The position numbers were made by a program, and so were the translations under genes. DNA of 64,000 nucleotides from contig JAEURQ010000004.1 of assembly GCA_016788425.1 (NCBI GenBank), forward strand, positions 372,001 through 436,000, given 5' to 3'. The notes beneath the pieces were generated by a model that made no database searches, had not been told where the DNA came from, and worked only from the letters and a program-made list of their open reading frames with translations. The DNA comes from Chthonomonas sp. Lineage in GTDB: Bacteria; Armatimonadota; Fimbriimonadia; Fimbriimonadales; Fimbriimonadaceae. Numbering within the stretch: position 1 is the first letter of the stretch; each line of letters begins with the position of its first letter. This document shows, one piece after another, positions 1 through 64,000 of this stretch.

Positions 1-433
1 CGTAAGGAATCGGGCGGAACAAACGCAAGGCGGCTTTGGCATCTTCCTCGGTGTAGAGCGGGCGCGGGTCGGCGTGGCGCGAGGTGCCGTGCTTCGCGTG
101 GTAGCGCGCGTCTTCTTCCTGAATTCGCGCCGAGTCGGGCAGCGAGAACTTGGCGATGCCGATGGTGGCGGCGGTGGCGTAGATCGGACCGGTGAAGCCG
201 TCGCGCACCAGGCGCGGAATCATCGCGAGGTGGTCGCCGTGCGCGTGCGTGAGCACCAGCGCGTCAATCTCATGCGGATTGAACGGCCACGGGTCCCAGT
301 TGCGATCGGAGAGTTCGCGCGAGCCCTGGAAAAGCCCGCAATCCACCAGCACTTTGCGCCCATTCGATTCGATCAGATGCTTGGAGCCGGTCACCGTGCG
401 GGCCGCGCCATGGAACGAAATGCGATTGCTCAT
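1..433 (-). CDS. MBL-fold metallohydrolase, beta-CASP RNase-like (3' end beyond window)
   Basis: Reading the minus strand from the ATG at 433 gives an open frame to the window edge, 144 codons. The N-terminus FHGAARTVTGSKHLIE followed by VLVDCGLFQG is the usual opening of metallo-beta-lactamase-fold proteins of the beta-CASP type (CPSF/YSH1-like RNA exonucleases). Residues 63-68 read HAHGDH, the HxHxDH zinc-binding motif. The rest of the fold and the beta-CASP insert lie outside the window, so RNA processing is a family inference only. It is divergent from the terminase gene, 50 bp away. Confidence 0.85.
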   Translation of the reverse strand, partial: MSNRISFHGAARTVTGSKHLIESNGRKVLVDCGLFQGSRELSDRNWDPWPFNPHEIDALVLTHAHGDHLAMIPRLVRDGFTGPIYATAATIGIAKFSLPDSARIQEEDARYHAKHGTSRHADPRPLYTEEDAKAALRLFRPIPY

Positions 434-483
434 AAGGCCATTATGTCGGTTTACCGGGCGGCGGATGCGGGCCCCGATTCTGC

Positions 484-1770
484 ATGCAATTTGTTCTGGA
501 TTTGTTGGAGGGCACCTGGTCGCCGCATCCTGGTCAGCGCGAGTTTTTGGCGGCGGCCAGTCCGCGCCATGTGCTGGCTTGCGGCCGGCGTTGGGGCAAA
601 ACCGATGCCGCCGCGGTGTGGCTACTGGCCGGACTCGTGCAGCCGGGCCGCCCGCAAAAGCTACTCACCGTCGCGCCGACGCTCGATCAGGCGCGCTTGG
701 TCTTTGATCGCGTGGAGACTCTGCTGGATCGCTTGCTGGAGTCCGGACGGGTGGAAGGGAAGCTTGTAGTCAAGCGCACGCCATATCCGCAGTTGACGTT
801 CAACGGGCATGAGCTGGCGGCCCGCAGTTGCCACCACATCCATCGCTTGCGGGGCCGCGAAGCCACCCGCATTGTCGTGGACGAGGCGGCGTTTGTGCCC
901 TCGAATCTGGTGCCCGAAATCCTCACGCCGATGCTCGCGACCACCGACGGCGAACTGGCTTTGATTTCCAGCCCGAACGGGCAAAATCACTTTTGGCGGG
1001 AGTTCGAGCGGGGCCAACGCGGCGAAGGCGGAACCTGGTCGCGGCGGGCGCCGAGCGCCGAGAACCCGTTGGTCTCGGCCAGCTTTCTCGCCGCGCAACG
1101 ATTGCTCATGCCCGAGGCCGCCTACCGAGTGGAGTTTGAAGCGGAGTTCTTGGACTGCGCGGGAGCCGTGTTCCCGAGCGACATCGTTGAGCCGTGCGTG
1201 CAAGGCGACCTCGCGTGGGGGCGCGGGCAGGTGGTGCTCGGCGTGGATTGGGCTCGGTACCGCGACTACACCGCGATTGTCGTCGGCCAGTCGGTGGGCG
1301 GCTGCCTCGAAATTGTGCACGAGGAGCGGCTGTTCCGCGAGCCGTGGGCAGTGCAAGTGGCGAAAGTCGCCGACCTCGCGCGCCGCACCGATGCGCGGCT
1401 TGTCGGCTGCGACTCGACCGGCGTCGGCGACGCGGTGACCGAGCAACTTCGCGAGGCGCTCCCCGAGGTGATGGTCCGCCCGGTGGTATTTACCGCCGCT
1501 AGCAAGCTCGCTCTGATCAACGACCTGCGGGTAGCGTTCGAACGGCAGACTCTCAAGCTGCTCCCGAGTCAGGATTTGCTGCGCGAACTGCAACATTTCT
1601 CGTGGCGACAGGGCCGTATGGAGGGCACGGACGGCTTTCACGATGACCTCGTGATGGCGCTCGCTTTGACCCTGCACGTCGCGCCCAAGGCCAGCGGATT
1701 GCAGGTTTTGGTCGGCGATGTACGACGATTCTCGCGTCGAATCCGGCAGCATTTTTCGCGGGCCAGTTGA
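484..1770 (+). CDS. Phage-type terminase large subunit (ATPase and nuclease)
   Basis: Terminase large subunits cut phage DNA and drive it into the prohead through the portal. This 428-residue protein has a complete set of motifs: Walker A GRRWGKT (34-40), Walker B VVDEA (131-135), the coupling motif SSPNG (162-166), and RNase H-like nuclease aspartates in GVDWARYRD (253-261), GCDSTGVGD (308-316) and FHDDLVMA (385-392). Length is normal for the family. The portal gene follows 34 bp downstream on the same strand, but no capsid, protease, tail, integrase or small terminase gene lies nearby. Base composition looks like the neighbours. It could be a prophage remnant or a retained cellular module. 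Confidence 0.9.
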   Translation: MQFVLDLLEGTWSPHPGQREFLAAASPRHVLACGRRWGKTDAAAVWLLAGLVQPGRPQKLLTVAPTLDQARLVFDRVETLLDRLLESGRVEGKLVVKRTPYPQLTFNGHELAARSCHHIHRLRGREATRIVVDEAAFVPSNLVPEILTPMLATTDGELALISSPNGQNHFWREFERGQRGEGGTWSRRAPSAENPLVSASFLAAQRLLMPEAAYRVEFEAEFLDCAGAVFPSDIVEPCVQGDLAWGRGQVVLGVDWARYRDYTAIVVGQSVGGCLEIVHEERLFREPWAVQVAKVADLARRTDARLVGCDSTGVGDAVTEQLREALPEVMVRPVVFTAASKLALINDLRVAFERQTLKLLPSQDLLRELQHFSWRQGRMEGTDGFHDDLVMALALTLHVAPKASGLQVLVGDVRRFSRRIRQHFSRAS

Positions 1771-1804
1771 CGCTGGTCGCGCAAGCGGGCGATTGATCTT
1801 GCCT

Positions 1805-2869
1805 ATGTTCAAGTTGTTTAATCGTCGTTCGCGCCCGACTCGCGAGGTCGCGCCGAGCCTCACTGCCGCCGAGCAGCGGCAATGGCAGGTCCCCGGCCCG
1901 GTCGCCGGGAGCTTGCCCGACCACACGTACACCGCCATGATGAGCGACGGCATGGTGCACTCCGCGCTGGCCATCAAGCGCCTGGCCGTACTCGCCTCGG
2001 ATTGGCGGATCACCGGCCAAGACGCGCGGCGCGTGGCGTTTATCGAGCGCGTGTTTGCGCAGATGGAGGGCTCGCCGCGCACCATCCTCACCCAAGCCAT
2101 GGACGCCTTTGGGCGCGGTTGGTCGGTGCAGGAGCAGGTGTATCGGGCCGAAGGCGGCCAGGTTTGGCTCGCCGCCACCCGAGCCAAGGATGTCGCTAAC
2201 CTTGGCCTGAGACCCGACGAGTTTGGCCGGGTGGAGGCGTTGACCATGCAGCGCCCGGGCGAACCGGAGCACCACCTCGACCCGCGCAAGTTCATCGTCT
2301 ATCGCCACCACGCGGGAACGTCGCGCTTGAAAGGGCGCAGCGACCTGGACGCGGCTTACCGCCACTTCCAGGCGAAGAACACGCTGTTGCAAGCGTGGCG
2401 AATCCACCTTGAGCGGTACGCTTCGCCGACGATGCTCGGCAAGTTCGAGCGCGGTCTTCCGCCGGAGGAGCAAAGCAAGCTGCTGGGCGCGCTGAACCAG
2501 CTTGCCGATGCCACCGCGATCGTATTTCCGCGCGAGGTCGAGGTGGAATCGGTGGCCGCCGCACCGGAGGCGAGTCGCGGCTTTATGGAGGCGATTGACT
2601 TTCACAACCGCGAGATGGCGCGCGCCATTTTGGGGCAGACGCTCACCACCGACGAGGGTCGGCGAGTGGGCTCGCTCGCCTTGGGCAAGGTTCACCTTCA
2701 GGTGCTGCTGTTGCAGGTCAATGCCGTGCGCGAGACGCTGGCCGACGAGGTGATGACGGAGCAGGTGATTCGCCCGCTGATCGAAATGAACTTCGGCCCC
2801 GGCGAAATCCCACGGTTTCAATTCGACAATATCCGCCTGGAGGCGTTTGCCAGCGGAAATCTGGGTTAG
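1805..2869 (+). CDS. Phage portal protein, DUF935 / Mu gp29-like
   Basis: The 354-residue product resembles DUF935 (Mu gp29-like) portal proteins, which form the dodecameric ring at the capsid vertex that docks the terminase. Typical stretches are GRSDLDAAYRHFQAKN, the helix with LERYASPTMLGKFE, and the AILGQTLTTDEG segment with the later GSLALGKVH that marks this family. The ATG at 1805 (MFKLFNRR) is chosen because the upstream extension to 1718 overlaps the terminase gene and has no portal character. It is somewhat shorter than classical gp29 (about 500 residues). Its TAG overlaps the stop of the convergent PilZ gene by 4 nt. Confidence 0.8.
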   Translation: MFKLFNRRSRPTREVAPSLTAAEQRQWQVPGPVAGSLPDHTYTAMMSDGMVHSALAIKRLAVLASDWRITGQDARRVAFIERVFAQMEGSPRTILTQAMDAFGRGWSVQEQVYRAEGGQVWLAATRAKDVANLGLRPDEFGRVEALTMQRPGEPEHHLDPRKFIVYRHHAGTSRLKGRSDLDAAYRHFQAKNTLLQAWRIHLERYASPTMLGKFERGLPPEEQSKLLGALNQLADATAIVFPREVEVESVAAAPEASRGFMEAIDFHNREMARAILGQTLTTDEGRRVGSLALGKVHLQVLLLQVNAVRETLADEVMTEQVIRPLIEMNFGPGEIPRFQFDNIRLEAFASGNLG

Positions 2870-3453
2870 GCGGCAAGCTTTTGCTGGATGAGCGTGCGCC
2901 AGCGCGCTTGGTCCACGCGGTCTTCCACGACGAATCGACCGCCGATGCGCGATTCGTAGTGGCTCACGCTGCTGCCCAAATGCCGCACGGTGAACTGGCC
3001 GACGGTTTCGCCGAGCGGCGTCGCCACCCGGATTTCGTAGGATTTGTCTCGCTCCAACTTGCTGGAAGCGATGATGCCGAGGCCAGATTCCGAGATATCG
3101 TTGACCATCCCGTGCAGAATCGTGTCGCCATCGACAAGCTCATAGGTCATGTGATCCACCTTAAGGCGCGGCGCTTCGTCGGAATCCATGGAGCGCAAGG
3201 TCACGACGTCGCACACCAGAGCGCCCGGCAAGGTGCCGGCGACCGACCCTTGGATGAGCAGGTGCGAGCCGCTCGCGGCGATCTCGATGAGCACCTTGGT
3301 GCCCACTGGTGGCTCGGGCAGAATGTCAAGGGCCAGCAAAATATTCGCCGACGTCAGGTCCGTCACCCAGCCGGTGTAGTTAACCAGAGTCTCGACCACG
3401 GTCACTCGCGCGCGTAGCCCTCGAAATTTTGCGTAACTAACGGATGTTGCCAA
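2866..3453 (-). CDS. PilZ-domain-like protein
   Basis: The 195-residue protein has a C-terminal half with NDISESGLGI (about 119-128) and GGRFVVED, matching the D/NxSxxG core and beta-barrel of PilZ domains, which often bind cyclic di-GMP. A canonical RxxxR motif before the barrel is not obvious, so nucleotide binding is uncertain. The N-terminal half (TDLTSANILLALD, GTKVLIEI) resembles a second degenerate PilZ-like or YcgR-N barrel. The start is TTG (TTG GCA ACA TCC), with no convincing ATG. It lies downstream of asd on the same strand, 72 bp away, and is convergent with the portal gene. Confidence 0.65.
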   Translation of the reverse strand: MATSVSYAKFRGLRARVTVVETLVNYTGWVTDLTSANILLALDILPEPPVGTKVLIEIAASGSHLLIQGSVAGTLPGALVCDVVTLRSMDSDEAPRLKVDHMTYELVDGDTILHGMVNDISESGLGIIASSKLERDKSYEIRVATPLGETVGQFTVRHLGSSVSHYESRIGGRFVVEDRVDQARWRTLIQQKLAA

Positions 3454-3525
3454 AGGAATCCCCAGGCAAATTATTGTCAGCTAGGCGGAGATTCTTGAGG
3501 CTTCACCGGGCAAAAGTTGCGACCT

Positions 3526-4557
3526 TTATCGCAATGCCGCGAGCGATTCCGCAATCTGCACGGCGTTGAGCGCCGCGCCCTTGAGGAGCTGGTCGCCGGC
3601 CAGGAAGTAGCTGATCGCATTCTCGTGGCTCGGGTCGTTGCGTAACCGCCCGACCAAGACGTCATCGCCGCCGCTCGCCGAAATCGGCATCGGGAAGAGG
3701 TTGGCCGCGCGGTCATCCACAATCTGCACGCCGGGCATCGCCGCCCACGCCTCGCGGACGGCTTCTAGTGAAGGCCGCTCGCCGGCGAACTCTACCGTCA
3801 CGGATTCGCTGTGCGCGCGGAGCACCGGCACCCGCACGCAGGTGACGTTCATGGGCAGCCTAGAATCGTCCAAGATTTTGCGCGTTTCTTCCACAACCTT
3901 CGCTTCTTCTTCGTTCGCGCCGTCATCGCCGATCGGCGTATTGTGGCTAAATAAGTTAAAGGCGTAAGGATGCGGAAGAATATTCGGCACAACGGGCTCG
4001 CCGTCTAAGAAACAGCGGGTTTGCGAGCGAAGTTCTTCCATTGCTTGCGCACCGGCGCCGCTGGCGCTTTGGTAAGTGCTCACAATAACCCGGGAAAGTT
4101 GCCCCAGTTTGCGCAATGGCGCAAGGGTCATGAGCAGAAGGGCGGCGGTACAGTTAGGGTTCGCGATCAAATGCGTGGACGTTGTGAGGAGGTGACCATT
4201 CACTTCAGGCACGACTAGGGGGACGTCAGACTGCATGCGAAACGCACTGGAATTGTCGATTACATATGCTTGCTCTTGGATGGCGTGGGGAATGAACTCA
4301 CGGCTTCGGCTCGCACCTGCACTAAAGAACACAAAATCTTGGTTGCGGAATGCGGAAGCTTCGGTAAGTTGTACGCGGAGGTCTTCTCCGCGGAAAGGAA
4401 TCGGCTCGCCCACAGAGCGTGCACTCGCAAGTAACGTCAGATTGGCGACCGGGAAGTTCCGGTCCTCTAATAGTCGAACCAGCTCTCGACCGACGGCGCC
4501 TGTTGCACCGACTATGGCTACATTGAAGCTTCTATCCACCACCCTTAGGTACCCCAT
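3526..4557 (-). CDS. asd: Aspartate-semialdehyde dehydrogenase
   Basis: It reduces aspartyl phosphate to aspartate semialdehyde with NADPH, the branch point to lysine/diaminopimelate, threonine and methionine. The 343-residue product shows the Rossmann glycine motif GATGAVGRELV near residue 18, the catalytic cysteine in NPNCTAALL (about 134), and the substrate-binding HSESVTVEF stretch about residue 250. Length is normal. It is transcribed away from the AraC-type gene, whose start is 39 bp off, and the PilZ gene follows. No other aspartate-pathway gene is adjacent. Confidence 0.95.
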   Translation of the reverse strand: MGYLRVVDRSFNVAIVGATGAVGRELVRLLEDRNFPVANLTLLASARSVGEPIPFRGEDLRVQLTEASAFRNQDFVFFSAGASRSREFIPHAIQEQAYVIDNSSAFRMQSDVPLVVPEVNGHLLTTSTHLIANPNCTAALLLMTLAPLRKLGQLSRVIVSTYQSASGAGAQAMEELRSQTRCFLDGEPVVPNILPHPYAFNLFSHNTPIGDDGANEEEAKVVEETRKILDDSRLPMNVTCVRVPVLRAHSESVTVEFAGERPSLEAVREAWAAMPGVQIVDDRAANLFPMPISASGGDDVLVGRLRNDPSHENAISYFLAGDQLLKGAALNAVQIAESLAALR

Positions 4558-4596
4558 TCCGCTGGGATTGTGCGTTCCTTACACCGGAGACAGGTC

Positions 4597-5454
4597 ATGA
4601 AATCCGTGGAGCTCCGCATTGGAACCGGGTTGACCCTGCATTCCGAGCGGCACAATGGCGACGGCGAACTTGCTCTGATGGCGGGTCCGGCCGAGGGTCC
4701 GATCGGCACCTTCCGTTATGAAGGCGAGCGGAAAAAACCGCTCGACGTGACGTTCCATACGGCCGAGGATCGGTGCCACTTTGCCGTGGTTCATCAGGGC
4801 CACGTGCTGATTCCGCACAAGCGACTATTGCTCGCGCCGGGTTCCGTGATTAAGGTGGCGGGAGATACCCAGTTTCGCGTGACGTTCTCGCGCGGCCCGA
4901 TTCAGCTCTCGTTGCTGGCGCTTGATCCCGAACTGACGAGCCAACTCAACTGCTCGCGCCACGAAATCAAGTCGGCGTCCATTTACTTCGACCCGACCAA
5001 CATGCTCGACGAAGTCATTCTCGCCGAACTCCTGGAGCCGGCGATCTCGCCGTATCGGTCGTTTGGCTGGGCGCTGGCGCTGGTGAACTCGCCGCAGCGA
5101 GTGGCCAGCATCGCACTGTCGCGTATTCGGGTGCCCCTGCCGGCCCCGCTCCAACGCCTCACCGATTCGGTTCGGGCCGAGCCTAACCAAGCCTGGAGCC
5201 TCAAGGAAGCCTCGAAGCTTGTGAGCTATTCGCCGTTCCACCTCAGCCGTACGTTCCGGCAATTGGCGGGTTACGGCTTCCCGGACTTCGTGGATCGGTG
5301 TCGCACCGAAATGGCGCTGAAAAAGATTCTCGCCGACCAAGACGAGCAGATCGACCAGGTCGCGCTGTCGTCCGGATTTGGCTCCACGCAGGCCATGCGC
5401 GACTCGTTCCGCGACTACATTGGCTTTTTGCCGAGCGAAGTGCGAGTCGGCTAG
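4597..5454 (+). CDS. AraC-family transcriptional regulator
   Basis: The 285-residue protein ends in two helix-turn-helix units typical of AraC/XylS regulators: [33 protein letters not shown], then [32 protein letters not shown] (about 200-285). The N-terminal 190 residues look like a cupin-type sensing domain (beta-rich, with [17 protein letters not shown]), but the ligand cannot be read from the sequence. The ATG at 4597 is preferred because GGAGACAGG stands just upstream; a GTG at 4570 would add nine residues. It is divergent from asd and shares the CTAG stop overlap with trpB, so either could be a target (inference). Confidence 0.85.
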
Positions 5455-6635
5455 CCGAGTTCGGGGAAGAGTTCCACCGCGCGCGCCATATCCTTGTCGC
5501 CGCGTCCGCTGAGGTTAATCAGCAGGCGCTCGCCGGGCCGCACAAAACTCTTGTCGAAGAGCGGCGCGAAGGCGTGTGCGCTTTCGAAGGCCGGAATCAG
5601 CCCCTCCAACCGCGAAAGCTCGCGGAAGGCGTGCAACGCTTCGTCATCAGTGGCGGCCAGATATCGCACCCGACCGGTGTCTTTCAGCATCGCGTGCTCG
5701 GCGCCCACGCCGGGGTAGTCCAGCCCCGCCGACACCGAATGCGTGGGCATCACTTGCCCATCGGCATCTTGCATCATGTAGCTGCGGCTGCCATGCAGCA
5801 CGCCCGGCGACCCGCAAGTAAGCGGTGCGGCGTGTTGGGTTCCGCTGAGGCCGAGGCCACCGGCTTCCACACCCACAATCTCCACCGGGTCGTCTAAAAA
5901 CGCATGGAAAAAGCCGATCGCGTTTGATCCGCCGCCGACGCAGGCAACGATGCGGTCAGGCAAGGCACCGGCTTCTGCCAGCATCTGCTCGCGGGCTTCG
6001 TCGCCGATGACGCGCTGAAACTCGCGCACCATTTCGGGATACGGGTAGGGCCCGGCGGCAGTGCCGATGATGTAATGCGTGTCGGCGATGTTGGTGACCC
6101 AGTCGCGCATGGCCTCGTTCAGCGCGTCCTTGAGCGTCTTGGTGCCGCTGTCCACGGGCCGCACCTCCGCCCCGAGAAGCCGCATTCTAAAGACATTCAG
6201 TGCCTGGCGCTCGGTGTCCTCGCGACCCATATAAACCACGCACGGCATGCCGTAGAGCGCGCAAACCGTCGCGGTGGCGACCCCGTGTTGGCCGGCCCCG
6301 GTCTCGGCGATGATGCGCGTCTTGCCCATGCGGCGAGCCAGCAACACCTGGCCGATGGCGTTGTTAATCTTGTGCGCGCCAGTGTGATTCAGGTCCTCGC
6401 GCTTCGCCCAGACTTCCGCGCCGATTACTTCGCCAAGTCGGCTGAGTTTGGTAATCGGTGTCGGTCGCCCGACAAACGAGCGGAGGATCTCGTGAAACTC
6501 GGCGCGAAATGCCGGTTCCGCCCAGCTTCGATGAAAGAGTTCCGCGAGTTCATCGAGCGCGGGTACGAGCGTCTCGGGCACGTATTGGCCGCCGTAATTT
6601 CCAAACCATCCGGGCGTCGAAGTTGCGGGGGGCAT
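5451..6635 (-). CDS. trpB: Tryptophan synthase beta subunit
   Basis: TrpB condenses indole with serine on pyridoxal phosphate. The 394-residue product starts [14 protein letters not shown], carries the PLP lysine in [13 protein letters not shown], and has the phosphate-binding [13 protein letters not shown] loop, all normal for TrpB1. The ATG at 6635 is chosen because family similarity begins there; the open frame continues upstream into the next gene without similarity. No Shine-Dalgarno is evident. No trpA, trpC or trpF gene is adjacent, so trpB stands apart from the rest of the pathway, which must lie elsewhere. Its stop shares CTAG with the AraC-type gene. Confidence 0.95.
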
Positions 6636-6657
6636 CAGATTCAAGATACCCGCCGCA

Positions 6658-7653
6658 CTACCGACGTCGGCGCAGCCGACTGAGCGCGAACAGCAGTCCC
6701 ACCGCGGCCAGCGAACTAGGCTCAGGCACCGCGGCGAACCGATATTCGTAGTCGCGCTCTCCATTGGCTTCAAAGAAGAACCCGCCGCCGTCGCCATGTA
6801 CGCTGGTGATTTGGGCACCAGTGTACGGCGAGCCAACCAGCGAGGCGACGGATTGCCAGCCAGTCGAGTCACGCCAGATTCCGTTCTGGCTCGCGATCAA
6901 GCCGCCATCGAGATTCACCATTGCCGGACTTGCGGCGGCCTCTCCGAGCGGAACGCCGAGCGGAGTTTCGACCCATGTTGTGGAGCCCGAAGTTCGGCGC
7001 AAGCGCACGGTCGTGCCGTCGGCACGCTGAGCAAAGGCCGAAAGACCGTCGCCTGAGACGGCTCCGCCAAGGGGCCGCAAATGGGCAAACTGCTCATACA
7101 CCGAGCCTGTGGTCAGGCCGAATTCTTCGACTGTACCGGTGTCGCGGCGAGACGAATAGGTCAATCCATCGCGGCTGAGGCTGATACCGTTCCCAAGCAA
7201 CCCGACTGCGACGCCGTTCCGAACGAGCGTGCTACCTGAGTTATCGGGCGAGCCGATCAACACGGTTTGGCCGTCGTCGCTGACGCCGATTGCCCGCGCC
7301 AGCGCAAAGTCCGTTGACAAAGTTTGCGCGACGCCGGATGAAGTCCACCGAATCGGACGATCAACTTGGTAAGAATCCACATCGAAGGCGCCTGAGCCGA
7401 CGATAAAGTCACCGCTGGCCGCCAAGGCAAAGGGTTCAAACGCACCGGCGCCGTCGGGCATATTGAGCTCGTGATAACCGGAGGAGTCGATGATAGCACC
7501 GCCCGGCGAACGACCCTTGATTAGCCAGCGGCTGTGATCCGCGGAGCTGCCAAACGCATATTGACCAGTTGGTAGGGAGAATTCTTGAATGGTTTGTGCG
7601 TACAGAAGGGTTGGCAGACTAGCGATCAATACGCCAGCAATGAAGCATCGCAT
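6658..7653 (-). CDS. Secreted PEP-CTERM protein, function unknown
   Basis: The 331-residue product begins with a signal peptide ([20 protein letters not shown]) and ends with [23 protein letters not shown]: a PEP motif, a membrane helix and an arginine cluster. That is the PEP-CTERM signal processed by exosortase and coupled to surface glycoconjugates or exopolysaccharide export. The body contains repeated segments such as [20 protein letters not shown] and SRDGLTYSS that resemble extracellular HAF or beta-propeller type repeats. The start at 7653 is set by the signal peptide. It lies 46 bp from a divergent glycosyltransferase and just upstream of trpB. No enzymatic role can be assigned. Confidence 0.8.
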
Positions 7654-7699
7654 AAGTATGTTATAACCCGTAATTGCCAGAAGCGTCTCATTTCTCGGC

Positions 7700-8983
7700 G
7701 TGGTGGATCGAGTATTGAATAGCCCTCTAAACATCTGGATCCTCCAAATCGGGGAGCCGCTGCCCATGGACGACGTGGACGTGCGACTCTTTCGATGCGG
7801 ACTCCTCGCTCAACACGCCAACGAGCGCGGCCACAACGTGCGCTGGTGGACCTCCGGATTCGACCACTACCGCAAATGCTTTCGCTACGCCACGGACGAG
7901 GTGATCGAGTTTCGCCCCGGCTACGAAATCGAGTGCCTCCGCGGATGCGGCTACGCCAAAAACGTGAGCCTGCGGCGGTATCGCGATCACAAGATTTTGG
8001 GGCAGAAGTTCCGACAGTTCGCCCCGCAGCGCGCCCGTCCCGACGTGATTTGGTGCGCCGTGCCCATCGTCGAGCTTGCGCTTCCCGCCGTCCAACTGGC
8101 TCGGGAGTGGGGCGTGCCGATTGTGCTCGATGCGATGGACCGGTGGCCGGACCATTTTCTCACGGTGCTGCCGCCGGCGTTTTCTCCGGCGGTGAGGCTG
8201 TTGCTGGCCAAGCAATGGCGCGACACCCGCGAGGCGTTTGCCGGAGCTACAGCGGTGAGCGGCAACTCCGAAGGCTTTGTCAAGTGGGGCCTCGGCTACG
8301 CGAACCGAGCCCGCAATCAGTGGGATCGCCCGTTCTATTTCGGCTATCCACAGCCCGAGATTTCGCTGTCTACTCGCCTTGAAGCGAACGCCTACTGGGA
8401 CAAACTCGACGTGCTGCCCGGACGGATGAACGCCTGCTTCGTGGGCACCGTTAGCAACCGCCCCTTCGATCTCACGGCCATGATCCGCGGCGTCCAGCAG
8501 TCCAAGCTCAGCGGCAAACTCGTGGTGTGCGGCGAAGGCGAATCGCGGCCCGAGCTACAGGCTCTCGCGGCAGGGGACCCGCGCATCGTCTTTGCCGGAT
8601 GGCGCAACGCGGCTGAAATCGCCGTCCTCATGGAGCGCTGTCACTTGGGGATTGCGCCGTATCGGCCGACCGAAAACTTCCTGCATAACATCCCCAACAA
8701 GATCCCCGAGTATTTGGCCGGACGCCTCGCCGTGCTCAGCGGAGTGGATGGCGAAATCGGCGAGATTCTCACGCGAACCGGCTCAGGAGTCGTCTATCCC
8801 GCCTCCGACCCGGACGCGTTGGCCGCCGCCATCGATCGCATGCTTCAGAACCCGGGTGCCCTCGCTCAGATGAAAGTGAGCTCGGGCGAGACGTTTAATC
8901 AGAGCTTTCGGGCGAGCACGATCTACCCCGCCATTGTTGACCATTTGGAAAAGTTGGCCGCCACGCACCACCCAAATCGGTAG
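7700..8983 (+). CDS. Glycosyltransferase, GT-B fold (GT4-like)
   Basis: The 427-residue protein has two Rossmann-like halves. The N-terminal half opens WILQIGEPLP and the C-terminal half contains LVVCGEGESRPEL, RIVFAGWRNAAEIAVLMERCHLGIAPYRPTE and then NKIPEYLAGRLAVLSGVDGEIGEIL, matching the donor-sugar site of GT4 enzymes. The acceptor and sugar cannot be read. It begins at a GTG GTG pair at 7700, and no strong ribosome site is visible. Because it is divergent from a PEP-CTERM gene, it may serve surface glycan or exopolysaccharide synthesis (inference). Confidence 0.8.
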   Translation: MVDRVLNSPLNIWILQIGEPLPMDDVDVRLFRCGLLAQHANERGHNVRWWTSGFDHYRKCFRYATDEVIEFRPGYEIECLRGCGYAKNVSLRRYRDHKILGQKFRQFAPQRARPDVIWCAVPIVELALPAVQLAREWGVPIVLDAMDRWPDHFLTVLPPAFSPAVRLLLAKQWRDTREAFAGATAVSGNSEGFVKWGLGYANRARNQWDRPFYFGYPQPEISLSTRLEANAYWDKLDVLPGRMNACFVGTVSNRPFDLTAMIRGVQQSKLSGKLVVCGEGESRPELQALAAGDPRIVFAGWRNAAEIAVLMERCHLGIAPYRPTENFLHNIPNKIPEYLAGRLAVLSGVDGEIGEILTRTGSGVVYPASDPDALAAAIDRMLQNPGALAQMKVSSGETFNQSFRASTIYPAIVDHLEKLAATHHPNR

Positions 8984-9040
8984 TTTTCATGTATAGTTTT
9001 TTAACCGGGGTTTAACCTCGGTTCATTTGAGGCAAGGAAC

Positions 9041-9994
9041 ATGAATATTCGCCGCGCATTTACTCTCATCGAGTTGCTGGTCGTTATTGCCATCATCGCC
9101 ATTCTCGCCGCCATCCTTTTCCCGGTATTCACCCAGGCAAAGGTCGCGGCCAAAAAGACCCAGTCGCTGAGCAATATCAAGCAAATTGGCACCGCGACCC
9201 AAATTTATGTGAATGACAACGATGACAGCTACCCGCTGGCTTTCTACAGCTACGACCCCGCTGGTGGGTACAACTGGAACCGCTTCATCCCGGTGCCCGC
9301 TTCCCAACTGAGCGCGGCTGAACCGGCCTGGAAGAAGGCCGCTGCCGAAATTTTTGTGTTCAACAGCATCCAGGGCTACATGAAGAACATTTCGATGCTC
9401 CAATGTCCTGATGGTTCAAGCCTCGCGACGACGGCATCGTTTGGTCCGGCCACGGCTCAACCCACCGGATTGCCCAGCATCACCTACACCTACAATGGCT
9501 TGCTCAACGGCTATAACGGCACTTCGGTGGCCGCGCCCAGCGATCTGCCCGTGTACTGGCATGGTCACGGCAAGCGCTCGCTTTACGGCTACGGTTATGC
9601 TTCGCCCTGGCTGGCCTGCAACGACACGACTCAGCCTTGCGTTTACGCGGGCACGAGCACGGGCTGCACGGCGGGTTCGGGTGCTTACACCACCAACACA
9701 TCGCGCAAGGGCATGAACTCGTTCGGCCAAGGCGTCCTGATGGCGATGGCCGACACGAGCGCGAAGTTCCGCAAGGTCTCGGGTAACGGTCGGGTGAACA
9801 CGGCGCAGCGCGCCGATCCGCGTCGCGATCCGTTCCCCAACTACGGCGTGAACCTCATTCCGTGTAGCCGCTGGTTCGATGCCAACGGATGCTATCCGTA
9901 CATGTTCCGACCGGACTACGACTTCAACACCGCAGAAAACGCCACATACTTGGCCGGATCCGCCGACACGACCCCGAACGTTTGCACCCCATGA
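9041..9994 (+). CDS. Prepilin-like secreted protein with N-terminal methylation motif
   Basis: The 317-residue protein starts with a type IV/type II pseudopilin signal: [27 protein letters not shown], with cleavage expected before FTLIE and a hydrophobic spine, followed by [21 protein letters not shown]. This N-terminus is shared by the large DUF1559-type and prepilin-like families of Planctomycetes and Armatimonadota. The body is rich in Tyr, Asn and Gly and has the late segment [19 protein letters not shown], the position of the characteristic C-terminal motif in these families. GAGGCAAGGA precedes the ATG. Its TGA overlaps the ATG of the small lipoprotein, so the two are co-translated. Confidence 0.85.
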
Positions 9995-10170
9995 AGAAAC
10001 TTCTCTCGCTCGCTGTTCTTGCTCTCGCCTTCTCGCTCCTCACCGGCTGTTCCGGCGGCGGCGGGGAAGAAAAAGAGAAGGACCTCAAGGGAACCGTGCA
10101 ATCCACGGAGATTCAAAGCGCGCCGGGCGATATGCGTCCCGGTGGCGACTCCGGCGACGGCGGAAAGTAG
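9991..10170 (+). CDS. Small lipoprotein, 59 residues
   Basis: The ATG at 9991 overlaps the stop of the prepilin-like gene (ATGA). The product begins [20 protein letters not shown], a clean lipoprotein signal with lipobox LLTGC, so Cys20 should be acylated. The mature part is only about 40 residues, glycine-rich with acidic and basic patches, and probably unstructured. The coupling and the terminator directly after it suggest a two-gene unit with the prepilin-like protein. Its role is unknown. Confidence 0.75.
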
Positions 10171-10194
10171 TTCGCCTCAATCGCGGCACTGCGA

Positions 10195-10222
10195 GCCTCC
10201 CGAGCAATCGGGAGGCTTTTTT
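10195..10222 (+). terminator. Rho-independent terminator
   Basis: The 9-bp perfect stem GCCTCCCGA / TCGGGAGGC with a GCAA tetraloop is followed by six T. It ends the prepilin-lipoprotein unit. From there to 10366 no gene is seen, apart from a short direct repeat TAGGTTCA at about 10317 and 10327. Confidence 0.9.
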
Positions 10223-10366
10223 GCGTTGCTCTTTGTGGAACCCCTTTGGCTCGAACATTATTCGCGAAGAGATGATCGCGAGTAAGCAAGTCGCTATCAG
10301 CAACTAACTTTTTTCTAGGTTCAAGTAGGTTCAGATGAGAAATCCTTAACTGTAACCCTTGGCGGC

Positions 10367-12592
10367 GTGGCGCGTCCCCAAGACATGCTTGCTTCGTTAA
10401 CAAGTCTTGTCATTGCCTCTCAAGCCGCGGCCATGCCGCAGGCGCAAATCGGGGGCTCGCTCGAAGTCGCCGGCAAACCCGGTGTGCTTTGCCCGCTCAA
10501 GGCCACGAAAGTGCGGGGCACAGTGTACGGCCCGGCTGCCCGAGTCGCCCTGGAACAAACCTTTGTCAACACGACCGCCAGCAAAATGGAGGCGATTTAC
10601 ACGTTCCCGTTGCCCGAAAACGCCGCCGTGGATCGCATGGTCTTTCGCATCGGCGACCGCGTGATCGAGGGCGAGATCAAGCGCCGCGAGGACGCCCGCA
10701 AGATTTACGAAAACGCCAGGGCCAATAATCAAGCCGCGGCCCTGCTCGACCAAAATCGCCCGAATCTGTTTGTTCAAAGCGTCGCCAACATTCCGGCGGG
10801 CGCGACCGTGAAAGTCGAAATCAGCTATGTGAACATGCTGCGCTTTGAGGATGGTCAGTTCGAAATCAACTTCCCGCTGGTGGTCGCTCCGCGCTTCAAT
10901 CGGGCCGACCATGCGCCGGTGCAAAACCCGAGCTACAGCCTAATTCCGCTCGACACCAGCCTCGATATCGCGTTCAATATCAACGCCGGCACGCCGATCA
11001 GCAAGCTGAGCAGCGAGACGCACCAGCTCTCGACCAACGTGCGCGGCGAGTCCGGCTACTTCCAACTGAAGAATCCCAAGGAGATTCCGAATCGCGACTT
11101 GGTCGTGCGCTACACGGTCGCTGGCGAGGCGATTAAGCCGGCCATGGTGACCAGCTGGGATGCCCAGCGCGGCGGCCACTTCTGCTTTATGCTCTTGCCG
11201 CCGAAGGCACCAAAGGCGAACCAAATTAGCCCGCGCGACATGATGTTTGTGATGGATCAGAGCGGCAGTCAATCGGGCTTTGCCATCGAAAAATCGAAGG
11301 AGCTCACCCTCAAGATGCTGGATCGCCTCCGCCCGGGGGACACCTTCAACGTGTTCGGATTCAATACCGAAATCAAGCGGTTGTTCCCGATATCAGTGCC
11401 GCCCACCGAGGAGAATTTGGCCGCGGCGCGCGCCTTTGTCCGAAACATGAACGCCAACGGCGGTACCTTTGTCCGCGAAGGCGTGGTCGCCGCGCTGCAC
11501 GACGCGCCGATTGGCAACCGTCTGAAAGTGGTTTTGTTCAATACCGATGGATTGGTGGGTAATGAGCAAGACGTGCTCGCCGCGATTGTCGAAAACCGCA
11601 AGACCGCGCGGATGTTCAACTTCGGCATCGGCAACTCCGTGAATCGCGCGCTGCTGGAAGCGATGACCGTGGAAGGTCGTGGCGACGTGGAGTATGTCAA
11701 CTCGCAAAGCAACGTGGACCAGGCGGTGGCGCGCTTTGTCAGCCGCACGGAAACTCCGACGCTGGTGAACGTGGGTGCCTCGTTCTCGGGCGATGTGGAG
11801 ATCAATTCGACCTCACCCGCGCTGCTGCCCGACCTCTTTGGCCAGCGTCCGATCATCATTTTTGGCAAGTACAAAAAGGCGGGTCCGGTGCAGGTTCGCG
11901 TGACCGGCGATGTTGCCGGCAAACCGTGGGCGCAGGACTACATGTTCGAGCTTTCGCAAGGGAATGGCGATGCCGCCGTGCCGACCCTGTGGGCGCGCAG
12001 CGCGGTGGATGACCTCACGCGCAAGCAGTATATGGCGCAGGTGATGAGCAAGGAAATCAACACCAAAGCGATTGAAGAATCAATCACGAACCTGGGTTTG
12101 AGCTACCGCATCATGACCGAGTACACCAGCTTTGTGGCCGTGGATAAGGTTTGCCAAGCCGATGGGCGCATGATTACGGTGCCCGTGCCGGTGAACGCAC
12201 CGGCGGGCATGGATATGCTTAAGGACCAGAGCTCGGGCCCGTTACTCCAGAAGGCTGGTCTCCCGCGCGGATCCGCTGTAGGTGGATATGGAGGAGGTGG
12301 CCTCGGCGGCGCGATGCCGGCGACCAAGGCCGTGGGGACGCCAGGAACCGTGGCCGCCGAGGCCGCTCCCGAGCGAAAAATGGATGACAAGCTGGAGAAA
12401 GCGACCGGCCTAGTGAAGCTACGATTGACGGTGACTGACCTGAGCGAAGGCTTCCAAAAGCGACTGCGCGATCTCGGCGTGAAGAACCTGAAGGTGATCG
12501 CCGCCGACAAGGCGATTGAGTGCGAAGCCGATGCAAGCCTGCTGGCCAAACTCGACCTGATGATCGAAATTACGAAGATTCGTAAGCGCTAA
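10367..12592 (+). CDS. VIT and von Willebrand factor A domain protein, secreted
   Basis: The 741-residue product has a short hydrophobic N-terminus (LASLTSLVIASQAAA) that may be a signal peptide. A VIT domain follows (about 35-165, with EAIYTFPLPENAAVDRMVF and GEIKRREDARKIYE), then a von Willebrand A domain (about 285-460) with an intact MIDAS DQSGS near 296 and a later NTDG. This is the inter-alpha-trypsin-inhibitor heavy-chain-like architecture seen in many bacteria. The C-terminal part has a Gly-rich linker (GGYGGGGLGG) and a beta-rich tail. The role is likely extracellular protein or metal-dependent adhesion (inference). The start is GTG at 10367 or ATG at 10385; neither has a clear ribosome site. 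Confidence 0.85.
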   Translation: MARPQDMLASLTSLVIASQAAAMPQAQIGGSLEVAGKPGVLCPLKATKVRGTVYGPAARVALEQTFVNTTASKMEAIYTFPLPENAAVDRMVFRIGDRVIEGEIKRREDARKIYENARANNQAAALLDQNRPNLFVQSVANIPAGATVKVEISYVNMLRFEDGQFEINFPLVVAPRFNRADHAPVQNPSYSLIPLDTSLDIAFNINAGTPISKLSSETHQLSTNVRGESGYFQLKNPKEIPNRDLVVRYTVAGEAIKPAMVTSWDAQRGGHFCFMLLPPKAPKANQISPRDMMFVMDQSGSQSGFAIEKSKELTLKMLDRLRPGDTFNVFGFNTEIKRLFPISVPPTEENLAAARAFVRNMNANGGTFVREGVVAALHDAPIGNRLKVVLFNTDGLVGNEQDVLAAIVENRKTARMFNFGIGNSVNRALLEAMTVEGRGDVEYVNSQSNVDQAVARFVSRTETPTLVNVGASFSGDVEINSTSPALLPDLFGQRPIIIFGKYKKAGPVQVRVTGDVAGKPWAQDYMFELSQGNGDAAVPTLWARSAVDDLTRKQYMAQVMSKEINTKAIEESITNLGLSYRIMTEYTSFVAVDKVCQADGRMITVPVPVNAPAGMDMLKDQSSGPLLQKAGLPRGSAVGGYGGGGLGGAMPATKAVGTPGTVAAEAAPERKMDDKLEKATGLVKLRLTVTDLSEGFQKRLRDLGVKNLKVIAADKAIECEADASLLAKLDLMIEITKIRKR

Positions 12593-12598
12593 AAAGTT

Positions 12599-12652
12599 GG
12601 GCCGTGGACGGGTCGTCCCTCGTAGTAGGGGTGTATGTCCACGGCCCTTTTT
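12599..12652 (+). terminator. Terminator-like hairpin that includes the photolyase start
   Basis: The perfect 11-bp stem GGGCCGTGGAC (12599-12609) / GTCCACGGCCC (12637-12647) has a 27-nt loop and is followed by TTTTT. It lies just after the VIT/VWA stop and looks like its terminator. But the photolyase ATG is 12635-12637, so its 3' arm and T-run are also photolyase codons 1-6. The likely ribosome site (TAGGGG) is in the loop. Confidence 0.65.
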
Positions 12653-14023
12653 GTGTTTCGGCGCGACCTCCGCTTGGAGGACAATACGGGGCTGAACCAC
12701 GCCCTGACCGAGCATGACCGGGTGATCCCCGTGTTCTGCATCGATCCGCGACAGGTAGAGCCGCACGCTTACCGAAGCGTCTTCGGGCTTGCGTTCCTGC
12801 GGGAATCACTGGTTGAGCTGGATGAATCGTTAAAGAAAGTTGGCTCTAAGTTGCACGTTTTAGTCGGGGTCGGCGAAGCGGAGATTCCGCGGCTTGCCCA
12901 GTTGGTGGGGGCAGAGCGGGTGGTGGTGAACCGTGATTACACGCCGTTTGCGCGGGCTCGCGACGCCGAATTTGACGTGGTGGACGACGCGCTGCTGACC
13001 GTGCCGGAGACTTCGGTGAAGCCGGATGGCTTGCCGTACACCGTGTTCACCCCGTTCTACAAGAAGAATTCGCTCTCGGAGCCGCCTCGGCCGCATCCGC
13101 TGGTGAACCAAAACCTCTTCTCGGTCGAAGGCGCCTTTGGGATTGAGAAGGTGGTGGAACTCATGGCCACGCCGGGCGTGACGCCGCTCGACAAGCCGGG
13201 GCGACGCGCCGGCCTTGAAATTTTGGCTGGCTTGGGTCGGCTCACCGAATACAACGAAACCCGCGACGTGCCCGCGATTGAGGGCACCAGCCGCCTGAGT
13301 CCGCATCACAAGTTTGGGACGGTCTCGATTCGCGAGAGCTATTGGGCGGCGCGCGAACAACTGCCGCCGAGCAATCGCCTAATCACCGAGTTCTACTGGC
13401 GCGACTTTATGACCTGCATCGGGTTCCACTTTCCGCACGTGTTCGAGGGGAACTTCAACCCGATGTTCGATGGCGTGGAATGGGACGATAATCCCGAGTG
13501 GTTCGAGTTTTGGCGCGAGGGTCGCACCGGATTTCCCATTGTGGACGCGGGCATGCGCGAACTGGCCGCCACCGGCTTTATGCACAATCGCACGCGCATG
13601 ATTGTTGCAAGTTTTCTAACGAAAGATTGCCATATCCATTGGCGCGAAGGCGAGCGGCATTTCGCGACCCTGCTCACGGATTACGACCCGTGTGTGAACA
13701 ACGGCAGCTGGCAGTGGGCGGCCTCCACCGGCTGCGACGCGCAACCCTACTTCCGCATTTTCAACCCGTGGCTCCAGCAGGTGAAGTTCGATCCCGACGC
13801 CGTCTACATTCGGCGCTGGATTCCCGAATTGGAGCACGTAGCGACCGCCGACATTCACAACCCCGAGCGCTCGCAGATGCTCTTTGGCTACCCCGCGCCC
13901 ATGTTGGACCACGCCCACGAAAAGGCGATCACTTTGGCCAAGTTTGAGGCGGCTAAGAGTAAGTTCGACCCTTCCAAGTTAAACGTCCCTGTCGCTTTAG
14001 GCGGCGCGAAAGTAGGATCGTAA
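12635..14023 (+). CDS. phrB: Deoxyribodipyrimidine photolyase
   Basis: It repairs cyclobutane pyrimidine dimers using reduced FAD and a light-harvesting antenna. The 462-residue protein opens FVFRRDLRLEDNTGLNHAL (Rossmann antenna domain), and its C-terminal helical FAD domain has GTSRLSPHHKFGTVS, TGFMHNRTRMIVASFL, GSWQWAASTGCDAQPYFRIFNP and YIRRWIPEL. These fit class I CPD photolyases, although a cryptochrome cannot be excluded. The first codons are embedded in a terminator-like hairpin. The 3' end overlaps the convergent glycosyltransferase by 71 nt. Its position beside the carotenoid genes suggests a light-protection neighbourhood. Confidence 0.93.
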   Translation: MSTALFVFRRDLRLEDNTGLNHALTEHDRVIPVFCIDPRQVEPHAYRSVFGLAFLRESLVELDESLKKVGSKLHVLVGVGEAEIPRLAQLVGAERVVVNRDYTPFARARDAEFDVVDDALLTVPETSVKPDGLPYTVFTPFYKKNSLSEPPRPHPLVNQNLFSVEGAFGIEKVVELMATPGVTPLDKPGRRAGLEILAGLGRLTEYNETRDVPAIEGTSRLSPHHKFGTVSIRESYWAAREQLPPSNRLITEFYWRDFMTCIGFHFPHVFEGNFNPMFDGVEWDDNPEWFEFWREGRTGFPIVDAGMRELAATGFMHNRTRMIVASFLTKDCHIHWREGERHFATLLTDYDPCVNNGSWQWAASTGCDAQPYFRIFNPWLQQVKFDPDAVYIRRWIPELEHVATADIHNPERSQMLFGYPAPMLDHAHEKAITLAKFEAAKSKFDPSKLNVPVALGGAKVGS

Positions 14024-14978
14024 TGGCCCCCGCGGTGAGGCTGAGCGGCATGAGCAAGCGCGCCGCGACGGGGCCTTGATCGCGGCTCGGCCAGCCGATT
14101 AATGCGGCGAACGCGACCAGCGCGACACGCCAATCGACGACCCACGCCCACGCGACAAACAGCATGAACAGGGCAAGCAACAGGCTCCCGCGCCCCGCGA
14201 TGGCGTGACTGTTCTTGAGCATGCCCGGAACGGCATCGCTGAGATTTGTATACATTTGCACCGATAAACTTGATGCGACATTGAGGCACAGCACCGGGAT
14301 GCGCTGCCGGGCGAGCCACCGCCCGAGAATCACGTCCTCCAGAATCTCGCCGCGCACCTGCTCGTAGGGTCGGTGTTCGGTCAGCATCTCGCGTCGCCAC
14401 GCCACAAATTGGCCATTGAGGAATCCGTTGTGGCCGCGCCGGGTGAGGTGGACGAGAAAGAATGGGTTGCTGGCCAGCACGATCCAAAACACCCACGCCA
14501 GGTACACCGGCTCCCACCCCGCCCCCGGACGCATGCGTAAGAACCCGGTCGCGACGGTTTCCTTCGCTGCTCCAAGGGTGGCCGACAAGCGTTCGGCGAA
14601 GTCGGGGCCGGCCACCGTGTCGGCGTCCAAAAACACCACCCACTCGGCATCGGTTTCTAGCGCGGCCAGAGCAAGCTCGTGGCATGCACGGTTCTTGCCG
14701 GTCCAACCCTGGGGAAGTGCCTCGTGGGGCGAAATCACTTGGACACCCAATGCCCGGGCAACGTCGGCAGTGCCGTCGGTGCTTTCGTCGTCGAACACCA
14801 AAACGTGCGGACCGAGGTGCGCAAGGCATTCCGGAAGGTTGTGCGCCTCGTTGCGGCAAGGCACGCAAAACACCAACTTCGCGCCCGCTCCACCTCTGTT
14901 CAGTCGCGGCATCAGGAGCGCATTCCCCACGCGCACGACCAGCAAAAAGCCGTAGAGAATGAGGAGCGAGGCGACCAT
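13953..14978 (-). CDS. Family 2 glycosyltransferase, CruG/CrtQ-like (carotenoid glycosylation)
   Basis: The 341-residue membrane-associated GT2 enzyme has an N-terminal helix (VASLLILYGFLLVVRVG), the GT-A core with LVFCVPCRNEAHNLPECL, VLVFDDESTDGT, PQGWTGKNRAC and the DxD-type FLDADT, then EDVILGRWLARQ and C-terminal membrane helices. This topology matches CrtQ of staphyloxanthin and CruG of myxoxanthophyll synthesis. The ATG at 14978 shares CATG with the start of the divergent CruF-like gene, so neither has a private 5' region. The family often adds a sugar to a carotenoid hydroxyl made by CruF; this role is inferred from context. Confidence 0.75.
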   Translation of the reverse strand: MVASLLILYGFLLVVRVGNALLMPRLNRGGAGAKLVFCVPCRNEAHNLPECLAHLGPHVLVFDDESTDGTADVARALGVQVISPHEALPQGWTGKNRACHELALAALETDAEWVVFLDADTVAGPDFAERLSATLGAAKETVATGFLRMRPGAGWEPVYLAWVFWIVLASNPFFLVHLTRRGHNGFLNGQFVAWRREMLTEHRPYEQVRGEILEDVILGRWLARQRIPVLCLNVASSLSVQMYTNLSDAVPGMLKNSHAIAGRGSLLLALFMLFVAWAWVVDWRVALVAFAALIGWPSRDQGPVAARLLMPLSLTAGAITILLSRRLKRQGRLTWKGRTYS

Positions 14979-15714
14979 GAAAGGTAAATTGGGAGGCGTG
15001 GTTGACCGGTCGAACCGAACCCTAAAATGGTACCTGGGGCTCATCGCGTTCTCCATCGGCGGGCTCATCTTGAGCCGCGTCACCGGACTCGACCCCGGCC
15101 CGATCGCGCCCCTCAGCAGCCTCCTGGTCATCGTGTTTGGCGTGCTGGCGGTGGGCCGCGCGTACGGACGTGCGCGCTATCTCTGGCCGATTTTGGTCAT
15201 CGGTGGACTTAGCGAGTTGGTGGGTTTGTATACCGGATATCCGTTCGGAACTTATACTTATACCGATCAATGGTGGCCGACGATTCCGCTCGGCGAGAGC
15301 CACCGGTTTCCTCTGATTCTGCCGTTTGCTTGGGCCATGATCGTCGGTGCGGCCGGGTCGCTCGCGGGCGGACGAGCGTGGCTCGGCGGGCTCATCGCCG
15401 CTCTGATTGACCTGCCGATGGAACACGCCATGACCGAGGTGTTTGGCTATTGGAAGTGGACGCCGCCCGGCCCGCTCTTCGGCGCTCCGGTCCTTAATTT
15501 TTTCGGCTGGTGGGCGGTGGGCTGGCTGGCCCTGCTCGCGACAAAGGGAGCCGAACCCAAACCCACGCCGGCATGGGTTTTAGGCGGCTTTTGCCTGCTC
15601 ATGGCACTCGCCGGGATTCTCGCACAACCCGATTGGGCTTGGTTGGTGTTAGCCGTTTACACCGTTTTTCTTGCATCATGGGCGGCGCGCTTGCGTAGAA
15701 CCGAGTTGGAATGA
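14977..15714 (+). CDS. cruF: CruF-like carotenoid hydratase (DUF422 membrane protein)
   Basis: The 245-residue polytopic protein matches the carotenoid biosynthesis DUF422 family (CruF, bisanhydrobacterioruberin hydratase), which adds water across the 1',2' double bond of acyclic carotenoid ends. Family signs are the conserved GYPFGTYTYTD segment, a membrane-embedded PLGESHRFPLILPFAWAMI, DLPMEHAMTEVFGYWKW and GAPVLNFFGWW. About six to seven membrane helices are visible. The ATG at 14977 has GAGGAG upstream; an in-frame ATG at 14959 is possible. Its TGA overlaps the next ATG. Confidence 0.85.
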   Translation: MKGKLGGVVDRSNRTLKWYLGLIAFSIGGLILSRVTGLDPGPIAPLSSLLVIVFGVLAVGRAYGRARYLWPILVIGGLSELVGLYTGYPFGTYTYTDQWWPTIPLGESHRFPLILPFAWAMIVGAAGSLAGGRAWLGGLIAALIDLPMEHAMTEVFGYWKWTPPGPLFGAPVLNFFGWWAVGWLALLATKGAEPKPTPAWVLGGFCLLMALAGILAQPDWAWLVLAVYTVFLASWAARLRRTELE

Positions 15715-17150
15715 GCGGTCGGCAGATTGCAATTGTGGGCGCGGGAATGGGCGGCTTGGCGCTTGCCCTGCGCCTTACGCATGCCGGCCACCGCGTGACC
15801 GTTTTCGAGAAGAACGCCGAGATCGGCGGCCGAAATCGCCCCCAGACCGTAGCCGGTTGTCGCTTCGATTCGGGCCCGACCCTGCTGATGATGCTCGACC
15901 CCTTCCGCAAGCTCTTTGCGGATGTCGGCGAGGACTTCGCGACGCGGGTTCCGCACAAACTTTGCGACCCGAGTTACCGCGTGTTTTATGCCGATGGAAC
16001 CACGATTGACGGCACGACGAATCTGCCGCTGATGACCGAGCGGATCCGTGCCCTGGCGGGGGAAAAAGATGCCGTCGCCTACCCGGGGTTTCTGCGCGAC
16101 CTGAAGGCGCTGTACGACGTTGCGATTCCCCAGTTTGTCCGCAAAAACTATCGTGGGCTCGGCGACTTTTCGCGCCCGGCTCAGCTTCAAACCGTGGTGC
16201 GACATGGGATGCTCGGCAACCTCGCGCGTCGGGTGGATCGCCTGTTCACCGATCCGCGAATCCGCATGCTGTTTTCGTTCCAGACCATGTACCTGGGGCT
16301 GTCGCCTTTTCAAGCGCCGTGGGTGTATTCCACGCTCGCTTACATGGAGTACGGCGAGGGCATTTTCTATCCCGAAGGGGGCATGGCGCGGCTCGCCGAA
16401 ACCATCGCGGACCTTGCGTGTCAGCGGGGAATGGACCTGCGTTTAGGGGCCGAGGTCGCGGGTGTTGCCGGGCGGGAAGTCGCCCTCAAGGGCGGAGAAA
16501 CATATAAGTTTGATACGGTTGTCTTTAACGCCGATATGCCTTACGCACAGCGGCAATTGCAGGGTCAGCCGCCTCGCCGCAAGCTGCGCTACTCGTGCTC
16601 GGCGCACATGATGTACTGCGCCGTTGAGGGCGATCTGCCCGGCCTCGAGCACCACAATGTGTTCTTCGGCCCGGACTATCGCGGCAACTTAGAGAGCATT
16701 TTCACGAGGCTCGACGAGCCTCGCGAACCCGCTTTTTACGCGTGCGTCTCCAGCAAAACCGATGCTTCCGCCGCTCCCGTTGGCATGAGCAACCTTATGG
16801 TGCTGATTCCTTGTCCGAACCTGGACTACCCGCTCGACGCCGCGGCCACCGAGCGAATAGAAAACTATGCTTTTGAGCGGCTAAACTTGGACCGATCGCG
16901 AATTCGCGGCATTGAGCGAAAGACGCCCGCCATGTGGCAATCGGAGCTCAACCTGGAGCGCGGCGCGGCGTTCGGCATCAGCCACGATCTGCGTCAGAGC
17001 GCCTTTATGCGGCCCCAAAATTGGTCGCCTCAGAACCCCGATCACTACTTTGTTGGCGCGAGTACCGTGCCCGGCAACGGCCTCCCGATGGTGCTGATTT
17101 CGGCGGAACTAGCCGAGGCGGCGATGCGGCAAAACGGGGTGATTGACTGA
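15711..17150 (+). CDS. CrtI/CrtN-type carotenoid desaturase or oxidase (first copy)
   Basis: The 479-residue flavoprotein begins IAIVGAGMGGLALALRL, the GxGxxG dinucleotide motif, then VFEKNAEIGGRN. It ends with DHYFVGASTVPGNGLPMVLISAELAE, the C-terminal FAD motif of phytoene desaturases. It is one of two such enzymes in the cluster; typically one desaturates phytoene to lycopene and the other performs a further desaturation or terminal oxidation. Which copy does which cannot be told from the sequence. It is coupled to cruF by ATGA and to the acyltransferase by TGATG. Confidence 0.85.
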   Translation: MSGRQIAIVGAGMGGLALALRLTHAGHRVTVFEKNAEIGGRNRPQTVAGCRFDSGPTLLMMLDPFRKLFADVGEDFATRVPHKLCDPSYRVFYADGTTIDGTTNLPLMTERIRALAGEKDAVAYPGFLRDLKALYDVAIPQFVRKNYRGLGDFSRPAQLQTVVRHGMLGNLARRVDRLFTDPRIRMLFSFQTMYLGLSPFQAPWVYSTLAYMEYGEGIFYPEGGMARLAETIADLACQRGMDLRLGAEVAGVAGREVALKGGETYKFDTVVFNADMPYAQRQLQGQPPRRKLRYSCSAHMMYCAVEGDLPGLEHHNVFFGPDYRGNLESIFTRLDEPREPAFYACVSSKTDASAAPVGMSNLMVLIPCPNLDYPLDAAATERIENYAFERLNLDRSRIRGIERKTPAMWQSELNLERGAAFGISHDLRQSAFMRPQNWSPQNPDHYFVGASTVPGNGLPMVLISAELAEAAMRQNGVID

Positions 17151-17785
17151 TGGCGCAGGAGCAAGGGCTGGTCGGGCGTCTCGTCGGCGGCATGGTCCGG
17201 CGGTCGGTTCGCGCCCGTTTTCACACGGTTTATTGGTCGCCACCTACGACCGCGCCGCGCCATCCCGCGATTCTCTACGCCAACCATCACGGCTGGATGG
17301 ACGGCTACCTGATGTTCTATTTGATCCAGAAATTGAACCTGGAATGCGTGGATTGGATCCAGGAATTCGATAGCTTTCCGCTGTTTGCGAAGATCGGTGG
17401 CATGCGATATCCCCTGGGCGATACGGCGGCGCGGGCCGCGACGATCAAGCGAACCATCCGCCTGATGCAGGCGGGCGGCAAGAGCCTGGTCATCTTTCCC
17501 GAAATGGAATTGCAGCGGCCCGGGCCGCTGCGAACCTTTGGCGAGGCGCTCAGTTTGGTCGCGCGAAAGGTGCCGGACGTGCAGCTGGTGCCGGTCGCGA
17601 TTCGGTACGAAATGTCGATCCACGAACGGCCCGAAGCGTGGCTAACGGTGGGCGAGCCGGAACCTTGGTGCGACCTCGATCACGCGCAGCAAGCTCTTGC
17701 TGACCTGACTCGGCAAGAACGTCAGTTTCAGGTGCTCATTGAGGGCACGAAGGATGTAAACGAGCGGTTTGGGAGCCGAAAATGA
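17150..17785 (+). CDS. PlsC-type acyltransferase
   Basis: The 211-residue protein carries NHHGWMDGYL (about 45-54), an H-x4-D acyltransferase block I in the variant HHGWMD, and VIFPEME (about 114-120), the block III glycerol-phosphate-binding-like motif. This fits the lysophosphatidate/1-acylglycerol acyltransferase fold. It sits inside the carotenoid operon, overlapping both neighbours, so the plausible job is acylation of a glycosylated carotenoid, as CrtO does in staphyloxanthin synthesis; a lipid role is possible. No signal peptide is visible and membrane association is likely peripheral. Confidence 0.75.
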   Translation: MAQEQGLVGRLVGGMVRRSVRARFHTVYWSPPTTAPRHPAILYANHHGWMDGYLMFYLIQKLNLECVDWIQEFDSFPLFAKIGGMRYPLGDTAARAATIKRTIRLMQAGGKSLVIFPEMELQRPGPLRTFGEALSLVARKVPDVQLVPVAIRYEMSIHERPEAWLTVGEPEPWCDLDHAQQALADLTRQERQFQVLIEGTKDVNERFGSRK

Positions 17786-18645
17786 CCCGCTTCGCCAGCG
17801 AATCCGATTACGCCGAATGCGAGGCTTTGCACAGGTTGCACGGCACAAGCTACTATTTTGCGACGCGAAGTTTTCCCGCCCGCATTCGGCGTCGCACCCA
17901 CGCCATTTATGGCTTCGTGCGGGTGGCCGATGAGATTGTGGACAACCCCGGATCGAAGCCCGCGTTCGCCATCGCCAGCGAACTTGCCGAGTGGCGAGCG
18001 GAATGGCTGCGCGCCCAAGCCGGCCAGCGTCCCGACCATCCGGTGATGCGGGCATTTATTGATACGGTGAACGAGGCGGCCATAAGCCCGGCTGAAGTCA
18101 ACCTGTTTCTCGACGCGATGGAGCAAGATTTGAGCGTGACGCGCTACGCCACCTTCGCCGATTTGGAGGGCTACATGCGCGGTAGCGCGAGCGCGGTGGG
18201 CCTCATGATGTGCGCCGCGATGGATGTCGAGCTCACGCCGAGCCGCGTGGCCGGCGCCTGCGCGCTCGGAAACGCGATGCAGCTGACCAACTTTCTGCGC
18301 GACGTCGCCGAAGATTGGGAGCGCGGGCGGGTGTACCTGCCGCTCGAGGACCTGGAGCGTTTCGGCGTGTCGCCGAACACGCTTGGCGTGGGCGCGATGA
18401 GCCCCGAGTTTGCCGCCCTCATGCGGTTCGAAATCGCGCGAACGCGGCTGCTTTATGAGGAGGCGGACGAGCAGATAATGGGCTTGCCGCGAGCCGCGCG
18501 AAGGCCGGTGTTGCTAGCTCGGCGGCTGTATTCGGGCATCCTCGGCGAGATCGAGCGGCGCGACTACAACGTGTTCACCGGGCGCGCGCGCCTGACCCAA
18601 TGGCAGCGGGTCCGCACGCTCGCCGGAGTGCTTCTTGGCCGATAA
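17782..18645 (+). CDS. crtB: Phytoene (or squalene) synthase
   Basis: This enzyme joins two geranylgeranyl (or farnesyl) diphosphates head to head. The 287-residue product shows YYFATRSFPARIRR, the first aspartate-rich motif VADEIVDNP, and the second in NFLRDVAEDWERGRVYLP, all at the usual positions for CrtB/CrtM. Length is typical. The ATG overlaps the acyltransferase stop (ATGA) and the 3' end overlaps the second desaturase by 11 nt. Given the two CrtI-type enzymes, phytoene is the likelier product than squalene, but a C30 pathway cannot be excluded. Confidence 0.9.
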   Translation: MTRFASESDYAECEALHRLHGTSYYFATRSFPARIRRRTHAIYGFVRVADEIVDNPGSKPAFAIASELAEWRAEWLRAQAGQRPDHPVMRAFIDTVNEAAISPAEVNLFLDAMEQDLSVTRYATFADLEGYMRGSASAVGLMMCAAMDVELTPSRVAGACALGNAMQLTNFLRDVAEDWERGRVYLPLEDLERFGVSPNTLGVGAMSPEFAALMRFEIARTRLLYEEADEQIMGLPRAARRPVLLARRLYSGILGEIERRDYNVFTGRARLTQWQRVRTLAGVLLGR

Positions 18646-20071
18646 GGTTGTGGTCATCGGGGCCGGGTTGGGCGGCCTCAGCGCGGCAATTCATGCCCGG
18701 CTTCGCAGGTTCGAGGTGCTGGTGATTGAGCAGCAGGCGGTGGTCGGCGGCAAGGCGCAGGGCATTGAGCAGGCGGGTTACGCGCTCGATCCTGGTCCGA
18801 GCATCATCATCATGCCCGAGATTTATGAGGCGGTGTTTCGGGCGGCGGGTGAGGATATGGCGAATTGGTTAGAGTTTATGCCGCTCGAAACCGTGTCGCG
18901 GGTGTTCTTCGGCGAGGATGTGACGCTGGACATTCCCGCGAATCGTGCGGGAGCATTGGAAGTGCTGCGAGGCTTATCCAGTAACGATGCCGAATCTCTG
19001 GATCGATTGCTGACCCGTGTTGAGCAAGTGGAGCCGCTACTGCATTCAACGATCTACGCCAAACCCTTCACCAAACCATGGCATTTGATGAATCCGAACT
19101 TGCTCAAGTTCGGGATGAAGTTCAATGCCGTTAAGCCGTATCGACAAATGGTGGATGAGATGTTTGAGCATCCGCTTGTGCGCAGCTTCTTTTATGGATT
19201 TCCCAGCTACGGCGGACAGTCGTACGACAGCATCGCGCCCGGCGCGTTTTTCATTCCGTACTACATGCTTTGCCGCGGCGTTTATGCGGTACGAGGCGGG
19301 GTTCGCGCGATTCCGCTCGCGTTCCGTGGCTTGGCCGAAAAGCTGGGTGTGGACTTCCGACTGGGCACGCGCGTCACTGGGCTGCAGACAACTGGATCTC
19401 GCGTGACGGGAGTGGAATTGGGTTCCGAAGAGGTCGCTTGCGAAGCGGTGATCTCGAACATGGACCGATTCTCGCTGGCTCAGATGCTGGGGCGAACCGT
19501 GCCCGCCGAGCCCAACTTTAGCTACTTCACCATGCACGTGGGTCTGCGCCGTCAAGTGGATTGGCTTGAACATCACAACCTGTTTGTTCCGCAGTCATTT
19601 GAGCAAGGATTCGCCGATCTCTATGAGCGCAACGAGTTTCCCGCCGAGCCGATCGTTTATGTGAACGCGACCCGAAAAATGGACCCAGATGCGGCTCCTC
19701 CTGGCTGCGAAAACTTGTTCATGGTTGTCACGGTTCCGGCCGACGTCGCGGCCCTGGACTATCAACATCGCTCTGATGAGTATGCGCAGCGAGTTCGCAA
19801 TGTGTTGGCGAAGAGAGGATTACAGTGGACGGATGACGAACTCGATTTCTGCCGCATCCAAACCCCGACCACGTTTGCGCAAAGGGATGGCAGCTACATG
19901 GGATCACTCTATGGTTTGGCCGAGCGTTATCGCTTATGGAAAATGTTCCCCGAGACAAATATTGACCCAGAATATTCTAACCTGAGACACTGCGGAGGAT
20001 CGGTGCAGCCCGGCGCGGGCATGCCCATGGTAACGCTCAGCGGAAAGTTCGCGGCGGAATCACTCCGCTGA
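18635..20071 (+). CDS. crtI: CrtI-type phytoene desaturase (second copy)
   Basis: The 478-residue FAD enzyme starts at TTG (TTG GCC GAT AAG) inside the end of crtB. It shows VVVIGAGLGGLSAAIHARL then VIEQQAVVGGKAQGIEQAGYALDPGPSI, and ends with HCGGSVQPGAGMPMVTLSGK, the conserved C-terminal FAD block. The N-terminal GYALDPGPS segment is typical of true CrtI/CrtN desaturases, so this copy is a slightly better candidate for phytoene desaturation than the first. It is probably the last carotenoid gene of the operon. Confidence 0.87.
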   Translation: MADKVVVIGAGLGGLSAAIHARLRRFEVLVIEQQAVVGGKAQGIEQAGYALDPGPSIIIMPEIYEAVFRAAGEDMANWLEFMPLETVSRVFFGEDVTLDIPANRAGALEVLRGLSSNDAESLDRLLTRVEQVEPLLHSTIYAKPFTKPWHLMNPNLLKFGMKFNAVKPYRQMVDEMFEHPLVRSFFYGFPSYGGQSYDSIAPGAFFIPYYMLCRGVYAVRGGVRAIPLAFRGLAEKLGVDFRLGTRVTGLQTTGSRVTGVELGSEEVACEAVISNMDRFSLAQMLGRTVPAEPNFSYFTMHVGLRRQVDWLEHHNLFVPQSFEQGFADLYERNEFPAEPIVYVNATRKMDPDAAPPGCENLFMVVTVPADVAALDYQHRSDEYAQRVRNVLAKRGLQWTDDELDFCRIQTPTTFAQRDGSYMGSLYGLAERYRLWKMFPETNIDPEYSNLRHCGGSVQPGAGMPMVTLSGKFAAESLR

Positions 20072-20089
20072 TTCTGGTACACCGAAAGC

Positions 20090-21064
20090 GTGATTGAGTT
20101 CGGCCGCCCCGCGTTGGTGTTCGCCCCCATGGATGGGGTCACCGACGCGGCCATGCGCGAGCACGTCGGCTCCTGGCGGGCATTCTCCTACTCGGTCACC
20201 GAGTTTCTGCGCGTCAGCCAGGTGCCGCTGCCCGCAAAAGTATTCACGCGCGAGGTGCCCGAACTCGCGAATGGAGCGAAAACGCGGCAAGGGTTACCCG
20301 TGCAAGTACAACTTTTAGGCGGCGATCCCGAACGAATGGCGCTCAGCGCGATGGCCGCCGTACGGGCGGGAGCGCAAAGCATCGACCTCAATTTCGGATG
20401 CCCTGCGCCAACCGTCAACCGCAACGATGGTGGCGCATCGCTGCTTCGTTGCCCGGATCGAATCGAACAAATTGTCCGCGCGGTGCGCCAGGCGGTTCCG
20501 CTAAGCATTCCGGTCAGCGCAAAGCTGCGTCTTGGCTGGGAGGATATTGACGACGTGCACGAAAACGCGGCGCGGGCGGTGGCGGGCGGCGCGAACTGGC
20601 TGACCCTGCACGCGCGGACCCGCATGCAGGGCTACCAACCGCCCGTCTTTTGGCCGAAGGTCGGCGACGTCCTGCGCGCGGTGAGCGTCCCGGTCATCGC
20701 AAACGGCGACATTTGGACCCTGGACGACTTTCGCCGTTGTCGCGACGAGACCGGTTGCGAGCACTTCATGATCGGTCGCGGCGCTCTGGCCCGCCCCAAC
20801 TTGGCCGGAGTCATTGCCCATGAACTCGGCCTCCGCAAGGATAAACCGGGCGAGATTAACTGGCACGAGGAGTTCTGTGCGTTCCTCGCGTGCGAGGCGC
20901 AAGTTCCTATGAGCAATCCGCGCAAAGCCCTGCTGAGGTTAAAGCAGTGGGCGAACATCGCGCACAAGTTCGGCGAGTTTCCGTGCTTCGATGCGATCAA
21001 AACCGCCAACTCCCAAGAGGAGCTCTTGGCCGCACTTGACCGTCACGATGTTGGCCGCAAATGA
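20090..21064 (+). CDS. tRNA-dihydrouridine synthase
   Basis: It reduces specific uridines in tRNA with FMN and NADPH. The 324-residue protein has the family opening FAPMDGVTDAAMREHV, IDLNFGCPAPTVNRNDGGASLL with the catalytic cysteine in FGCPAP, KLRLGWED, and THARTR-like LTLHARTRMQG. These match DusA/DusB/DusC-type enzymes, but the subtype cannot be called. The start is GTG at 20090, 18 bp after crtI, so it may share the carotenoid transcript. The 3' end overlaps an unknown convergent gene by 22 nt. Confidence 0.88.
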   Translation: MIEFGRPALVFAPMDGVTDAAMREHVGSWRAFSYSVTEFLRVSQVPLPAKVFTREVPELANGAKTRQGLPVQVQLLGGDPERMALSAMAAVRAGAQSIDLNFGCPAPTVNRNDGGASLLRCPDRIEQIVRAVRQAVPLSIPVSAKLRLGWEDIDDVHENAARAVAGGANWLTLHARTRMQGYQPPVFWPKVGDVLRAVSVPVIANGDIWTLDDFRRCRDETGCEHFMIGRGALARPNLAGVIAHELGLRKDKPGEINWHEEFCAFLACEAQVPMSNPRKALLRLKQWANIAHKFGEFPCFDAIKTANSQEELLAALDRHDVGRK

Positions 21065-21654
21065 ACACCAACATCCTCAGCTGCTGAGGACACGGTGGAG
21101 ATCAGATGCTTGTGAGGTGTGATGTAACGCTGAAGGTGAGCCCAACTATCATCATTTGCTAGATTGTTCCCTTCGATGATCGTTTCAAGCATGTTCACTT
21201 GTCGGGCTGCTTCCGCAAGGACTTTTTCGAAGTCTTCGGGCCTTACCAACAGTGGTATCAGCCGCAAGTTCTGTTGGTTTGATAGCGCAGTAATTACAAA
21301 GGGAATGATCCAAACTACGTTTGGTAGGCCATCGCCCATGAGCAGCGTGGAGACATCAAGCCGCGGGCCAGTAACGTTCACAATCACTCTTATCGAGTCG
21401 GAGAAAGTGTTGACCTTGACCATCCATGGAGAGTTTCGCTTCTGCCAAAGTAACTCACCAGGGATTTGGGTTCTGCGTGGGAGGAAAGTAGGAGCATGCT
21501 TGCCAATAAGGGAGAGCAAGTCAAGCAGCGCCGGGTTGTTATGGGACTTGGAAAATGAACTCTGGGGATCAGCCAGCATCAGTTTCTGGACAAGAGTTGA
21601 GTAAGAAGAGCGCGATTCAGGATTCTGCATAGTTTGAGAGTTCGGGACACGCAT
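21043..21654 (-). CDS. Hypothetical protein
   Basis: The protein has about 203 residues and no recognised family. It contains DLLSLIGKHAPTFLPRRTQIPGELLW and a mildly hydrophobic middle (VVWIIPFVITAL), but no signal peptide. The gene is less GC-rich than its neighbours, suggesting acquisition. The start is uncertain: an ATG lies at 21654, another at 21630, and a TTG at 21693 would lengthen it; none has a good ribosome site. Its 3' end overlaps the dihydrouridine synthase by 22 nt. Confidence 0.55.
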   Translation of the reverse strand: MRVPNSQTMQNPESRSSYSTLVQKLMLADPQSSFSKSHNNPALLDLLSLIGKHAPTFLPRRTQIPGELLWQKRNSPWMVKVNTFSDSIRVIVNVTGPRLDVSTLLMGDGLPNVVWIIPFVITALSNQQNLRLIPLLVRPEDFEKVLAEAARQVNMLETIIEGNNLANDDSWAHLQRYITPHKHLISTVSSAAEDVGVHLRPTS

Positions 21655-21718
21655 GTCAGGAGTGACATTACGATCGGAACTATACCAGAACAATGATCAA
21701 AAAGTCAATACTTTTGGC

Positions 21719-21769
21719 GAATATACTTCAAATATTCTTTATAGAAATGACCGTAGAACGAAGAATATT
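21719..21769. promoter_or_regulatory. AT-rich inverted and direct repeats upstream of the RND genes
   Basis: The region 21655-21821 is AT-rich and non-coding on the plus strand. GAATAT (21719) and ATATTC (21732-21737) form an inverted repeat, and another GAATAT copy stands at 21763. These sit about 60-100 bp ahead of the RND adaptor start, where a repressor could bind. No specific regulator can be named. Confidence 0.3.
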
Positions 21770-21821
21770 AGCCAAGTGGTCAGGAAATCTCGCCTAACTC
21801 TGTCCAGCAGCGGAGAACAAA

Positions 21822-23495
21822 GTGACGCGAAAGGCGTATCCTCTTTACGTGAGTGCGTTGCGCCGATGGGCCTATGTTTTGATCCCGACTGCGGTTTTGG
21901 GAGGGTTGGTCTACCAGCGCGTGCAGGCGAAAAAGGCCGACGAAGCCACCGAGAAAAAAGAGCAAGCCGGGCGCCGAGGCGGCGCCGCCGCGGTCGAAAT
22001 CGCCATCGCCCAAGCCCGCCCCCTCATCAATTCCGTTCAGGCAGTGGGCTCGGTGGTCTCGCCATATTCGGTGGGGCTGAGTCCGCGCGTCGCGGGGCGC
22101 ATCACATTTTTGGAGGTGCGCGAAGGTGACCCCGTGAAGGCGGGGCAGGTGCTAGCTCGCATCGATCCCAGCGAAGCCAACGCGAAGGTCTACGAAAATC
22201 AGGCGAGCGTCAGCGAAGCGCGCAGCCGCCTGGCCCAAGCCCAGGCCACCGTGCAGTCCAATCAGATTCAAATTGAGCAGAACATTCGCCAGGCGCGCGC
22301 CGAGCTAGCCAGCGCCCAAGCCGCCTACACGCAGACCAAAACCGCCAACGAGGGAGCGCTTTCCGATGCGCGGGCGACGGTCGCGGCGGCCCGTGCCGAC
22401 CTCACGGCCAGCAACGCTCTGCTCAAAAACGCCGACGCCCAACTTGTCGCGGCGCGGGCGCAACTAACGAATCAGCAAACTAATCTCAAGCGGTTGCAAA
22501 GCCTGCTCGAACTCGGCTACGTCGCCGCTCAAGAGGTGGATGACGCCAAAACCGCCGTGGCTTCGGCCCGGGCCGACGTCGAAGTGCGGCTCGGTTCGGT
22601 CGAGTCCGCACGCGCGGCAGTTTCCCGCAGTCAGGCCGAACTCAACGCCGAGAACACCCGGGTCAACACGATCACCGCGTCGGGCCGCGCCGAGCTAAAA
22701 GTTGCCCAAGCTCGCATCGACCAAGCGCGGGCGTCGCTTACCCAAGCCGAGGCGAATCGCGCCCAAACCCCGGCCTACCAAGAGAACATCAATGCCCTTA
22801 GGTCGGGCGTGGATGCCGCCGAGGCCCAGCTCAAGGTCGCCCGGGTCGGGCAAAACGATACCGAACTACGCTCCCCGATCGCGGGATCGGTCACCGCCCG
22901 TAGCGGCGACCCCGGCAGCCTCGCCTCGCCCTCCACGCCGGTGCTCAAGGTCGAGTTTCTCAATTGGCTGTTCATCAACGCCACCCTGCCGCTCAGCGAA
23001 TCCGGCAAGATCGTAAAGGGCTTGCCGGTTGAAATCACGCTCGACGGGCTGAAGGACCAAATTTTCAGCGGGCAGGTGGACCAGGTGGTCCCCAGCGCCG
23101 ACGCCACCGACCGACAATTTTTAGTGAAAATCCGGATCGAAAACCCGGATCGCGTCATTCGGCCCGGCATGTTCGCGCGAGTCAACATCGAGGTGGATCG
23201 AATCGAGGCGAAGGTCGTGGTGCCTAACGACGCGGTGACGAACGGCAAGGTCATGGTGGTGGACGCGGAGGGCAAGGCAACTCAACGCGAAGTCAAAGTC
23301 GGACGCACCAACCGCAACGACGTTGAGATTCTCAGCGGCCTCAATGTCGGCGAAAAGGTGGTGGTGCTTAGCTTCAGCCAGGTTCGCGATGGCGGCAAGG
23401 TCAACATCACCGCCGAGCGCCTGAGCGATGGCACGCGCCGCCCGATTGAGGCGCCCAAAAAGGCTCCCGGAGGTCGCCCCGGTGTCGGTCGCTAA
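21822..23495 (+). CDS. RND efflux membrane-fusion (periplasmic adaptor) protein
   Basis: The adaptor joins an inner-membrane RND pump to an outer-membrane channel. The 557-residue protein has one N-terminal membrane helix (WAYVLIPTAVLGGLVYQRV), a split lipoyl domain (SPRVAGRITFLEVREGDPVKAGQVLARIDPSEA and later ELRSPIAGSVTARSGDPG), a long alanine- and glutamine-rich coiled-coil hairpin between them (about 100-340), then beta-barrel and membrane-proximal domains. The hairpin is unusually long for an MFP of this class. GTG at 21822 follows GGAGAACAAA. It overlaps the pump gene by 14 nt. No TolC gene is in the window. Confidence 0.9.
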   Translation: MTRKAYPLYVSALRRWAYVLIPTAVLGGLVYQRVQAKKADEATEKKEQAGRRGGAAAVEIAIAQARPLINSVQAVGSVVSPYSVGLSPRVAGRITFLEVREGDPVKAGQVLARIDPSEANAKVYENQASVSEARSRLAQAQATVQSNQIQIEQNIRQARAELASAQAAYTQTKTANEGALSDARATVAAARADLTASNALLKNADAQLVAARAQLTNQQTNLKRLQSLLELGYVAAQEVDDAKTAVASARADVEVRLGSVESARAAVSRSQAELNAENTRVNTITASGRAELKVAQARIDQARASLTQAEANRAQTPAYQENINALRSGVDAAEAQLKVARVGQNDTELRSPIAGSVTARSGDPGSLASPSTPVLKVEFLNWLFINATLPLSESGKIVKGLPVEITLDGLKDQIFSGQVDQVVPSADATDRQFLVKIRIENPDRVIRPGMFARVNIEVDRIEAKVVVPNDAVTNGKVMVVDAEGKATQREVKVGRTNRNDVEILSGLNVGEKVVVLSFSQVRDGGKVNITAERLSDGTRRPIEAPKKAPGGRPGVGR

Positions 23496-26400
23496 GTTCT
23501 CTGTTACTCGTCCGGTCGCGGTCACCATGCGCATCGCGGCGCTCGTGCTGCTCGGCGCGGTGTGCTTCCTGCGACTGCCCGTCGACCTGCTTCCGCGGGT
23601 TGATCTGCCCATCATTTCGATCAACACCAACTGGCCGAACACGCCGCCGCAGGAGATGGAAACGCAGATTACGCGGCCCATTGAGCAAGCGGTTTCCACC
23701 GTGCCCGGCCTGTATAGCGTCTCGAGCACCAGCGAACTCGGGCAAAGCTCGGTGCGGGTCACCCTGAACTACGGGGTGGACATCAACCAGGCGGCGGTGG
23801 ACGTGCTGCAATATGTGCAACGGGCGTACCGCTCGTTCCCGACGAATCCCGAGCTCACACCGCCGGTCGTGTTCAAGCTCGACCCGAACACGTTCCCGAT
23901 TCAAATCATCGCGGTGGCCGGCGAAAACGACCCGATCAAGCTCCGCACGTTGCTGCAAAACGAGGTCGCGCCGTTCATCGAGGCGGCCGGCGGCGTTGCC
24001 CAAGTCAGCATCAGCGGCGGTCGCGAGCGCGCCATCATCGTCGACGTCGATCCCGATAAGCTGCAGGCGTTCAACGTCAGCCTCACCGAGGTTGTCGCGC
24101 GCATCCGGGCCGAAAACATCAGCGTTCCGGCGGGCCTCGCGCAGGTTGGCGAAAAGGAATATGTCATCCGCTCGACGGGCTATTTCAGCACGATCGAGGA
24201 TGCCAAGAATACGCCGATTCGGAGCGACGGCGGACGGCAAGTACTGCTTCGCGACGTGGCCGACGTGCGCGACGATGCCCGCGAGCAACGCGTGTGGACT
24301 CGCGTGCAGGGTCAGCCTGCGGTCGGCATGACCATCACCAAGCAGGGCGACGCCAACACGATCAACACGGTGACCAACGTGCAAGCCAAACTGCGCGAGG
24401 TCGAGCAGCGCTATCCGCAGCTCAAATTCTCCACGGTTTACGATCAGTCCGGGTTCGTTAAAGAGTCCATCACGCTGCTGCAAGAACACGCCATCATCGG
24501 CGGAACGCTCGCCATCCTGGCGATTTTGTTCTTCCTGCGCAATCTGCGCTCGACGCTGGTCGTGGCGCTTTCGATCCCCATTTCCATCACCAGCACGTTC
24601 GCGCTGATGTACTTCTGCGGGTTCACGCTCAACACCATTTCGCTCAGCGCGTTGGCGCTCGCGACCGGTTTGATTGTGGATGACGCGATCGTCGTGCTGG
24701 AGAATATTTTCCGGCACATTGAGCGCGACAAGCGGTCGGCGGTGGACGCCAGCATCAGCGGAACGACGGAGATCATGCAGGCGGTGGTCGCCTCGACGCT
24801 CACGGTCATGGTCGTGTTCGTGCCGCTCTTCCTCATCCAGGGGCAATCTGGCCAGATTTTCACCCAACTCGCGCTGGTCGTCATCTTCTCGCTGGCGGTT
24901 TCTCTGCTCGACGCGGCAACCGTTGTGCCCATGCTCGCGTCGCGGGTCATCAAAGAAAAAGAAGTGGTGGACCTGGAGCATCCCGAGGAGCAACTTGGCA
25001 GCCGCAGCCTCGGCAAGCGCATGGCTGGTTGGGTCGGCACCAAGTTTCTCAACTTCGAAAAGGGGTACCGCGCCACGCTGCAAAAGTCGCTGCGTCGGCC
25101 CTGGATGGTGTTGCTCGCCGCAGGCGCAGTGACCCTCGCCGTGTTGCCGCTGTGGCCCTTGGTCGGTTCGGAATCGTTGCCGCAGACCGACTCCGGCGAC
25201 ATCAACCTGCGCGTCCGTCTTCCGGTCGGAACCGCGCTCACCACGACCCAAGCCAAGATGGACGAGGTCGAAAAAGTCCTGCTCGCCGAGAAGGATATTG
25301 ACGTGTTCTTCATGTCGGTGGGGGCGGGAATCTCGTTCCGGGGGAGCGTCGGGGGAGCGAGTGGCAACTCCGGGGCGGCCAACATTCACCTTAAGGAAAA
25401 TCGAACCTCGACCACCGAAGAAGTCGTGAAGCGACTGGAGAAACAGCTGCAGAAGATCAGTGGCATTCGCGCCACCGCGAACCCGTTTGACCTCGTCGCC
25501 AACATCATTGGCGGGAACAACCAGGGCATGCAGATTGACGTGTTCGGCACTGATATCACCCAGCTTAGCCTCGCCGCCGAACAGGTGAAGGAGGCGATTG
25601 CCGACGTGCCGGGTCTGCAAGGGGTGGATGTGAGCGTGGAGGACGCGACGCCCGAATTGCAGTGGCGCGTGGATCGTCAGAAGGCGCAGGCGCTCGGCAT
25701 CAGCTACCAAGATATTGCCTCGGCCATCGGGGCGAGCACCAACGGCACGCTCAGCACCTACTTCCAGCAAGATGGATTCCAGTATCCGATCTATGTGCAG
25801 CTCCCGGTAAACAAGCGCCGCGCGGTGGATGATCTCGTGCAGATCCCGGTGAAGAAGACCGAGCGCGGAACCACGATTCTGCTGGGGCAGGTTGCCGAAC
25901 CCGTCATCACCGGCGGACCCAACGCCATCAATCGCCTCAACCGTCAGCGCTATGTCACGGTGGGCGGACGCCTTGCTGAGAGGTCCGAAAGCGATGTGCA
26001 AGCCGACATTGAGAAGGCGCTCGCCAAGGTCGAATTGCCGTCCGGCAACTATTGGCAGTTTGGCGAACGCCAACGCCGCAAAGCCGAGGAATTCAGCGGG
26101 TTGGGGCTGGCGGTTCTGCTCGCCATCACCCTCATCTACATGCTGCTGGCGTCGCAATTTGAGAGCTTCATTATGCCGCTGGTCGTGCTGACAACGGTGC
26201 CGCTTTGCGTGGTCGGGGTAATCCTCGCGCTGTTCCTCAGCGACCGCGCGTTTGGCCTCACTGCGTTTATCGGCCTGCTCATGTTGGTGGGCATCGTCGT
26301 GAAAAACGGCATCCTGCTCGTCGAGTACACCAACCAGCTTCGCGCCCGCGGCATGCCTCGCGACGAGGCGATTCTCACCGCCGCGCCAACTCGCTTGCGC

Positions 26401-26691
26401 CCGATTCTGATGACCAGCGTTGCCGCCGTGCTCGGCATGTTGCCGCTGGCGCTGGCGAGTGGGTCGGCCAGCAAACTGCAAGCCCCGCTGGCGACGGTCG
26501 TCATCGGCGGCCTTACCACGAGCACCATTCTCACGCTGTTTGTGGTGCCGGTGGTGTACGCGTTCTTCGACAATCTCACGCGGAGAGCCGGCGGTCACGA
26601 CCGTGATTTGGCGCGCGCGGTCGGCGTCGAGCCGAGCGCGGCTTCGACTGGTCCGAGCGACGGCGATGTCCCCGCCGGGCCGCGATCTTGA
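23482..26691 (+). CDS. RND-family efflux pump (AcrB/MexB-like)
   Basis: A 1069-residue inner-membrane proton antiporter with duplicated halves, each with a first helix, a large periplasmic loop and a bundle of helices. The start is VSVAKFSVTRPVAVTMRIAAL (GTG at 23482, GGAGG 8 nt upstream); the helix 4 motif ALATGLIVDDAIVVLENIFRHIE holds the paired proton-relay aspartates. The C-terminal half has GLAVLLAITLIYMLLASQFES and GIVVKNGILLVEYTNQLR, normal for HAE1-type drug pumps. Substrate is unknown. The minus-strand frame opposite is a coding shadow. Confidence 0.92.
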   Translation: MSVAKFSVTRPVAVTMRIAALVLLGAVCFLRLPVDLLPRVDLPIISINTNWPNTPPQEMETQITRPIEQAVSTVPGLYSVSSTSELGQSSVRVTLNYGVDINQAAVDVLQYVQRAYRSFPTNPELTPPVVFKLDPNTFPIQIIAVAGENDPIKLRTLLQNEVAPFIEAAGGVAQVSISGGRERAIIVDVDPDKLQAFNVSLTEVVARIRAENISVPAGLAQVGEKEYVIRSTGYFSTIEDAKNTPIRSDGGRQVLLRDVADVRDDAREQRVWTRVQGQPAVGMTITKQGDANTINTVTNVQAKLREVEQRYPQLKFSTVYDQSGFVKESITLLQEHAIIGGTLAILAILFFLRNLRSTLVVALSIPISITSTFALMYFCGFTLNTISLSALALATGLIVDDAIVVLENIFRHIERDKRSAVDASISGTTEIMQAVVASTLTVMVVFVPLFLIQGQSGQIFTQLALVVIFSLAVSLLDAATVVPMLASRVIKEKEVVDLEHPEEQLGSRSLGKRMAGWVGTKFLNFEKGYRATLQKSLRRPWMVLLAAGAVTLAVLPLWPLVGSESLPQTDSGDINLRVRLPVGTALTTTQAKMDEVEKVLLAEKDIDVFFMSVGAGISFRGSVGGASGNSGAANIHLKENRTSTTEEVVKRLEKQLQKISGIRATANPFDLVANIIGGNNQGMQIDVFGTDITQLSLAAEQVKEAIADVPGLQGVDVSVEDATPELQWRVDRQKAQALGISYQDIASAIGASTNGTLSTYFQQDGFQYPIYVQLPVNKRRAVDDLVQIPVKKTERGTTILLGQVAEPVITGGPNAINRLNRQRYVTVGGRLAERSESDVQADIEKALAKVELPSGNYWQFGERQRRKAEEFSGLGLAVLLAITLIYMLLASQFESFIMPLVVLTTVPLCVVGVILALFLSDRAFGLTAFIGLLMLVGIVVKNGILLVEYTNQLRARGMPRDEAILTAAPTRLRPILMTSVAAVLGMLPLALASGSASKLQAPLATVVIGGLTTSTILTLFVVPVVYAFFDNLTRRAGGHDRDLARAVGVEPSAASTGPSDGDVPAGPRS

Positions 26692-26735
26692 CCCCCGTTG
26701 CAAACCTGCCGCAGGCCGTGCAAGAATAAAAGCCA

Positions 26736-26810
26736 GTGAAGTTTTCACTCAACGCCCTGCATCATCATCACGTCAACGCGATCCATCCGCGCCGCGGTAG
26801 CAGGCTGTAA
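26736..26810 (+). CDS. hisL: Histidine operon leader peptide
   Basis: GTG at 26736 opens a 24-residue frame, MKFSLNALHHHHVNAIHPRR plus four more residues, ending TAA at 26808-26810. It contains four consecutive His codons (CAT CAT CAT CAC) and a fifth soon after, 5 of 24 residues. It lies 90 bp before hisI, with an intrinsic terminator between. This is the layout of a his attenuator: a ribosome stalling on His codons when charged tRNA-His is scarce would let the anti-terminator form. The frame was found by eye; its ribosome site (AAGAATAAAAG) is weak. Analogous to enterobacterial hisL, not homologous by sequence. Confidence 0.8.
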   Translation: MKFSLNALHHHHVNAIHPRRGSRL

Positions 26811-26840
26811 ATCACCCTCGTTTTCCCAACGAATCAACAG

Positions 26841-26870
26841 ACCCCCCGCCCAGCGCGGGGGGTCTTTTTT
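26841..26870 (+). terminator. Histidine attenuator terminator
   Basis: The 9-bp perfect stem ACCCCCCGC (26841-26849) / GCGGGGGGT (26855-26863) with a 5-nt loop is followed by C and six T. It stands 30 nt after the hisL stop and 29 nt before hisI, on the same transcript, so it is best read as the regulated terminator of the leader. CCGCGC inside hisL (26787-26792) is complementary to GCGCGG at 26853-26858 in the terminator 3' side, a possible anti-terminator pairing. Confidence 0.8.
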
Positions 26871-26899
26871 GTTTCCCGACCTCTCTCCTATAACCACCA

Positions 26900-27271
26900 A
26901 TGAAACTTGACTTTGACAAACTCAACGGGCTCGTCCCCGCGATCGTTCAGGACGCCGCAAGCGGCGAAGTCCTGATGGTTGCCTTTATGAACCCCGAGGC
27001 GTGGGCCGCCACTCGCGACTCGGGCTTCGCGACGTTTTGGAGCCGTTCGCGCGGCCAGCTCTGGCGCAAAGGCGAAACCTCGGGCCACCGCCTGGAGGTG
27101 CTGGAAGCGCGCACCGATTGCGACTTTGATGCGGTGGTGCTGCGGGTTCGGGCGATCGGCCCCGGAGTTTGCCACGAGGGCTTCCGCAGCTGTTTCGCCA
27201 AGGTGTTGCAGGGCGAGGAGTGGGTTGTGGACCAAACCCTGGCGTTCGATCCCGCCGAGGTGTACGCATGA
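26900..27271 (+). CDS. hisI: Phosphoribosyl-AMP cyclohydrolase
   Basis: It opens the purine ring of phosphoribosyl-AMP, step three of histidine synthesis, and is zinc-dependent. The 123-residue protein shows [16 protein letters not shown], then [25 protein letters not shown], the Asp and Cys zinc and magnesium ligands of HisI. It is the single-domain form; the HisE pyrophosphohydrolase domain is not fused and no hisE lies in the operon. First structural gene after the leader. Stop overlaps hisG (ATGA). Confidence 0.93.
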
Positions 27272-28137
27272 AGCTCAAGCTGGGAATCCCGAAGGGCAGC
27301 CTCGAAGCAGCGACCATCGAGCTGTTTCGTCGGGCTGGTTTCAATATCTCCATCCGCACGCGCAACTATTTTCCGAGCATTGATGATCCCGAGATTGAGT
27401 GCATGCTCATCCGCGCTCAGGAGATGGCGCGGTACGTGGAGAAGGGCATCCTCGATGCCGGCCTGACCGGCGCCGATTGGGTCGCCGAAAGCGAGGCTGA
27501 CGTGGTGCCGCTTGCCGACCTGATTTATGCTCGCCAAAGCTTCGGCAAGGTGCGCTGGGTGCTCGCGGTACCGGAAGATAGCCCGATTACCCGGGTGCAG
27601 GATTTGGAGGGCAAGACCATCGCCACCGAACTCGTCGGCGCGACCCGTCGGTACTTGCAGAGCTACGGCGTGAACGCGCGCGTGGAGTTTAGTTGGGGCG
27701 CGACCGAGGTGAAACCGCCCACACTGGCCGACGCGATTGTCGAGGTCACTGAGACCGGTTCTTCGCTGCGGGCGAACAATCTGCGCATCGTGGAAACCGT
27801 GCTGGAATCTAACACCCAGCTCATCGCGAACCCGGTCGCGCTCGCCGACGATCGCAAGCGCAAAAAGCTGGAGGACCTGACCCTCTTGCTGCAATCCGCG
27901 ATCGAGGCGATCGGCAAGGTCGGCCTGATGATGAACGTGCCCAAGGCAAGTTTGGCCGCCGTGCTCACCGAGCTTCCCGCGCTGAAGCGACCCACAATTT
28001 CTTCGCTGAGCGACGACGATTGGGTTGCGGTCAACACCGTGCTGGACGAAGCTACGGTGCGCCAAATTATCCCGCGGCTCCGCGCCGCGGGTGCGGAAGG
28101 AATTGTCGAGTACGGCCTCAACAAGGTGGTGCCGTGA
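27268..28137 (+). CDS. hisG: ATP phosphoribosyltransferase (long, HisGL form)
   Basis: First enzyme of histidine synthesis, condensing ATP and PRPP. The 289-residue protein has [17 protein letters not shown] at the start, then [10 protein letters not shown], and the PRPP loop [14 protein letters not shown]. About 80 C-terminal residues after the catalytic core match the length of the HisG_C regulatory domain that binds histidine, so HisZ is not needed. The start ATG overlaps hisI; the upstream frame is ignored. Confidence 0.95.
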
Positions 28138-29372
28138 GGATCGTTGATATGGCGGGGGCGCGCAAGATTCTCGCTCAACGCGAGCTGATTTCGGACGAAG
28201 CCGAAGCCGTTGTCGAGCCGATTTTGGCCGCCGTCCGCGATCGCGGGGACGACGCGGTTCGCGAGTTCGCCGCGCGGTTTGACGGGTTCGCCGGCCCGTC
28301 GTTTACGCGCAAAGTAGTTGACCTGACGCCGACCGTGCCGTCCGATTTGGAGGACGCTTTGCAGGTGGCGGCGGGCAACATTCGCGCCTTCAGCCAAAAG
28401 CAACGGCCGCAAGGGTTCATGACCGAACTTGCGCCGGGGCACCGCGTCGGGCAGGTGTTGCGGCCCTTGTCGCGCATCGCAGCGTACGTTCCCGGTGGGC
28501 GCTATCCGTATCCGAGCACGGCACTGATGACCGCGATTCCCGCCCGGGTGGCGGGCGTTGGTGAGGTGTGGCTGACGACGCCCCAGCCGACGCCCGCGGT
28601 GGAACGCGCCGCCCAGATTGCGGGCGCGGACGCCATCGCCACGCTTGGTGGCGCGCAGGCTATTGCGGCGTTTGCCTTCGGAACCGAAACGATCCCCCAG
28701 GTGGACAAGATCGTCGGGCCGGGCAACGCGTACGTGACCGCGGCCAAAAAGCTACTCGCGGGGACGGTGAGCATCGACTTTTTGGCGGGTCCGACGGAGG
28801 TTGTAATCGTCGGTTCGCAAGGCAACCCCGCCTGGATCGCGGCGGACCTCCTCGCTCAAGCCGAGCACGATGCGACGGCATCAGCGATCTTCATCACGAC
28901 GTCGGCCCAGTTGGCCGTGCTCGTGCAAGCCGAGGTCGCGCGCCAGCTGGCGACCCTGCCGACCGCGGCGGTGGCCAAGCAGTCACTGGCGCAAGGCAGC
29001 TTCATTGCCGTGGTGCCGAGCCGCTCCGCGGCTCTGGATTTGGCCAACGAGATTGCCGCCGAGCACCTTTGTTTGCTCGATCCGGAAGACATTGATGACA
29101 TCCAGCACGCGGGAAGCATCTTCATTGGGAGCACTAGCCCCGAGGCGGCGGGCGACTACGTGACCGGGCCGAACCACGTGCTGCCGACGGGCGGCGCGGC
29201 GCGGCGACATGGCGGGCTGAGCGTGATGGACTTTCTTCGCGTGGTGACTGTCCAGCAATTGTCTCCTTCCGCCCTGGCCAACGTGGCCAGCGCGGGAGCG
29301 CGGTTGGCGCGCGCCGAAGGGTTAGAAGGCCACGCCCGAAGCATCGAGATTCGACAGGGAGAACCCGTATGA
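28134..29372 (+). CDS. hisD: Histidinol dehydrogenase
   Basis: The last two oxidations of the pathway, histidinol to histidine with NAD. The 412-residue protein shows [41 protein letters not shown], and the zinc-linked HDATASAIF and [11 protein letters not shown] segments. The start is GTG at 28134 overlapping the hisG stop (GTGA); ATG at 28149 would cost five residues. Length is slightly below the usual 430, mostly at the N-terminus. Confidence 0.95.
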
Positions 29373-29956
29373 GGATCGCAACCAGAACCAGAAACACCAC
29401 CGAAACCCAGATCACCGGGTCGCTGACGATTGAGGGCGGGGGTCGGGCCCAAGTGGACACCGGAATCGGATTTTTGGATCACATGCTGCAGCTATTTGCC
29501 CGGCATGGCGGGTTCGATCTGAGCTTGAAGGCGACGGGTGACCTTCATGTGGATCAGCACCACACGGTGGAGGATGTCGGCATCGTTATCGGCGAGTTGT
29601 TCGACGCCGCGCTCGGCGACCGGCGCGGAATCAACCGGGCCGGATATTGGGTGCAGACCATGGATGAGACTCTCGTTGTGGTTGCCCTTGACCTCGGGGG
29701 CCGAGCCAGTTGCGTCTACACCGATGGAATTCGTGCCAAAACGTTAGGGGGCCTAACGGTCGAGACGGTGCCTGATTTCTTCGAAGGCTTCGCGCGGGCG
29801 GTCCGAGGAAACGTCCACGTCAAAGTGCTCTATGGGCGCAGCAGTCACCACCGACTAGAAGCGGTGTTCAAGGGTTGGGCAAGGGCCATGCGGTACGCGT
29901 GTTCGCTTGATGCGAGCCTCAAGGACCAACTGCCCTCGACCAAGGGGTTGCTATGA
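29369..29956 (+). CDS. hisB: Imidazoleglycerol-phosphate dehydratase
   Basis: Dehydrates imidazole glycerol phosphate. The 195-residue monofunctional enzyme carries the two manganese-binding motifs, [13 protein letters not shown] with [11 protein letters not shown] near residues 32-72, and the second set [18 protein letters not shown] near 150-170. Length is exactly that of bacterial HisB without the phosphatase domain, so histidinol-phosphatase must be elsewhere. ATGA overlaps link it to hisD and hisH. Confidence 0.96.
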
Positions 29957-30513
29957 TCGGGATTCTGGACTACGGGGCGGGGAACCTTTTCTCGCTCGAA
30001 AACGCCTTCCGCCACTTGAATCTCGCGACCCGTCGCGTACGGCTCGACGAATCGTGGGACGACTTAAATCGCATGGTCCTGCCTGGCGTCGGGCACTTCG
30101 GCGCAATGATGCAGGCGTTGGGCACCGCCGGGGCGGAGCGGTTGCGAGCCTTCGACCGGCCCTTGCTCGGAATCTGTTTGGGCATGCAGGCCCTGTTCGA
30201 TTCCAGCGAGGAAGCGCCCGGACAATCTGGTTTGGGCTTGCTGCGTGGCGACGTGAAGGCGTTTGGCTGCGGCGTGCGCACGCCGCACATGGGTTGGGCG
30301 CGGGTTCAATTTGGGGCGCAGGAAGATTGGTTTTACTTTGCGAATAGCTACGCCGTGACGCAGAGCGACGCGGCGTGGGGCATGGCCGAACACGGCCACC
30401 CGTTTGTCGCCGCCGTGCGCTCAGGCCGGGTAACCGGCGCGCAGTTCCACCCGGAAAAGTCCGGCGCAGCCGGGTTGGAATTCATGCGGAGGTGGGCCAC
30501 CGATGCCGGCTAA
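29953..30513 (+). CDS. hisH: Imidazole glycerol phosphate synthase glutaminase subunit
   Basis: Class I glutamine amidotransferase that passes ammonia to HisF. The 186-residue protein contains [12 protein letters not shown], the nucleophile in [12 protein letters not shown] (about residue 77) and the catalytic His-Glu in QFHPEKSG (about 166-173). Slightly shorter than usual (about 200). Overlaps hisB by ATGA and hisF by 11 nt, consistent with a stoichiometric complex. Confidence 0.95.
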
Positions 30514-31261
30514 GCGCATCATTCCTTGCCTGGATGTCACCGGTGGGCGGGTGGTCAAGGGCACCAATTTCGTGGACCTGCGCGACGCCGGCGACCCGGT
30601 TGAACTCGCCGCGCGGTACTCCGCGGAAGGCGCGGATGAGATCGTGTTCTTAGATATCGGGGCAACGCCAGAAAGTCGGCAGAGCCTCGTCGACGTGATC
30701 GCGGCGACGGCCCGAGAAGTGTTCGTCCCGCTCACGGTTGGTGGCGGCGTGAGATCGGTGCCGGACGCTCGCCGCCTGTTCGAAGCCGGCGCGGACAAGG
30801 TGGCCGTGAACACCTCGGCGGTGCAGAATCCTGAGCTGATCTCCGCACTCGCCGAGGCGTTAGGTCGGCAAGCGGTGGTGCTCGCCATCGACGCGCGGCG
30901 GGTGGACGACAGTTGGCAGGTGGTGACGCACGGCGGCCGACTCGGCACCGATTTAGACGCTGTGCATTGGGCCGCCGAAGGGGTGCGACGCGGAGCGGGC
31001 GAGATTTTGCTGACCAGCATGGATGCCGACGGGGTGCGGAGCGGCTTCGACATTCCGCTGACCGCCGCGGTTTGCGATCGCGTAAATGCGCCCGTCATTG
31101 CCAGTGGCGGTGCGTCGGGTCCGGCGAGCTTTGTTGAGCTCTTTCAGCAAACCGATTGTGAGGCCGGTCTCGCCGCGAGCATCTTTCACCTTGAAGGCAT
31201 GCGCGTCGGCGAGGTCCGCGCGGCGCTTCGCGCCGCGGGAATTGAGGTGCGCCCAGCATGA
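30503..31261 (+). CDS. hisF: Imidazole glycerol phosphate synthase cyclase subunit
   Basis: The (beta/alpha)8 barrel that makes imidazole glycerol phosphate and AICAR. The 252-residue protein starts [21 protein letters not shown] and shows the first phosphate loop LTVGGGVRS, the catalytic aspartate in LAIDARR and the late DADGVRSGFDIPLT region. Start ATG overlaps the end of hisH by 11 nt; stop overlaps hisA by ATGA. Confidence 0.97.
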   Translation: MPAKRIIPCLDVTGGRVVKGTNFVDLRDAGDPVELAARYSAEGADEIVFLDIGATPESRQSLVDVIAATAREVFVPLTVGGGVRSVPDARRLFEAGADKVAVNTSAVQNPELISALAEALGRQAVVLAIDARRVDDSWQVVTHGGRLGTDLDAVHWAAEGVRRGAGEILLTSMDADGVRSGFDIPLTAAVCDRVNAPVIASGGASGPASFVELFQQTDCEAGLAASIFHLEGMRVGEVRAALRAAGIEVRPA

Positions 31262-31953
31262 TCATTCCTTGCATTGACCTGATGGGCGGGCGGGTTGTCC
31301 AGCTTCGTCAGGGTCGCGATTTGGTCTTGGAACGCGACCTGGCCGAGACCATAGCCGCCTTCGCGGGGTTCCCGCTGTTGCATGTGATTGACCTGGACGC
31401 GGCGCTGGGTCTGGGCGATAACGCGGGCATGGTTGAGCGTGTTGCGGCCAACTTCACGGTTCGCGTGGGCGGCGGAATCCGGTCGGTCGCGGCGGCGAAA
31501 GCCGCGGTAGCAGCCGGGGCCAACCAGGTGATTTTGGGTTCGGCGGCGTTTCGCGATGGCCAGCCCGACCAGGCCTTTGTGCGAGTGGTCGCCCGCTCGA
31601 TTGGGCTCGAACGCGTGATCGTTGCGATTGATTCACTCGGCGGCAAGATCGCGGTGAAGGGGTGGCGCGAGACGCTCAAGCTATCGCCCGCCGAAGCTAT
31701 GGCCGCCTTCGAGCCGGTGTGCGCGGGCTTTCTGTGCACGTGCGTGGATCGCGAAGGGAAGCTGGGCGGCACCGATCTGGCGTTGTTCGCCGATTTGCGA
31801 GCACAAACCACCAAGCGTTTGGTGGCTGCGGGAGGCATTACCACGATTGCCGAAGTAGAAGAGTTGAGCCGCCAGCGGATTGATGTGGCGCTTGGCATGG
31901 CGATTTACCAAGGGCACTTAAATCTGGAGGAATTGCGGAGGCTAAATCAGTGA
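31258..31953 (+). CDS. hisA: ProFAR isomerase
   Basis: The Amadori-type isomerase preceding HisF/HisH. The 231-residue barrel starts IIPCIDLMGGRVVQLRQGRD, with catalytic Asp8, then RVGGGIRSVAAAKAA and the second half GFLCTCVDREGKLGGTDLAL and AAGGITTIAEVEEL. Distinct from a bifunctional PriA by its place beside hisF, although the TrpF function cannot be excluded from sequence alone. Last histidine gene; hisC and hisE are not here. Confidence 0.95.
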   Translation: MIIPCIDLMGGRVVQLRQGRDLVLERDLAETIAAFAGFPLLHVIDLDAALGLGDNAGMVERVAANFTVRVGGGIRSVAAAKAAVAAGANQVILGSAAFRDGQPDQAFVRVVARSIGLERVIVAIDSLGGKIAVKGWRETLKLSPAEAMAAFEPVCAGFLCTCVDREGKLGGTDLALFADLRAQTTKRLVAAGGITTIAEVEELSRQRIDVALGMAIYQGHLNLEELRRLNQ

Positions 31954-31984
31954 ACCACACCCAGGTTTGAACGTCCGACTCGGC

Positions 31985-33445
31985 ATGGCATTGACGGAAC
32001 GCGAAAAGGTCGCCCACCTGCTGCGCAGGTTTGGGCTTGGCGCAAGCGAGGCGGAGCTCGATTACTACGGGGCAAACGGCAGTAAGGGCGCGATGGACCT
32101 GCTCCTCAATTACGAGAACGTCGATCCGGGCTACGAGCTGACGCCGGATTCGTTTGTCAACGATCGCGGCATTATCAACATGCGCGTGGCGCAGGGCATT
32201 TGGTACACGCGCCTGGTTATGACTCGCCGACCGCTCGAAGAGAAAATGACGATCTTCTGGCACAACCACTTCGCCACGGCCAGCATGAAAGTGGATAGCG
32301 CCTATGCGATGCTGAACAATATCAGCACGCTTCGGGCGTACGGCACCGACAACTTCCGCGACCTTTTGCACCACATCAGCAAGGACCCGGCAATGATTTT
32401 TTGGCTGGATAACCAAGAGAACGTGAAGGGCAAACCGAACGAGAACTTCGCTCGCGAGGTGATGGAACTCTTCACGCTCGGCATCGGCCACTACTCCGAA
32501 AAAGATGTGCAAGAGGCGGCCCGCGCGTTCACCGGTTGGACGTATGGTGCGGGGCAACGCGCCGCGAACGAAGCGGCTCGCGCTCCGCGACGCCTGGAAT
32601 CGTTTAGGTTTGTCCGCACAAGATTTGACGAAGGCGCGAAAACCGTGCTCGGCAAGACAGGCAACCACACGGGCGAAGACGTGCTTGACCTGCTTTGCGA
32701 TCACCCCCAAACCGCGCGGTTTATCGCGGGCAAGATGTGGTCTTGGTTCGCCTACGAGAATCCGGAGCCCGGGCTTGTGGATCGGCTCGCCAAGAAGTTC
32801 CGCGACAGCAACCTAGAAATCAAGGCGCTGATTCGCGCGATCATGGAAGCGCCGGAGTTTTACAGTGAGAAGGCGGTTCAGCGGGTCGTGAAAAATCCGG
32901 TGGACTTTACGATCCCGATTTTGCGGCAACTTGGCATCGGCCGCAACATCGCCGAGCAGGCAAGAGAAGCCGAGGCGAATCCGCGCATCAACGCGCAAAA
33001 CGGGGTGAACATCAAGTTGCTGTCGGCCAGTCGACCGGGTTTCGCCACGGTGAGCCCGTCGACTTCAATGGGTATGGAACTGATGAATCCGCCCGATGTC
33101 AGCGGTTGGCGCACCGGCGCCTATTGGATCACCTCGGCCACCATGGTCGAGCGCGCGAAATTCGCCGATCACCTGATGAACCGGCCCCAGTTGGCGGGCG
33201 GGGGTGGCGGCGGAAACCAGGGTCGCAACTTGCCGTTGGGCATCAGCCTCGCCGGTTTGTTCAGCCGCAACGCGCCGGCCACCGAAGTGGTGGATAAACT
33301 CGTCAGCGTCCTCGATTGCAAGTTATCGGCGAAAAGCTATAGCGTTCTCATGAGTGCGGCGGAAACCGCCGCGGGTGATCCGAACGCCATGGCCCACGCG
33401 GTGCTCAAGGTGCTGTTCGTCGCGCCGGAATTCCAGTTCTGCTAG
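31985..33445 (+). CDS. DUF1800 family protein
   Basis: The 486-residue protein opens LTEREKVAHLLRRFGLGAS, the hallmark of DUF1800, then RRPLEEKMTIFWHNHFATA, ENFAREVMELFTLGIGHYSEKDVQEAARAFTGW and VKNPVDFTIPILRQLG. The function of this family is unknown; it is usually a partner of a secreted DUF1501 protein, but none is next to it. ATG at 31985 is chosen over the TTG at 31967. It follows hisA by 31 bp without a terminator. The TAG shares CTAG with the convergent nitrilase gene. Confidence 0.88.
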   Translation: MALTEREKVAHLLRRFGLGASEAELDYYGANGSKGAMDLLLNYENVDPGYELTPDSFVNDRGIINMRVAQGIWYTRLVMTRRPLEEKMTIFWHNHFATASMKVDSAYAMLNNISTLRAYGTDNFRDLLHHISKDPAMIFWLDNQENVKGKPNENFAREVMELFTLGIGHYSEKDVQEAARAFTGWTYGAGQRAANEAARAPRRLESFRFVRTRFDEGAKTVLGKTGNHTGEDVLDLLCDHPQTARFIAGKMWSWFAYENPEPGLVDRLAKKFRDSNLEIKALIRAIMEAPEFYSEKAVQRVVKNPVDFTIPILRQLGIGRNIAEQAREAEANPRINAQNGVNIKLLSASRPGFATVSPSTSMGMELMNPPDVSGWRTGAYWITSATMVERAKFADHLMNRPQLAGGGGGGNQGRNLPLGISLAGLFSRNAPATEVVDKLVSVLDCKLSAKSYSVLMSAAETAAGDPNAMAHAVLKVLFVAPEFQFC

Positions 33446-34266
33446 CGCGGAACGATGCGCCAGCAACTCGGGTCGCGGTCGTGCCAATTGCGCACGTCAT
33501 CGGAGTTGCGCGCGAGTTCCAACTGGTCGAAGTCGAGCGTGGCAATCGCCACGCCTTCCTTGTGGAGCGGGGTCTCGGCCAGCACCGCGCTCTCCGCAAA
33601 TGGACTCACGCTCGGCGCAAGAATCGCGCTGCTGCCGTAAGTGGTCGGCACCGGCTCGACTTCGAGTGAACCCACCAGGGAGGAGTGGATCACAAAAATC
33701 TGGTTTTCAATCGCGCGCGCTTGGCAACTCCACCGCACGCGTTGGAACCCGCGCACGGTCTCAGTGAAGGCGGGCACGGCGAGCACGCGACACCCGGCTT
33801 CGGCGAGGATACGCCCCGCCTCGGGGAACTCGCTGTCGTAGCAAATAAGGGTGGAGAGCTGGTCGATCGGCTCGCGCAAACCTTGGCCCGCAGAAATGTT
33901 CATGTCTTGCTGCTCAAACTGGGTGAGTTTGAGTTTGGCCTGAAGCTGAATGCCAGCCTGGCGAACGAGCGGGGATATGTTCTGGTATTGCGGACCAATG
34001 TTGGCGATATGGCTCCCGCCCACGATCACCAGACCGCGATCCATCGCGACTCGCTCCATCGCTTTGACGATCTCGGGGAAGGCCGCCGCGAGCTTCACGA
34101 GGTCGCCGCCAAAGAAGGGAAGGAGTTCCAGCGAAAAGAACTCGGGCAGCACCGCCAGCGAGCCGTCCGGACATTGGGCCAGTAGCCCATGCAAATGCCC
34201 CACAAACTCCTCAAAGGAGCTTGCGGGGCGGATTTTCCACGCGATGGCGCAGGCGGTGAGGGTCAT
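33442..34266 (-). CDS. Nitrilase-superfamily carbon-nitrogen hydrolase
   Basis: The 274-residue protein carries the Glu-Lys-Cys triad: LPEFF (about residue 42), KLKLTQFE (about 113) and ICYDSEFPEAG (about 140). This is the nitrilase fold that hydrolyses amides or nitriles through a thioester. Closest in feel to the omega-amidase and N-carbamoyl amidase branches (CWRIVPR at the end is not diagnostic). The substrate is not readable. It follows the flagellin gene by 19 bp on the same strand, with no obvious functional link. Confidence 0.87.
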   Translation of the reverse strand: MTLTACAIAWKIRPASSFEEFVGHLHGLLAQCPDGSLAVLPEFFSLELLPFFGGDLVKLAAAFPEIVKAMERVAMDRGLVIVGGSHIANIGPQYQNISPLVRQAGIQLQAKLKLTQFEQQDMNISAGQGLREPIDQLSTLICYDSEFPEAGRILAEAGCRVLAVPAFTETVRGFQRVRWSCQARAIENQIFVIHSSLVGSLEVEPVPTTYGSSAILAPSVSPFAESAVLAETPLHKEGVAIATLDFDQLELARNSDDVRNWHDRDPSCWRIVPR

Positions 34267-34285
34267 GCCCTCAGATTACCGGCTG

Positions 34286-35743
34286 CTACTGACCGCGGAT
34301 GAGCGAAAGGACCTGCTGCGGAGTTTGGTTGGCCTGCGCGAGCATGGCCATGCCGCTTTGCTGCAGGATCTGCAGCCGCGTGTAGTTCGTCATTTCCTCG
34401 GCCATGTCGGCGTCGCGGATTTGGCTTTCGCTGGCGGTGAGGTTTTCCTTCGCCACGCTCAGCGACTTCACGGTGGAATCTAAGAAGTTGGCTTGGAACG
34501 AACCGAGTTCGCCGCGCCACTGAGCAAGCTGGTTCACCGCGGCGTCCACGATCTGCATCGCCTCTTCCGCGCCAACTTGCGTGGTTACGTCGAGGTCGGT
34601 CAGCGACTTTGTGCCGACGATCCCGAGCCCGAGGTTGCGCGAGTACACCTGCGGCATGCTAAATGCGATCGCCTGGTTGGCGTTCGCGCCGATTTGGAAC
34701 CGGACGTTGCCCGCCGTCACCGCGCCAACGTTGGTCAACGCGGCAAGACCGGCGTTCCCGGCTTCGGTTACGGTCACGATGTTGCCGAAGGTGTCACTCA
34801 GCTTCAGACCGCTTTCCTTAGGACCTTGACCGCCCTTAAACTGGACTGTCTTGGAACCGGCCGTGGTCTGCGCCGTGACGTCGAAAATCGCGTCAATCCC
34901 GGTTGCGGATGCGCTCGCCGCATTGTGAATAATGTTCGAGGGATCGAAGAAGTTGAGGCCGAATTGGCTGCCGTATTGATTGGCCTCGAGCTTGATCGAG
35001 ACGTTCGCGCCGTTCGGCACAACCGAAGCAACCACGCCGGTGGAAGCCGAGAGGTTGTTCACCTTGGCGACCAGGCTGTTCACGGTTTCCGAACCGCTGC
35101 TGGCGATGCTGTAGCCGTTGATGACGAACGAGCCCGTCTGCGTGACCACCGCGTTGCCGCTGGCAAACGCGTTGCCGAGCGTGGTGGTGGCCTTGGTGGC
35201 CGCGGTTTGCTTAAGAACTTGAATAGAACCGTTGATGATCGGCTCGCCGCCAAACGTGCCGCTCATGTAGATGCCGCTGACGTTAGTAATGTCGGTGACG
35301 TTGGCCACCGCGCCGGCCGTGCCGTCAAGGATCTTCTTGTTGCCCCAGGCGGTCTGCTCGGCAATCCGGTCAATCGATTGCAGAGTCGAGCGAATTTGAC
35401 TTTGGTTGGCTTGCAGCGAGGCCGAGTCCACAACCGCCGTGTTGGCGCTGGCGACGGCGAGACCGCGCAAGTTGCGGACGAGGCGCTGCACTTCTTCCAG
35501 AGCGGCTTCCGCCGTCTTGGTCATGTTCACCGCATCTTGCGAATTGCGGATCGCCTGATCGATGCCCTGAAGTTGGGCGCGCATCCCTTCCGAGATAATT
35601 AGCCCGGCGGGGTCGTCGCCGGCGCGGTTGATCCGCATGCCGGTGGAAAGGCGCGAAATACTAGCCCCTAACTCACCCACAGTGGAGTTGAGGTTGCGCA
35701 GGGCGTTCAGCGCTTGGGTATTCGTGTTGATCCGTAGACTCAC
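34286..35743 (-). CDS. fliC: Flagellin
   Basis: Filament subunit of the bacterial flagellum. The 485-residue protein has the conserved D0/D1 N-terminus (SLRINTNTQALNALRNLN, then RLSTGMRINRAGDDPAGLIISEGM) and the C-terminal SQIRDADMAEEMTNYTRLQILQQSGMAMLAQANQ, so both coiled-coil ends that polymerise are intact. The central 200 residues are variable and surface-exposed. The start is GTG at 35743 after CCGAGGTCAACAA. No other flagellar gene is in the window. A small ORF overlaps the start by GTGA. Confidence 0.94.
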   Translation of the reverse strand: MSLRINTNTQALNALRNLNSTVGELGASISRLSTGMRINRAGDDPAGLIISEGMRAQLQGIDQAIRNSQDAVNMTKTAEAALEEVQRLVRNLRGLAVASANTAVVDSASLQANQSQIRSTLQSIDRIAEQTAWGNKKILDGTAGAVANVTDITNVSGIYMSGTFGGEPIINGSIQVLKQTAATKATTTLGNAFASGNAVVTQTGSFVINGYSIASSGSETVNSLVAKVNNLSASTGVVASVVPNGANVSIKLEANQYGSQFGLNFFDPSNIIHNAASASATGIDAIFDVTAQTTAGSKTVQFKGGQGPKESGLKLSDTFGNIVTVTEAGNAGLAALTNVGAVTAGNVRFQIGANANQAIAFSMPQVYSRNLGLGIVGTKSLTDLDVTTQVGAEEAMQIVDAAVNQLAQWRGELGSFQANFLDSTVKSLSVAKENLTASESQIRDADMAEEMTNYTRLQILQQSGMAMLAQANQTPQQVLSLIRGQ

Positions 35744-35931
35744 TTGTTGACCTCGGCTCGCGGTTTTTGACCATCAAATTTCAAAAACACGATTTGCCAT
35801 GTGAAATCTTCGGCGGCATGTGGAATGAACTTTAGGTTTTTGAGATTGACCCCGCACGATTGCTGGCTTTTCTGAACCTGGAGGCGGGTTTGGCAGTCTT
35901 CTTGAACGTAGCTCAGAGGAAAGGTGGACAA
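35740..35931 (-). CDS. Small ORF coupled to flagellin (63 residues, uncertain)
   Basis: A TTG-started frame of 63 codons ends in TGA that overlaps the flagellin GTG start (GTGA), the arrangement used elsewhere in this genome for coupled genes. The product (ending FLKFDGQKPRAEVNK) has no recognised family. It could be a real flagellar accessory protein or simply the flagellin 5' leader. No good ribosome site is visible. Confidence 0.3.
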   Translation of the reverse strand: MSTFPLSYVQEDCQTRLQVQKSQQSCGVNLKNLKFIPHAAEDFTWQIVFLKFDGQKPRAEVNK

Positions 35932-36023
35932 TTCTTTTGAGAAAATGTGACAACCATCGCAATTTTTGGGCTACAACCAGTATTATTACTGCGTCCCTTC
36001 CAGAGAGGAGGGCGATACAATAC

Positions 36024-36542
36024 GTGAGAAAATACAGTTTTGTCCCAGTTTGGGGACAGTCTGCAGTGACCTTGGAGAGGTCTAGAAAATTGGTACGGTT
36101 GAATCAGGTTACAGCTACGCTCGGTTGTCTCGGCGTGTTAGGGTTGTGTGCCTTCGTGGGGAAACCCTCCGAAGCGCCCGCAGCTTCAAGCAACGTTGAT
36201 TTGGCCGCACTACGCCACGAGGTGGCCCGACTGACGGAGGAGAATCGCTTGATGAACTCCCGCGTTCAGGAGTTTCGCCGCGAATTCAACGGTCTGCAGA
36301 CTGACTTCAGCAGTTTTTCGGTCGATCTCAGCAACCTTTCGGAACAGCGACGGGTGAGTGGTTCGGACCTGGAAAGTGCCCTCGGCTTTACGACCGACCT
36401 CGGCTTCACCCTGATCAACTTGGAAAGCAATCTTCAATATCTGGAGAAGCGCGTCAAGGCCAGCGATCCCAAGATCCTGAACGACGAAGTCGCTTCTTTG
36501 CTGAAGAAGCATCCGATTCACGAAAAGCTCGCCTCGCGCTGA
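36024..36542 (+). CDS. Membrane-anchored coiled-coil protein, unknown
   Basis: From the GTG at 36024 (GGAGG about 12 nt upstream) the protein has about 172 residues. One membrane helix lies near residues 28-46 (ATLGCLGVLGLCAFVG), then a long charged coiled-coil region (LAALRHEVARLTEENRLMNSRVQEF and LVKK-like ends) with heptads of leucine. A later GTG at 36066 is an alternative. It lies between the flagellin and the dipeptidase and is followed by a hairpin. Function unknown; the periplasmic coiled coil suggests a structural or spacer role. Confidence 0.6.
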   Translation: MRKYSFVPVWGQSAVTLERSRKLVRLNQVTATLGCLGVLGLCAFVGKPSEAPAASSNVDLAALRHEVARLTEENRLMNSRVQEFRREFNGLQTDFSSFSVDLSNLSEQRRVSGSDLESALGFTTDLGFTLINLESNLQYLEKRVKASDPKILNDEVASLLKKHPIHEKLASR

Positions 36543-36565
36543 GCTAACCATTCGCGAGTTTTCCC

Positions 36566-36589
36566 GGCTACCCGTTCCCTCGGGTAGCC
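36566..36589 (+). terminator. Probable terminator
   Basis: A perfect 9-bp stem GGCTACCCG / CGGGTAGCC with a TTCCCT loop follows the coiled-coil gene. The T-run after it is weak (TTCGCTTT), so termination may be partial. It ends 9 nt before the dipeptidase ATG. Confidence 0.5.
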
Positions 36590-36597
36590 TTCGCTTT

Positions 36598-37986
36598 ATG
36601 TCAACTCCCATTTCCCAGGTTCAAGCTTGGTTGGAAGCCCACGAAAGCGAGATGGTCGCCAGCCTGCGCTCGATGCTCCAGATCGCGTCGATCGAAGGTC
36701 CAGCCGAGCCCGGCGCTCCGTTTGGTCGCGAAAACCGCGAAGCTCTGGACCTCGCTCTGAACTGGTGCCGCGACGCCGGGATGGCAACCAAGGACCTGGA
36801 TGGCTACATTGGCTATGGCGATTTTGGGCAAGGCAAGAACCTTGTCGCGATTTTCGGCCACCTCGACGTCGTGCCGGTGGGACCCGGCTGGAAGCACGAG
36901 CCGTTCGGCGCGGAGATTGACGGCGACTACCTTTACGCGCGCGGCGCGACCGACGACAAGGGTCCGAGCGTGGCGGCATTCTTCGCCTGCCGCGCCATCA
37001 AGGAGTGCGTGCCGAACCTCAAGAGCCGCATCCGCATGGCCTTTGGTTGCAACGAGGAGTCGGGCTTCAAGTGCATTGACAAGTACGCCGCCGAGGACGA
37101 AGCTCCGACCTATGGCTTTGCGCCGGACGCCGGTTGGCCGCTTGTTTACGCGGAAAAAGGCATCGGCAATCTCACCGTGAGCCGCCCGCTGATTGAAGGC
37201 GAAATGGCCCTGCTCGGCATCAAGGGCGGGCAGCGCCCCAACATCGTCATCGATTCCTGCGAGGCTAGCGTGCGCATCGCCGCGACCTATCGCAAGGAGT
37301 TTGAGGGCAAGCTGAGCGACGCCTGGGACAAGAACCTCAGCTTTGTGTGGGAAGGCGACGTGCTCAAGATTTTCGCCAAGGGCAAGGCGGCGCATGGCGC
37401 ATGGCCCTATGGCGGCGACAGCGCAGCTGCCCGCATTCTGCGGTTCCTGATGGAACTGGCGCCGGTGGCGAGCAAGCACGACTATGAGGTGCTGTTCGAG
37501 ACCTCGCACATTAGCGGCATGGGCATTGGCATTCACGGCTCGGACGAGATTTCGGAATTGACCTCAAACTTGGGCATCGTGACCACCGAAAACGGTCGCG
37601 TGCGGCTGCTTTATAACGTGCGCTACCCGGTCACCTGGACCGGCGATCAGCTTAAGGCGAAGTGCGAAAAGTTTCTGGCGAAACTGCCTGGCGGCTACGC
37701 GCTGGATGTCGATCGAGATAGCCCGCCGCTCTACTTCCCGGTGGACCACCCCCTGACCCGCACCGTGCTCGACGCGGTGGAAGTGGAAACTGGCGAGCGC
37801 GGCGAACCGATGGTGATCGGCGGCGGCACCTACGCCCGCGCGGTCCCGAACACGGTCGCGATTGGCACCGGTTGGCAAGGCGATGGCGAGGCTCATCAGA
37901 CCGACGAGCGGATTAAGGTCGCGCACGTCTTGCGGATGGCGAAGATTTACGCGCGCGTGATTTTGGAGCTTAGTGAATTGGGCTGA
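36598..37986 (+). CDS. M20-family dipeptidase, PepV-like
   Basis: The 462-residue metallopeptidase shows the zinc and catalytic set: GHLDVVP (His and the catalytic Asp), ARGATDDKGP (bridging Asp), NEESGFKC (Glu pair) and FAPDAGWP. The overall order matches the PepV/Sapep dipeptidase branch of the M20 family, which cleaves dipeptides including beta-Ala- and carnosine-like ones. No signal peptide, so cytoplasmic. Ends about 50 bp before a small kinase. Confidence 0.9.
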   Translation: MSTPISQVQAWLEAHESEMVASLRSMLQIASIEGPAEPGAPFGRENREALDLALNWCRDAGMATKDLDGYIGYGDFGQGKNLVAIFGHLDVVPVGPGWKHEPFGAEIDGDYLYARGATDDKGPSVAAFFACRAIKECVPNLKSRIRMAFGCNEESGFKCIDKYAAEDEAPTYGFAPDAGWPLVYAEKGIGNLTVSRPLIEGEMALLGIKGGQRPNIVIDSCEASVRIAATYRKEFEGKLSDAWDKNLSFVWEGDVLKIFAKGKAAHGAWPYGGDSAAARILRFLMELAPVASKHDYEVLFETSHISGMGIGIHGSDEISELTSNLGIVTTENGRVRLLYNVRYPVTWTGDQLKAKCEKFLAKLPGGYALDVDRDSPPLYFPVDHPLTRTVLDAVEVETGERGEPMVIGGGTYARAVPNTVAIGTGWQGDGEAHQTDERIKVAHVLRMAKIYARVILELSELG

Positions 37987-38036
37987 GAGAGCCGCTGGCC
38001 GGCGACTGAACACGGAAAGCAAGATAGGAGAAGTAA

Positions 38037-38705
38037 CTGGAGTTCCCGTTCGGATTTCAGCCTGACGAAGAGCTGCCGAGTGGGCATTGCTCGCGTATCT
38101 TCGCGACGGCCTATCGAGTTCTCAAGCTGCCGTTCCAAGGCGAGGAACTCACGTCCGGATTCGCCGCGACCATGCTCTTGCCATCGGAGATGACTCCGCG
38201 CATCTTCGCCAGCGACCCGGCCACGGGCGCGATCCTCATGGAGCGCATTTGGCCGGGAACAACCTTGGCTCAGAGCGACCTGTCCGACTCGGCTAAGACC
38301 GAAATCTTCATTGGCTTTCGGCGCGCCATCGCCAACCTCCCAACCGCGCAATGCCTTCCGCTCGCCGACTACTTCCGCCAAAGCGCTCTGCCCGACCAGC
38401 GCGAGCCGGGGTTCTTGCACGGCGATCTCCACCCCGAGAACATCCTGCTCGGCCCTCAAGAGACTTGGCTCCTCATTGACCCCAAGGGCCTCGTCGGCGA
38501 ACCCTGTTTCGAAGCCGTGGCATGGCTCCGCAATCCGCTCGTCGGCCGCGAGCGGATCATCCACCTGCGACAAAGACTGCAACAGCTACACGAAGCATTC
38601 GGCTGGAGCATCAACCGGATGATCGAATGGTCGCTCATCGACCAACTCGAGTGCGACGAACCGGATGCCGAATTCCTTGCCGCCATGCACGATAATCTCA
38701 CTTAG
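38037..38705 (+). CDS. Aminoglycoside/hydroxyurea phosphotransferase-like kinase with CTG start
   Basis: The open frame begins right after a TAA at 38034-38036; the first possible start is CTG at 38037, six nt after a perfect AGGAG. The conceptual 222-residue product has YRVLKL (ATP lysine), LHGDLHPENIL (catalytic loop) and LLIDPKGLVGEP (the metal-binding DxxG-like loop) typical of the streptomycin kinase/APH(6) and hydroxyurea phosphotransferase family. The usual ATG at 38172 would remove the ATP-binding lysine. The family is usually longer (about 300), so it is a compact or N-terminally trimmed member. Confidence 0.7.
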   Translation: MEFPFGFQPDEELPSGHCSRIFATAYRVLKLPFQGEELTSGFAATMLLPSEMTPRIFASDPATGAILMERIWPGTTLAQSDLSDSAKTEIFIGFRRAIANLPTAQCLPLADYFRQSALPDQREPGFLHGDLHPENILLGPQETWLLIDPKGLVGEPCFEAVAWLRNPLVGRERIIHLRQRLQQLHEAFGWSINRMIEWSLIDQLECDEPDAEFLAAMHDNLT

Positions 38706-38718
38706 CAACCTAGTCTAT
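38692..38718 (+). repeat. Direct repeat copy 1 (partner at 39119-39145)
   Basis: ATAATCTCACTTAGCAACCT and on to 38718 matches the copy at 39119-39145 at 22 of 27 positions. Copy 1 overlaps the last codons of the kinase gene. TCTCAC (38696-38701) can pair with GTGAGA (38721-38726). Confidence 0.6.
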
Positions 38719-38778
38719 CGGTGAGAGAAGTCCCTTCTCGCTTGCGTGACTCGGCCTATTACCTCGGCGAAATTGATG

Positions 38779-38795
38779 AAATTCACTGTGAATTT
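38779..38795. promoter_or_regulatory. Perfect 17-bp palindrome, likely antitoxin operator
   Basis: AAATTCAC-T-GTGAATTT is a perfect inverted repeat 30 bp before the antitoxin start. Phd/YefM antitoxins autoregulate by binding such palindromes at their own promoter (family knowledge). A TAAAAATAG stretch follows. Confidence 0.55.
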
Positions 38796-38825
38796 GCAGT
38801 AAAAATAGCGTAAGCTAACACCGGC

Positions 38826-39107
38826 ATGATTAGCGTTAAGCGCGTTTTTCCGTTGAGCGACTTCGTCCGGCAGACAAAGTCCTTTGCGCAGGACATCGAG
38901 ACCACCAAGGAGCCGATCGCCTTGACCGTGAACGGCAAGGTCAAGATGGTGGTCGTGGATCCGGAGAGTTATGAGGCATATTGCCGCTTCATTGAGCATC
39001 GCGACTTTATCGAGGGTGTGATGGAAGGGCAGGCTTCGTTTGCCCGCGGCGAGGGACTCGACGCAAAGCTGGTCATCGCCGAATTGCGCGCGAAGTATGG
39101 CCTTTAG
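38826..39107 (+). CDS. Phd/YefM-family antitoxin, orphan
   Basis: The 93-residue protein begins VKRVFPLSDFVRQTKSFAQDIETTKEPIALTVNGKVKMVVVDPESYEAY, the Phd/YefM N-terminal DNA-binding fold, with a helical C-terminal tail that would hold a toxin. But no toxin gene (RelE, Doc or PIN) follows; thrS is next. It may be an orphan regulator or a relic of a lost pair. The gene is bracketed by 27-nt direct repeats. The operator palindrome upstream supports autoregulation. Confidence 0.75.
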   Translation: MISVKRVFPLSDFVRQTKSFAQDIETTKEPIALTVNGKVKMVVVDPESYEAYCRFIEHRDFIEGVMEGQASFARGEGLDAKLVIAELRAKYGL

Positions 39108-39118
39108 GGTCTTGCGCT

Positions 39119-39145
39119 ATAATCTCACCTAACAACCTATTCCCT
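39119..39145 (+). repeat. Direct repeat copy 2 (partner at 38692-38718), thrS leader
   Basis: ATAATCTCACCTAACAACCT and on to 39145 matches copy 1 at 22 of 27 positions. TATAAT at 39118-39123 could be a -10 element. CCTAAC (39128-39133) pairs with GTTAGG (39148-39153), which adjoins the thrS ribosome site GGAGG. Confidence 0.6.
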
Positions 39146-39164
39146 TGGTTAGGGAGGCAACATC

Positions 39165-41033
39165 ATGGCAGAACGCTACGAAGATTCGTACCTTTATCGC
39201 TTGCGGCACTCGGCCGCGCACCTCATGGCTCAGGCCGTGCAGGAACTCTTCCCCCAAGTCAAGCTCAGCATCGGGCCGCCCGTTGAAAACGGCTTCTACT
39301 ACGACATCGATTTCCCCGAGCCGCTGCGCGAAGAAGACCTCGCCCGCATCGAAAAGAAGATGAAAGAGCTGAGCAAGCTCGACATGCGAATTGAGCGGCA
39401 GGAAGTGAGCCGCGACCAAGCGCGAGCCATGATTCTGGATGAAAATATCCCCGGCAACGGCGCGGCCGTGGCTGAATACAAACTCCAACTCCTCGACGCC
39501 ATCCCTGAGGGCGAAGCCATCAGCTTTTACGACCAGCAACGCACCGATCGCGAGGGCAAACTCCACCGCTTTATGGACCTGTGCCGCGGCCCGCACGTGG
39601 AAACCACCAAGGAGATTAAGAACTTTAAGCTCATGACGATTGCCGGCGCTTACTGGCGCGGCGACGTAAAGAACAAGCAGCTCACGCGCATTTATGGCAC
39701 GGCCTTTGAAACCGCCGAGCAGCTAGAAGCCTACTTGCATATGCTGGAAGAGGCGAAAAAGCGCGACCACCGCATTTTGGGCAAGGACCTGGGCCTGTTC
39801 ATGTTCTCGCCGCGCGTGGGCACGGGCCTCGCCCTGTGGCTGCCCAAGGGCGCCACGATTCGGCAGACCATGACGGACTTTCTGCAGGGCGAGCAACTGC
39901 GGCGCGGGTACGAACCCGTGGTGACGCCGATGATCGGCAACATTCGGCTGTACGAAAAGTCGGGCCACATTATCAATTACCGCGATAAGATGTTCCCGTT
40001 TATGGAGGATGAGGAGAAGGACACCTACATTCTCAAGCCCATGAACTGTCCATTCCATATCGAAATTTATGCCTCGCAGTTGCGCAGTTATCGCGACCTG
40101 CCGGTGCGATACGCCGAGTTCGGCACGGTGCACCGCTACGAGCAAAGCGGGGAAGTGCATGGCATTTTGCGGGCTCGTGGATTTACGCAAGATGACGCGC
40201 ACCTCTTCGTTACGCCCGACCAACTTCAGGATGAGTTTCTGGGCGTGGTGGACCTGATGAAGGCGGTGCTCGAGAAGCTTGGCCTGCACGAATATCGCGT
40301 GCGCGTGGGCACCAAAGACCCCAGCAGCGACAAGTATGTGGGTCACGATGACAACTGGGTGGCCGCGACCAAAGCGATCATTGAAGCGTGCGATAAGGTG
40401 GGCTTGGAGTACGAGGTGTCGCCCGGCGATGCCGCGTTCTACGGCCCCAAACTCGACCTGATTATCAAGGACGCCATCGGTCGCGAATGGCAAATGGGCA
40501 CCGTGCAGGTGGACTACAACCTTCCCGAGCGATTCCAGCTGGAATACATCGGCGAGGATGGCAAGCCGCACCGCCCGATCATGATTCACCGTGCGCCTTT
40601 TGGCAGCATGGAGCGCATGATTGGCCTGCTGACCGAGCAATACTCGGGCGCGTTTCCCACGTGGCTGGCGCCGGTGCAGGTGGCGATTTTGCCGATTGCC
40701 GACCGGCACAATGCGGCGGCGTATCAGCTAGCTACGGCTCTGCGCGGCGCGCAGTTTCTTATGCCCGAACTCGATCCGGAATGGACGCCCTACGCCAGCG
40801 AGCACGTGAGCGCTTTGCCCAACCTGGGGCTGCGCGTTTCGGTGGACGATAGCCGCGAGACGATCGGCAAAAAGATCCGCGAGAACACGCGAATGAAAAT
40901 TCCTTACATGCTGATTATCGGCGACCGCGATCTGGAGAACGGGACCGTGGGCGTTCGCGGTCGAGGCGAAACCCCCGACCTCGGCGCGATGCCGATTGCG
41001 GAGTTCGTGGCGCGGATTCAGTCGGAGCTATAA
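39165..41033 (+). CDS. thrS: Threonine--tRNA ligase
   Basis: Charges tRNA-Thr. The 622-residue class II synthetase starts with the AXRS editing domain (LRHSAAHLMAQAVQELFP, zinc-type HxxxH with the later DLCRGPHVE) and has no TGS domain. The catalytic core has motif 1 GATIRQTMTDFL, NCPFHIEIYASQLRSYRDLP, motif 2 FRYEQSGEVHGILRARGFTQDDAH and motif 3 IMIHRAPFGSMERMIGLL, then the anticodon-binding domain. Length is normal for the TGS-less form. GGAGG precedes the ATG. Confidence 0.97.
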   Translation: MAERYEDSYLYRLRHSAAHLMAQAVQELFPQVKLSIGPPVENGFYYDIDFPEPLREEDLARIEKKMKELSKLDMRIERQEVSRDQARAMILDENIPGNGAAVAEYKLQLLDAIPEGEAISFYDQQRTDREGKLHRFMDLCRGPHVETTKEIKNFKLMTIAGAYWRGDVKNKQLTRIYGTAFETAEQLEAYLHMLEEAKKRDHRILGKDLGLFMFSPRVGTGLALWLPKGATIRQTMTDFLQGEQLRRGYEPVVTPMIGNIRLYEKSGHIINYRDKMFPFMEDEEKDTYILKPMNCPFHIEIYASQLRSYRDLPVRYAEFGTVHRYEQSGEVHGILRARGFTQDDAHLFVTPDQLQDEFLGVVDLMKAVLEKLGLHEYRVRVGTKDPSSDKYVGHDDNWVAATKAIIEACDKVGLEYEVSPGDAAFYGPKLDLIIKDAIGREWQMGTVQVDYNLPERFQLEYIGEDGKPHRPIMIHRAPFGSMERMIGLLTEQYSGAFPTWLAPVQVAILPIADRHNAAAYQLATALRGAQFLMPELDPEWTPYASEHVSALPNLGLRVSVDDSRETIGKKIRENTRMKIPYMLIIGDRDLENGTVGVRGRGETPDLGAMPIAEFVARIQSEL

Positions 41034-41062
41034 GGCTGGGCGGCCCAAGTGTAAAAAGATTT

Positions 41063-41091
41063 TTGCAAAAAAGTGTTGCAAAGGGTAGCTA
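41063..41091 (+). promoter_or_regulatory. Possible promoter of the RHS toxin
   Basis: TTGCAA (41063-41068), 17 nt, TAGCTA (41086-41091), in the 100-nt gap between thrS and the RHS gene. It agrees only moderately with a sigma-70 type consensus. Confidence 0.4.
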
Positions 41092-41133
41092 ACACAAATC
41101 GGCACGGGTAAAACGGCGAGAGTAGTGGTTGAA

Positions 41134-44100
41134 ATGAAACGTCAACGCCTTTTGTCTTTCGCCCTTAGTGCGCTTCTCCTTGCCCAGTCAATCGTGCCCG
41201 CATTCGCTGGAACTCCGTTGTCGGCGGCAACCTCGCTTCACTTGCCGGAGCCAATCCGGACGCTGGGGATCGTTCATGAGGCTCACCGAAAAGAAGACGC
41301 GACAAATGTGCTTGGCGCTCATTCTGCAACCCTCACAAATCTGTCCGCACTGTACCTTGTTGCAGCTCCAAGCCATCAGTTCGTCGAACAACCCGCGGTT
41401 GCCCCGGCACCGAGTCCCAATCCCCAAGCTTCCATTCATGTCGACTTAGGGACTTGCGTCAGCATCGTCAGCCCATCCGCAGGGATGGACATCTCTAACT
41501 TTTTCGGTCCCGATATTAGTTTTGCGCCCAGCTTTACGGAAGGCTCAACGCCCATGGACACGGGATTTGGTCCGAGATACACGCACCCTTACAACAATGT
41601 GTTCATTGTCCGCAATGGTAGTGTCGGACAAACTCCGGCGTACCCAAGGTTCTTCGATCTAGTCCTTCCTAACGGAAGTAAGGTGTTCTTTGAGAATGCC
41701 CTAAACCAGATTCCAACATCCTCAAATCCCTCGATCATCTTGGACAAGGTAGATGGCATTGGGAACGAGTACGCATTAGCGACCTGGGAGTATGACTTCG
41801 AAACATCTTCAACTCTCGTTCGCCTAAGCCAAAAGGACGGTGGTGAACTGATCTTCGGGGCTGGCAGTCCGGTTGATGATGGTTACTCAGGAATCACGGG
41901 AGAGTCGGCCTATCGCTTAAGCAAGATCGTCGACAAGGTTGGCAATTTCGTAACCCTCCACTATACAGCCGAGCAACGGCCAGTGCAGGTCTATGTCAGT
42001 GCTACGGATAATTGGCAAAACATCTATCATACGGTTCGTAACTTAACCGCGATCAAGAATTCTCAAAACGAAACTCTGCTCGCTCTTGCCACCGACGGCC
42101 AAGGGAACTACACAAGCAGCACCGATATTTTTGGCCGTAAGCGAATCTACAGTGTTGATGCCGAGACCAACTACGCAAAGATTGAAGATCGCCTGCTGAC
42201 GACTTACGAACTTCGCTCAATTTCGCAGATGGGCGTTGCCGCTGATACAAGTCTGCCCATTGAAACGGAATTTGTTCATGGCGATTTCGGCGGTCCAAAC
42301 GGGCTGACGTACCGGCGCCTCACGCAAGTCAAATCCGTAAATCACGCCGGCAATCTCAGCGCGACAACCCTCGGATTTGACGCCGAAAACCGCGTTGTAA
42401 CGATGGATGACTCCAACAATAATCGGGTTGAGATCGAATACGGTCTGGATTCTGCAACGATCAAGAATCTGACGGCCCCGGTTAACGGCACGCGGGTTCT
42501 GGAGCGAAAGAGCTCGCTAAGATTTGACGGCTTTGGTCAGATCACTGAGACGATTGATGCTGCTGGCCAAGTAACATCCAGCTATGTTTACGCCGAAAGT
42601 AGTGCACCGTTTAAGGTAACCGAAGCTAGGGATTCGCAAAACCGGGTTTGGTCCAGCGCCTACGATTCGCTCGGGAACCTTAAGAGCACCCAAACTCCTC
42701 GCGGATTACGCACCCTGATCAATGATGGGAATGGCGGCAATCGAATTCATAAAATATCGCGAGTCAACGCAAACTTGCCGAATGCGCCATTAATTGAAAC
42801 GCCGACTCAAATCATTTATAACACGGGCGGAAACTCTCAGCCCCTTAACACGATTAAGGAAGTTCGTTCGCCAATCCCTGGTCAAGTAAACACGGGTAAC
42901 ACCCAGTCCACCTTCATTAACTATCGTCCTACAACACCCAACAATCCATCTGACGTTGAGGGATTAGTCACAAGCTTGGTCACGCCTGGCAACAACGCCG
43001 AAGCGCAACATACCGTGACCCTGACATATCCGCAAACTGCGAAGAAAGGTCAACCAAGTCAAGTGACCAATGGTGCCACCACAAACGGCGTTCTGGAGCA
43101 AGTCACGTTCACTTACGATGCTCGCGGAAATGTCGTCCGCACAGAAGATGCCTTGGGCTCGGTGACTGATCAGGAATACAATCTTGCCGACCAACCTACA
43201 ATCTCGTACACGCCGCAGAACCTCCTCAACCTGGGGCTGCGCTCGAAGTCCGAAACGATCTACGCCTACGTCGGAGGTCCTGCCATTGGCGGCATCATTC
43301 GTGATTCCGCCAATAATGTTGTTCGCAGCACCACTCTCGCGTTCGACACCGAATGGAATGTGTTGAACCAAAGCGGCTCGGGTGAAGACTGGTCCGCCAC
43401 ATATAACTCCTTCTATGCTCCCCGCGTGTTCAAGGATGGAAACCTCAGTTCGACGAGGACGACCTACGATCTAAACGGACGACCCACGCTGATTCAGTAT
43501 CCTGGAACCACCGCCACGAGCGGTCCAGATACAATTCGGATCACTGGCTACAATCTGGATGGTCAAGTTACCCAAACCATTGATGGCAAGGGGATGACGC
43601 GTCAATACAATTACGACCTCATTGATGGTGCCCTTGCCAGCGTGGTCGGAGGAGAAGCCTTCTCGCTATCTCTGGACCAGCTCACGGGAGAAGTTACTGC
43701 AATCACAGATGGGAGCGGAACTCGCTCCGTCACGTTGGATGATCTGGGCAACGTCCTGTCGACGGTTACGACCTACACGTCCACGCCAGCCGTGACATTC
43801 AACTACGAGTTCTATCCGGACGGATCACGCAAGAAGATGATCAACCCGGCCGGAACATGGGTCTATTCGTACGACAAGTCCGGCCGCTATACGTCAATGA
43901 CGTCACCGCTAGGAACAACGACCAGCAGTTACTATGCGGACGGCATGCAAAAGCAGCGCTCAACGCCACTGGGTGGGATCACAAATTACACGTTCACCCC
44001 AGCAAAACTGCTCAACCAGCTAACGAACCTCAAGGGCACGACTGTTCTTTCTGAGTTCTCGATGAACCAGTTCGATGGTGCTCGGAACCTCAAAGCTTGG

Positions 44101-45633
44101 TCGCAGTCCATCCACCCACCTGGCAGCGGTCCTCAAGGTGCGCAGTTTATCGGTAACACCACGTACTCGCGGCAAGCCGACTCAGGTGCGATCCTCAAGG
44201 ATCGATTGACTCAGGAAACCAGCACCCGGTTTGGCGGATTTACCGAGAACAACGCGTACGATAATGCGGATAATCCCACGACTTTCCGCGGACAAACGCG
44301 CCAGTTCAACCTGAACAACCAGCTGGTCGGCACTGGATTTGCTTACGATGGAAACGGCAATCCAACCACCTACGCGGGCAAAACGGCGGTCTATGACCAC
44401 AACAATCGACTCACTGCGTTCCCGAATCTTGCAAACACTACGTGGTCCGCAAATTACCGCGCGGACAATCTGCGAGCGTGGTCACAGGCGAGCAGTACGT
44501 CCACACCCTCGGGCCGCGTGTACTACTATTACGATGGCGGGAACGCGGTTCTGGAGCGTTCGCCGAGCGGGTTCACCTACTCCATTAACGTTTTCGCGCC
44601 CGACGGCCTCGTCGCCCGCAACTACAATCCGCCACCGGTAAGTCCGGGACCGGAGGAGGAGGACGTGGAGTCCATGGTCGGCCAAGCGTATCGCGGAGAT
44701 TATCTCTTCGACTGGCAGGGCAATGCTACGCACATAGTGTGTCCGGAGCAACTCGGTCCGAACGGCCAACCAATGGCCACGTTAATCCACAGCGCGTATA
44801 ACGCGTGGGGACAAAAGAACTTCCTCTACCCCAGCAACTTCAACAACGAGCTGCATCGCTTTGGCTACAACGCCAGGTCGGGGTACAGAACAGATACCGA
44901 AACGGGCTTGGTGTACTGCCAAAACCGATACTACGACCCCGCAAATGGGCGATGGGTCACCCGCGACCCCATCGGCTACGCGGGTGGGATTAACCTGTAT
45001 GGGTACTGTGGTAGCGGGCCGGTAGGAGCTTTTGACCCCCTCGGCCTGTCTTGGTCTGACTTCTTCGCTGGTTGGGGCGATACTCTGACTTTTGGCGGGA
45101 CAAAGTACGCTCGAAAGTGGCTCGGAGAGGCCCTCGGGGTTGGCGATGCCAACGAGTCCGTAAATTACGGTAGTACTGCGTACGGCGCTGGACAAGTTGT
45201 TGGGTTCGCCAATGACCTTGCGATTGGCGGATATGGAATTGCTGGCCGTTTAGCAGCACGTGCCAGTTCACGGTTGGTGCAAGCACCTCTGAAGCTTATA
45301 TCCGCCGCTCCCCGAGTCGGTCGAAGCAGCAAACTTAGGCACCAAATGGCTATGGTAGGGCGTGCCGTGCAACCGGGGGAACACGCACACCATATCGTCG
45401 CGTGGGCTGCAAAGGCAGCTGAACCATCAAGGAAAGTTCTCCAACGCCTCGGAATAAACATCGACGATGCCATCAATGGCGTGGCCCTTCCAGCCTCGTA
45501 TCATAGAAGAATGCACACGATCGCGTATTACAAAAACGTCAACGCAAGGTTAGCTGGCGCAACTTCGAGGGAACACGCTGAGCAAATTCTTCGAGATATT
45601 GCTGAGGCTCTCTTTAAAGATGCTTACAAGTAG
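41134..45633 (+). CDS. RHS polymorphic toxin with C-terminal AHH nuclease domain
   Basis: A secreted 1499-residue toxin. Residues 1-25 are a signal peptide (MKRQRLLSFALSALLLAQSI, then VPAFA). The long middle has YD repeats (for example YDARGNVVRTEDALGS, YDNADNPTTFRG, YDGNGNPTTYAG) that form the RHS cage. The RHS-associated core (about 1250-1310) reads TETGLVYCQNRYYDPANGRW then GAFDPLGLSW. After it the sequence changes to an unrelated tip (about 1310-1499) with the AHH motif GEHAHHIVAW near 1414 and a later YHRRMHT, matching AHH nuclease of the HNH/ENDO VII fold (inference of DNA cleavage). The upstream GTG at 41125 is an alternative start. Immunity genes follow. Confidence 0.9.
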   Translation: MKRQRLLSFALSALLLAQSIVPAFAGTPLSAATSLHLPEPIRTLGIVHEAHRKEDATNVLGAHSATLTNLSALYLVAAPSHQFVEQPAVAPAPSPNPQASIHVDLGTCVSIVSPSAGMDISNFFGPDISFAPSFTEGSTPMDTGFGPRYTHPYNNVFIVRNGSVGQTPAYPRFFDLVLPNGSKVFFENALNQIPTSSNPSIILDKVDGIGNEYALATWEYDFETSSTLVRLSQKDGGELIFGAGSPVDDGYSGITGESAYRLSKIVDKVGNFVTLHYTAEQRPVQVYVSATDNWQNIYHTVRNLTAIKNSQNETLLALATDGQGNYTSSTDIFGRKRIYSVDAETNYAKIEDRLLTTYELRSISQMGVAADTSLPIETEFVHGDFGGPNGLTYRRLTQVKSVNHAGNLSATTLGFDAENRVVTMDDSNNNRVEIEYGLDSATIKNLTAPVNGTRVLERKSSLRFDGFGQITETIDAAGQVTSSYVYAESSAPFKVTEARDSQNRVWSSAYDSLGNLKSTQTPRGLRTLINDGNGGNRIHKISRVNANLPNAPLIETPTQIIYNTGGNSQPLNTIKEVRSPIPGQVNTGNTQSTFINYRPTTPNNPSDVEGLVTSLVTPGNNAEAQHTVTLTYPQTAKKGQPSQVTNGATTNGVLEQVTFTYDARGNVVRTEDALGSVTDQEYNLADQPTISYTPQNLLNLGLRSKSETIYAYVGGPAIGGIIRDSANNVVRSTTLAFDTEWNVLNQSGSGEDWSATYNSFYAPRVFKDGNLSSTRTTYDLNGRPTLIQYPGTTATSGPDTIRITGYNLDGQVTQTIDGKGMTRQYNYDLIDGALASVVGGEAFSLSLDQLTGEVTAITDGSGTRSVTLDDLGNVLSTVTTYTSTPAVTFNYEFYPDGSRKKMINPAGTWVYSYDKSGRYTSMTSPLGTTTSSYYADGMQKQRSTPLGGITNYTFTPAKLLNQLTNLKGTTVLSEFSMNQFDGARNLKAWSQSIHPPGSGPQGAQFIGNTTYSRQADSGAILKDRLTQETSTRFGGFTENNAYDNADNPTTFRGQTRQFNLNNQLVGTGFAYDGNGNPTTYAGKTAVYDHNNRLTAFPNLANTTWSANYRADNLRAWSQASSTSTPSGRVYYYYDGGNAVLERSPSGFTYSINVFAPDGLVARNYNPPPVSPGPEEEDVESMVGQAYRGDYLFDWQGNATHIVCPEQLGPNGQPMATLIHSAYNAWGQKNFLYPSNFNNELHRFGYNARSGYRTDTETGLVYCQNRYYDPANGRWVTRDPIGYAGGINLYGYCGSGPVGAFDPLGLSWSDFFAGWGDTLTFGGTKYARKWLGEALGVGDANESVNYGSTAYGAGQVVGFANDLAIGGYGIAGRLAARASSRLVQAPLKLISAAPRVGRSSKLRHQMAMVGRAVQPGEHAHHIVAWAAKAAEPSRKVLQRLGINIDDAINGVALPASYHRRMHTIAYYKNVNARLAGATSREHAEQILRDIAEALFKDAYK

Positions 45634-46306
45634 TCTGTACTTCTTGGATTGCAACGCAGATTTCGTGACGCAACTGCTTCCAGTCTATGAGCTGGAAATG
45701 CAATTCTGTAAGCACGAACCCATGGCAGGCAGTTGGTCTGTGCCTGACCTGACGATCAATACGAGAAGAGTAAGAAAGGCTGACACAGTGAGCTGGATGT
45801 TGGAGGCACCGGTGGTTTCCGAAAGGGCGTTTCAATTGCTTCGGCACCTTATTGAACCGTCCGCCGAGGTGTTGCCGTTACCGGACATTTCTGGCAGTAA
45901 ATACTTTGCTCTTAACGTACTTCACCAACAAAGTGACATACGTATTGCAGTGCAACATGGATCGCCTGTAGAATTCCCACGCCTTTCGAGCGAGTTCCAT
46001 GATGGTGCCGGAATTAGTCAGGTGCCGTTAGGTTGCAACACACCTGTTGTGACTAGCGAATTCGTCGAAGTTGTAATCGCAAACCACCTTACTGGCTTTA
46101 CATTCCCGAACCATCAAACGCCAAAACTGAGAAGTATTCTGCGCGAGGCCATCTGCACCATGCGCCCGGACGCTCTTTTCATGCCGAAGGGCAGCAAGGG
46201 GCTGATCACTCGCCCCCTCCTCGACGAGCCCAAACTCAAGGTCTACCAGAAATACTGGGCATACATGGAGGGCCAGGGTATTCTTTTGCGAGACATGTTC
46301 GTTTGA
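45620..46306 (+). CDS. Putative immunity protein, Imm11/DUF1629-like
   Basis: The 228-residue protein overlaps the toxin end by 14 nt, the usual position of a cognate immunity gene. PVVSERAFQLLRHLIEPSAEVLPLP then YFALNVLHQQSDI, and later VVTSEFVEVVIANHLTGFTF, fit the Imm11 (DUF1629) family, whose members neutralise various polymorphic toxins. ATG at 45620 is preferred to the TTG at 45599. It should protect against the AHH domain, but this is context-based. Confidence 0.7.
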   Translation: MLTSSLYFLDCNADFVTQLLPVYELEMQFCKHEPMAGSWSVPDLTINTRRVRKADTVSWMLEAPVVSERAFQLLRHLIEPSAEVLPLPDISGSKYFALNVLHQQSDIRIAVQHGSPVEFPRLSSEFHDGAGISQVPLGCNTPVVTSEFVEVVIANHLTGFTFPNHQTPKLRSILREAICTMRPDALFMPKGSKGLITRPLLDEPKLKVYQKYWAYMEGQGILLRDMFV

Positions 46307-46321
46307 TAACGGCAAGGGAGG

Positions 46322-46816
46322 ATGGCAGCAAAACCACGAATCGAGCGGGGGACCGTGTTCTCCGTAGACCTAGAAGGGCAAGGGTTTGCTGGTTGTTTGG
46401 TAACCCACCGCGGGAAACCGTTTCTACGCGTTGTTGCTTCTCCCTCCCACTACATTGAGCCTCCTACCTTGAATGCGGTCATTGACGACATCGATAAGCA
46501 AGGCATTGGGTTTAGCGCAATCATTGTTGATAAAGGGTTTAAGATGGGCTTGTTTACAGTGGTCGGGTCGGGAATAGTGCCGACGCGCTACGAAAAACTT
46601 CCTCTTTTCCAGTATGCTCATTTCGTCGCCGAGTACTCGGACGAGACATTGGAGATGGTTGGGTTCATGGATTATGCTCCAGCCGGAGAGCAGGTCTTTG
46701 CCATGATGATGTTGCCGCCTTGGGGCCTTGTGAATTGCCTCAGGTGCCTTCTCGTTGAACGGACCCACTATTGGGATCCCACGGAGGGCCTTTGCCCAAT
46801 CGAAGCACGCCAATGA
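46322..46816 (+). CDS. Putative immunity protein, paralogue A
   Basis: The 164-residue protein has the opening RIERGTVFSVDLEGQGFAG, then GIGFSAIIVDKGFKMGLF and LPPWGLVNCLRCLLVE. It is clearly related to the gene at 50056-50580. The N-terminal strand pattern recalls Imm26-type proteins, but I cannot assign it safely. No signal peptide, so cytoplasmic. It follows the Imm11-like gene by 15 nt and its stop overlaps the next start. Confidence 0.6.
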   Translation: MAAKPRIERGTVFSVDLEGQGFAGCLVTHRGKPFLRVVASPSHYIEPPTLNAVIDDIDKQGIGFSAIIVDKGFKMGLFTVVGSGIVPTRYEKLPLFQYAHFVAEYSDETLEMVGFMDYAPAGEQVFAMMMLPPWGLVNCLRCLLVERTHYWDPTEGLCPIEARQ

Positions 46817-47196
46817 TACAAAATAGAAGCCGGCGACTGATAGTGAGCCTGCTAGCCCTTTTGTGTGTTAGTCTAGCAGTCGTACTGTATCCTGCGTTCT
46901 TTCCCGCAAGAAACAGACCTAGTCATGGACTACAAACTACGCAACAAGGTCTTGAGTATCTTGCCGCATGGGACCGGCTTGCACGGCTGACAGGAGTCAG
47001 TCCGTCACCCGAGCGTGTTGAGCAAGAGCTGGAACAGCGTTCCAAATCTCGTGTTCCCGTCGAGTTTCGTCTGCTGGTCCCACCGGGCACGCCCTACAAG
47101 ACCGTTCATGGGAAGACACCAGTGGTTCGCGTGACCAGCATCAACTCTACGGTAGTCTGGCGGTTTGATGGAAGTGAACAGAAGGTTGGAAAGTAG
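46813..47196 (+). CDS. Small membrane-anchored unknown
   Basis: The 127-residue protein begins MIQNRSRRLIVSLLALLCVS then LAVVLYPAFF, a single membrane anchor with the remainder outside the membrane. No family recognised. ATG overlaps the stop of paralogue A (ATGA), so the two are translationally coupled. Role unknown, possibly envelope-side protection. Confidence 0.6.
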   Translation: MIQNRSRRLIVSLLALLCVSLAVVLYPAFFPARNRPSHGLQTTQQGLEYLAAWDRLARLTGVSPSPERVEQELEQRSKSRVPVEFRLLVPPGTPYKTVHGKTPVVRVTSINSTVVWRFDGSEQKVGK

Positions 47197-47347
47197 TGGG
47201 TGCGTTGCGGTAACCTTGAGGTCGGGGAAAATGAGTTGGGCCAGGTTTAGCGTATTTCCATGGGCTACGCTACTGATGGTGCAAATAGTTCAGCGACATT
47301 TCCGCGACCAAGCTAGGTCTAATTCCAGAAAATCCGGTGCCATTCCG

Positions 47348-48112
47348 ATGAAGATGATACTCCTGCTATTCGCCACTGGGTTCGGTTACCCTGACGCCAT
47401 AGCAGATACCGCTCGCGTTTGGTATTGTCCATTTGGAATCAATGTAAACAATGGAGTTAACTCCAGGTTGATCGAGGATTGGCATGAGCTTACCTCTCTG
47501 ATAGGAGACAGTGGATTGAGACTAGAGGAGATTGCTAAAACAGGGCAAAAGTCTAAGGAGTTTCGAGATTGGGATGTTCGAATCAAGTTGCTGCACAAGG
47601 GTACGACAACTCTGATTGACGGACTTGGAAATGTTAAACGTGGGAAGCTGGTGACAACCTTACCGCAATCGTCTATGCTTGATCTACAAGCATACCTAGT
47701 CAAGACATTCCCTCCTAAAGTCGTTGATGTGGAGTTCAGTCCACACAGAAAGTTTCCACGGGCTCCCAGGAACTATAAACCTGTAGTTGTTTACAAGCCT
47801 GGCGCCTTTAGTGAAACAGATGCTCGCGATGTCTATGATGTTACGAGCCTTGTTAAGGAACATCGAAATGATATTTACAATATCCTTAGCACGAAAGGCC
47901 TAGCTGCTCAGTTCGATGCAAGCAGCGTGTGGCTTTTAGTCGTTGACCACCAAACCGGACTAGTGGAGGTCGATACATCGGGTAATTGTCGTAACAAAGG
48001 AGAGACGTGGGCAATGTCTCCGGGCTTTCTAAAGCACCTTAAAAACAAGATTATTTGGAGCATTCCCGGACGCCCTCAAAATCCACAGCTCTTTGGCTTA
48101 CGAACCAAGTAA
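47348..48112 (+). CDS. Secreted unknown protein
   Basis: From ATG 47348 the 254-residue product starts MKMILLLFATGFGYPDAIA, a signal peptide with cleavage likely after IA. No family recognised. The frame is open upstream to 47165 and an ATG at 47231 has a better GAGG-type site, so the N-terminus is uncertain. Contains KVVDVEFSPHRKFPRAPRNYKPVVVYKPG near the middle. Part of the run of envelope proteins in the toxin island. Confidence 0.55.
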   Translation: MKMILLLFATGFGYPDAIADTARVWYCPFGINVNNGVNSRLIEDWHELTSLIGDSGLRLEEIAKTGQKSKEFRDWDVRIKLLHKGTTTLIDGLGNVKRGKLVTTLPQSSMLDLQAYLVKTFPPKVVDVEFSPHRKFPRAPRNYKPVVVYKPGAFSETDARDVYDVTSLVKEHRNDIYNILSTKGLAAQFDASSVWLLVVDHQTGLVEVDTSGNCRNKGETWAMSPGFLKHLKNKIIWSIPGRPQNPQLFGLRTK

Positions 48113-48210
48113 ACTGGAGCATCAAGTGACAAGCGGCATCCACGACGTAGATTCTTGTTCGAAGGCGGACCTGTTGTCTACAATGGCCATGGGTAAGGGG
48201 GCGCACTAGG

Positions 48211-48672
48211 ATGAATTCCAATCGCAGTCTGCTTTCCTCGGTACTGATTCTTTCCGTAGTTGGATGTTCAACTGGTGATCCGTGGAACGACTATACGAGC
48301 GACAGAGTTCTAAGGACATGGACCGATCCAAAGAACTCGAAGGTCACGGTGAGCCTGGTGAATAGCGTGATGGAGGAAAAGGTCTTACGGCACCTCGTGA
48401 TATCTTCCCCAGAAGCATGGAAAGTTATCCTCCGCATGTCAATCAATTACCAGATGAGTCCTTATAAGCCGATGGTTTCCGTTCGGTGGAAGGGCGATTC
48501 CGTCCACATATCTTGCCATGGTTATCGCATTTATAGGTTCAATGAAGGATTCGTGACGAGCGATTTTCCAGTTGACAATAAGAGGAGCTTAAGCGTCGCT
48601 CTTACAATCGATCCCGTGGCGATGAAGCCGCAGGGAACAACATTTGAGTACTTGGACAATACTGCAAGGTAA
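48211..48672 (+). CDS. Putative lipoprotein, unknown
   Basis: The 153-residue protein begins MNSNRSLLSSVLILSVVGCS; the lipobox SVVGC places the acylated cysteine at residue 19. The mature part is mostly beta-like (VTVSLVNSVMEEKVL, MVSVRWKGDSVHISC). No family recognised. Upstream 48113-48210 has no clear gene. Confidence 0.6.
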   Translation: MNSNRSLLSSVLILSVVGCSTGDPWNDYTSDRVLRTWTDPKNSKVTVSLVNSVMEEKVLRHLVISSPEAWKVILRMSINYQMSPYKPMVSVRWKGDSVHISCHGYRIYRFNEGFVTSDFPVDNKRSLSVALTIDPVAMKPQGTTFEYLDNTAR

Positions 48673-48687
48673 GGCGGAGGAACCAAG

Positions 48688-49104
48688 ATGAGAAGTACAG
48701 CCAAGGTCATTATTCTGTCGGTAGCGATCGGTCTTGTTGCGCTTCTGCTCCTCAATGCTAAGGTCAACCTGCCAGCGAGTGGAAAGCCGGATGAATCTAG
48801 GAGAGATGTTGCTACCTGGCTCAACCTGTTCCAGATCTACATGGTAGATCATGAAGAATTCGAGACTCTGTCTATGCCACCAACTGTGACCATTGCGGAG
48901 CTCGCGGACAAGTCGCTGCGATCTGATGACTCGCAAAGAGAGCGAGTCAAGTTCGAACTATTGAAGAAGATGATTTGGTCAACGGAGAATCGAGGCAAAC
49001 GAATAAGGGACTTAAGCGGCAACGCCCCCATCATAGTCTTTCAAGGAGAGAAGTTTACAAAGGTTCTCCTGAACAACGGAGAGATCATGAGTAGTGAGCT
49101 CTAA
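48688..49104 (+). CDS. Membrane-anchored unknown
   Basis: The 138-residue product has one N-terminal helix (AKVIILSVAIGLVALLLL) and a soluble tail with helical segments (WLNLFQIYMVDHEEFETL). It is preceded by AAGGCGGAGGAACC-like sequence with GGAGG. No family recognised. 15 nt after the lipoprotein gene, so probably one transcript. Confidence 0.6.
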   Translation: MRSTAKVIILSVAIGLVALLLLNAKVNLPASGKPDESRRDVATWLNLFQIYMVDHEEFETLSMPPTVTIAELADKSLRSDDSQRERVKFELLKKMIWSTENRGKRIRDLSGNAPIIVFQGEKFTKVLLNNGEIMSSEL

Positions 49105-49147
49105 CGCATGGTGTAGGCTGTTGGCATTGTTTCGCTAAGGATGATCG

Positions 49148-49912
49148 TTGATTTACGAGCTCAATTTCGTTGAACCGGCGGGCATTCCACCCGCGCCGGA
49201 CGTTGGCCTCAAGCAGCGCGTCCCTCGCATGGTCTGTTCTGCCGGACATGTCAGTGCCTGGAGCGTCTCTCTTCCGCATTTTCGTGGGAAGGAAGCGCCT
49301 GCTGCCCTGATGATGCAAATCGAGGCGGCGAACAGAAAGTTTGAAGAGGCGTTTAGCTCGAGTTACTTCGCCACCCTGATCGACAATCTTGACCTGGTTG
49401 ATGATTTTGAAGCGAATGCTAGTTTGTCGGGCCCCGAGTTCAGAGAACTCGTAATGAAGTTGCGTCCGCTGTTAACTCCGACAAGTGTAGAGCTCATCCG
49501 GCCCGCTGCTCGACTTGGCCCGGCTGTCTTCAGCAGTGCGATTTCGATGCCGGCGGATTGGATTTGGGATTGCTCAGGGATGATGGTGAGTAAGGTTGTG
49601 GCGAAGTAGATTGCGTCATTGAGCTTGCACCAGTTGGATTTGGTCCCGGCTCACACTCGGCCGGGAACTCCCGAATGGTTCGAAGTTGTCATACACGGTA
49701 CGATAAAAAATGTAACGTCAACAGATCATGAATTCAATTGTTCGGTATGTGGTCAACACGTTCGCACTGGTTACCTCAGAGCACGTGACATTGGGGATTC
49801 GAATGGCCTCGACATCTTTCGAGTCTGGGGTCGCAGCACAATCTATGTTACAGAGAGGTTTCGGCAGTTCGTTCTTGGTCAAGGTTGGCGGGGACTCTCC
49901 TTTGAAAGGTGA
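49148..49912 (+). pseudogene. Double-CXXCG (SitI6-like) immunity gene with in-frame stop
   Basis: One continuous 255-codon frame starts at TTG (LIYELNFVEPAG) and ends at 49912 but is split by one TAG at 49607-49609. The N-terminal half (RELVMKLRPLL and the Leu-Thr-Pro stretch) and the C-terminal half (FNCSVCGQHV, LDIFRVWG, IYVTERFRQF) match the double-CXXCG family, known from Myxococcus SitI6 immunity proteins. The first CXXCG has decayed to CSAGH while CSVCG survives. TTG follows AAGGA. Either a broken gene or a readthrough case. Confidence 0.7.
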
Positions 49913-50055
49913 CTTCGAAATAAATGATGTCATAGTTACGTCGTTGGTCTGCGGGTAGATTTCAAAAGATAGTACGATAGGTGGATCGCGCGTTACTGTC
50001 CCGGAAGGGGGCTATAAGCGTTAGAGTTGACGGCGAGGCTAGGAGGGTAAAAGGC

Positions 50056-50580
50056 ATGGGGAAGAGGCTGCGAATTGAACGAGGAACCGTCTTCTCGGTG
50101 GATTTAGAACGGCAAGGCTTTGCTGGCGGACTTGTTACCCATCGCGGAAAGCAGCTCTTGAGGGTGGTCGCTTCACCTGTCCATTATCCATGTCGACCGA
50201 ACGCGCAAGCGGTCGTCTCGGACATCGACCGGCTTGGAATCGGGTTCAGCGCGATAATCGTGGACAAGGGATTTCAGATAGGATTGTTTGAAGTGCTCGG
50301 GTGTGAGTTAGTACCATTGCGTTGTCAGTCGCTTCCGCTGTTCTACTCAGCCCAAGATATTGTGCAGTATTCAGAGGAGTCGCTCGATACCTGTTGGATC
50401 GTCGAGAACCCACCAAATGGCGCTCCGATTTTCGAAAAATTGTTACTACCGCCATGGGGCTTCGCGAATTGCCTCAGATATATTCTCGTTGACAAAACGC
50501 ACTATTGGGAACCCGCGATGGGTATTCTTCCTCTTGATCAGAGTCTGTGTGCAAGCCCTGGTGGCGCGGATCAGGATTAG
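50056..50580 (+). CDS. Putative immunity protein, paralogue B
   Basis: The 174-residue protein (ATG at 50056 after AGGAGGGTAAAAGGC) is a close paralogue of 46322-46816: RIERGTVFSVDLERQGFAGGL, GIGFSAIIVDKGFQIGLF, LLPPWGFANCLRYILVDKTHYW. More than half identical by eye. The C-terminus is ten residues longer. Duplication within an immunity array is typical of polymorphic toxin loci. Confidence 0.6.
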   Translation: MGKRLRIERGTVFSVDLERQGFAGGLVTHRGKQLLRVVASPVHYPCRPNAQAVVSDIDRLGIGFSAIIVDKGFQIGLFEVLGCELVPLRCQSLPLFYSAQDIVQYSEESLDTCWIVENPPNGAPIFEKLLLPPWGFANCLRYILVDKTHYWEPAMGILPLDQSLCASPGGADQD

Positions 50581-50586
50581 GAATAC

Positions 50587-50676
50587 ATGCACGGATCCTG
50601 GACGTGGATAGTAGCGGGCTTCGTGGCTGGCGCAGTGGTCCTATGGGTAGCATTCGAAAGGAGGCGTCGGGATTGA
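50587..50676 (+). CDS. Single-pass membrane mini-protein, 29 residues
   Basis: ATG at 50587, just after paralogue B, encodes MHGSWTWIVAGFVAGAVVLW followed by VAFERRRRD, one membrane helix with a basic cytoplasmic tail, ending TGA. Too short for ordinary gene calling. No ribosome site is strong; it may be co-translated. Possibly a real small membrane protein. Confidence 0.4.
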   Translation: MHGSWTWIVAGFVAGAVVLWVAFERRRRD

Positions 50677-50757
50677 ATCGAGGTGGCTGCCATGAGAAAC
50701 CTTTTAGGCATTTGCTCAAATGACCTTTAGGAGTAGGCTTTCCGGCAGGAGGAAACC

Positions 50758-51375
50758 ATGATTCTGTACACTCTGTATCCGATCGGTGACCTGGCTGGTT
50801 GGCCAAAAGCGGAGTTGCGAAAGTGCTACAAGCATTACGTCGCCAACCTCCACTCATCCGTTCAGGCTTCGTTGGAGCAGTTGTCAGGGACCTTCGGAAT
50901 CGACCTCGTGAACTGCACATCTGAGGAGCGGGTTGCCGCACTAGAGAAGCTTTTCTATGAGCAAGCGAAGTGGCGAGCACCATCCAAAGAAGAAGTGGAT
51001 GCGATGCTGGAGCGCTTTAGATTGTCAGGCATTCCTCACGGACTAGAGCACATTGCTGAAGGGCCTGTGATTTGTGATGAGACGAAGCATCTCGCTTATA
51101 CGATAGGCGACATCCTCATGGTCGAGATTTTGGCTCGCTCACCGGATTTAAGGCTAGAGCACTGCCTCGGGTCTCCTAGGAACGTATTATTCGGCTTACC
51201 TGTCTTAAGAGGCTCGACACACATGGCATACAACATGTCTTTCGATCTCATCGGCTGCGTGTGGCGTGCGATCGGTAAGGGCAAGGGACCACGATTTGAA
51301 CAGGTCATCAAGGTTGCAAGCCATTACATGCGAACCTTGGAGCCAATGCCAAACGGAGAAAATCTGAACCACTAA
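50758..51375 (+). CDS. Hypothetical protein
   Basis: The 205-residue soluble protein with AGGAGGAAACC before the ATG, an excellent ribosome site. No family recognised. It is rich in helices (ELRKCYKHYVANLHSSVQASL) with a later GDILMVEILARSPDLRLEH. Position in the immunity array suggests a related role (inference). Confidence 0.6.
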   Translation: MILYTLYPIGDLAGWPKAELRKCYKHYVANLHSSVQASLEQLSGTFGIDLVNCTSEERVAALEKLFYEQAKWRAPSKEEVDAMLERFRLSGIPHGLEHIAEGPVICDETKHLAYTIGDILMVEILARSPDLRLEHCLGSPRNVLFGLPVLRGSTHMAYNMSFDLIGCVWRAIGKGKGPRFEQVIKVASHYMRTLEPMPNGENLNH

Positions 51376-51470
51376 GTCATGGTACAGTGACTCAAGAGTT
51401 CGCGCCAGCCGGTCACTGATTTGGACGCAAGGCGATTGAGGAGAAGAAAGTAAGGGAGAGATTCGAAGAA

Positions 51471-51890
51471 ATGCCACGTAAACGCGAAATGAAAACTCCG
51501 GGCCATGTCATGGCAAGGGAAATTCAAAATTGGTTTGTGGAACAGGGTTTTCAGAGACTGGGCGTATGCTGCACATTGCACCGGTCGCCGTGGCTGTACC
51601 TTGTGGATATCGGGCTCTCGCGCATAATTCAGCCACCATTGGTCAACTTGTCGGTCTGGATCTTGTACGGAGACGATATTAATCCGAAATCACGGACAGG
51701 TTTGCGGAAGGTGCCCATGGTCTTGGAAAGTTCTCCCATGTGGTTTCTGCCTCCAGAAGTACACAAGCCGTTTCACTTTATTCTTAATAACCTCGCGCTC
51801 GACAAGGGACCAGAGCTTGACGCACAGATACGTTTTGTGAGGTCGGTCCTTGACGAGTACTACCCTCCTCTGTTTGACAGAGAGCCTTGA
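51471..51890 (+). CDS. Putative immunity protein, DUF4304-like
   Basis: The 139-residue product (PRKREMKTPGHVMAREIQNWF, then PWLYLVDIGLSRI and LVNLSVWILYGDD) resembles DUF4304 proteins, frequent as immunity proteins, but the match is only by pattern. No signal peptide. The last gene of the AT-richer island. Confidence 0.45.
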   Translation: MPRKREMKTPGHVMAREIQNWFVEQGFQRLGVCCTLHRSPWLYLVDIGLSRIIQPPLVNLSVWILYGDDINPKSRTGLRKVPMVLESSPMWFLPPEVHKPFHFILNNLALDKGPELDAQIRFVRSVLDEYYPPLFDREP

Positions 51891-52039
51891 CCTCGCGATG
51901 TTCAGGGGCCGCATGGGTGAACGACTCCCAGGCTATGGCATTGTCTCGGGCATGCTCAAGCTCATTCCTGAGTAGAGTGTGTTGATACTAGCCGCGTCCT
52001 ACGAATAAAAGCAGACTTAGAGTAAAGAAACAAACAACC

Positions 52040-52438
52040 ATGCCAAACGATAGCGACCACATTATCTTCAGTTCGACCGCGTTTCCAATCGTGCCGGGCG
52101 AGGATGCCCACACCAACCCGGGCGTGTTTGGCACGAGCCTGGCCACCTGGTTGGCGACTGAGCTTCGCGCCAAATACACGGTCGAGGACGAGTTTATCCC
52201 CGAAGGGTTTGGTTACCTTGTGAATGTGCAGTTTCCGAAGGGCAGCGTGTATGTCGTCTGCACGTCCACGGATGAGAACGCCGACGAATGGCGCGTGTTC
52301 ACGCTTATCGATGGCGGCATCTTCCGCAAGCTGTTAAATCGCATGGTTTCCATCGAGGAAAGGGATGAGGTGTTCAAGTTTGTGCGCGAGAAAGTTATTG
52401 CGCACCCCGGCACCACCGCCTGGGAAGATGATTGTTAA
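52040..52438 (+). CDS. Hypothetical protein
   Basis: The 132-residue soluble protein of unknown family: FSSTAFPIVPGEDAHTNPGVFG, then LVNVQFPKGSVYVVC. The base composition returns to the GC-rich genome average here, so it probably lies outside the island. No ribosome site is obvious. The gap 51891-52039 has no supported gene. Confidence 0.55.
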   Translation: MPNDSDHIIFSSTAFPIVPGEDAHTNPGVFGTSLATWLATELRAKYTVEDEFIPEGFGYLVNVQFPKGSVYVVCTSTDENADEWRVFTLIDGGIFRKLLNRMVSIEERDEVFKFVREKVIAHPGTTAWEDDC

Positions 52439-52454
52439 CCGCTAGCAAACCGAC

Positions 52455-52703
52455 CTAAGGTCGAACTGTAGTCAGAGTTAGCGCAACCGTCCAAGGTAAG
52501 CCGGTGCTGGCATCGGGAATTTCCGAAATGGTTATGGTGTGGGGAACGGCGGCCTGCACGCCGCCAAAGAATCCAGTTTGCGTGGTTCGGGCGAGCAACG
52601 TTTGGCGGTCGGCGGTCACCACCAACACCTCAATTTGTTCAATGGGCGACTCCGCGGTGTAGGTGTATTCGCACTCGGGGGCGGCGAAAGCGCGAGTTTG
52701 CAT
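52455..52703 (-). CDS. Small hypothetical protein
   Basis: The 82-residue product (QTRAFAAPECEYTYTAESPIEQIEVLV and so on) has a beta-strand pattern but no known family. Its ATG (52701-52703 on the minus strand) shares CATG with the start of the divergent membrane protein. Stops 17 nt from the upstream hypothetical gene. Confidence 0.5.
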   Translation of the reverse strand: MQTRAFAAPECEYTYTAESPIEQIEVLVVTADRQTLLARTTQTGFFGGVQAAVPHTITISEIPDASTGLPWTVALTLTTVRP

Positions 52704-52971
52704 GACGAAGCTAGGTAGGATAGCTTACCGGAGCTTTGCAGTGAAACAAGTGAAGTCGAACGAAATCAGGGCAATCGCTATCCGTTTTGGGCGCGCAATT
52801 ATTGCCGGGATCGGATTTGTGTTTCTGGTTCAGATCATCTTTTCGTCCATCTATCCAATTGGCTTCGGGCCAGATAAGGTGGCCGCGATCATCGTTATCG
52901 TAGGCACTCCTCTTGTGATGGTGTTTGGCTTCCGAAAGAGGCCCGGAGATGACGGAAAACCTCAGCCGTAG
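52702..52971 (+). CDS. Small membrane protein, unknown
   Basis: The 89-residue protein begins TKLGRIAYRSFAVKQVK and has two membrane helices (IIAGIGFVFLVQIIFSSIYPI and AAIIVIVGTPLVMVFGF). ATG at 52702 is chosen; a GTG at 52741 would shorten it. Divergent from the small gene at 52455-52703 with overlapping starts. Function unknown. Confidence 0.5.
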   Translation: MTKLGRIAYRSFAVKQVKSNEIRAIAIRFGRAIIAGIGFVFLVQIIFSSIYPIGFGPDKVAAIIVIVGTPLVMVFGFRKRPGDDGKPQP

Positions 52972-53000
52972 GGCGTGCCAGCGGTCGCACATGCCCTAAG

Positions 53001-53969
53001 TCACCGCAGCGAATCCCGCGCCACGTCCACAATTACCGCCAGATGGTCGCTCGCCACGTCATCCGGAACCCACGCGTTGAGCACGGCCGCCGACCGAGGC
53101 ACGAGCACATAGTCAATCCGCTTAAAGCGTTGCCGGATCTCGATGGTGTGGCCGAGGCCCTGGCCGCCCGCCTCAAACCCATCCTGCCATTTGCTACGGA
53201 ACAGCCGGTAGGCAATTCCCTGCGGCGTGTGGTTGAAATCTCCCACCAAGAACGCGTTGCCGGGCACCACCCGATGGAGTTCCTCCGCTTGCCGACGATG
53301 CGCCGGGCCGAAGCGCAGTAGCCGCGGCAACCACTCTTCGGAGGTGGGCATATACAGGGTGTAGCCCTGCGGAACCAGGTGCACATTCCCCACCACCAGC
53401 CGCCGCCCTTTCACCTCGGCGTGGGTCAGCAGCAGCGGGCGATAGGCAAAATTGTGCGTAAGCGGTATCGAGATTTGCCGCTCCACCCGGCCTCGCACGG
53501 CGGTCAGCATCTGCCCGTCATGCGCAAATTGGTAGTCCGGCAGCCGCGCCCGCAACTCGGCAATGCGCGGACCCGGCTTGTCGTGCACGTCGGCCTCCTG
53601 CATCGTCACCACGTCCGGCTCAAATTTGCGGATGAGCTCGGCCAGGCGATCCGACCCATTGATCTGCATGAAGGCGTTCAACTGCAAAAAGCGAATCGTG
53701 CCGGCGGCCGGCTTTACCGGTCCCGCGCCCGGTCCGAAACTCGGTCGCCAATCCAGCGCGGCAAACGCCACCAGAGCCGCCGCGTAGAACCCGACCTCGC
53801 GCCATCGTTTGCGGGCCGCGGCCACCACCAGGAGCAAACCGGTTAGTACTAGCCAGACGATCGGGGGCGTCCCGTTGGCCAGGTCGCCCAGGAAAAAGCG
53901 CTCCTCGACCACGGCTTTGAGAATCAGAATGGCGAGCACCAGGCCCGGGAAGAAGTAGCGTCGCCACAC
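53001..53969 (-). CDS. Endonuclease/exonuclease/phosphatase family protein, membrane-anchored
   Basis: The 322-residue protein has two or three membrane helices first (FPGLVLAILILKAVV, IVWLVLTGLLLVVA), then the EEP fold: FLQLNAF, VVTMQEAD, VVGNVHL, LVGDFNHTP, FKRIDYVL and SDHLAVIV, the metal-binding and catalytic set of DNase I-like hydrolases. The catalytic domain would lie outside the membrane. Substrate unknown; this shape is common in uncharacterised membrane EEP proteins. Its start overlaps no gene; a PEP-CTERM gene is 96 bp upstream. Confidence 0.85.
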   Translation of the reverse strand: MWRRYFFPGLVLAILILKAVVEERFFLGDLANGTPPIVWLVLTGLLLVVAAARKRWREVGFYAAALVAFAALDWRPSFGPGAGPVKPAAGTIRFLQLNAFMQINGSDRLAELIRKFEPDVVTMQEADVHDKPGPRIAELRARLPDYQFAHDGQMLTAVRGRVERQISIPLTHNFAYRPLLLTHAEVKGRRLVVGNVHLVPQGYTLYMPTSEEWLPRLLRFGPAHRRQAEELHRVVPGNAFLVGDFNHTPQGIAYRLFRSKWQDGFEAGGQGLGHTIEIRQRFKRIDYVLVPRSAAVLNAWVPDDVASDHLAVIVDVARDSLR

Positions 53970-54011
53970 CCAAGTCTCAACCCGCCGCCGGGCGGCAAGG
54001 TTCCCAACATC

Positions 54012-54041
54012 AAAAAGGCTCCCGGCGAACCGGGAGCCTTT
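54012..54041 (-). terminator. Rho-independent terminator of the PEP-CTERM gene
   Basis: On the minus strand, AAAGGCTCCCGG / CCGGGAGCCTTT is a perfect 12-bp stem with a TTCG tetraloop, followed by a run of T. It lies 25 nt after the stop of the PEP-CTERM gene at 54066. Confidence 0.88.
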
Positions 54042-54065
54042 AAGGAGCTTAGAAGAAAGGAGCGC

Positions 54066-54965
54066 TTACTTCTTGCGGCGGAGCAGAGCAACTGCACCGA
54101 GGCCGAGAGCGAGGATCGAGCCCGGCTCCGGAACCGGTTGTCCAGCGCCAGCGATTTCAACGTAGTTGACGGCCGTCATCGAAGCACCAACAGCGAGTTG
54201 GCCGTTGCGCCACTGCATAACTTCAGCCCAGTCGCCAGCGACTTGACCGCCGGGGTTGAGGTCGGGGATGAAGTTGTCGATGCCGGTGTCCGACATTTGG
54301 CCGTTGACAGCAGAGAAGCCGCCGCTACCCGAGCCATCGGCGCGGATGCCGATGAACTTGGCCAGCCACGGACCGCCGGTGGCGGATGGGTGGGTCACGG
54401 TCAACTGGCGGAAGCCGGGGTTGATCATCAGCGGAGCAACCACGTTGCCCGACGACGTACCAAGGTCCATGTCGCTCACAGCGAACAGGTCCACCGATTG
54501 CACTGCCGTGCTGTTGTTGGTCACGACCATGGTCGATTCCAGGCGAGCCGAGTTAACGCCGAAGCTCACGAGCTTCAATCGCATGGAGAGCGTGAGGCCA
54601 GCGACCGCCGTGCCACCTGCGCCCACCATATCGGCGGTGTAGTCCACTTGGTTCGTGCCCGTTAGCGTACGGCTGGTCATGTTTGCCACGGCGCGCTCGC
54701 GAGTGTCAGCGCCAACTCGATAGTGCCAACCGTAGTTGAAGGCGTGGCGCACATAGGTGGGAGTGCTGGCGATTCGGAACGCCGACGAGGGCGGTGCGCC
54801 CGTTGTCAGGGTCGGCATCGTCGTCGTTGCACTCGTGCTCGAGCTACCGTAGTGGAACAGGTGACCATCAGCCGTGGTCAGAATTGCAGTCGTATTTTGT
54901 GCGTACGAAGCAGCCGAAGCTACGCCGAAAGCCACGAGGCCAAGAGCCTTAAGTGAGTTCTTCAT
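54066..54965 (-). CDS. Secreted PEP-CTERM protein, function unknown
   Basis: The 299-residue product begins KNSLKALGLVAFGVASAASYAQ, a signal peptide, and ends VPEPGSILALGLGAVALLRRKK, the exosortase PEP-CTERM signal. The beta-rich body has MTSRTLTGTNQVDYTADMVG and MVVTNNSTAVQSVDLFAVSD, reminiscent of cohesin-like or carbohydrate-binding folds without a safe match. ATG at 54965 is set by the signal peptide. Upstream (54966-55108) holds the promoter region but no gene. Confidence 0.85.
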   Translation of the reverse strand: MKNSLKALGLVAFGVASAASYAQNTTAILTTADGHLFHYGSSSTSATTTMPTLTTGAPPSSAFRIASTPTYVRHAFNYGWHYRVGADTRERAVANMTSRTLTGTNQVDYTADMVGAGGTAVAGLTLSMRLKLVSFGVNSARLESTMVVTNNSTAVQSVDLFAVSDMDLGTSSGNVVAPLMINPGFRQLTVTHPSATGGPWLAKFIGIRADGSGSGGFSAVNGQMSDTGIDNFIPDLNPGGQVAGDWAEVMQWRNGQLAVGASMTAVNYVEIAGAGQPVPEPGSILALGLGAVALLRRKK

Positions 54966-55108
54966 ATTCGTCTCTCTTTCAAAAGTTGGCCAAACTGACC
55001 AACGGAATCCCCAGGAAACCCCGAGTAAACACACTATACAGCAAATAGTTCGCCGCAAAGCATAAAGAAGATATAAAAGTTAAGAGTCAGGCAATATTAC
55101 CGGGACGC

Positions 55109-55792
55109 CTACTTCAAGCGGAAGCCATGTCCGCGAATTGTGACAATGTTTTTCTCGGAATTTGCCTTGGAAAGTTTGCCGCGCAGACGGTAAATCAAAA
55201 CATCCAGCGTGTTGCTGGCGAATTCGGCGTCGTAGCCCCACACGCCCTTGAACAGCTCGTTGCGCTCCACAGCCCGCTCTTGGTTCAGCGCGAGTTCCCG
55301 CAACAGCGCGTACTCGGTCGGCGTCACCGCCAGGGCCGCATCGTTCACGCGGACCTCGCGCTCGGGCTCGCTAATCGTCAGGTTGCCCGCCTCAATCACG
55401 GGCTGCATTCCAAGGTGTCCGCCGAGCGTTGGCAAGCGCCGCTGCAAGGCGCGCAAACGCGCCACCAACTCGTGCGGATCAAACGGCTTCGTCAGGTAAT
55501 CGTCCGCGCCCAAGCCCAGGCCGGTCACCTTATCCAGCGAGGTGCTGCGCGAGGTGAGCATCAGGATCGGGAACTGGTACTTCGTGCGCAGGCGACGGCA
55601 AAGCTCGTTGCCATCGCCATCGGGCAGACTCAGGTCGAGAATCAGCAGGTGCGGCTCTTGCCGCTGCACGCTCTCCCAGGCGTCGGCGATAGTGGATTCG
55701 ATGGCGACATGAAATCCGTTGGCCGAGAGCAGCCGGCTCAGGCTGTTCGCCAAAAAGATATCGTCATCAACAAGGAGAACGCGGGGAATCAT
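55109..55792 (-). CDS. OmpR-family response regulator
   Basis: The 227-residue regulator has the receiver domain (VLLVDDDIFLA, phospho-acceptor Asp53 in LLILDLSLPDGDG, LTSR, conserved Lys in LTKPFDP) and a C-terminal winged helix with TPTEYALLRELALNQERAVERNEL and SNTLDVLIYRLRGKL, VTIRGHGFRL. ATG at 55792 overlaps the kinase stop (ATGA). It pairs with the adjacent sensor kinase. Confidence 0.93.
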   Translation of the reverse strand: MIPRVLLVDDDIFLANSLSRLLSANGFHVAIESTIADAWESVQRQEPHLLILDLSLPDGDGNELCRRLRTKYQFPILMLTSRSTSLDKVTGLGLGADDYLTKPFDPHELVARLRALQRRLPTLGGHLGMQPVIEAGNLTISEPEREVRVNDAALAVTPTEYALLRELALNQERAVERNELFKGVWGYDAEFASNTLDVLIYRLRGKLSKANSEKNIVTIRGHGFRLK

Positions 55793-57369
55793 CTCGGAAA
55801 CTCCAACCGGAAGGTTGTTCCTTCTCCAACGCCAGATCGGCACGTAATGGAACCATCCATCTCGCGCATTATTTGGCGACAGCTATAAAGGCCCAGCCCA
55901 AAACCGTCGGGCCGGGAGCTCACAAAGGGTTCAAAGGCGCGCGCCACCTGTTCGGCGCTCATGCCCGGGCCGGTATCGGCAAGCTCCATCCACACGCGGT
56001 TTTCGTCCATGCCGCCGCAAATGCGAATCTCGCCCTTTTGTGGCATGGCTTGCAGCGCGTTGAGCAGCAGGTTCATCATCAGGTGCTCAAGGCGCCCGGC
56101 GTCAGCTTGCACCGGCGGCAGCTGTTCGGGAAACTCCACCGAAAGCGCGGTGCGCGTCACTTGCAGATGCCGCTCGATCATGGCGACCGAACGCTCGACA
56201 ACATCTTCCAGATGCACCGATTGGCGAGCCACTTTTTTTGGCTTCACATAGGAAAGCAGTCTCGCCGCCAGCACGTTGAAGCGGTCCATGTGGCTGGCAG
56301 CGCGGCTTAGGCGCATGTCGGCCGACTCGTTGTTGTCTTGCAAATCAAGACGTACGGCGCTGACGATGTTGCGGATGTCGTGCGCCACGCTTGCGGCCAA
56401 AGTGCCGGTCACGGCCAGCTTTTCGGTTTGGATCATGGTGGCCTCGGCCGCCTCCAAGTCGCGTTCCAACGATTGCAGACGCGCTTCGCGCTCGAGTTCC
56501 ACGCTCACGCGCATACCCATCACCGTGAGCAGGCGCAGGTCGTCGTCGGTCACGTCGACGTCGGAATAGTGGTCAAGAATGCAGAGGGTGCCGATGATCT
56601 CGCCGTCGGGCTTTCTCAAGGGAACGCCCACATAGCGGGTGACGCCGATGGTCGCCGGCAGAATCACGGCGTGGCGCGGATCGTCGAGTGCGTTTTGCAC
56701 AATGATGGGGGCATCAATCTCCAAACAGAATTGGCAATACGTGTTGCTCAGCTCGTTTTGGGTCATCGCTTGCACTTCGGGAATCGGGCTGGCGATGGCC
56801 TGAAAATGCATCATGTCACCATGGAGAATGCTCAACACGCTGGTGGAATTGTAGAACTCGCTCAGCGAGCGCACGATCTTGTCGTACACCACGTGCGGCT
56901 TCGGGTCGAAGTGGAGGCTCAGCTCCTGCAGCAGGTCTTGGACCTTGCGCTGGTGGTGGCTGGAGGTGCGGTCCTCAAAGGTCCACAGGCGGGCAAACGG
57001 CTGACCGAGCTCGTCGAGCACGGGGCTGGTGTGGCGCTCTAGGACTTGGTGAGGATTCTGCAACACAAGCTCGTCCACTTGAGAGTGGTTGGCATCGGCG
57101 TAAACGTGCAACAGGTTGCGCTCCCACGCTTCGACATCCACGATGCGCGAGCGCACCCAACTGCGGACTGATTCAGGATCTTCGTGAACGGCGTCGTCGT
57201 GGGCAAAGCCGAACATCCGGCCAAGCTGCTCATTAGCGGCAATGGTGACGTGATCGAGGTCGGTGAGCATCACGCCGACATCTACCGAACCGAGGATGGC
57301 GGCCAAAATTGGCCCTTGCTCCTCCGGTTGCATCGGACGTAAGGCGATCGAGTTCTTGCTCAGCGGCAT
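55789..57369 (-). CDS. Soluble sensor histidine kinase (PAS-GAF-HisKA-HATPase)
   Basis: The 526-residue kinase has an N-terminal PAS domain (ILAAILGSVDVGVMLTDLDHVTIAANEQLGRMFG), a GAF domain (VGVPLRKPDGEIIGTLCILD), the phospho-accepting helix SVAHDIRNIVSAVR (His about 330) and the ATPase domain with NLLLNALQAM, ADTGPGMS and GFGLGLYSC. No transmembrane helix, so it senses an internal signal. ATG at 57369 is chosen; the longer frame has no domain support. Coupled to the response regulator. Confidence 0.9.
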   Translation of the reverse strand: MPLSKNSIALRPMQPEEQGPILAAILGSVDVGVMLTDLDHVTIAANEQLGRMFGFAHDDAVHEDPESVRSWVRSRIVDVEAWERNLLHVYADANHSQVDELVLQNPHQVLERHTSPVLDELGQPFARLWTFEDRTSSHHQRKVQDLLQELSLHFDPKPHVVYDKIVRSLSEFYNSTSVLSILHGDMMHFQAIASPIPEVQAMTQNELSNTYCQFCLEIDAPIIVQNALDDPRHAVILPATIGVTRYVGVPLRKPDGEIIGTLCILDHYSDVDVTDDDLRLLTVMGMRVSVELEREARLQSLERDLEAAEATMIQTEKLAVTGTLAASVAHDIRNIVSAVRLDLQDNNESADMRLSRAASHMDRFNVLAARLLSYVKPKKVARQSVHLEDVVERSVAMIERHLQVTRTALSVEFPEQLPPVQADAGRLEHLMMNLLLNALQAMPQKGEIRICGGMDENRVWMELADTGPGMSAEQVARAFEPFVSSRPDGFGLGLYSCRQIMREMDGSITCRSGVGEGTTFRLEFPR

Positions 57370-57454
57370 GGCCAAGCCTAGTTTAACGCGAGGAGACACG
57401 GAAAATGAAAGTTGGGGGCCGATCGGAAACAGAAATCGACCCCCAGGGAGAGGT

Positions 57455-58333
57455 TTAGCGTCGTCGCCGCAGGAGAAGAGCGGCGGCGCCAAGACCCATC
57501 ACCAGAACCGAAGCCGGTTCGGGCACGGGCATCACGGCGATGTCGCGAATGGCCAGCGAGTCGCTGGTTTGTTCCATTCCGATCATGCCGATATCGGTGG
57601 CGGCACCCGTAGCGAGGTTAATCATCGCGAATCGCGAACCTTGCATACCAGCGACCTGGAGGGCGGCGTAGGCCGTGTTGGTGCTACCGACGGTCAGGAT
57701 ATCCATGCCCGCCAGTGCGCTCACGTTCATACCCAACATGCCAACGTTCACTTGCGTGCCATTGTTCGGCGGGGTTTGAATCGTCAACATGTCCGAAGCC
57801 GAGTCGATGTTATACAGCGTAGTGGTGGTTGCACCAGCAAAGCTGTTGGTGTAAGCCGAAGCCACGATGTAGGGCGTACCGACTGCTTGGTTCAGCGTGC
57901 CGTCGATGGTGGTTCCACCGGTTGCCACGTTGATGCGCAGGTTTTGGCCCAGGTTGCTTGTGATGCGGAGGCGGTCCGGAACCGGGTTGAAGTCGATGCC
58001 GAATTCGGTGCCCATCAGGCTGATCGGCGCGCCAGTCGTACCGTTCACGATCGACGACACGAAGGTCGCCATACCGTTGCTGGTGTTGATGGTGTAAATG
58101 CGACCAAACGAACCGACGCCGTAAAGCGTGCCGTTCGCGGGTCGGAAATCCATACCGACCAACGATTCGTTGGAGGCAAGACCTTGAATGAACGAGGCTT
58201 GCTGCAAAGTCCCCGGTGTCGCCGAGTCGAAGCGCACCAACTCGTTTCGGGTACTCAGACCAAAAACGGTTGCGGCTTGACTGGCGGCCGCGGCGATTCC
58301 CAGCACAGCCATCATCAAAACACGAGTTTTCAT
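57455..58333 (-). CDS. DUF4394 PEP-CTERM protein
   Basis: The 292-residue product begins KTRVLMMAVLGIAAAASQAA (signal peptide) and has the DUF4394 pattern: GLSTRNELVRFDSATPG, NESLVGMDFRPANGTLYGVG, and FGIDFNPVPDRLRITSNLGQNLRIN. It ends MPVPEPASVLVMGLGAAALLLRRRR, a PEP-CTERM signal. DUF4394 looks like a secreted beta-propeller of unknown function. The gap before the kinase gene (57370-57454) holds an imperfect hairpin (GGGGGTCGAT-type) but no gene. Confidence 0.88.
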   Translation of the reverse strand: MKTRVLMMAVLGIAAAASQAATVFGLSTRNELVRFDSATPGTLQQASFIQGLASNESLVGMDFRPANGTLYGVGSFGRIYTINTSNGMATFVSSIVNGTTGAPISLMGTEFGIDFNPVPDRLRITSNLGQNLRINVATGGTTIDGTLNQAVGTPYIVASAYTNSFAGATTTTLYNIDSASDMLTIQTPPNNGTQVNVGMLGMNVSALAGMDILTVGSTNTAYAALQVAGMQGSRFAMINLATGAATDIGMIGMEQTSDSLAIRDIAVMPVPEPASVLVMGLGAAALLLRRRR

Positions 58334-58496
58334 AGTTTCTCTCCTGCAGAACTCAAACGAGCCGCAGATGTACTGACTATAAGAGAGTTTCGGTGCCGAA
58401 TCGCGGCTTGTTCATCATCTGTTCAGGGTTGTCATCAACTGTTCATCTAACGCTGTAAGATTTACCTGGGGAACCTAAGGAGTTATAAAAGGGCCA

Positions 58497-58526
58497 TAAA
58501 AATCGGGCCGTCCGAAGACGGCCCGA
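58497..58526 (-). terminator. Rho-independent terminator
   Basis: ATCGGGCCGTC / GACGGCCCGAT with a TTCG loop on the minus strand, an 11-bp stem, followed by TTTT. It stands 27 nt after the stop of the dockerin-type gene. Between 58334 and 58496 no gene is seen, only AT-rich upstream sequence of the DUF4394 gene. Confidence 0.75.
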
Positions 58527-58553
58527 TAGGAGAGGTTATCGTGTTTGGGAACC

Positions 58554-59705
58554 TTAGTCGTCGGTCAGGTCGAACGAAGCGGCCAGGATCGAGTAGTCGG
58601 CGATATCAATGATCGCGTCCTTGTTCAGGTCGGCAGCCGAGACATAAGTGCCGTCGCCTTGCACGCCATCAAAGGCCGCGGCGAGCGAGGAGTAGTCAGC
58701 GATATCCACCAGCTCGGTGCCGCCCGTGGTCGTTACATTGCCATTGGGAAGCACGATGTTGGCGTTCGACGCGCCGACCGTAGTCGAGGCGCTGCGCTTG
58801 AGCCAGGTACCGCCGAATAACTTCACCTTGACGTTTCCCGTAGCCGAACCCGCCGGCACACTATACGTGGCCGAACCGCCCGATGGCATGACCGAAACCG
58901 TGCCCGAGCTGAGAACGGCATCGGACATATCGGTGATCTGGTAGTTCAGCACGACGGTGGCGCTACCCGTCGCCGTACCCGCGTAGCTGCCCAGGTTCAC
59001 GGTGCCGCCAATCGTGGAGCCCGAGCCCAACTCCATAAACGAGATGTTGTCGTAGTAAACGCCCGTGCCCTGATAGCTGGTCGCATTGCTCAAGAAGCCG
59101 AACTGCAGAATATTGCCCGTCCACGAACTTTGAATCGGAACATCAATGAAGTTGCCTTCCGACCAGTTGACGTTGCTGGCGCTGGTCGTCGTGATCGTGG
59201 GGAAGAAGTCGAGGCTGTAGCCGTTGTTGGGGTTGAGCACCTTGATGAACGCTTGCGTTACGGTGCTACCCGAAGGCCCAGACGTGAACGACGCCTTGTA
59301 ATCGAAGGTGAACCGATAGGTCTTGCCGAGATCGCCAACACCAACGATTTGCTCTTGGAACACGTTGGCTTCAATGCGGTTGCCATTGGCGTGGTCGCCG
59401 TTGTTGTAGTCGCTGTAGCAGTTGATGTACTGCGATCCCTGGTTGGGGCCGCCTTCGCCACCAGCGATGGAGCAAAAACCAGCCGTCCCGTTGGGTGCCG
59501 GAAACGTGCCGTAACCATAAAGGTATCCGCCGCTCGGATTAAACACGTTGCCGAAAACCTTCCAGCCGTCGTCCGAGAGCGCGGAGGGGGAAGCAGCGTT
59601 AAGGCTGTCGAAGTTTTGAGTGTAGTTCGAAAGGTTAGCCGAGGCGCCCGTGGCCAGAGCCGCGCCAAACAAGAGGACAAGAGAGCGAGTTGTTTTCAGT
59701 TGCAT
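58554..59705 (-). CDS. Secreted protein with dockerin-like C-terminus
   Basis: The 383-residue product has a signal peptide (MQLKTTRSLVLLFGAALATG then ASA), an N-terminal domain (about 24-228; FDSLNAASPSALSDDGWKVF, NVFNPSGGYLYGYG, HANGNRIEANVFQEQ) shared with the neighbour at 59766, an Ig-like domain (about 235-315), and a C-terminal dockerin-like repeat (ELVDIADYSSLAAAFDG, DLNKDAIIDIADYSILAASFD) with the DxNxD calcium loop. No PEP-CTERM signal. It probably attaches to a cohesin partner or to a surface scaffold (inference). The terminator follows. Confidence 0.87.
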   Translation of the reverse strand: MQLKTTRSLVLLFGAALATGASANLSNYTQNFDSLNAASPSALSDDGWKVFGNVFNPSGGYLYGYGTFPAPNGTAGFCSIAGGEGGPNQGSQYINCYSDYNNGDHANGNRIEANVFQEQIVGVGDLGKTYRFTFDYKASFTSGPSGSTVTQAFIKVLNPNNGYSLDFFPTITTTSASNVNWSEGNFIDVPIQSSWTGNILQFGFLSNATSYQGTGVYYDNISFMELGSGSTIGGTVNLGSYAGTATGSATVVLNYQITDMSDAVLSSGTVSVMPSGGSATYSVPAGSATGNVKVKLFGGTWLKRSASTTVGASNANIVLPNGNVTTTGGTELVDIADYSSLAAAFDGVQGDGTYVSAADLNKDAIIDIADYSILAASFDLTDD

Positions 59706-59731
59706 TCAGATTAATCTCCGTTGATATTCCT

Positions 59732-59754
59732 CCGGGGTGGGTTGCCCACCCCGG
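59732..59754 (-). terminator. GC-rich hairpin between the paralogous genes
   Basis: CCGGGGTGGG / CCCACCCCGG is a perfect 10-bp stem with a 3-nt loop, directly after the PEP-CTERM gene and before the dockerin-type gene. There is no T-run, so it may stabilise or attenuate the mRNA rather than end it. Confidence 0.4.
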
Positions 59755-59765
59755 TCTTGCGAGTC

Positions 59766-60509
59766 TTAGCGTCGACTCCGTTTGCGCAAGAGCGCAAAAG
59801 CTCCGAGGCCCATGGCGAGAATCCCGCTGGGCTCTGGTACGGCTCCGAACGAGATGTTGTCGTAGTACATCCCCGAACCTTGATACTGCGTGGCGTTGTT
59901 GATAAAGCCGAATTGCAGAATGTAGCCGTTCCAGTTGTTGTTGATGTTGATCGACAGAGTGTTGTTCTCCGACCAAACGCTGCCCGAGGCAGTCGTCGTG
60001 TTCAGCAGCGGAAACGCTTCCAGCGAGTAACCGTTAAACGGGTTGAGCACCTTGATGAACGCGCCCGTCGTTGTGCTACCGTTCGGTCCGAACATGGACG
60101 AGGCCTTGTAATCGAACTTGAACGTATACGTTTGAGCGAGGTCTGCCGAGCCGATTACCTGTTCTTGGAAGATATTGGCTTCGATGCGGTTGCCATTGGC
60201 GTGGTCGCCGTTGTTGTAGTCGCTGTACGTGTTGATGTACTGCGAACCCTGGTTCGCTCCACCTTCGCCGCCGGCGATGGCCGAAAAGCCCGCGCCGCCA
60301 TTGGGGGCGGGGAACACGCCATAACCGTAAAGGTAGCCGCCGCTCGGATTGAACACGTTGGCAAAAATCTTCCAGCCGTCACCCGAGAGGGCCGTGGGGC
60401 TTGCCGCGTTGAGCGATTCGAAGTTCTGTGAGTACGACGAGAGTCCGGCATGTGCTGTACCAGCAACTGCAGCCGTGAGGATAAGGGACCAAGCCTTATT
60501 CAGTTTCAT
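59766..60509 (-). CDS. Secreted PEP-CTERM protein, paralogue of the dockerin-type protein
   Basis: The 247-residue product (KLNKAWSLILTAAVAGTAHA signal peptide) carries the same N-terminal domain as the neighbour: FESLNAASPTALSGDGWKIFANVFNPSGGYLYGYG and HANGNRIEANIFQEQ, then VPEPSGILAMGLGAFALLRKR as the PEP-CTERM signal. The domain may bind or display a polysaccharide (inference). AAGGAG precedes the ATG. First gene after the promoter and operator at 60535-60593. Confidence 0.87.
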   Translation of the reverse strand: MKLNKAWSLILTAAVAGTAHAGLSSYSQNFESLNAASPTALSGDGWKIFANVFNPSGGYLYGYGVFPAPNGGAGFSAIAGGEGGANQGSQYINTYSDYNNGDHANGNRIEANIFQEQVIGSADLAQTYTFKFDYKASSMFGPNGSTTTGAFIKVLNPFNGYSLEAFPLLNTTTASGSVWSENNTLSININNNWNGYILQFGFINNATQYQGSGMYYDNISFGAVPEPSGILAMGLGAFALLRKRSRR

Positions 60510-60534
60510 GTTTTTATTCTCCTTTGAATGGTTC

Positions 60535-60558
60535 GAAACGCTTCGCGAAACGTTTCGC
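60535..60558. promoter_or_regulatory. LacI-type operator palindromes
   Basis: GCGAAACGTTTCGC (60545-60558) is a perfect 14-bp palindrome, and CGAAACGCTTCG (60535-60546) is an overlapping near-copy. The pattern GAAACGTTTC is typical of LacI/GalR-family operators. It lies just after the -10 element of the promoter at 60565-60593, where a repressor would block initiation. Confidence 0.65.
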
Positions 60559-60564
60559 AAGTTC

Positions 60565-60593
60565 TTTATACTTGAACTTTTGGCGATGTCCAA
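60565..60593 (-). promoter_or_regulatory. Sigma-70 type promoter of the paralogue pair
   Basis: On the minus strand TTGGAC (60593-60588), a 17-bp spacer and TATAAA (60570-60565) give a near-consensus promoter. The start site would fall inside the operator region. CAAGTT-C-AACTTG (60591-60603) overlaps the -35 element and is a second dyad. Confidence 0.65.
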
Positions 60594-60637
60594 GTTCAAC
60601 TTGAAAATCTCCAATAAACCTCGCAAGATTACGGGCA

Positions 60638-62041
60638 TCACGAAAGGGTGCCTCCGATCTTAGCGAATTTCGGCAGCTCCGATGGAGCGGCCAAACCGTT
60701 GCGGGCGATGACGTCCCGATACCAGTACGCCGAATCTTTCGGCGTGCGCTTTTGAGTTTCGAAATCCACGTGGACGAGGCCGAATCGGTGTCGGTAGCCC
60801 TCGGCCCACTCGAAGTTGTCGAGCAGCGACCAGTGGAAGTAGCCTTCAATGCCTAGCCCCTCGCGCTCGGCGCGGTGAAGCTGGCGCAGGTGGCGCGAGA
60901 GATAGTCAATGCGCTGCGGGTCGTGGACGCTGCCATCCTCCGACACCCAGTCGCGACAACTGAGTCCGTTCTCCGCGATCATCATGGGCAGACCATAGCG
61001 TTCGTGGTGGAATCGCACTGACCAATACAGCCCTTCTGGCGCGACCGGCCAATCGAAGGCGCTCGCCGGGTGACCCGCGGGCCACGGCACCACCTCCACA
61101 CCGCCATCCTCTCCGCGCCGAACGCGCGGCGCTGAATAGTAGTTGAGGCCGAGCATGTCAATCGGCTGGCTGATGAGGTCCAGGTCTTCATCGGTGACTT
61201 CCGGGCCGTGGTCGGTGAGCACGCGAACGCATTCCTCGGGCCATTCGCCCAGAACGACCGGGTCGAGATAGAGGCGGGAATACCAGAACTGGCGGTCCTT
61301 GGTCGGCACGCCGAACGTAAACTCGCGCGCCGCCTCGATGTTCTCGGGCGACTCGTCGAACGGGATCGCGATGTGGCTAATCGGCACGTACCCCACGCGA
61401 ATCGGCTTGCGCGACACGTTGCGGAGCACCTGCGTGGCGCGACCATGCGCCATCATGGCGTGCTTGGTCGCGAGGAAAAATTCGGGCCAGTCCAGCTTCA
61501 AACCGGGCGCGTGCGTGCCCACGACGTGGCCGAGCCCAAGGAAGCAGGGCGGCTCGTTGAGCGTCCACCAATTGTCCACGCGATCGGCGTAGCGACTGGC
61601 CACCACCTGCGTGTATTCGCCAAACCACTCGACCGAATCGGGGTTCAGCCAGCCGCCTTCGCGGAACAGCTCGTGCGGGTAATCCCAGTGGAACAGCGTT
61701 GGGTAGGGCGTGATACCTTTTTCCAGCAGCGAGTCGATCAGGCGATCATAAAATTCAAACCCATGCGGATTCAGCGCGCCTCGGCCGCCGGGAATGAGGC
61801 GCGACCAAGAGAACGAAAACCGATAGGCTTGAATGCCAAGGTCGGCCATAATCGCGAGGTCTTCCGGATAACGATTGTAGTGGTCGCACGCCACGTTCCC
61901 GGTGTCGCCATTGGCTACCGCGCCGGGTCGTTGGCAGAACGTATCCCACACCGAAAGTCCGCGCCCCTCACTCATCGCCGCGCCCTCCACTTGATAAGCG
62001 GCAGTTGCGGTCCCCCACACAAAGTCACGTTGAAAGTTCAT
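60638..62041 (-). CDS. bglA: GH1 family beta-glucosidase
   Basis: The 467-residue enzyme hydrolyses beta-glucosides with retention. FVWGTATAAYQVEGA at the start, the acid/base TLNEP (about 163) and the nucleophile IAENGL (about 355) are the GH1 signatures, with LDNFEWAEGY and RFGLVHVDF near the end. No signal peptide, so it acts in the cytoplasm on an imported glucoside. It follows the two ABC permease genes on the same strand, 18 bp after the second. Confidence 0.95.
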   Translation of the reverse strand: MNFQRDFVWGTATAAYQVEGAAMSEGRGLSVWDTFCQRPGAVANGDTGNVACDHYNRYPEDLAIMADLGIQAYRFSFSWSRLIPGGRGALNPHGFEFYDRLIDSLLEKGITPYPTLFHWDYPHELFREGGWLNPDSVEWFGEYTQVVASRYADRVDNWWTLNEPPCFLGLGHVVGTHAPGLKLDWPEFFLATKHAMMAHGRATQVLRNVSRKPIRVGYVPISHIAIPFDESPENIEAAREFTFGVPTKDRQFWYSRLYLDPVVLGEWPEECVRVLTDHGPEVTDEDLDLISQPIDMLGLNYYSAPRVRRGEDGGVEVVPWPAGHPASAFDWPVAPEGLYWSVRFHHERYGLPMMIAENGLSCRDWVSEDGSVHDPQRIDYLSRHLRQLHRAEREGLGIEGYFHWSLLDNFEWAEGYRHRFGLVHVDFETQKRTPKDSAYWYRDVIARNGLAAPSELPKFAKIGGTLS

Positions 62042-62059
62042 GTTCGTTGTTGTTTCCTT

Positions 62060-62890
62060 TTACTTAAATCCAGTGAGGGCTAAACCCTTCACAAAATAGC
62101 GTTGTCCGGCGAGAAAAATGAGGATCAGCGGAATGGTCACGAGCACGCTCCCCGCCATGAGCAAATGCCATTGCTCGGCGCGCAACGAGTTGTAGGTTGC
62201 CAGGCCAAGTTCGAGTGTCTGCTTGTCGGGGTCGTTTAAGTAGATAAGCGGCCCCATAAAGTCGCGCCAATTGTAGATGAAGCAGAAGATGCCGACGGTG
62301 GCGAGCGCGCTGGAAGACAGCGGCAATATGATGCGCGCATAGATCGTCCAGTGGCTGGCGCCCTCCATCTTGGCGGCCTCGTCGAGCTCCTTGGGGATGC
62401 CCATAAAGAACTGGCGCAACAAGAAGATGTTGAACGCGCCACCCCCGAAAAATGCGGGCACGGTCAGCGGCAGGATTGTGTTCACCCAGCGCAATTCTTT
62501 AAACAAGTAGTAGGTGGGAATCGTGGTGACGATTGCCGGCAACATCATCGTGCTCAGCAACACCACAAAGAGGCGGTCCCGTCCCGCAAACTTCATTTTC
62601 GCAAACGCGTAAGCGACGAGGCTGGCACTGAGAATAACTCCGAAAGTCGCGACCGTCGCGATGATCACCGTGTTCGAGAAAAGCTTAGCGAACTTGACGT
62701 TGGGATTCGAGAGAACTTCGTGGTAGTTCGCCCACGTCACCTGTTGCGGCCAACTCCAGGCAGGCGTGGTGGCAAGTTCTTGCGGCGTCTTCAGACTCAT
62801 CGCCAGCGAAACATAGAAGGGAAGTAAGAAAATCAAACTCCCAACGATGAGCAGGATGGTTACCAACCACTTGCCGCGGTACATCTTCAT
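62060..62890 (-). CDS. Sugar ABC transporter permease (MalG-type)
   Basis: The 276-residue polytopic protein has about six membrane helices and the EAA loop ELDEAAKMEGASHWTIYARIILP (about 185-207) that contacts the ATPase. It matches the CUT1 MalG-like family of carbohydrate importers. The start ATG overlaps the end of the MalF-type gene (ATGA). The ATPase is not in the window and the binding component may be the fused domain upstream. Confidence 0.92.
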   Translation of the reverse strand: MKMYRGKWLVTILLIVGSLIFLLPFYVSLAMSLKTPQELATTPAWSWPQQVTWANYHEVLSNPNVKFAKLFSNTVIIATVATFGVILSASLVAYAFAKMKFAGRDRLFVVLLSTMMLPAIVTTIPTYYLFKELRWVNTILPLTVPAFFGGGAFNIFLLRQFFMGIPKELDEAAKMEGASHWTIYARIILPLSSSALATVGIFCFIYNWRDFMGPLIYLNDPDKQTLELGLATYNSLRAEQWHLLMAGSVLVTIPLILIFLAGQRYFVKGLALTGFK

Positions 62891-64000
62891 GCCGCACCCT
62901 CGTAATAAACATAGCGGTTAAGCTTCCACTGCACCTTGGTGATCAGGAAGACAACGGCAAACAGAAGCCATGCGAGCGCCGACGCGTAACCCATGCGCAA
63001 GTTACCGAACGAGTTATCGTAAAGGTGCAACATGTAAAAGCGTGTCGCGTCATTCGGTCCGCCTTGGGTCATCGCGAACGCCTGAGTAAAGGCTTGGAAA
63101 GCGCCGATTACACCCGTGATCAGCGAGAAGAAAAGCGCCGGCGAGACCATCGGGAACGTGACCACGCGGAACCGCGACAACGGTCCGGCCCCGTCGAGGG
63201 TCGCCGCTTCGTAGTACACCTCGGGGATCGCTTGCAGCCCGGCCAGCAGGATGACCATGCTGCCACCGACGCCCCAAAGGCTCATGATGATGAGGCTCGA
63301 AAGCGCGAGTTTCTCGTCGCCGAGCCAGTTAGGAAGTTGGCCGTTCGTGTTGAGGACCGAGAGCAAACCGAGCGGATCGCGGCTGCCATCAGCGCCAAAC
63401 AAAACCGTGTTGAGCAAGCCGCCTTCGGGCTGAAACACCTTGCGCCAAATGAGCGCGGAAGCCACCGCGCTCGCGAGTGACGGTAGATAGAAGAACGTCC
63501 GGTACAGCGGCATGCCCTTCACCCGGACGTTCAGCAGTAGCGCCAGCATGAGAGCAAACGCCAGCCCCAACGGAACTGACGCAACCGTGAAAATTGTCGT
63601 TACCTTCACCGATTGCCAAAAGCGAGAATCGTGCAGGAATGCCTCTTGGAAGTTGCCCACACCGCGCCATTCGGCGGGACGGATAATATCCCAATTCGTG
63701 AAGCTCATGAGGAGCGAAAAGATCATGGGCCCGACGGCAAACAGGAGCGTGCCGATGATCCACGGCGACAAGAACCAGAAGCTCACTCGTCCTTCCGCGC
63801 GCTCGGCTTGAGTGCGCGCTCGGCCTCGCTCGGGCCAATAGACCCATCCGATCACCGCGCCCAGCAGACCCATCCCGGCGAGTCCGCCGATCACCCAGTT
63901 GAAGCGGGGGAGATTCTCCTCTTTGAGGATGGTTTTGAGGCGCGCCGTAGCGACCTCATTGCCCTCGGTTAAAGCGGCTTTGGCCGTGGTCGAGCCCACA
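62887..64000 (-). CDS. Sugar ABC transporter permease (MalF-type), 5' end beyond window
   Basis: About 370 residues are visible. The last 290 carry the MalF-type helices and an EAA-like loop (VYYEAATLDGAGPLSRFRVVTFP). Before them lie a charged stretch ending ATARLKTILKEENLPRF and a helix (FNWVIGGLAGMGLLGAVIGWV) not part of a standard permease. These may be the tail of a fused substrate-binding domain; the frame is open at the window edge, so the start is not seen. Confidence 0.88.
   Translation of the reverse strand, partial: VGSTTAKAALTEGNEVATARLKTILKEENLPRFNWVIGGLAGMGLLGAVIGWVYWPERGRARTQAERAEGRVSFWFLSPWIIGTLLFAVGPMIFSLLMSFTNWDIIRPAEWRGVGNFQEAFLHDSRFWQSVKVTTIFTVASVPLGLAFALMLALLLNVRVKGMPLYRTFFYLPSLASAVASALIWRKVFQPEGGLLNTVLFGADGSRDPLGLLSVLNTNGQLPNWLGDEKLALSSLIIMSLWGVGGSMVILLAGLQAIPEVYYEAATLDGAGPLSRFRVVTFPMVSPALFFSLITGVIGAFQAFTQAFAMTQGGPNDATRFYMLHLYDNSFGNLRMGYASALAWLLFAVVFLITKVQWKLNRYVYYEGAA

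Follow-up and report, generated by a model that had tools for sequence, protein, structure and literature searches.

What controls the histidine operon in a Chthonomonas sp. of the Fimbriimonadaceae (Armatimonadota) is the question raised by a short region within the 64,000 nucleotides of DNA analysed here (the window). A complete operon in the order hisI-G-D-B-H-F-A, gapless and ending at 31953, is preceded by a short His-rich frame and a hairpin (Table 1), which an earlier note had interpreted as ribosome-mediated his attenuation. Control of this kind, in which leader peptides attenuate amino acid operons, has been reported mainly in Proteobacteria, Actinobacteria, and some Firmicutes (PMC2965389, PMC9413887). 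No his leader peptide has been found in the open literature for Armatimonadota, and none is described there for Acidobacteria his operons; broader attenuation surveys may list some. The interpretation is supported by homologous leaders and by mutually exclusive RNA folds, and the element is very probably, as judged from its sequence, an attenuator that controls transcription of the histidine operon through a translating ribosome and would sense charged tRNA-His.

Table 1. Features of the his leader and operon in the window, and ileS leaders from other Armatimonadota genomes (locus and contig handles given for the latter).
Feature	Position	Strand	Remarks
Candidate promoter	26698-26727	+	-35 TTGCAA 26698-26703, 18 nt, -10 AAGAAT 26722-26727
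Putative hisL leader peptide gene	26736-26810	+	GTG start, 24 codons, MKFSLNALHHHHVNAIHPRRGSRL; TAA stop 26808-26810; architecture kept across 43 leaders
Segment 1	26752-26760	+	Predicted to pair with 26800-26808 (overlapping segment 2) without a ribosome; protector/pause hairpin
Putative sensor His codons 9-12	26760-26771	+	CAT CAT CAT CAC, consecutive
Fifth His codon (codon 17)	26784-26786	+	
Segment 2, antiterminator 5' strand	26794-26808	+	Predicted to pair with 26837-26849
Segment 3, antiterminator 3' strand and terminator 5' arm (shared)	26837-26849	+	
Intrinsic terminator, segments 3:4	26839-26870	+	AGACCCCCCGC-CCAGC-GCGGGGGGTCT; 11 bp, loop 5, stem 26839-26865, then T6/T-run to 26870; covariation in homologues
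hisI, phosphoribosyl-AMP cyclohydrolase, first operon gene	26900-27271	+	NF000768 above cut-off
hisG	27268-28137	+	Above NCBIfam cut-off
hisD	28134-29372	+	Above NCBIfam cut-off
hisB	29369-29956	+	Best E 1e-68, one model over its cut-off
hisH	29953-30513	+	Above NCBIfam cut-off
hisF	30503-31261	+	Above NCBIfam cut-off
hisA	31258-31953	+	Reading frame and translation only
Candidate ileS leader (L092/L147)	G192:C168:1529-1680	-	MSQSVFPITSIIIIITPAVSRGRCWSARK, terminator-like hairpin
Candidate ileS leader (L237)	G196:C396		MNRRAILIASIIIIIDPAVSRERCWTSGG, terminator-like hairpin
Candidate ileS leader (L241)	G190:C159		MTRAQRQPIIIGITWGP, terminator-like hairpin

The 24-codon frame noticed earlier, with four consecutive His codons and a fifth nearby, is present in the sequence, and the terminator lies 29 nt before hisI, as had been stated (from the end of the U-tract at 26870 to the ATG at 26900). 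The order of frame and terminator also holds, with the 30 nt given for the gap between them corrected to 28 nt from stop codon to stem; the hairpin, described before as a perfect 9-bp terminator, is indeed a terminator, of 11 bp and a predicted folding energy of -24.5 kcal/mol. Runs of four His codons (CAYx4, CAYCAYCAYCAY) occur at 45 sites on both strands of the 2,665,745-base genome, and a terminator within 160 nt downstream has been found at one of them, the site before hisI. A scan of 0.87 Mb, a third of the same genome with 98 terminators, was made for short frames before a terminator in which four of five codons specify His, Trp, Phe, Ile, Leu, or Val, and its only biologically sensible match is the hisL frame; no convincing leader for another amino acid was found in this third, and a second His match looks like the His-rich C-terminus of an ordinary protein. 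The combination of a His run and a terminator before hisI is beyond chance, given the 43 leaders of like architecture described below.

This uniqueness of the CAYx4 run with its terminator bears on a different explanation, according to which the hairpin would be the constitutive terminator of the preceding gene, the His frame would be accidental, and hisI would have its own promoter downstream. The preceding gene, coding for an RND efflux permease, is on the same strand and ends at 26691, only 45 nt before the leader, and a TATAAC located 5 nt before hisI could belong to such a promoter; however, this motif has no good -35 partner and is absent before hisI in three homologous loci (L002, L031, and L032). 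Furthermore, the gene 5' of the leader varies among genomes (in L037 the neighbouring frame appears on the opposite strand) while leader and terminator stay with hisI, which assigns the terminator to his and makes a constitutive permease terminator very unlikely. The whole permease gene is also covered by an antisense open frame of 1113 aa (23407-26748, minus strand), probably a shadow of GC-rich codon usage.

Relatives of HisI were collected both in whole genomes of the order and in GTDB contigs, and a His-rich frame with a terminator has been found upstream of the homologous hisI, as the earlier note had proposed to check. It is present in the Fimbriimonadaceae G001 (same genus), G012 (L003), G148, G170, G171, and G173, as well as in five named Acidobacteriota contigs and two Acidimicrobiia-like actinobacteria; other Fimbriimonadales carry a different hisI in other surroundings, with no His leader. 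Altogether 43 leaders were inspected in detail (7 from Fimbriimonadaceae, 34 from Acidobacteriota, and 2 Acidimicrobiia-like), always directly before hisI. In 35 dereplicated leaders the peptide has 21-28 codons (median 24) with 4-9 His (median 7), the last clustered His is 8-15 codons from the stop, and the stop is 17-38 nt from a stem of 8-17 bp, which in the homologues is followed by a T-rich tract. Both spacings, from His to stop and from stop to stem, are those required for discrimination by the ribosome footprint, and support attenuation. A first covariance model (R1) at E up to 1e-5 detected the element in 31 of 396 Acidobacteriota genomes, and each of the 29 matches inspected was a His-rich leader, 21-28 codons long, immediately upstream of hisI; with E allowed up to 0.1 the same model returned mostly bare terminators. 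The improved model (R2), clean at E up to 1e-4 in Armatimonadota and in the inspected Acidobacteriota matches, matched one place per genome in 89 of the 396 Acidobacteriota (22%), a lower bound, like all R2 counts, owing to strict filters, and no independent test of specificity, R2 having been partly trained on these genomes. Ten further matches of this group were inspected, and every one was a His leader located before hisI or before a hisI-like frame. Specificity is instead tested by the results in Actinomycetota and Armatimonadota: R2 gave no confirmed leader in 396 Actinomycetota (the single marginal match is not a leader) and eight matches in 291 Armatimonadota, seven of them his leaders, all in Fimbriimonadaceae, and one an ileS leader. 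The extension of the known range is wider than the earlier note suggested, and of another kind, since it concerns mainly Acidobacteriota and, within Armatimonadota, seven Fimbriimonadaceae genomes.

If these leaders act as attenuators, alternative RNA structures are expected, and mutually exclusive ones were in fact found by folding the window leader. With a ribosome masked at His 9 or His 12 the predicted fold is the 2:3 antiterminator; with the ribosome at the stop codon the terminator arm is free and the terminator forms; and in the RNA without ribosome the 1:2 hairpin and the terminator are both predicted. A ribosome stalled at codon 17 leaves the 1:2 pairing, so that the fifth His is probably no contributor to antitermination. 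Over the 35 dereplicated leaders, comparison with dinucleotide shuffles gave a pooled p of 7e-20 for 2:3 complementarity between the 3' part of the leader and the terminator 5' arm, and of 5e-5 for 1:2 pairing around the His codons, values that overstate certainty, since the shuffles ignore coding constraint and dereplication leaves some relatedness. The 2:3 complementarity reached p<0.1 in 69% of these leaders; in the window alone it has p 0.04, and a second measure, equalled by 11 of 200 shuffles, gives 0.055. For the window on its own the 1:2 hairpin did not surpass shuffles (p 0.69-0.75), nor was it significant over the first 14 leaders (p about 0.1). Terminator covariation is seen in 32 sequences as two-sided changes at six of nine pairs, and none of 500 shuffles scored as high. 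By its pooled p, the complementarity between leader and terminator (the antiterminator) is strongly selected. The conserved pairing is not on the side previously supposed: CCGCGC (26787-26792) could pair with the terminator 3' side (GCGCGG, 26853-26858), but this pairing is not conserved in relatives, where it is the 5' arm that is used. The window antiterminator adds only about -4 kcal/mol, against the -24.5 kcal/mol of the terminator, and folding of the full-length RNA favours the terminator even when a ribosome is stalled on it; thus the antiterminator would have to win kinetically.

The position of the promoter adds a further element. Among 35 homologues, 31 have a TAnnnT hexamer whose end falls 7-12 nt ahead of the leader start (against 3.2 expected from shuffles, and 1 in a control window), and TTGACA is common further up; the spacing between -10 box and start codon is 6-11 nt. 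The window promoter is a weaker match than those of the homologues (8 of 12 positions, with a poor -10), its -10 is separated from the leader start codon by 8 nt, and no Shine-Dalgarno sequence precedes the GTG. Transcription would begin some 0-4 nt ahead of the start codon. Since the promoter is fixed in relation to this codon, the leader peptide is probably translated from leaderless or near-leaderless RNA. A small hairpin (26736-26748) in the window fold could cover the leader start codon and, like the poor -10 and the missing Shine-Dalgarno sequence, counts against the mechanism.

Sequence and comparison establish the leader, the terminator, the operon, the selected 2:3 complementarity, and the conserved spacing; for transcription start, translation, stalling, and the response to histidine, we infer the following course. 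RNA polymerase would begin at the leader start codon or a few nucleotides from it, closely followed by a ribosome that would translate the (near-)leaderless peptide of 24 codons. When charged tRNA-His is scarce, the ribosome would stall at codons 9-12 and mask segment 1; segment 2, thus freed, would pair with segment 3 before the terminator 3' arm is made, and this antiterminator would let transcription continue into hisIGDBHFA. Under plentiful histidine, the ribosome would reach the stop, 13 codons past the last clustered His, and cover segment 2, with formation of 3:4. Without any ribosome, the 1:2 hairpin would hold segment 2, and the terminator would also form.

Control by histidine might alternatively be exerted by a T-box or a metabolite riboswitch, with an incidental leader ORF. 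T-boxes do regulate his genes in Firmicutes and Actinobacteria (PMC9413887), and one Armatimonadota genome has a T-box-like leader before ileS (L236, see below). Nevertheless, Rfam release 15 gave no family at threshold, T-box included, in the window, in 10 homologous his loci, or in the ileS-leader locus L092; the best match in the window was Leu_leader RF00512 (30.7 bits against 50), while His_leader RF00514 was not among the window matches up to E 5 and had none at gathering in the relatives searched. Moreover, the leader RNA of about 135 nt is nearly all ORF, antiterminator, and terminator, and what is conserved is the His codons, so a T-box or riboswitch appears extremely unlikely.

Leaders of another specificity were encountered in three Armatimonadota genomes of other families, in the form of Ile-rich ORFs upstream of ileS (Table 1). 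A hairpin encloses the Ile codons in two of them (G192 and G196), and no Rfam match was obtained for the Ile leaders before ileS, which are candidate ribosome-mediated attenuators of isoleucyl-tRNA synthetase. The T-box-like leader of L236 (G191:C1:3668800-3669600; GGGTGGTAACACG and a terminator), recognized by eye and below the Rfam gathering threshold, precedes a second ileS in a genome belonging to the family of G192; T-box and leader peptide may possibly have been exchanged on the same gene.

Another option is translational control, either by reinitiation of the leader ribosome at hisI or by a 3:4 hairpin blocking hisI initiation. Leader genes close to structural genes may indeed raise translation via reinitiation (PMC4833913), but here some 90 nt lie between the leader stop and hisI. 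After the stem comes a T-run (in the homologues, a T-rich tract), and hisI in the window has no Shine-Dalgarno sequence that a hairpin might cover, all of which renders translational control very improbable.

As an attenuator, the element is of a known kind; new would be the lineage that carries it, how large the family is, and the probably leaderless start of the peptide. It resembles hisL of E. coli, Salmonella, and other gammaproteobacteria (RF00514) in the ORF with consecutive His, the antiterminator/terminator switch, and the location before the his operon. It differs in its lack of an Rfam match at threshold, in the probable leaderless start, and in an operon that begins with hisI, hisG being the first gene of the E. 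coli his operon. The peptides described here (21-28 codons, 4-9 His, and 8-15 codons from the last His to the stop) also differ from that of E. coli, with 18 aa and seven consecutive His (PMC3896937). Candidate his attenuators have been described by comparative genomics in the Bacillus cereus group, Peptostreptococcaceae, and Erysipelotrichales (PMC9413887), and likewise comprise a His-rich leader peptide, a terminator, and an alternative antiterminator; they belong to another phylum, and the likeness is one of described architecture. In bacilli, hisS leaders are known as well (PMC2965389). With regard to the start codon at or next to the transcription start, the closest examples are actinobacterial: the ilvBNC transcript of Corynebacterium glutamicum begins a single nucleotide away from the start codon of its leader (PMC11857589), and leaderless poly-Cys attenuator ORFs have been reported for mycobacteria (Canestrari 2020, as cited in PMC13236596). 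These ORFs differ in amino acid and genes, and the leaderless start of hisL is read from promoter position only.

As to origin, a tree was built from 88 HisI proteins, and one of its clades, with 48 members (support 100/99), contains all 43 whose operons carry the leader; the leader label needs three changes on the tree, against a shuffle average of 29.6. The remaining five members are a contig cut just before hisI and four Bacteroidota, in which no His leader was found upstream of hisI. The HisI of other Fimbriimonadales, some from the window's own family, lie outside the clade; Fimbriimonadaceae have two separate hisI lineages, one operon-borne with leader, as in the window, and a commoner one elsewhere (L004-L030). 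Given this single clade, operon and attenuator seem to have been inherited together, and the most likely route into Fimbriimonadaceae is horizontal transfer, with Acidobacteriota as the probable source, a direction taken from prevalence only and beyond the resolution of the tree (123 columns). We lean slightly toward the wider proposal that a his operon cassette with a leaderless attenuator has spread between phyla, among Acidobacteriota, Fimbriimonadaceae, and Acidimicrobiia-like actinobacteria. If this is true, the transfer of regulator plus pathway would be functional immediately in a new host, because such an attenuator needs only the ribosome, tRNA-His, and RNA polymerase.

Almost none of the attenuators predicted earlier in Acidobacteria had a function (PMC2965389). 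The leaders described here would provide a predicted one for an attenuator in about a fifth of the sampled Acidobacteriota genomes, for whose his leaders a covariance model is now available for annotation. The probable leaderless start raises the question of how a leaderless ribosome keeps step with the polymerase, and the link between the HisI clade and the leader makes the co-transfer of a pathway and its regulator testable.
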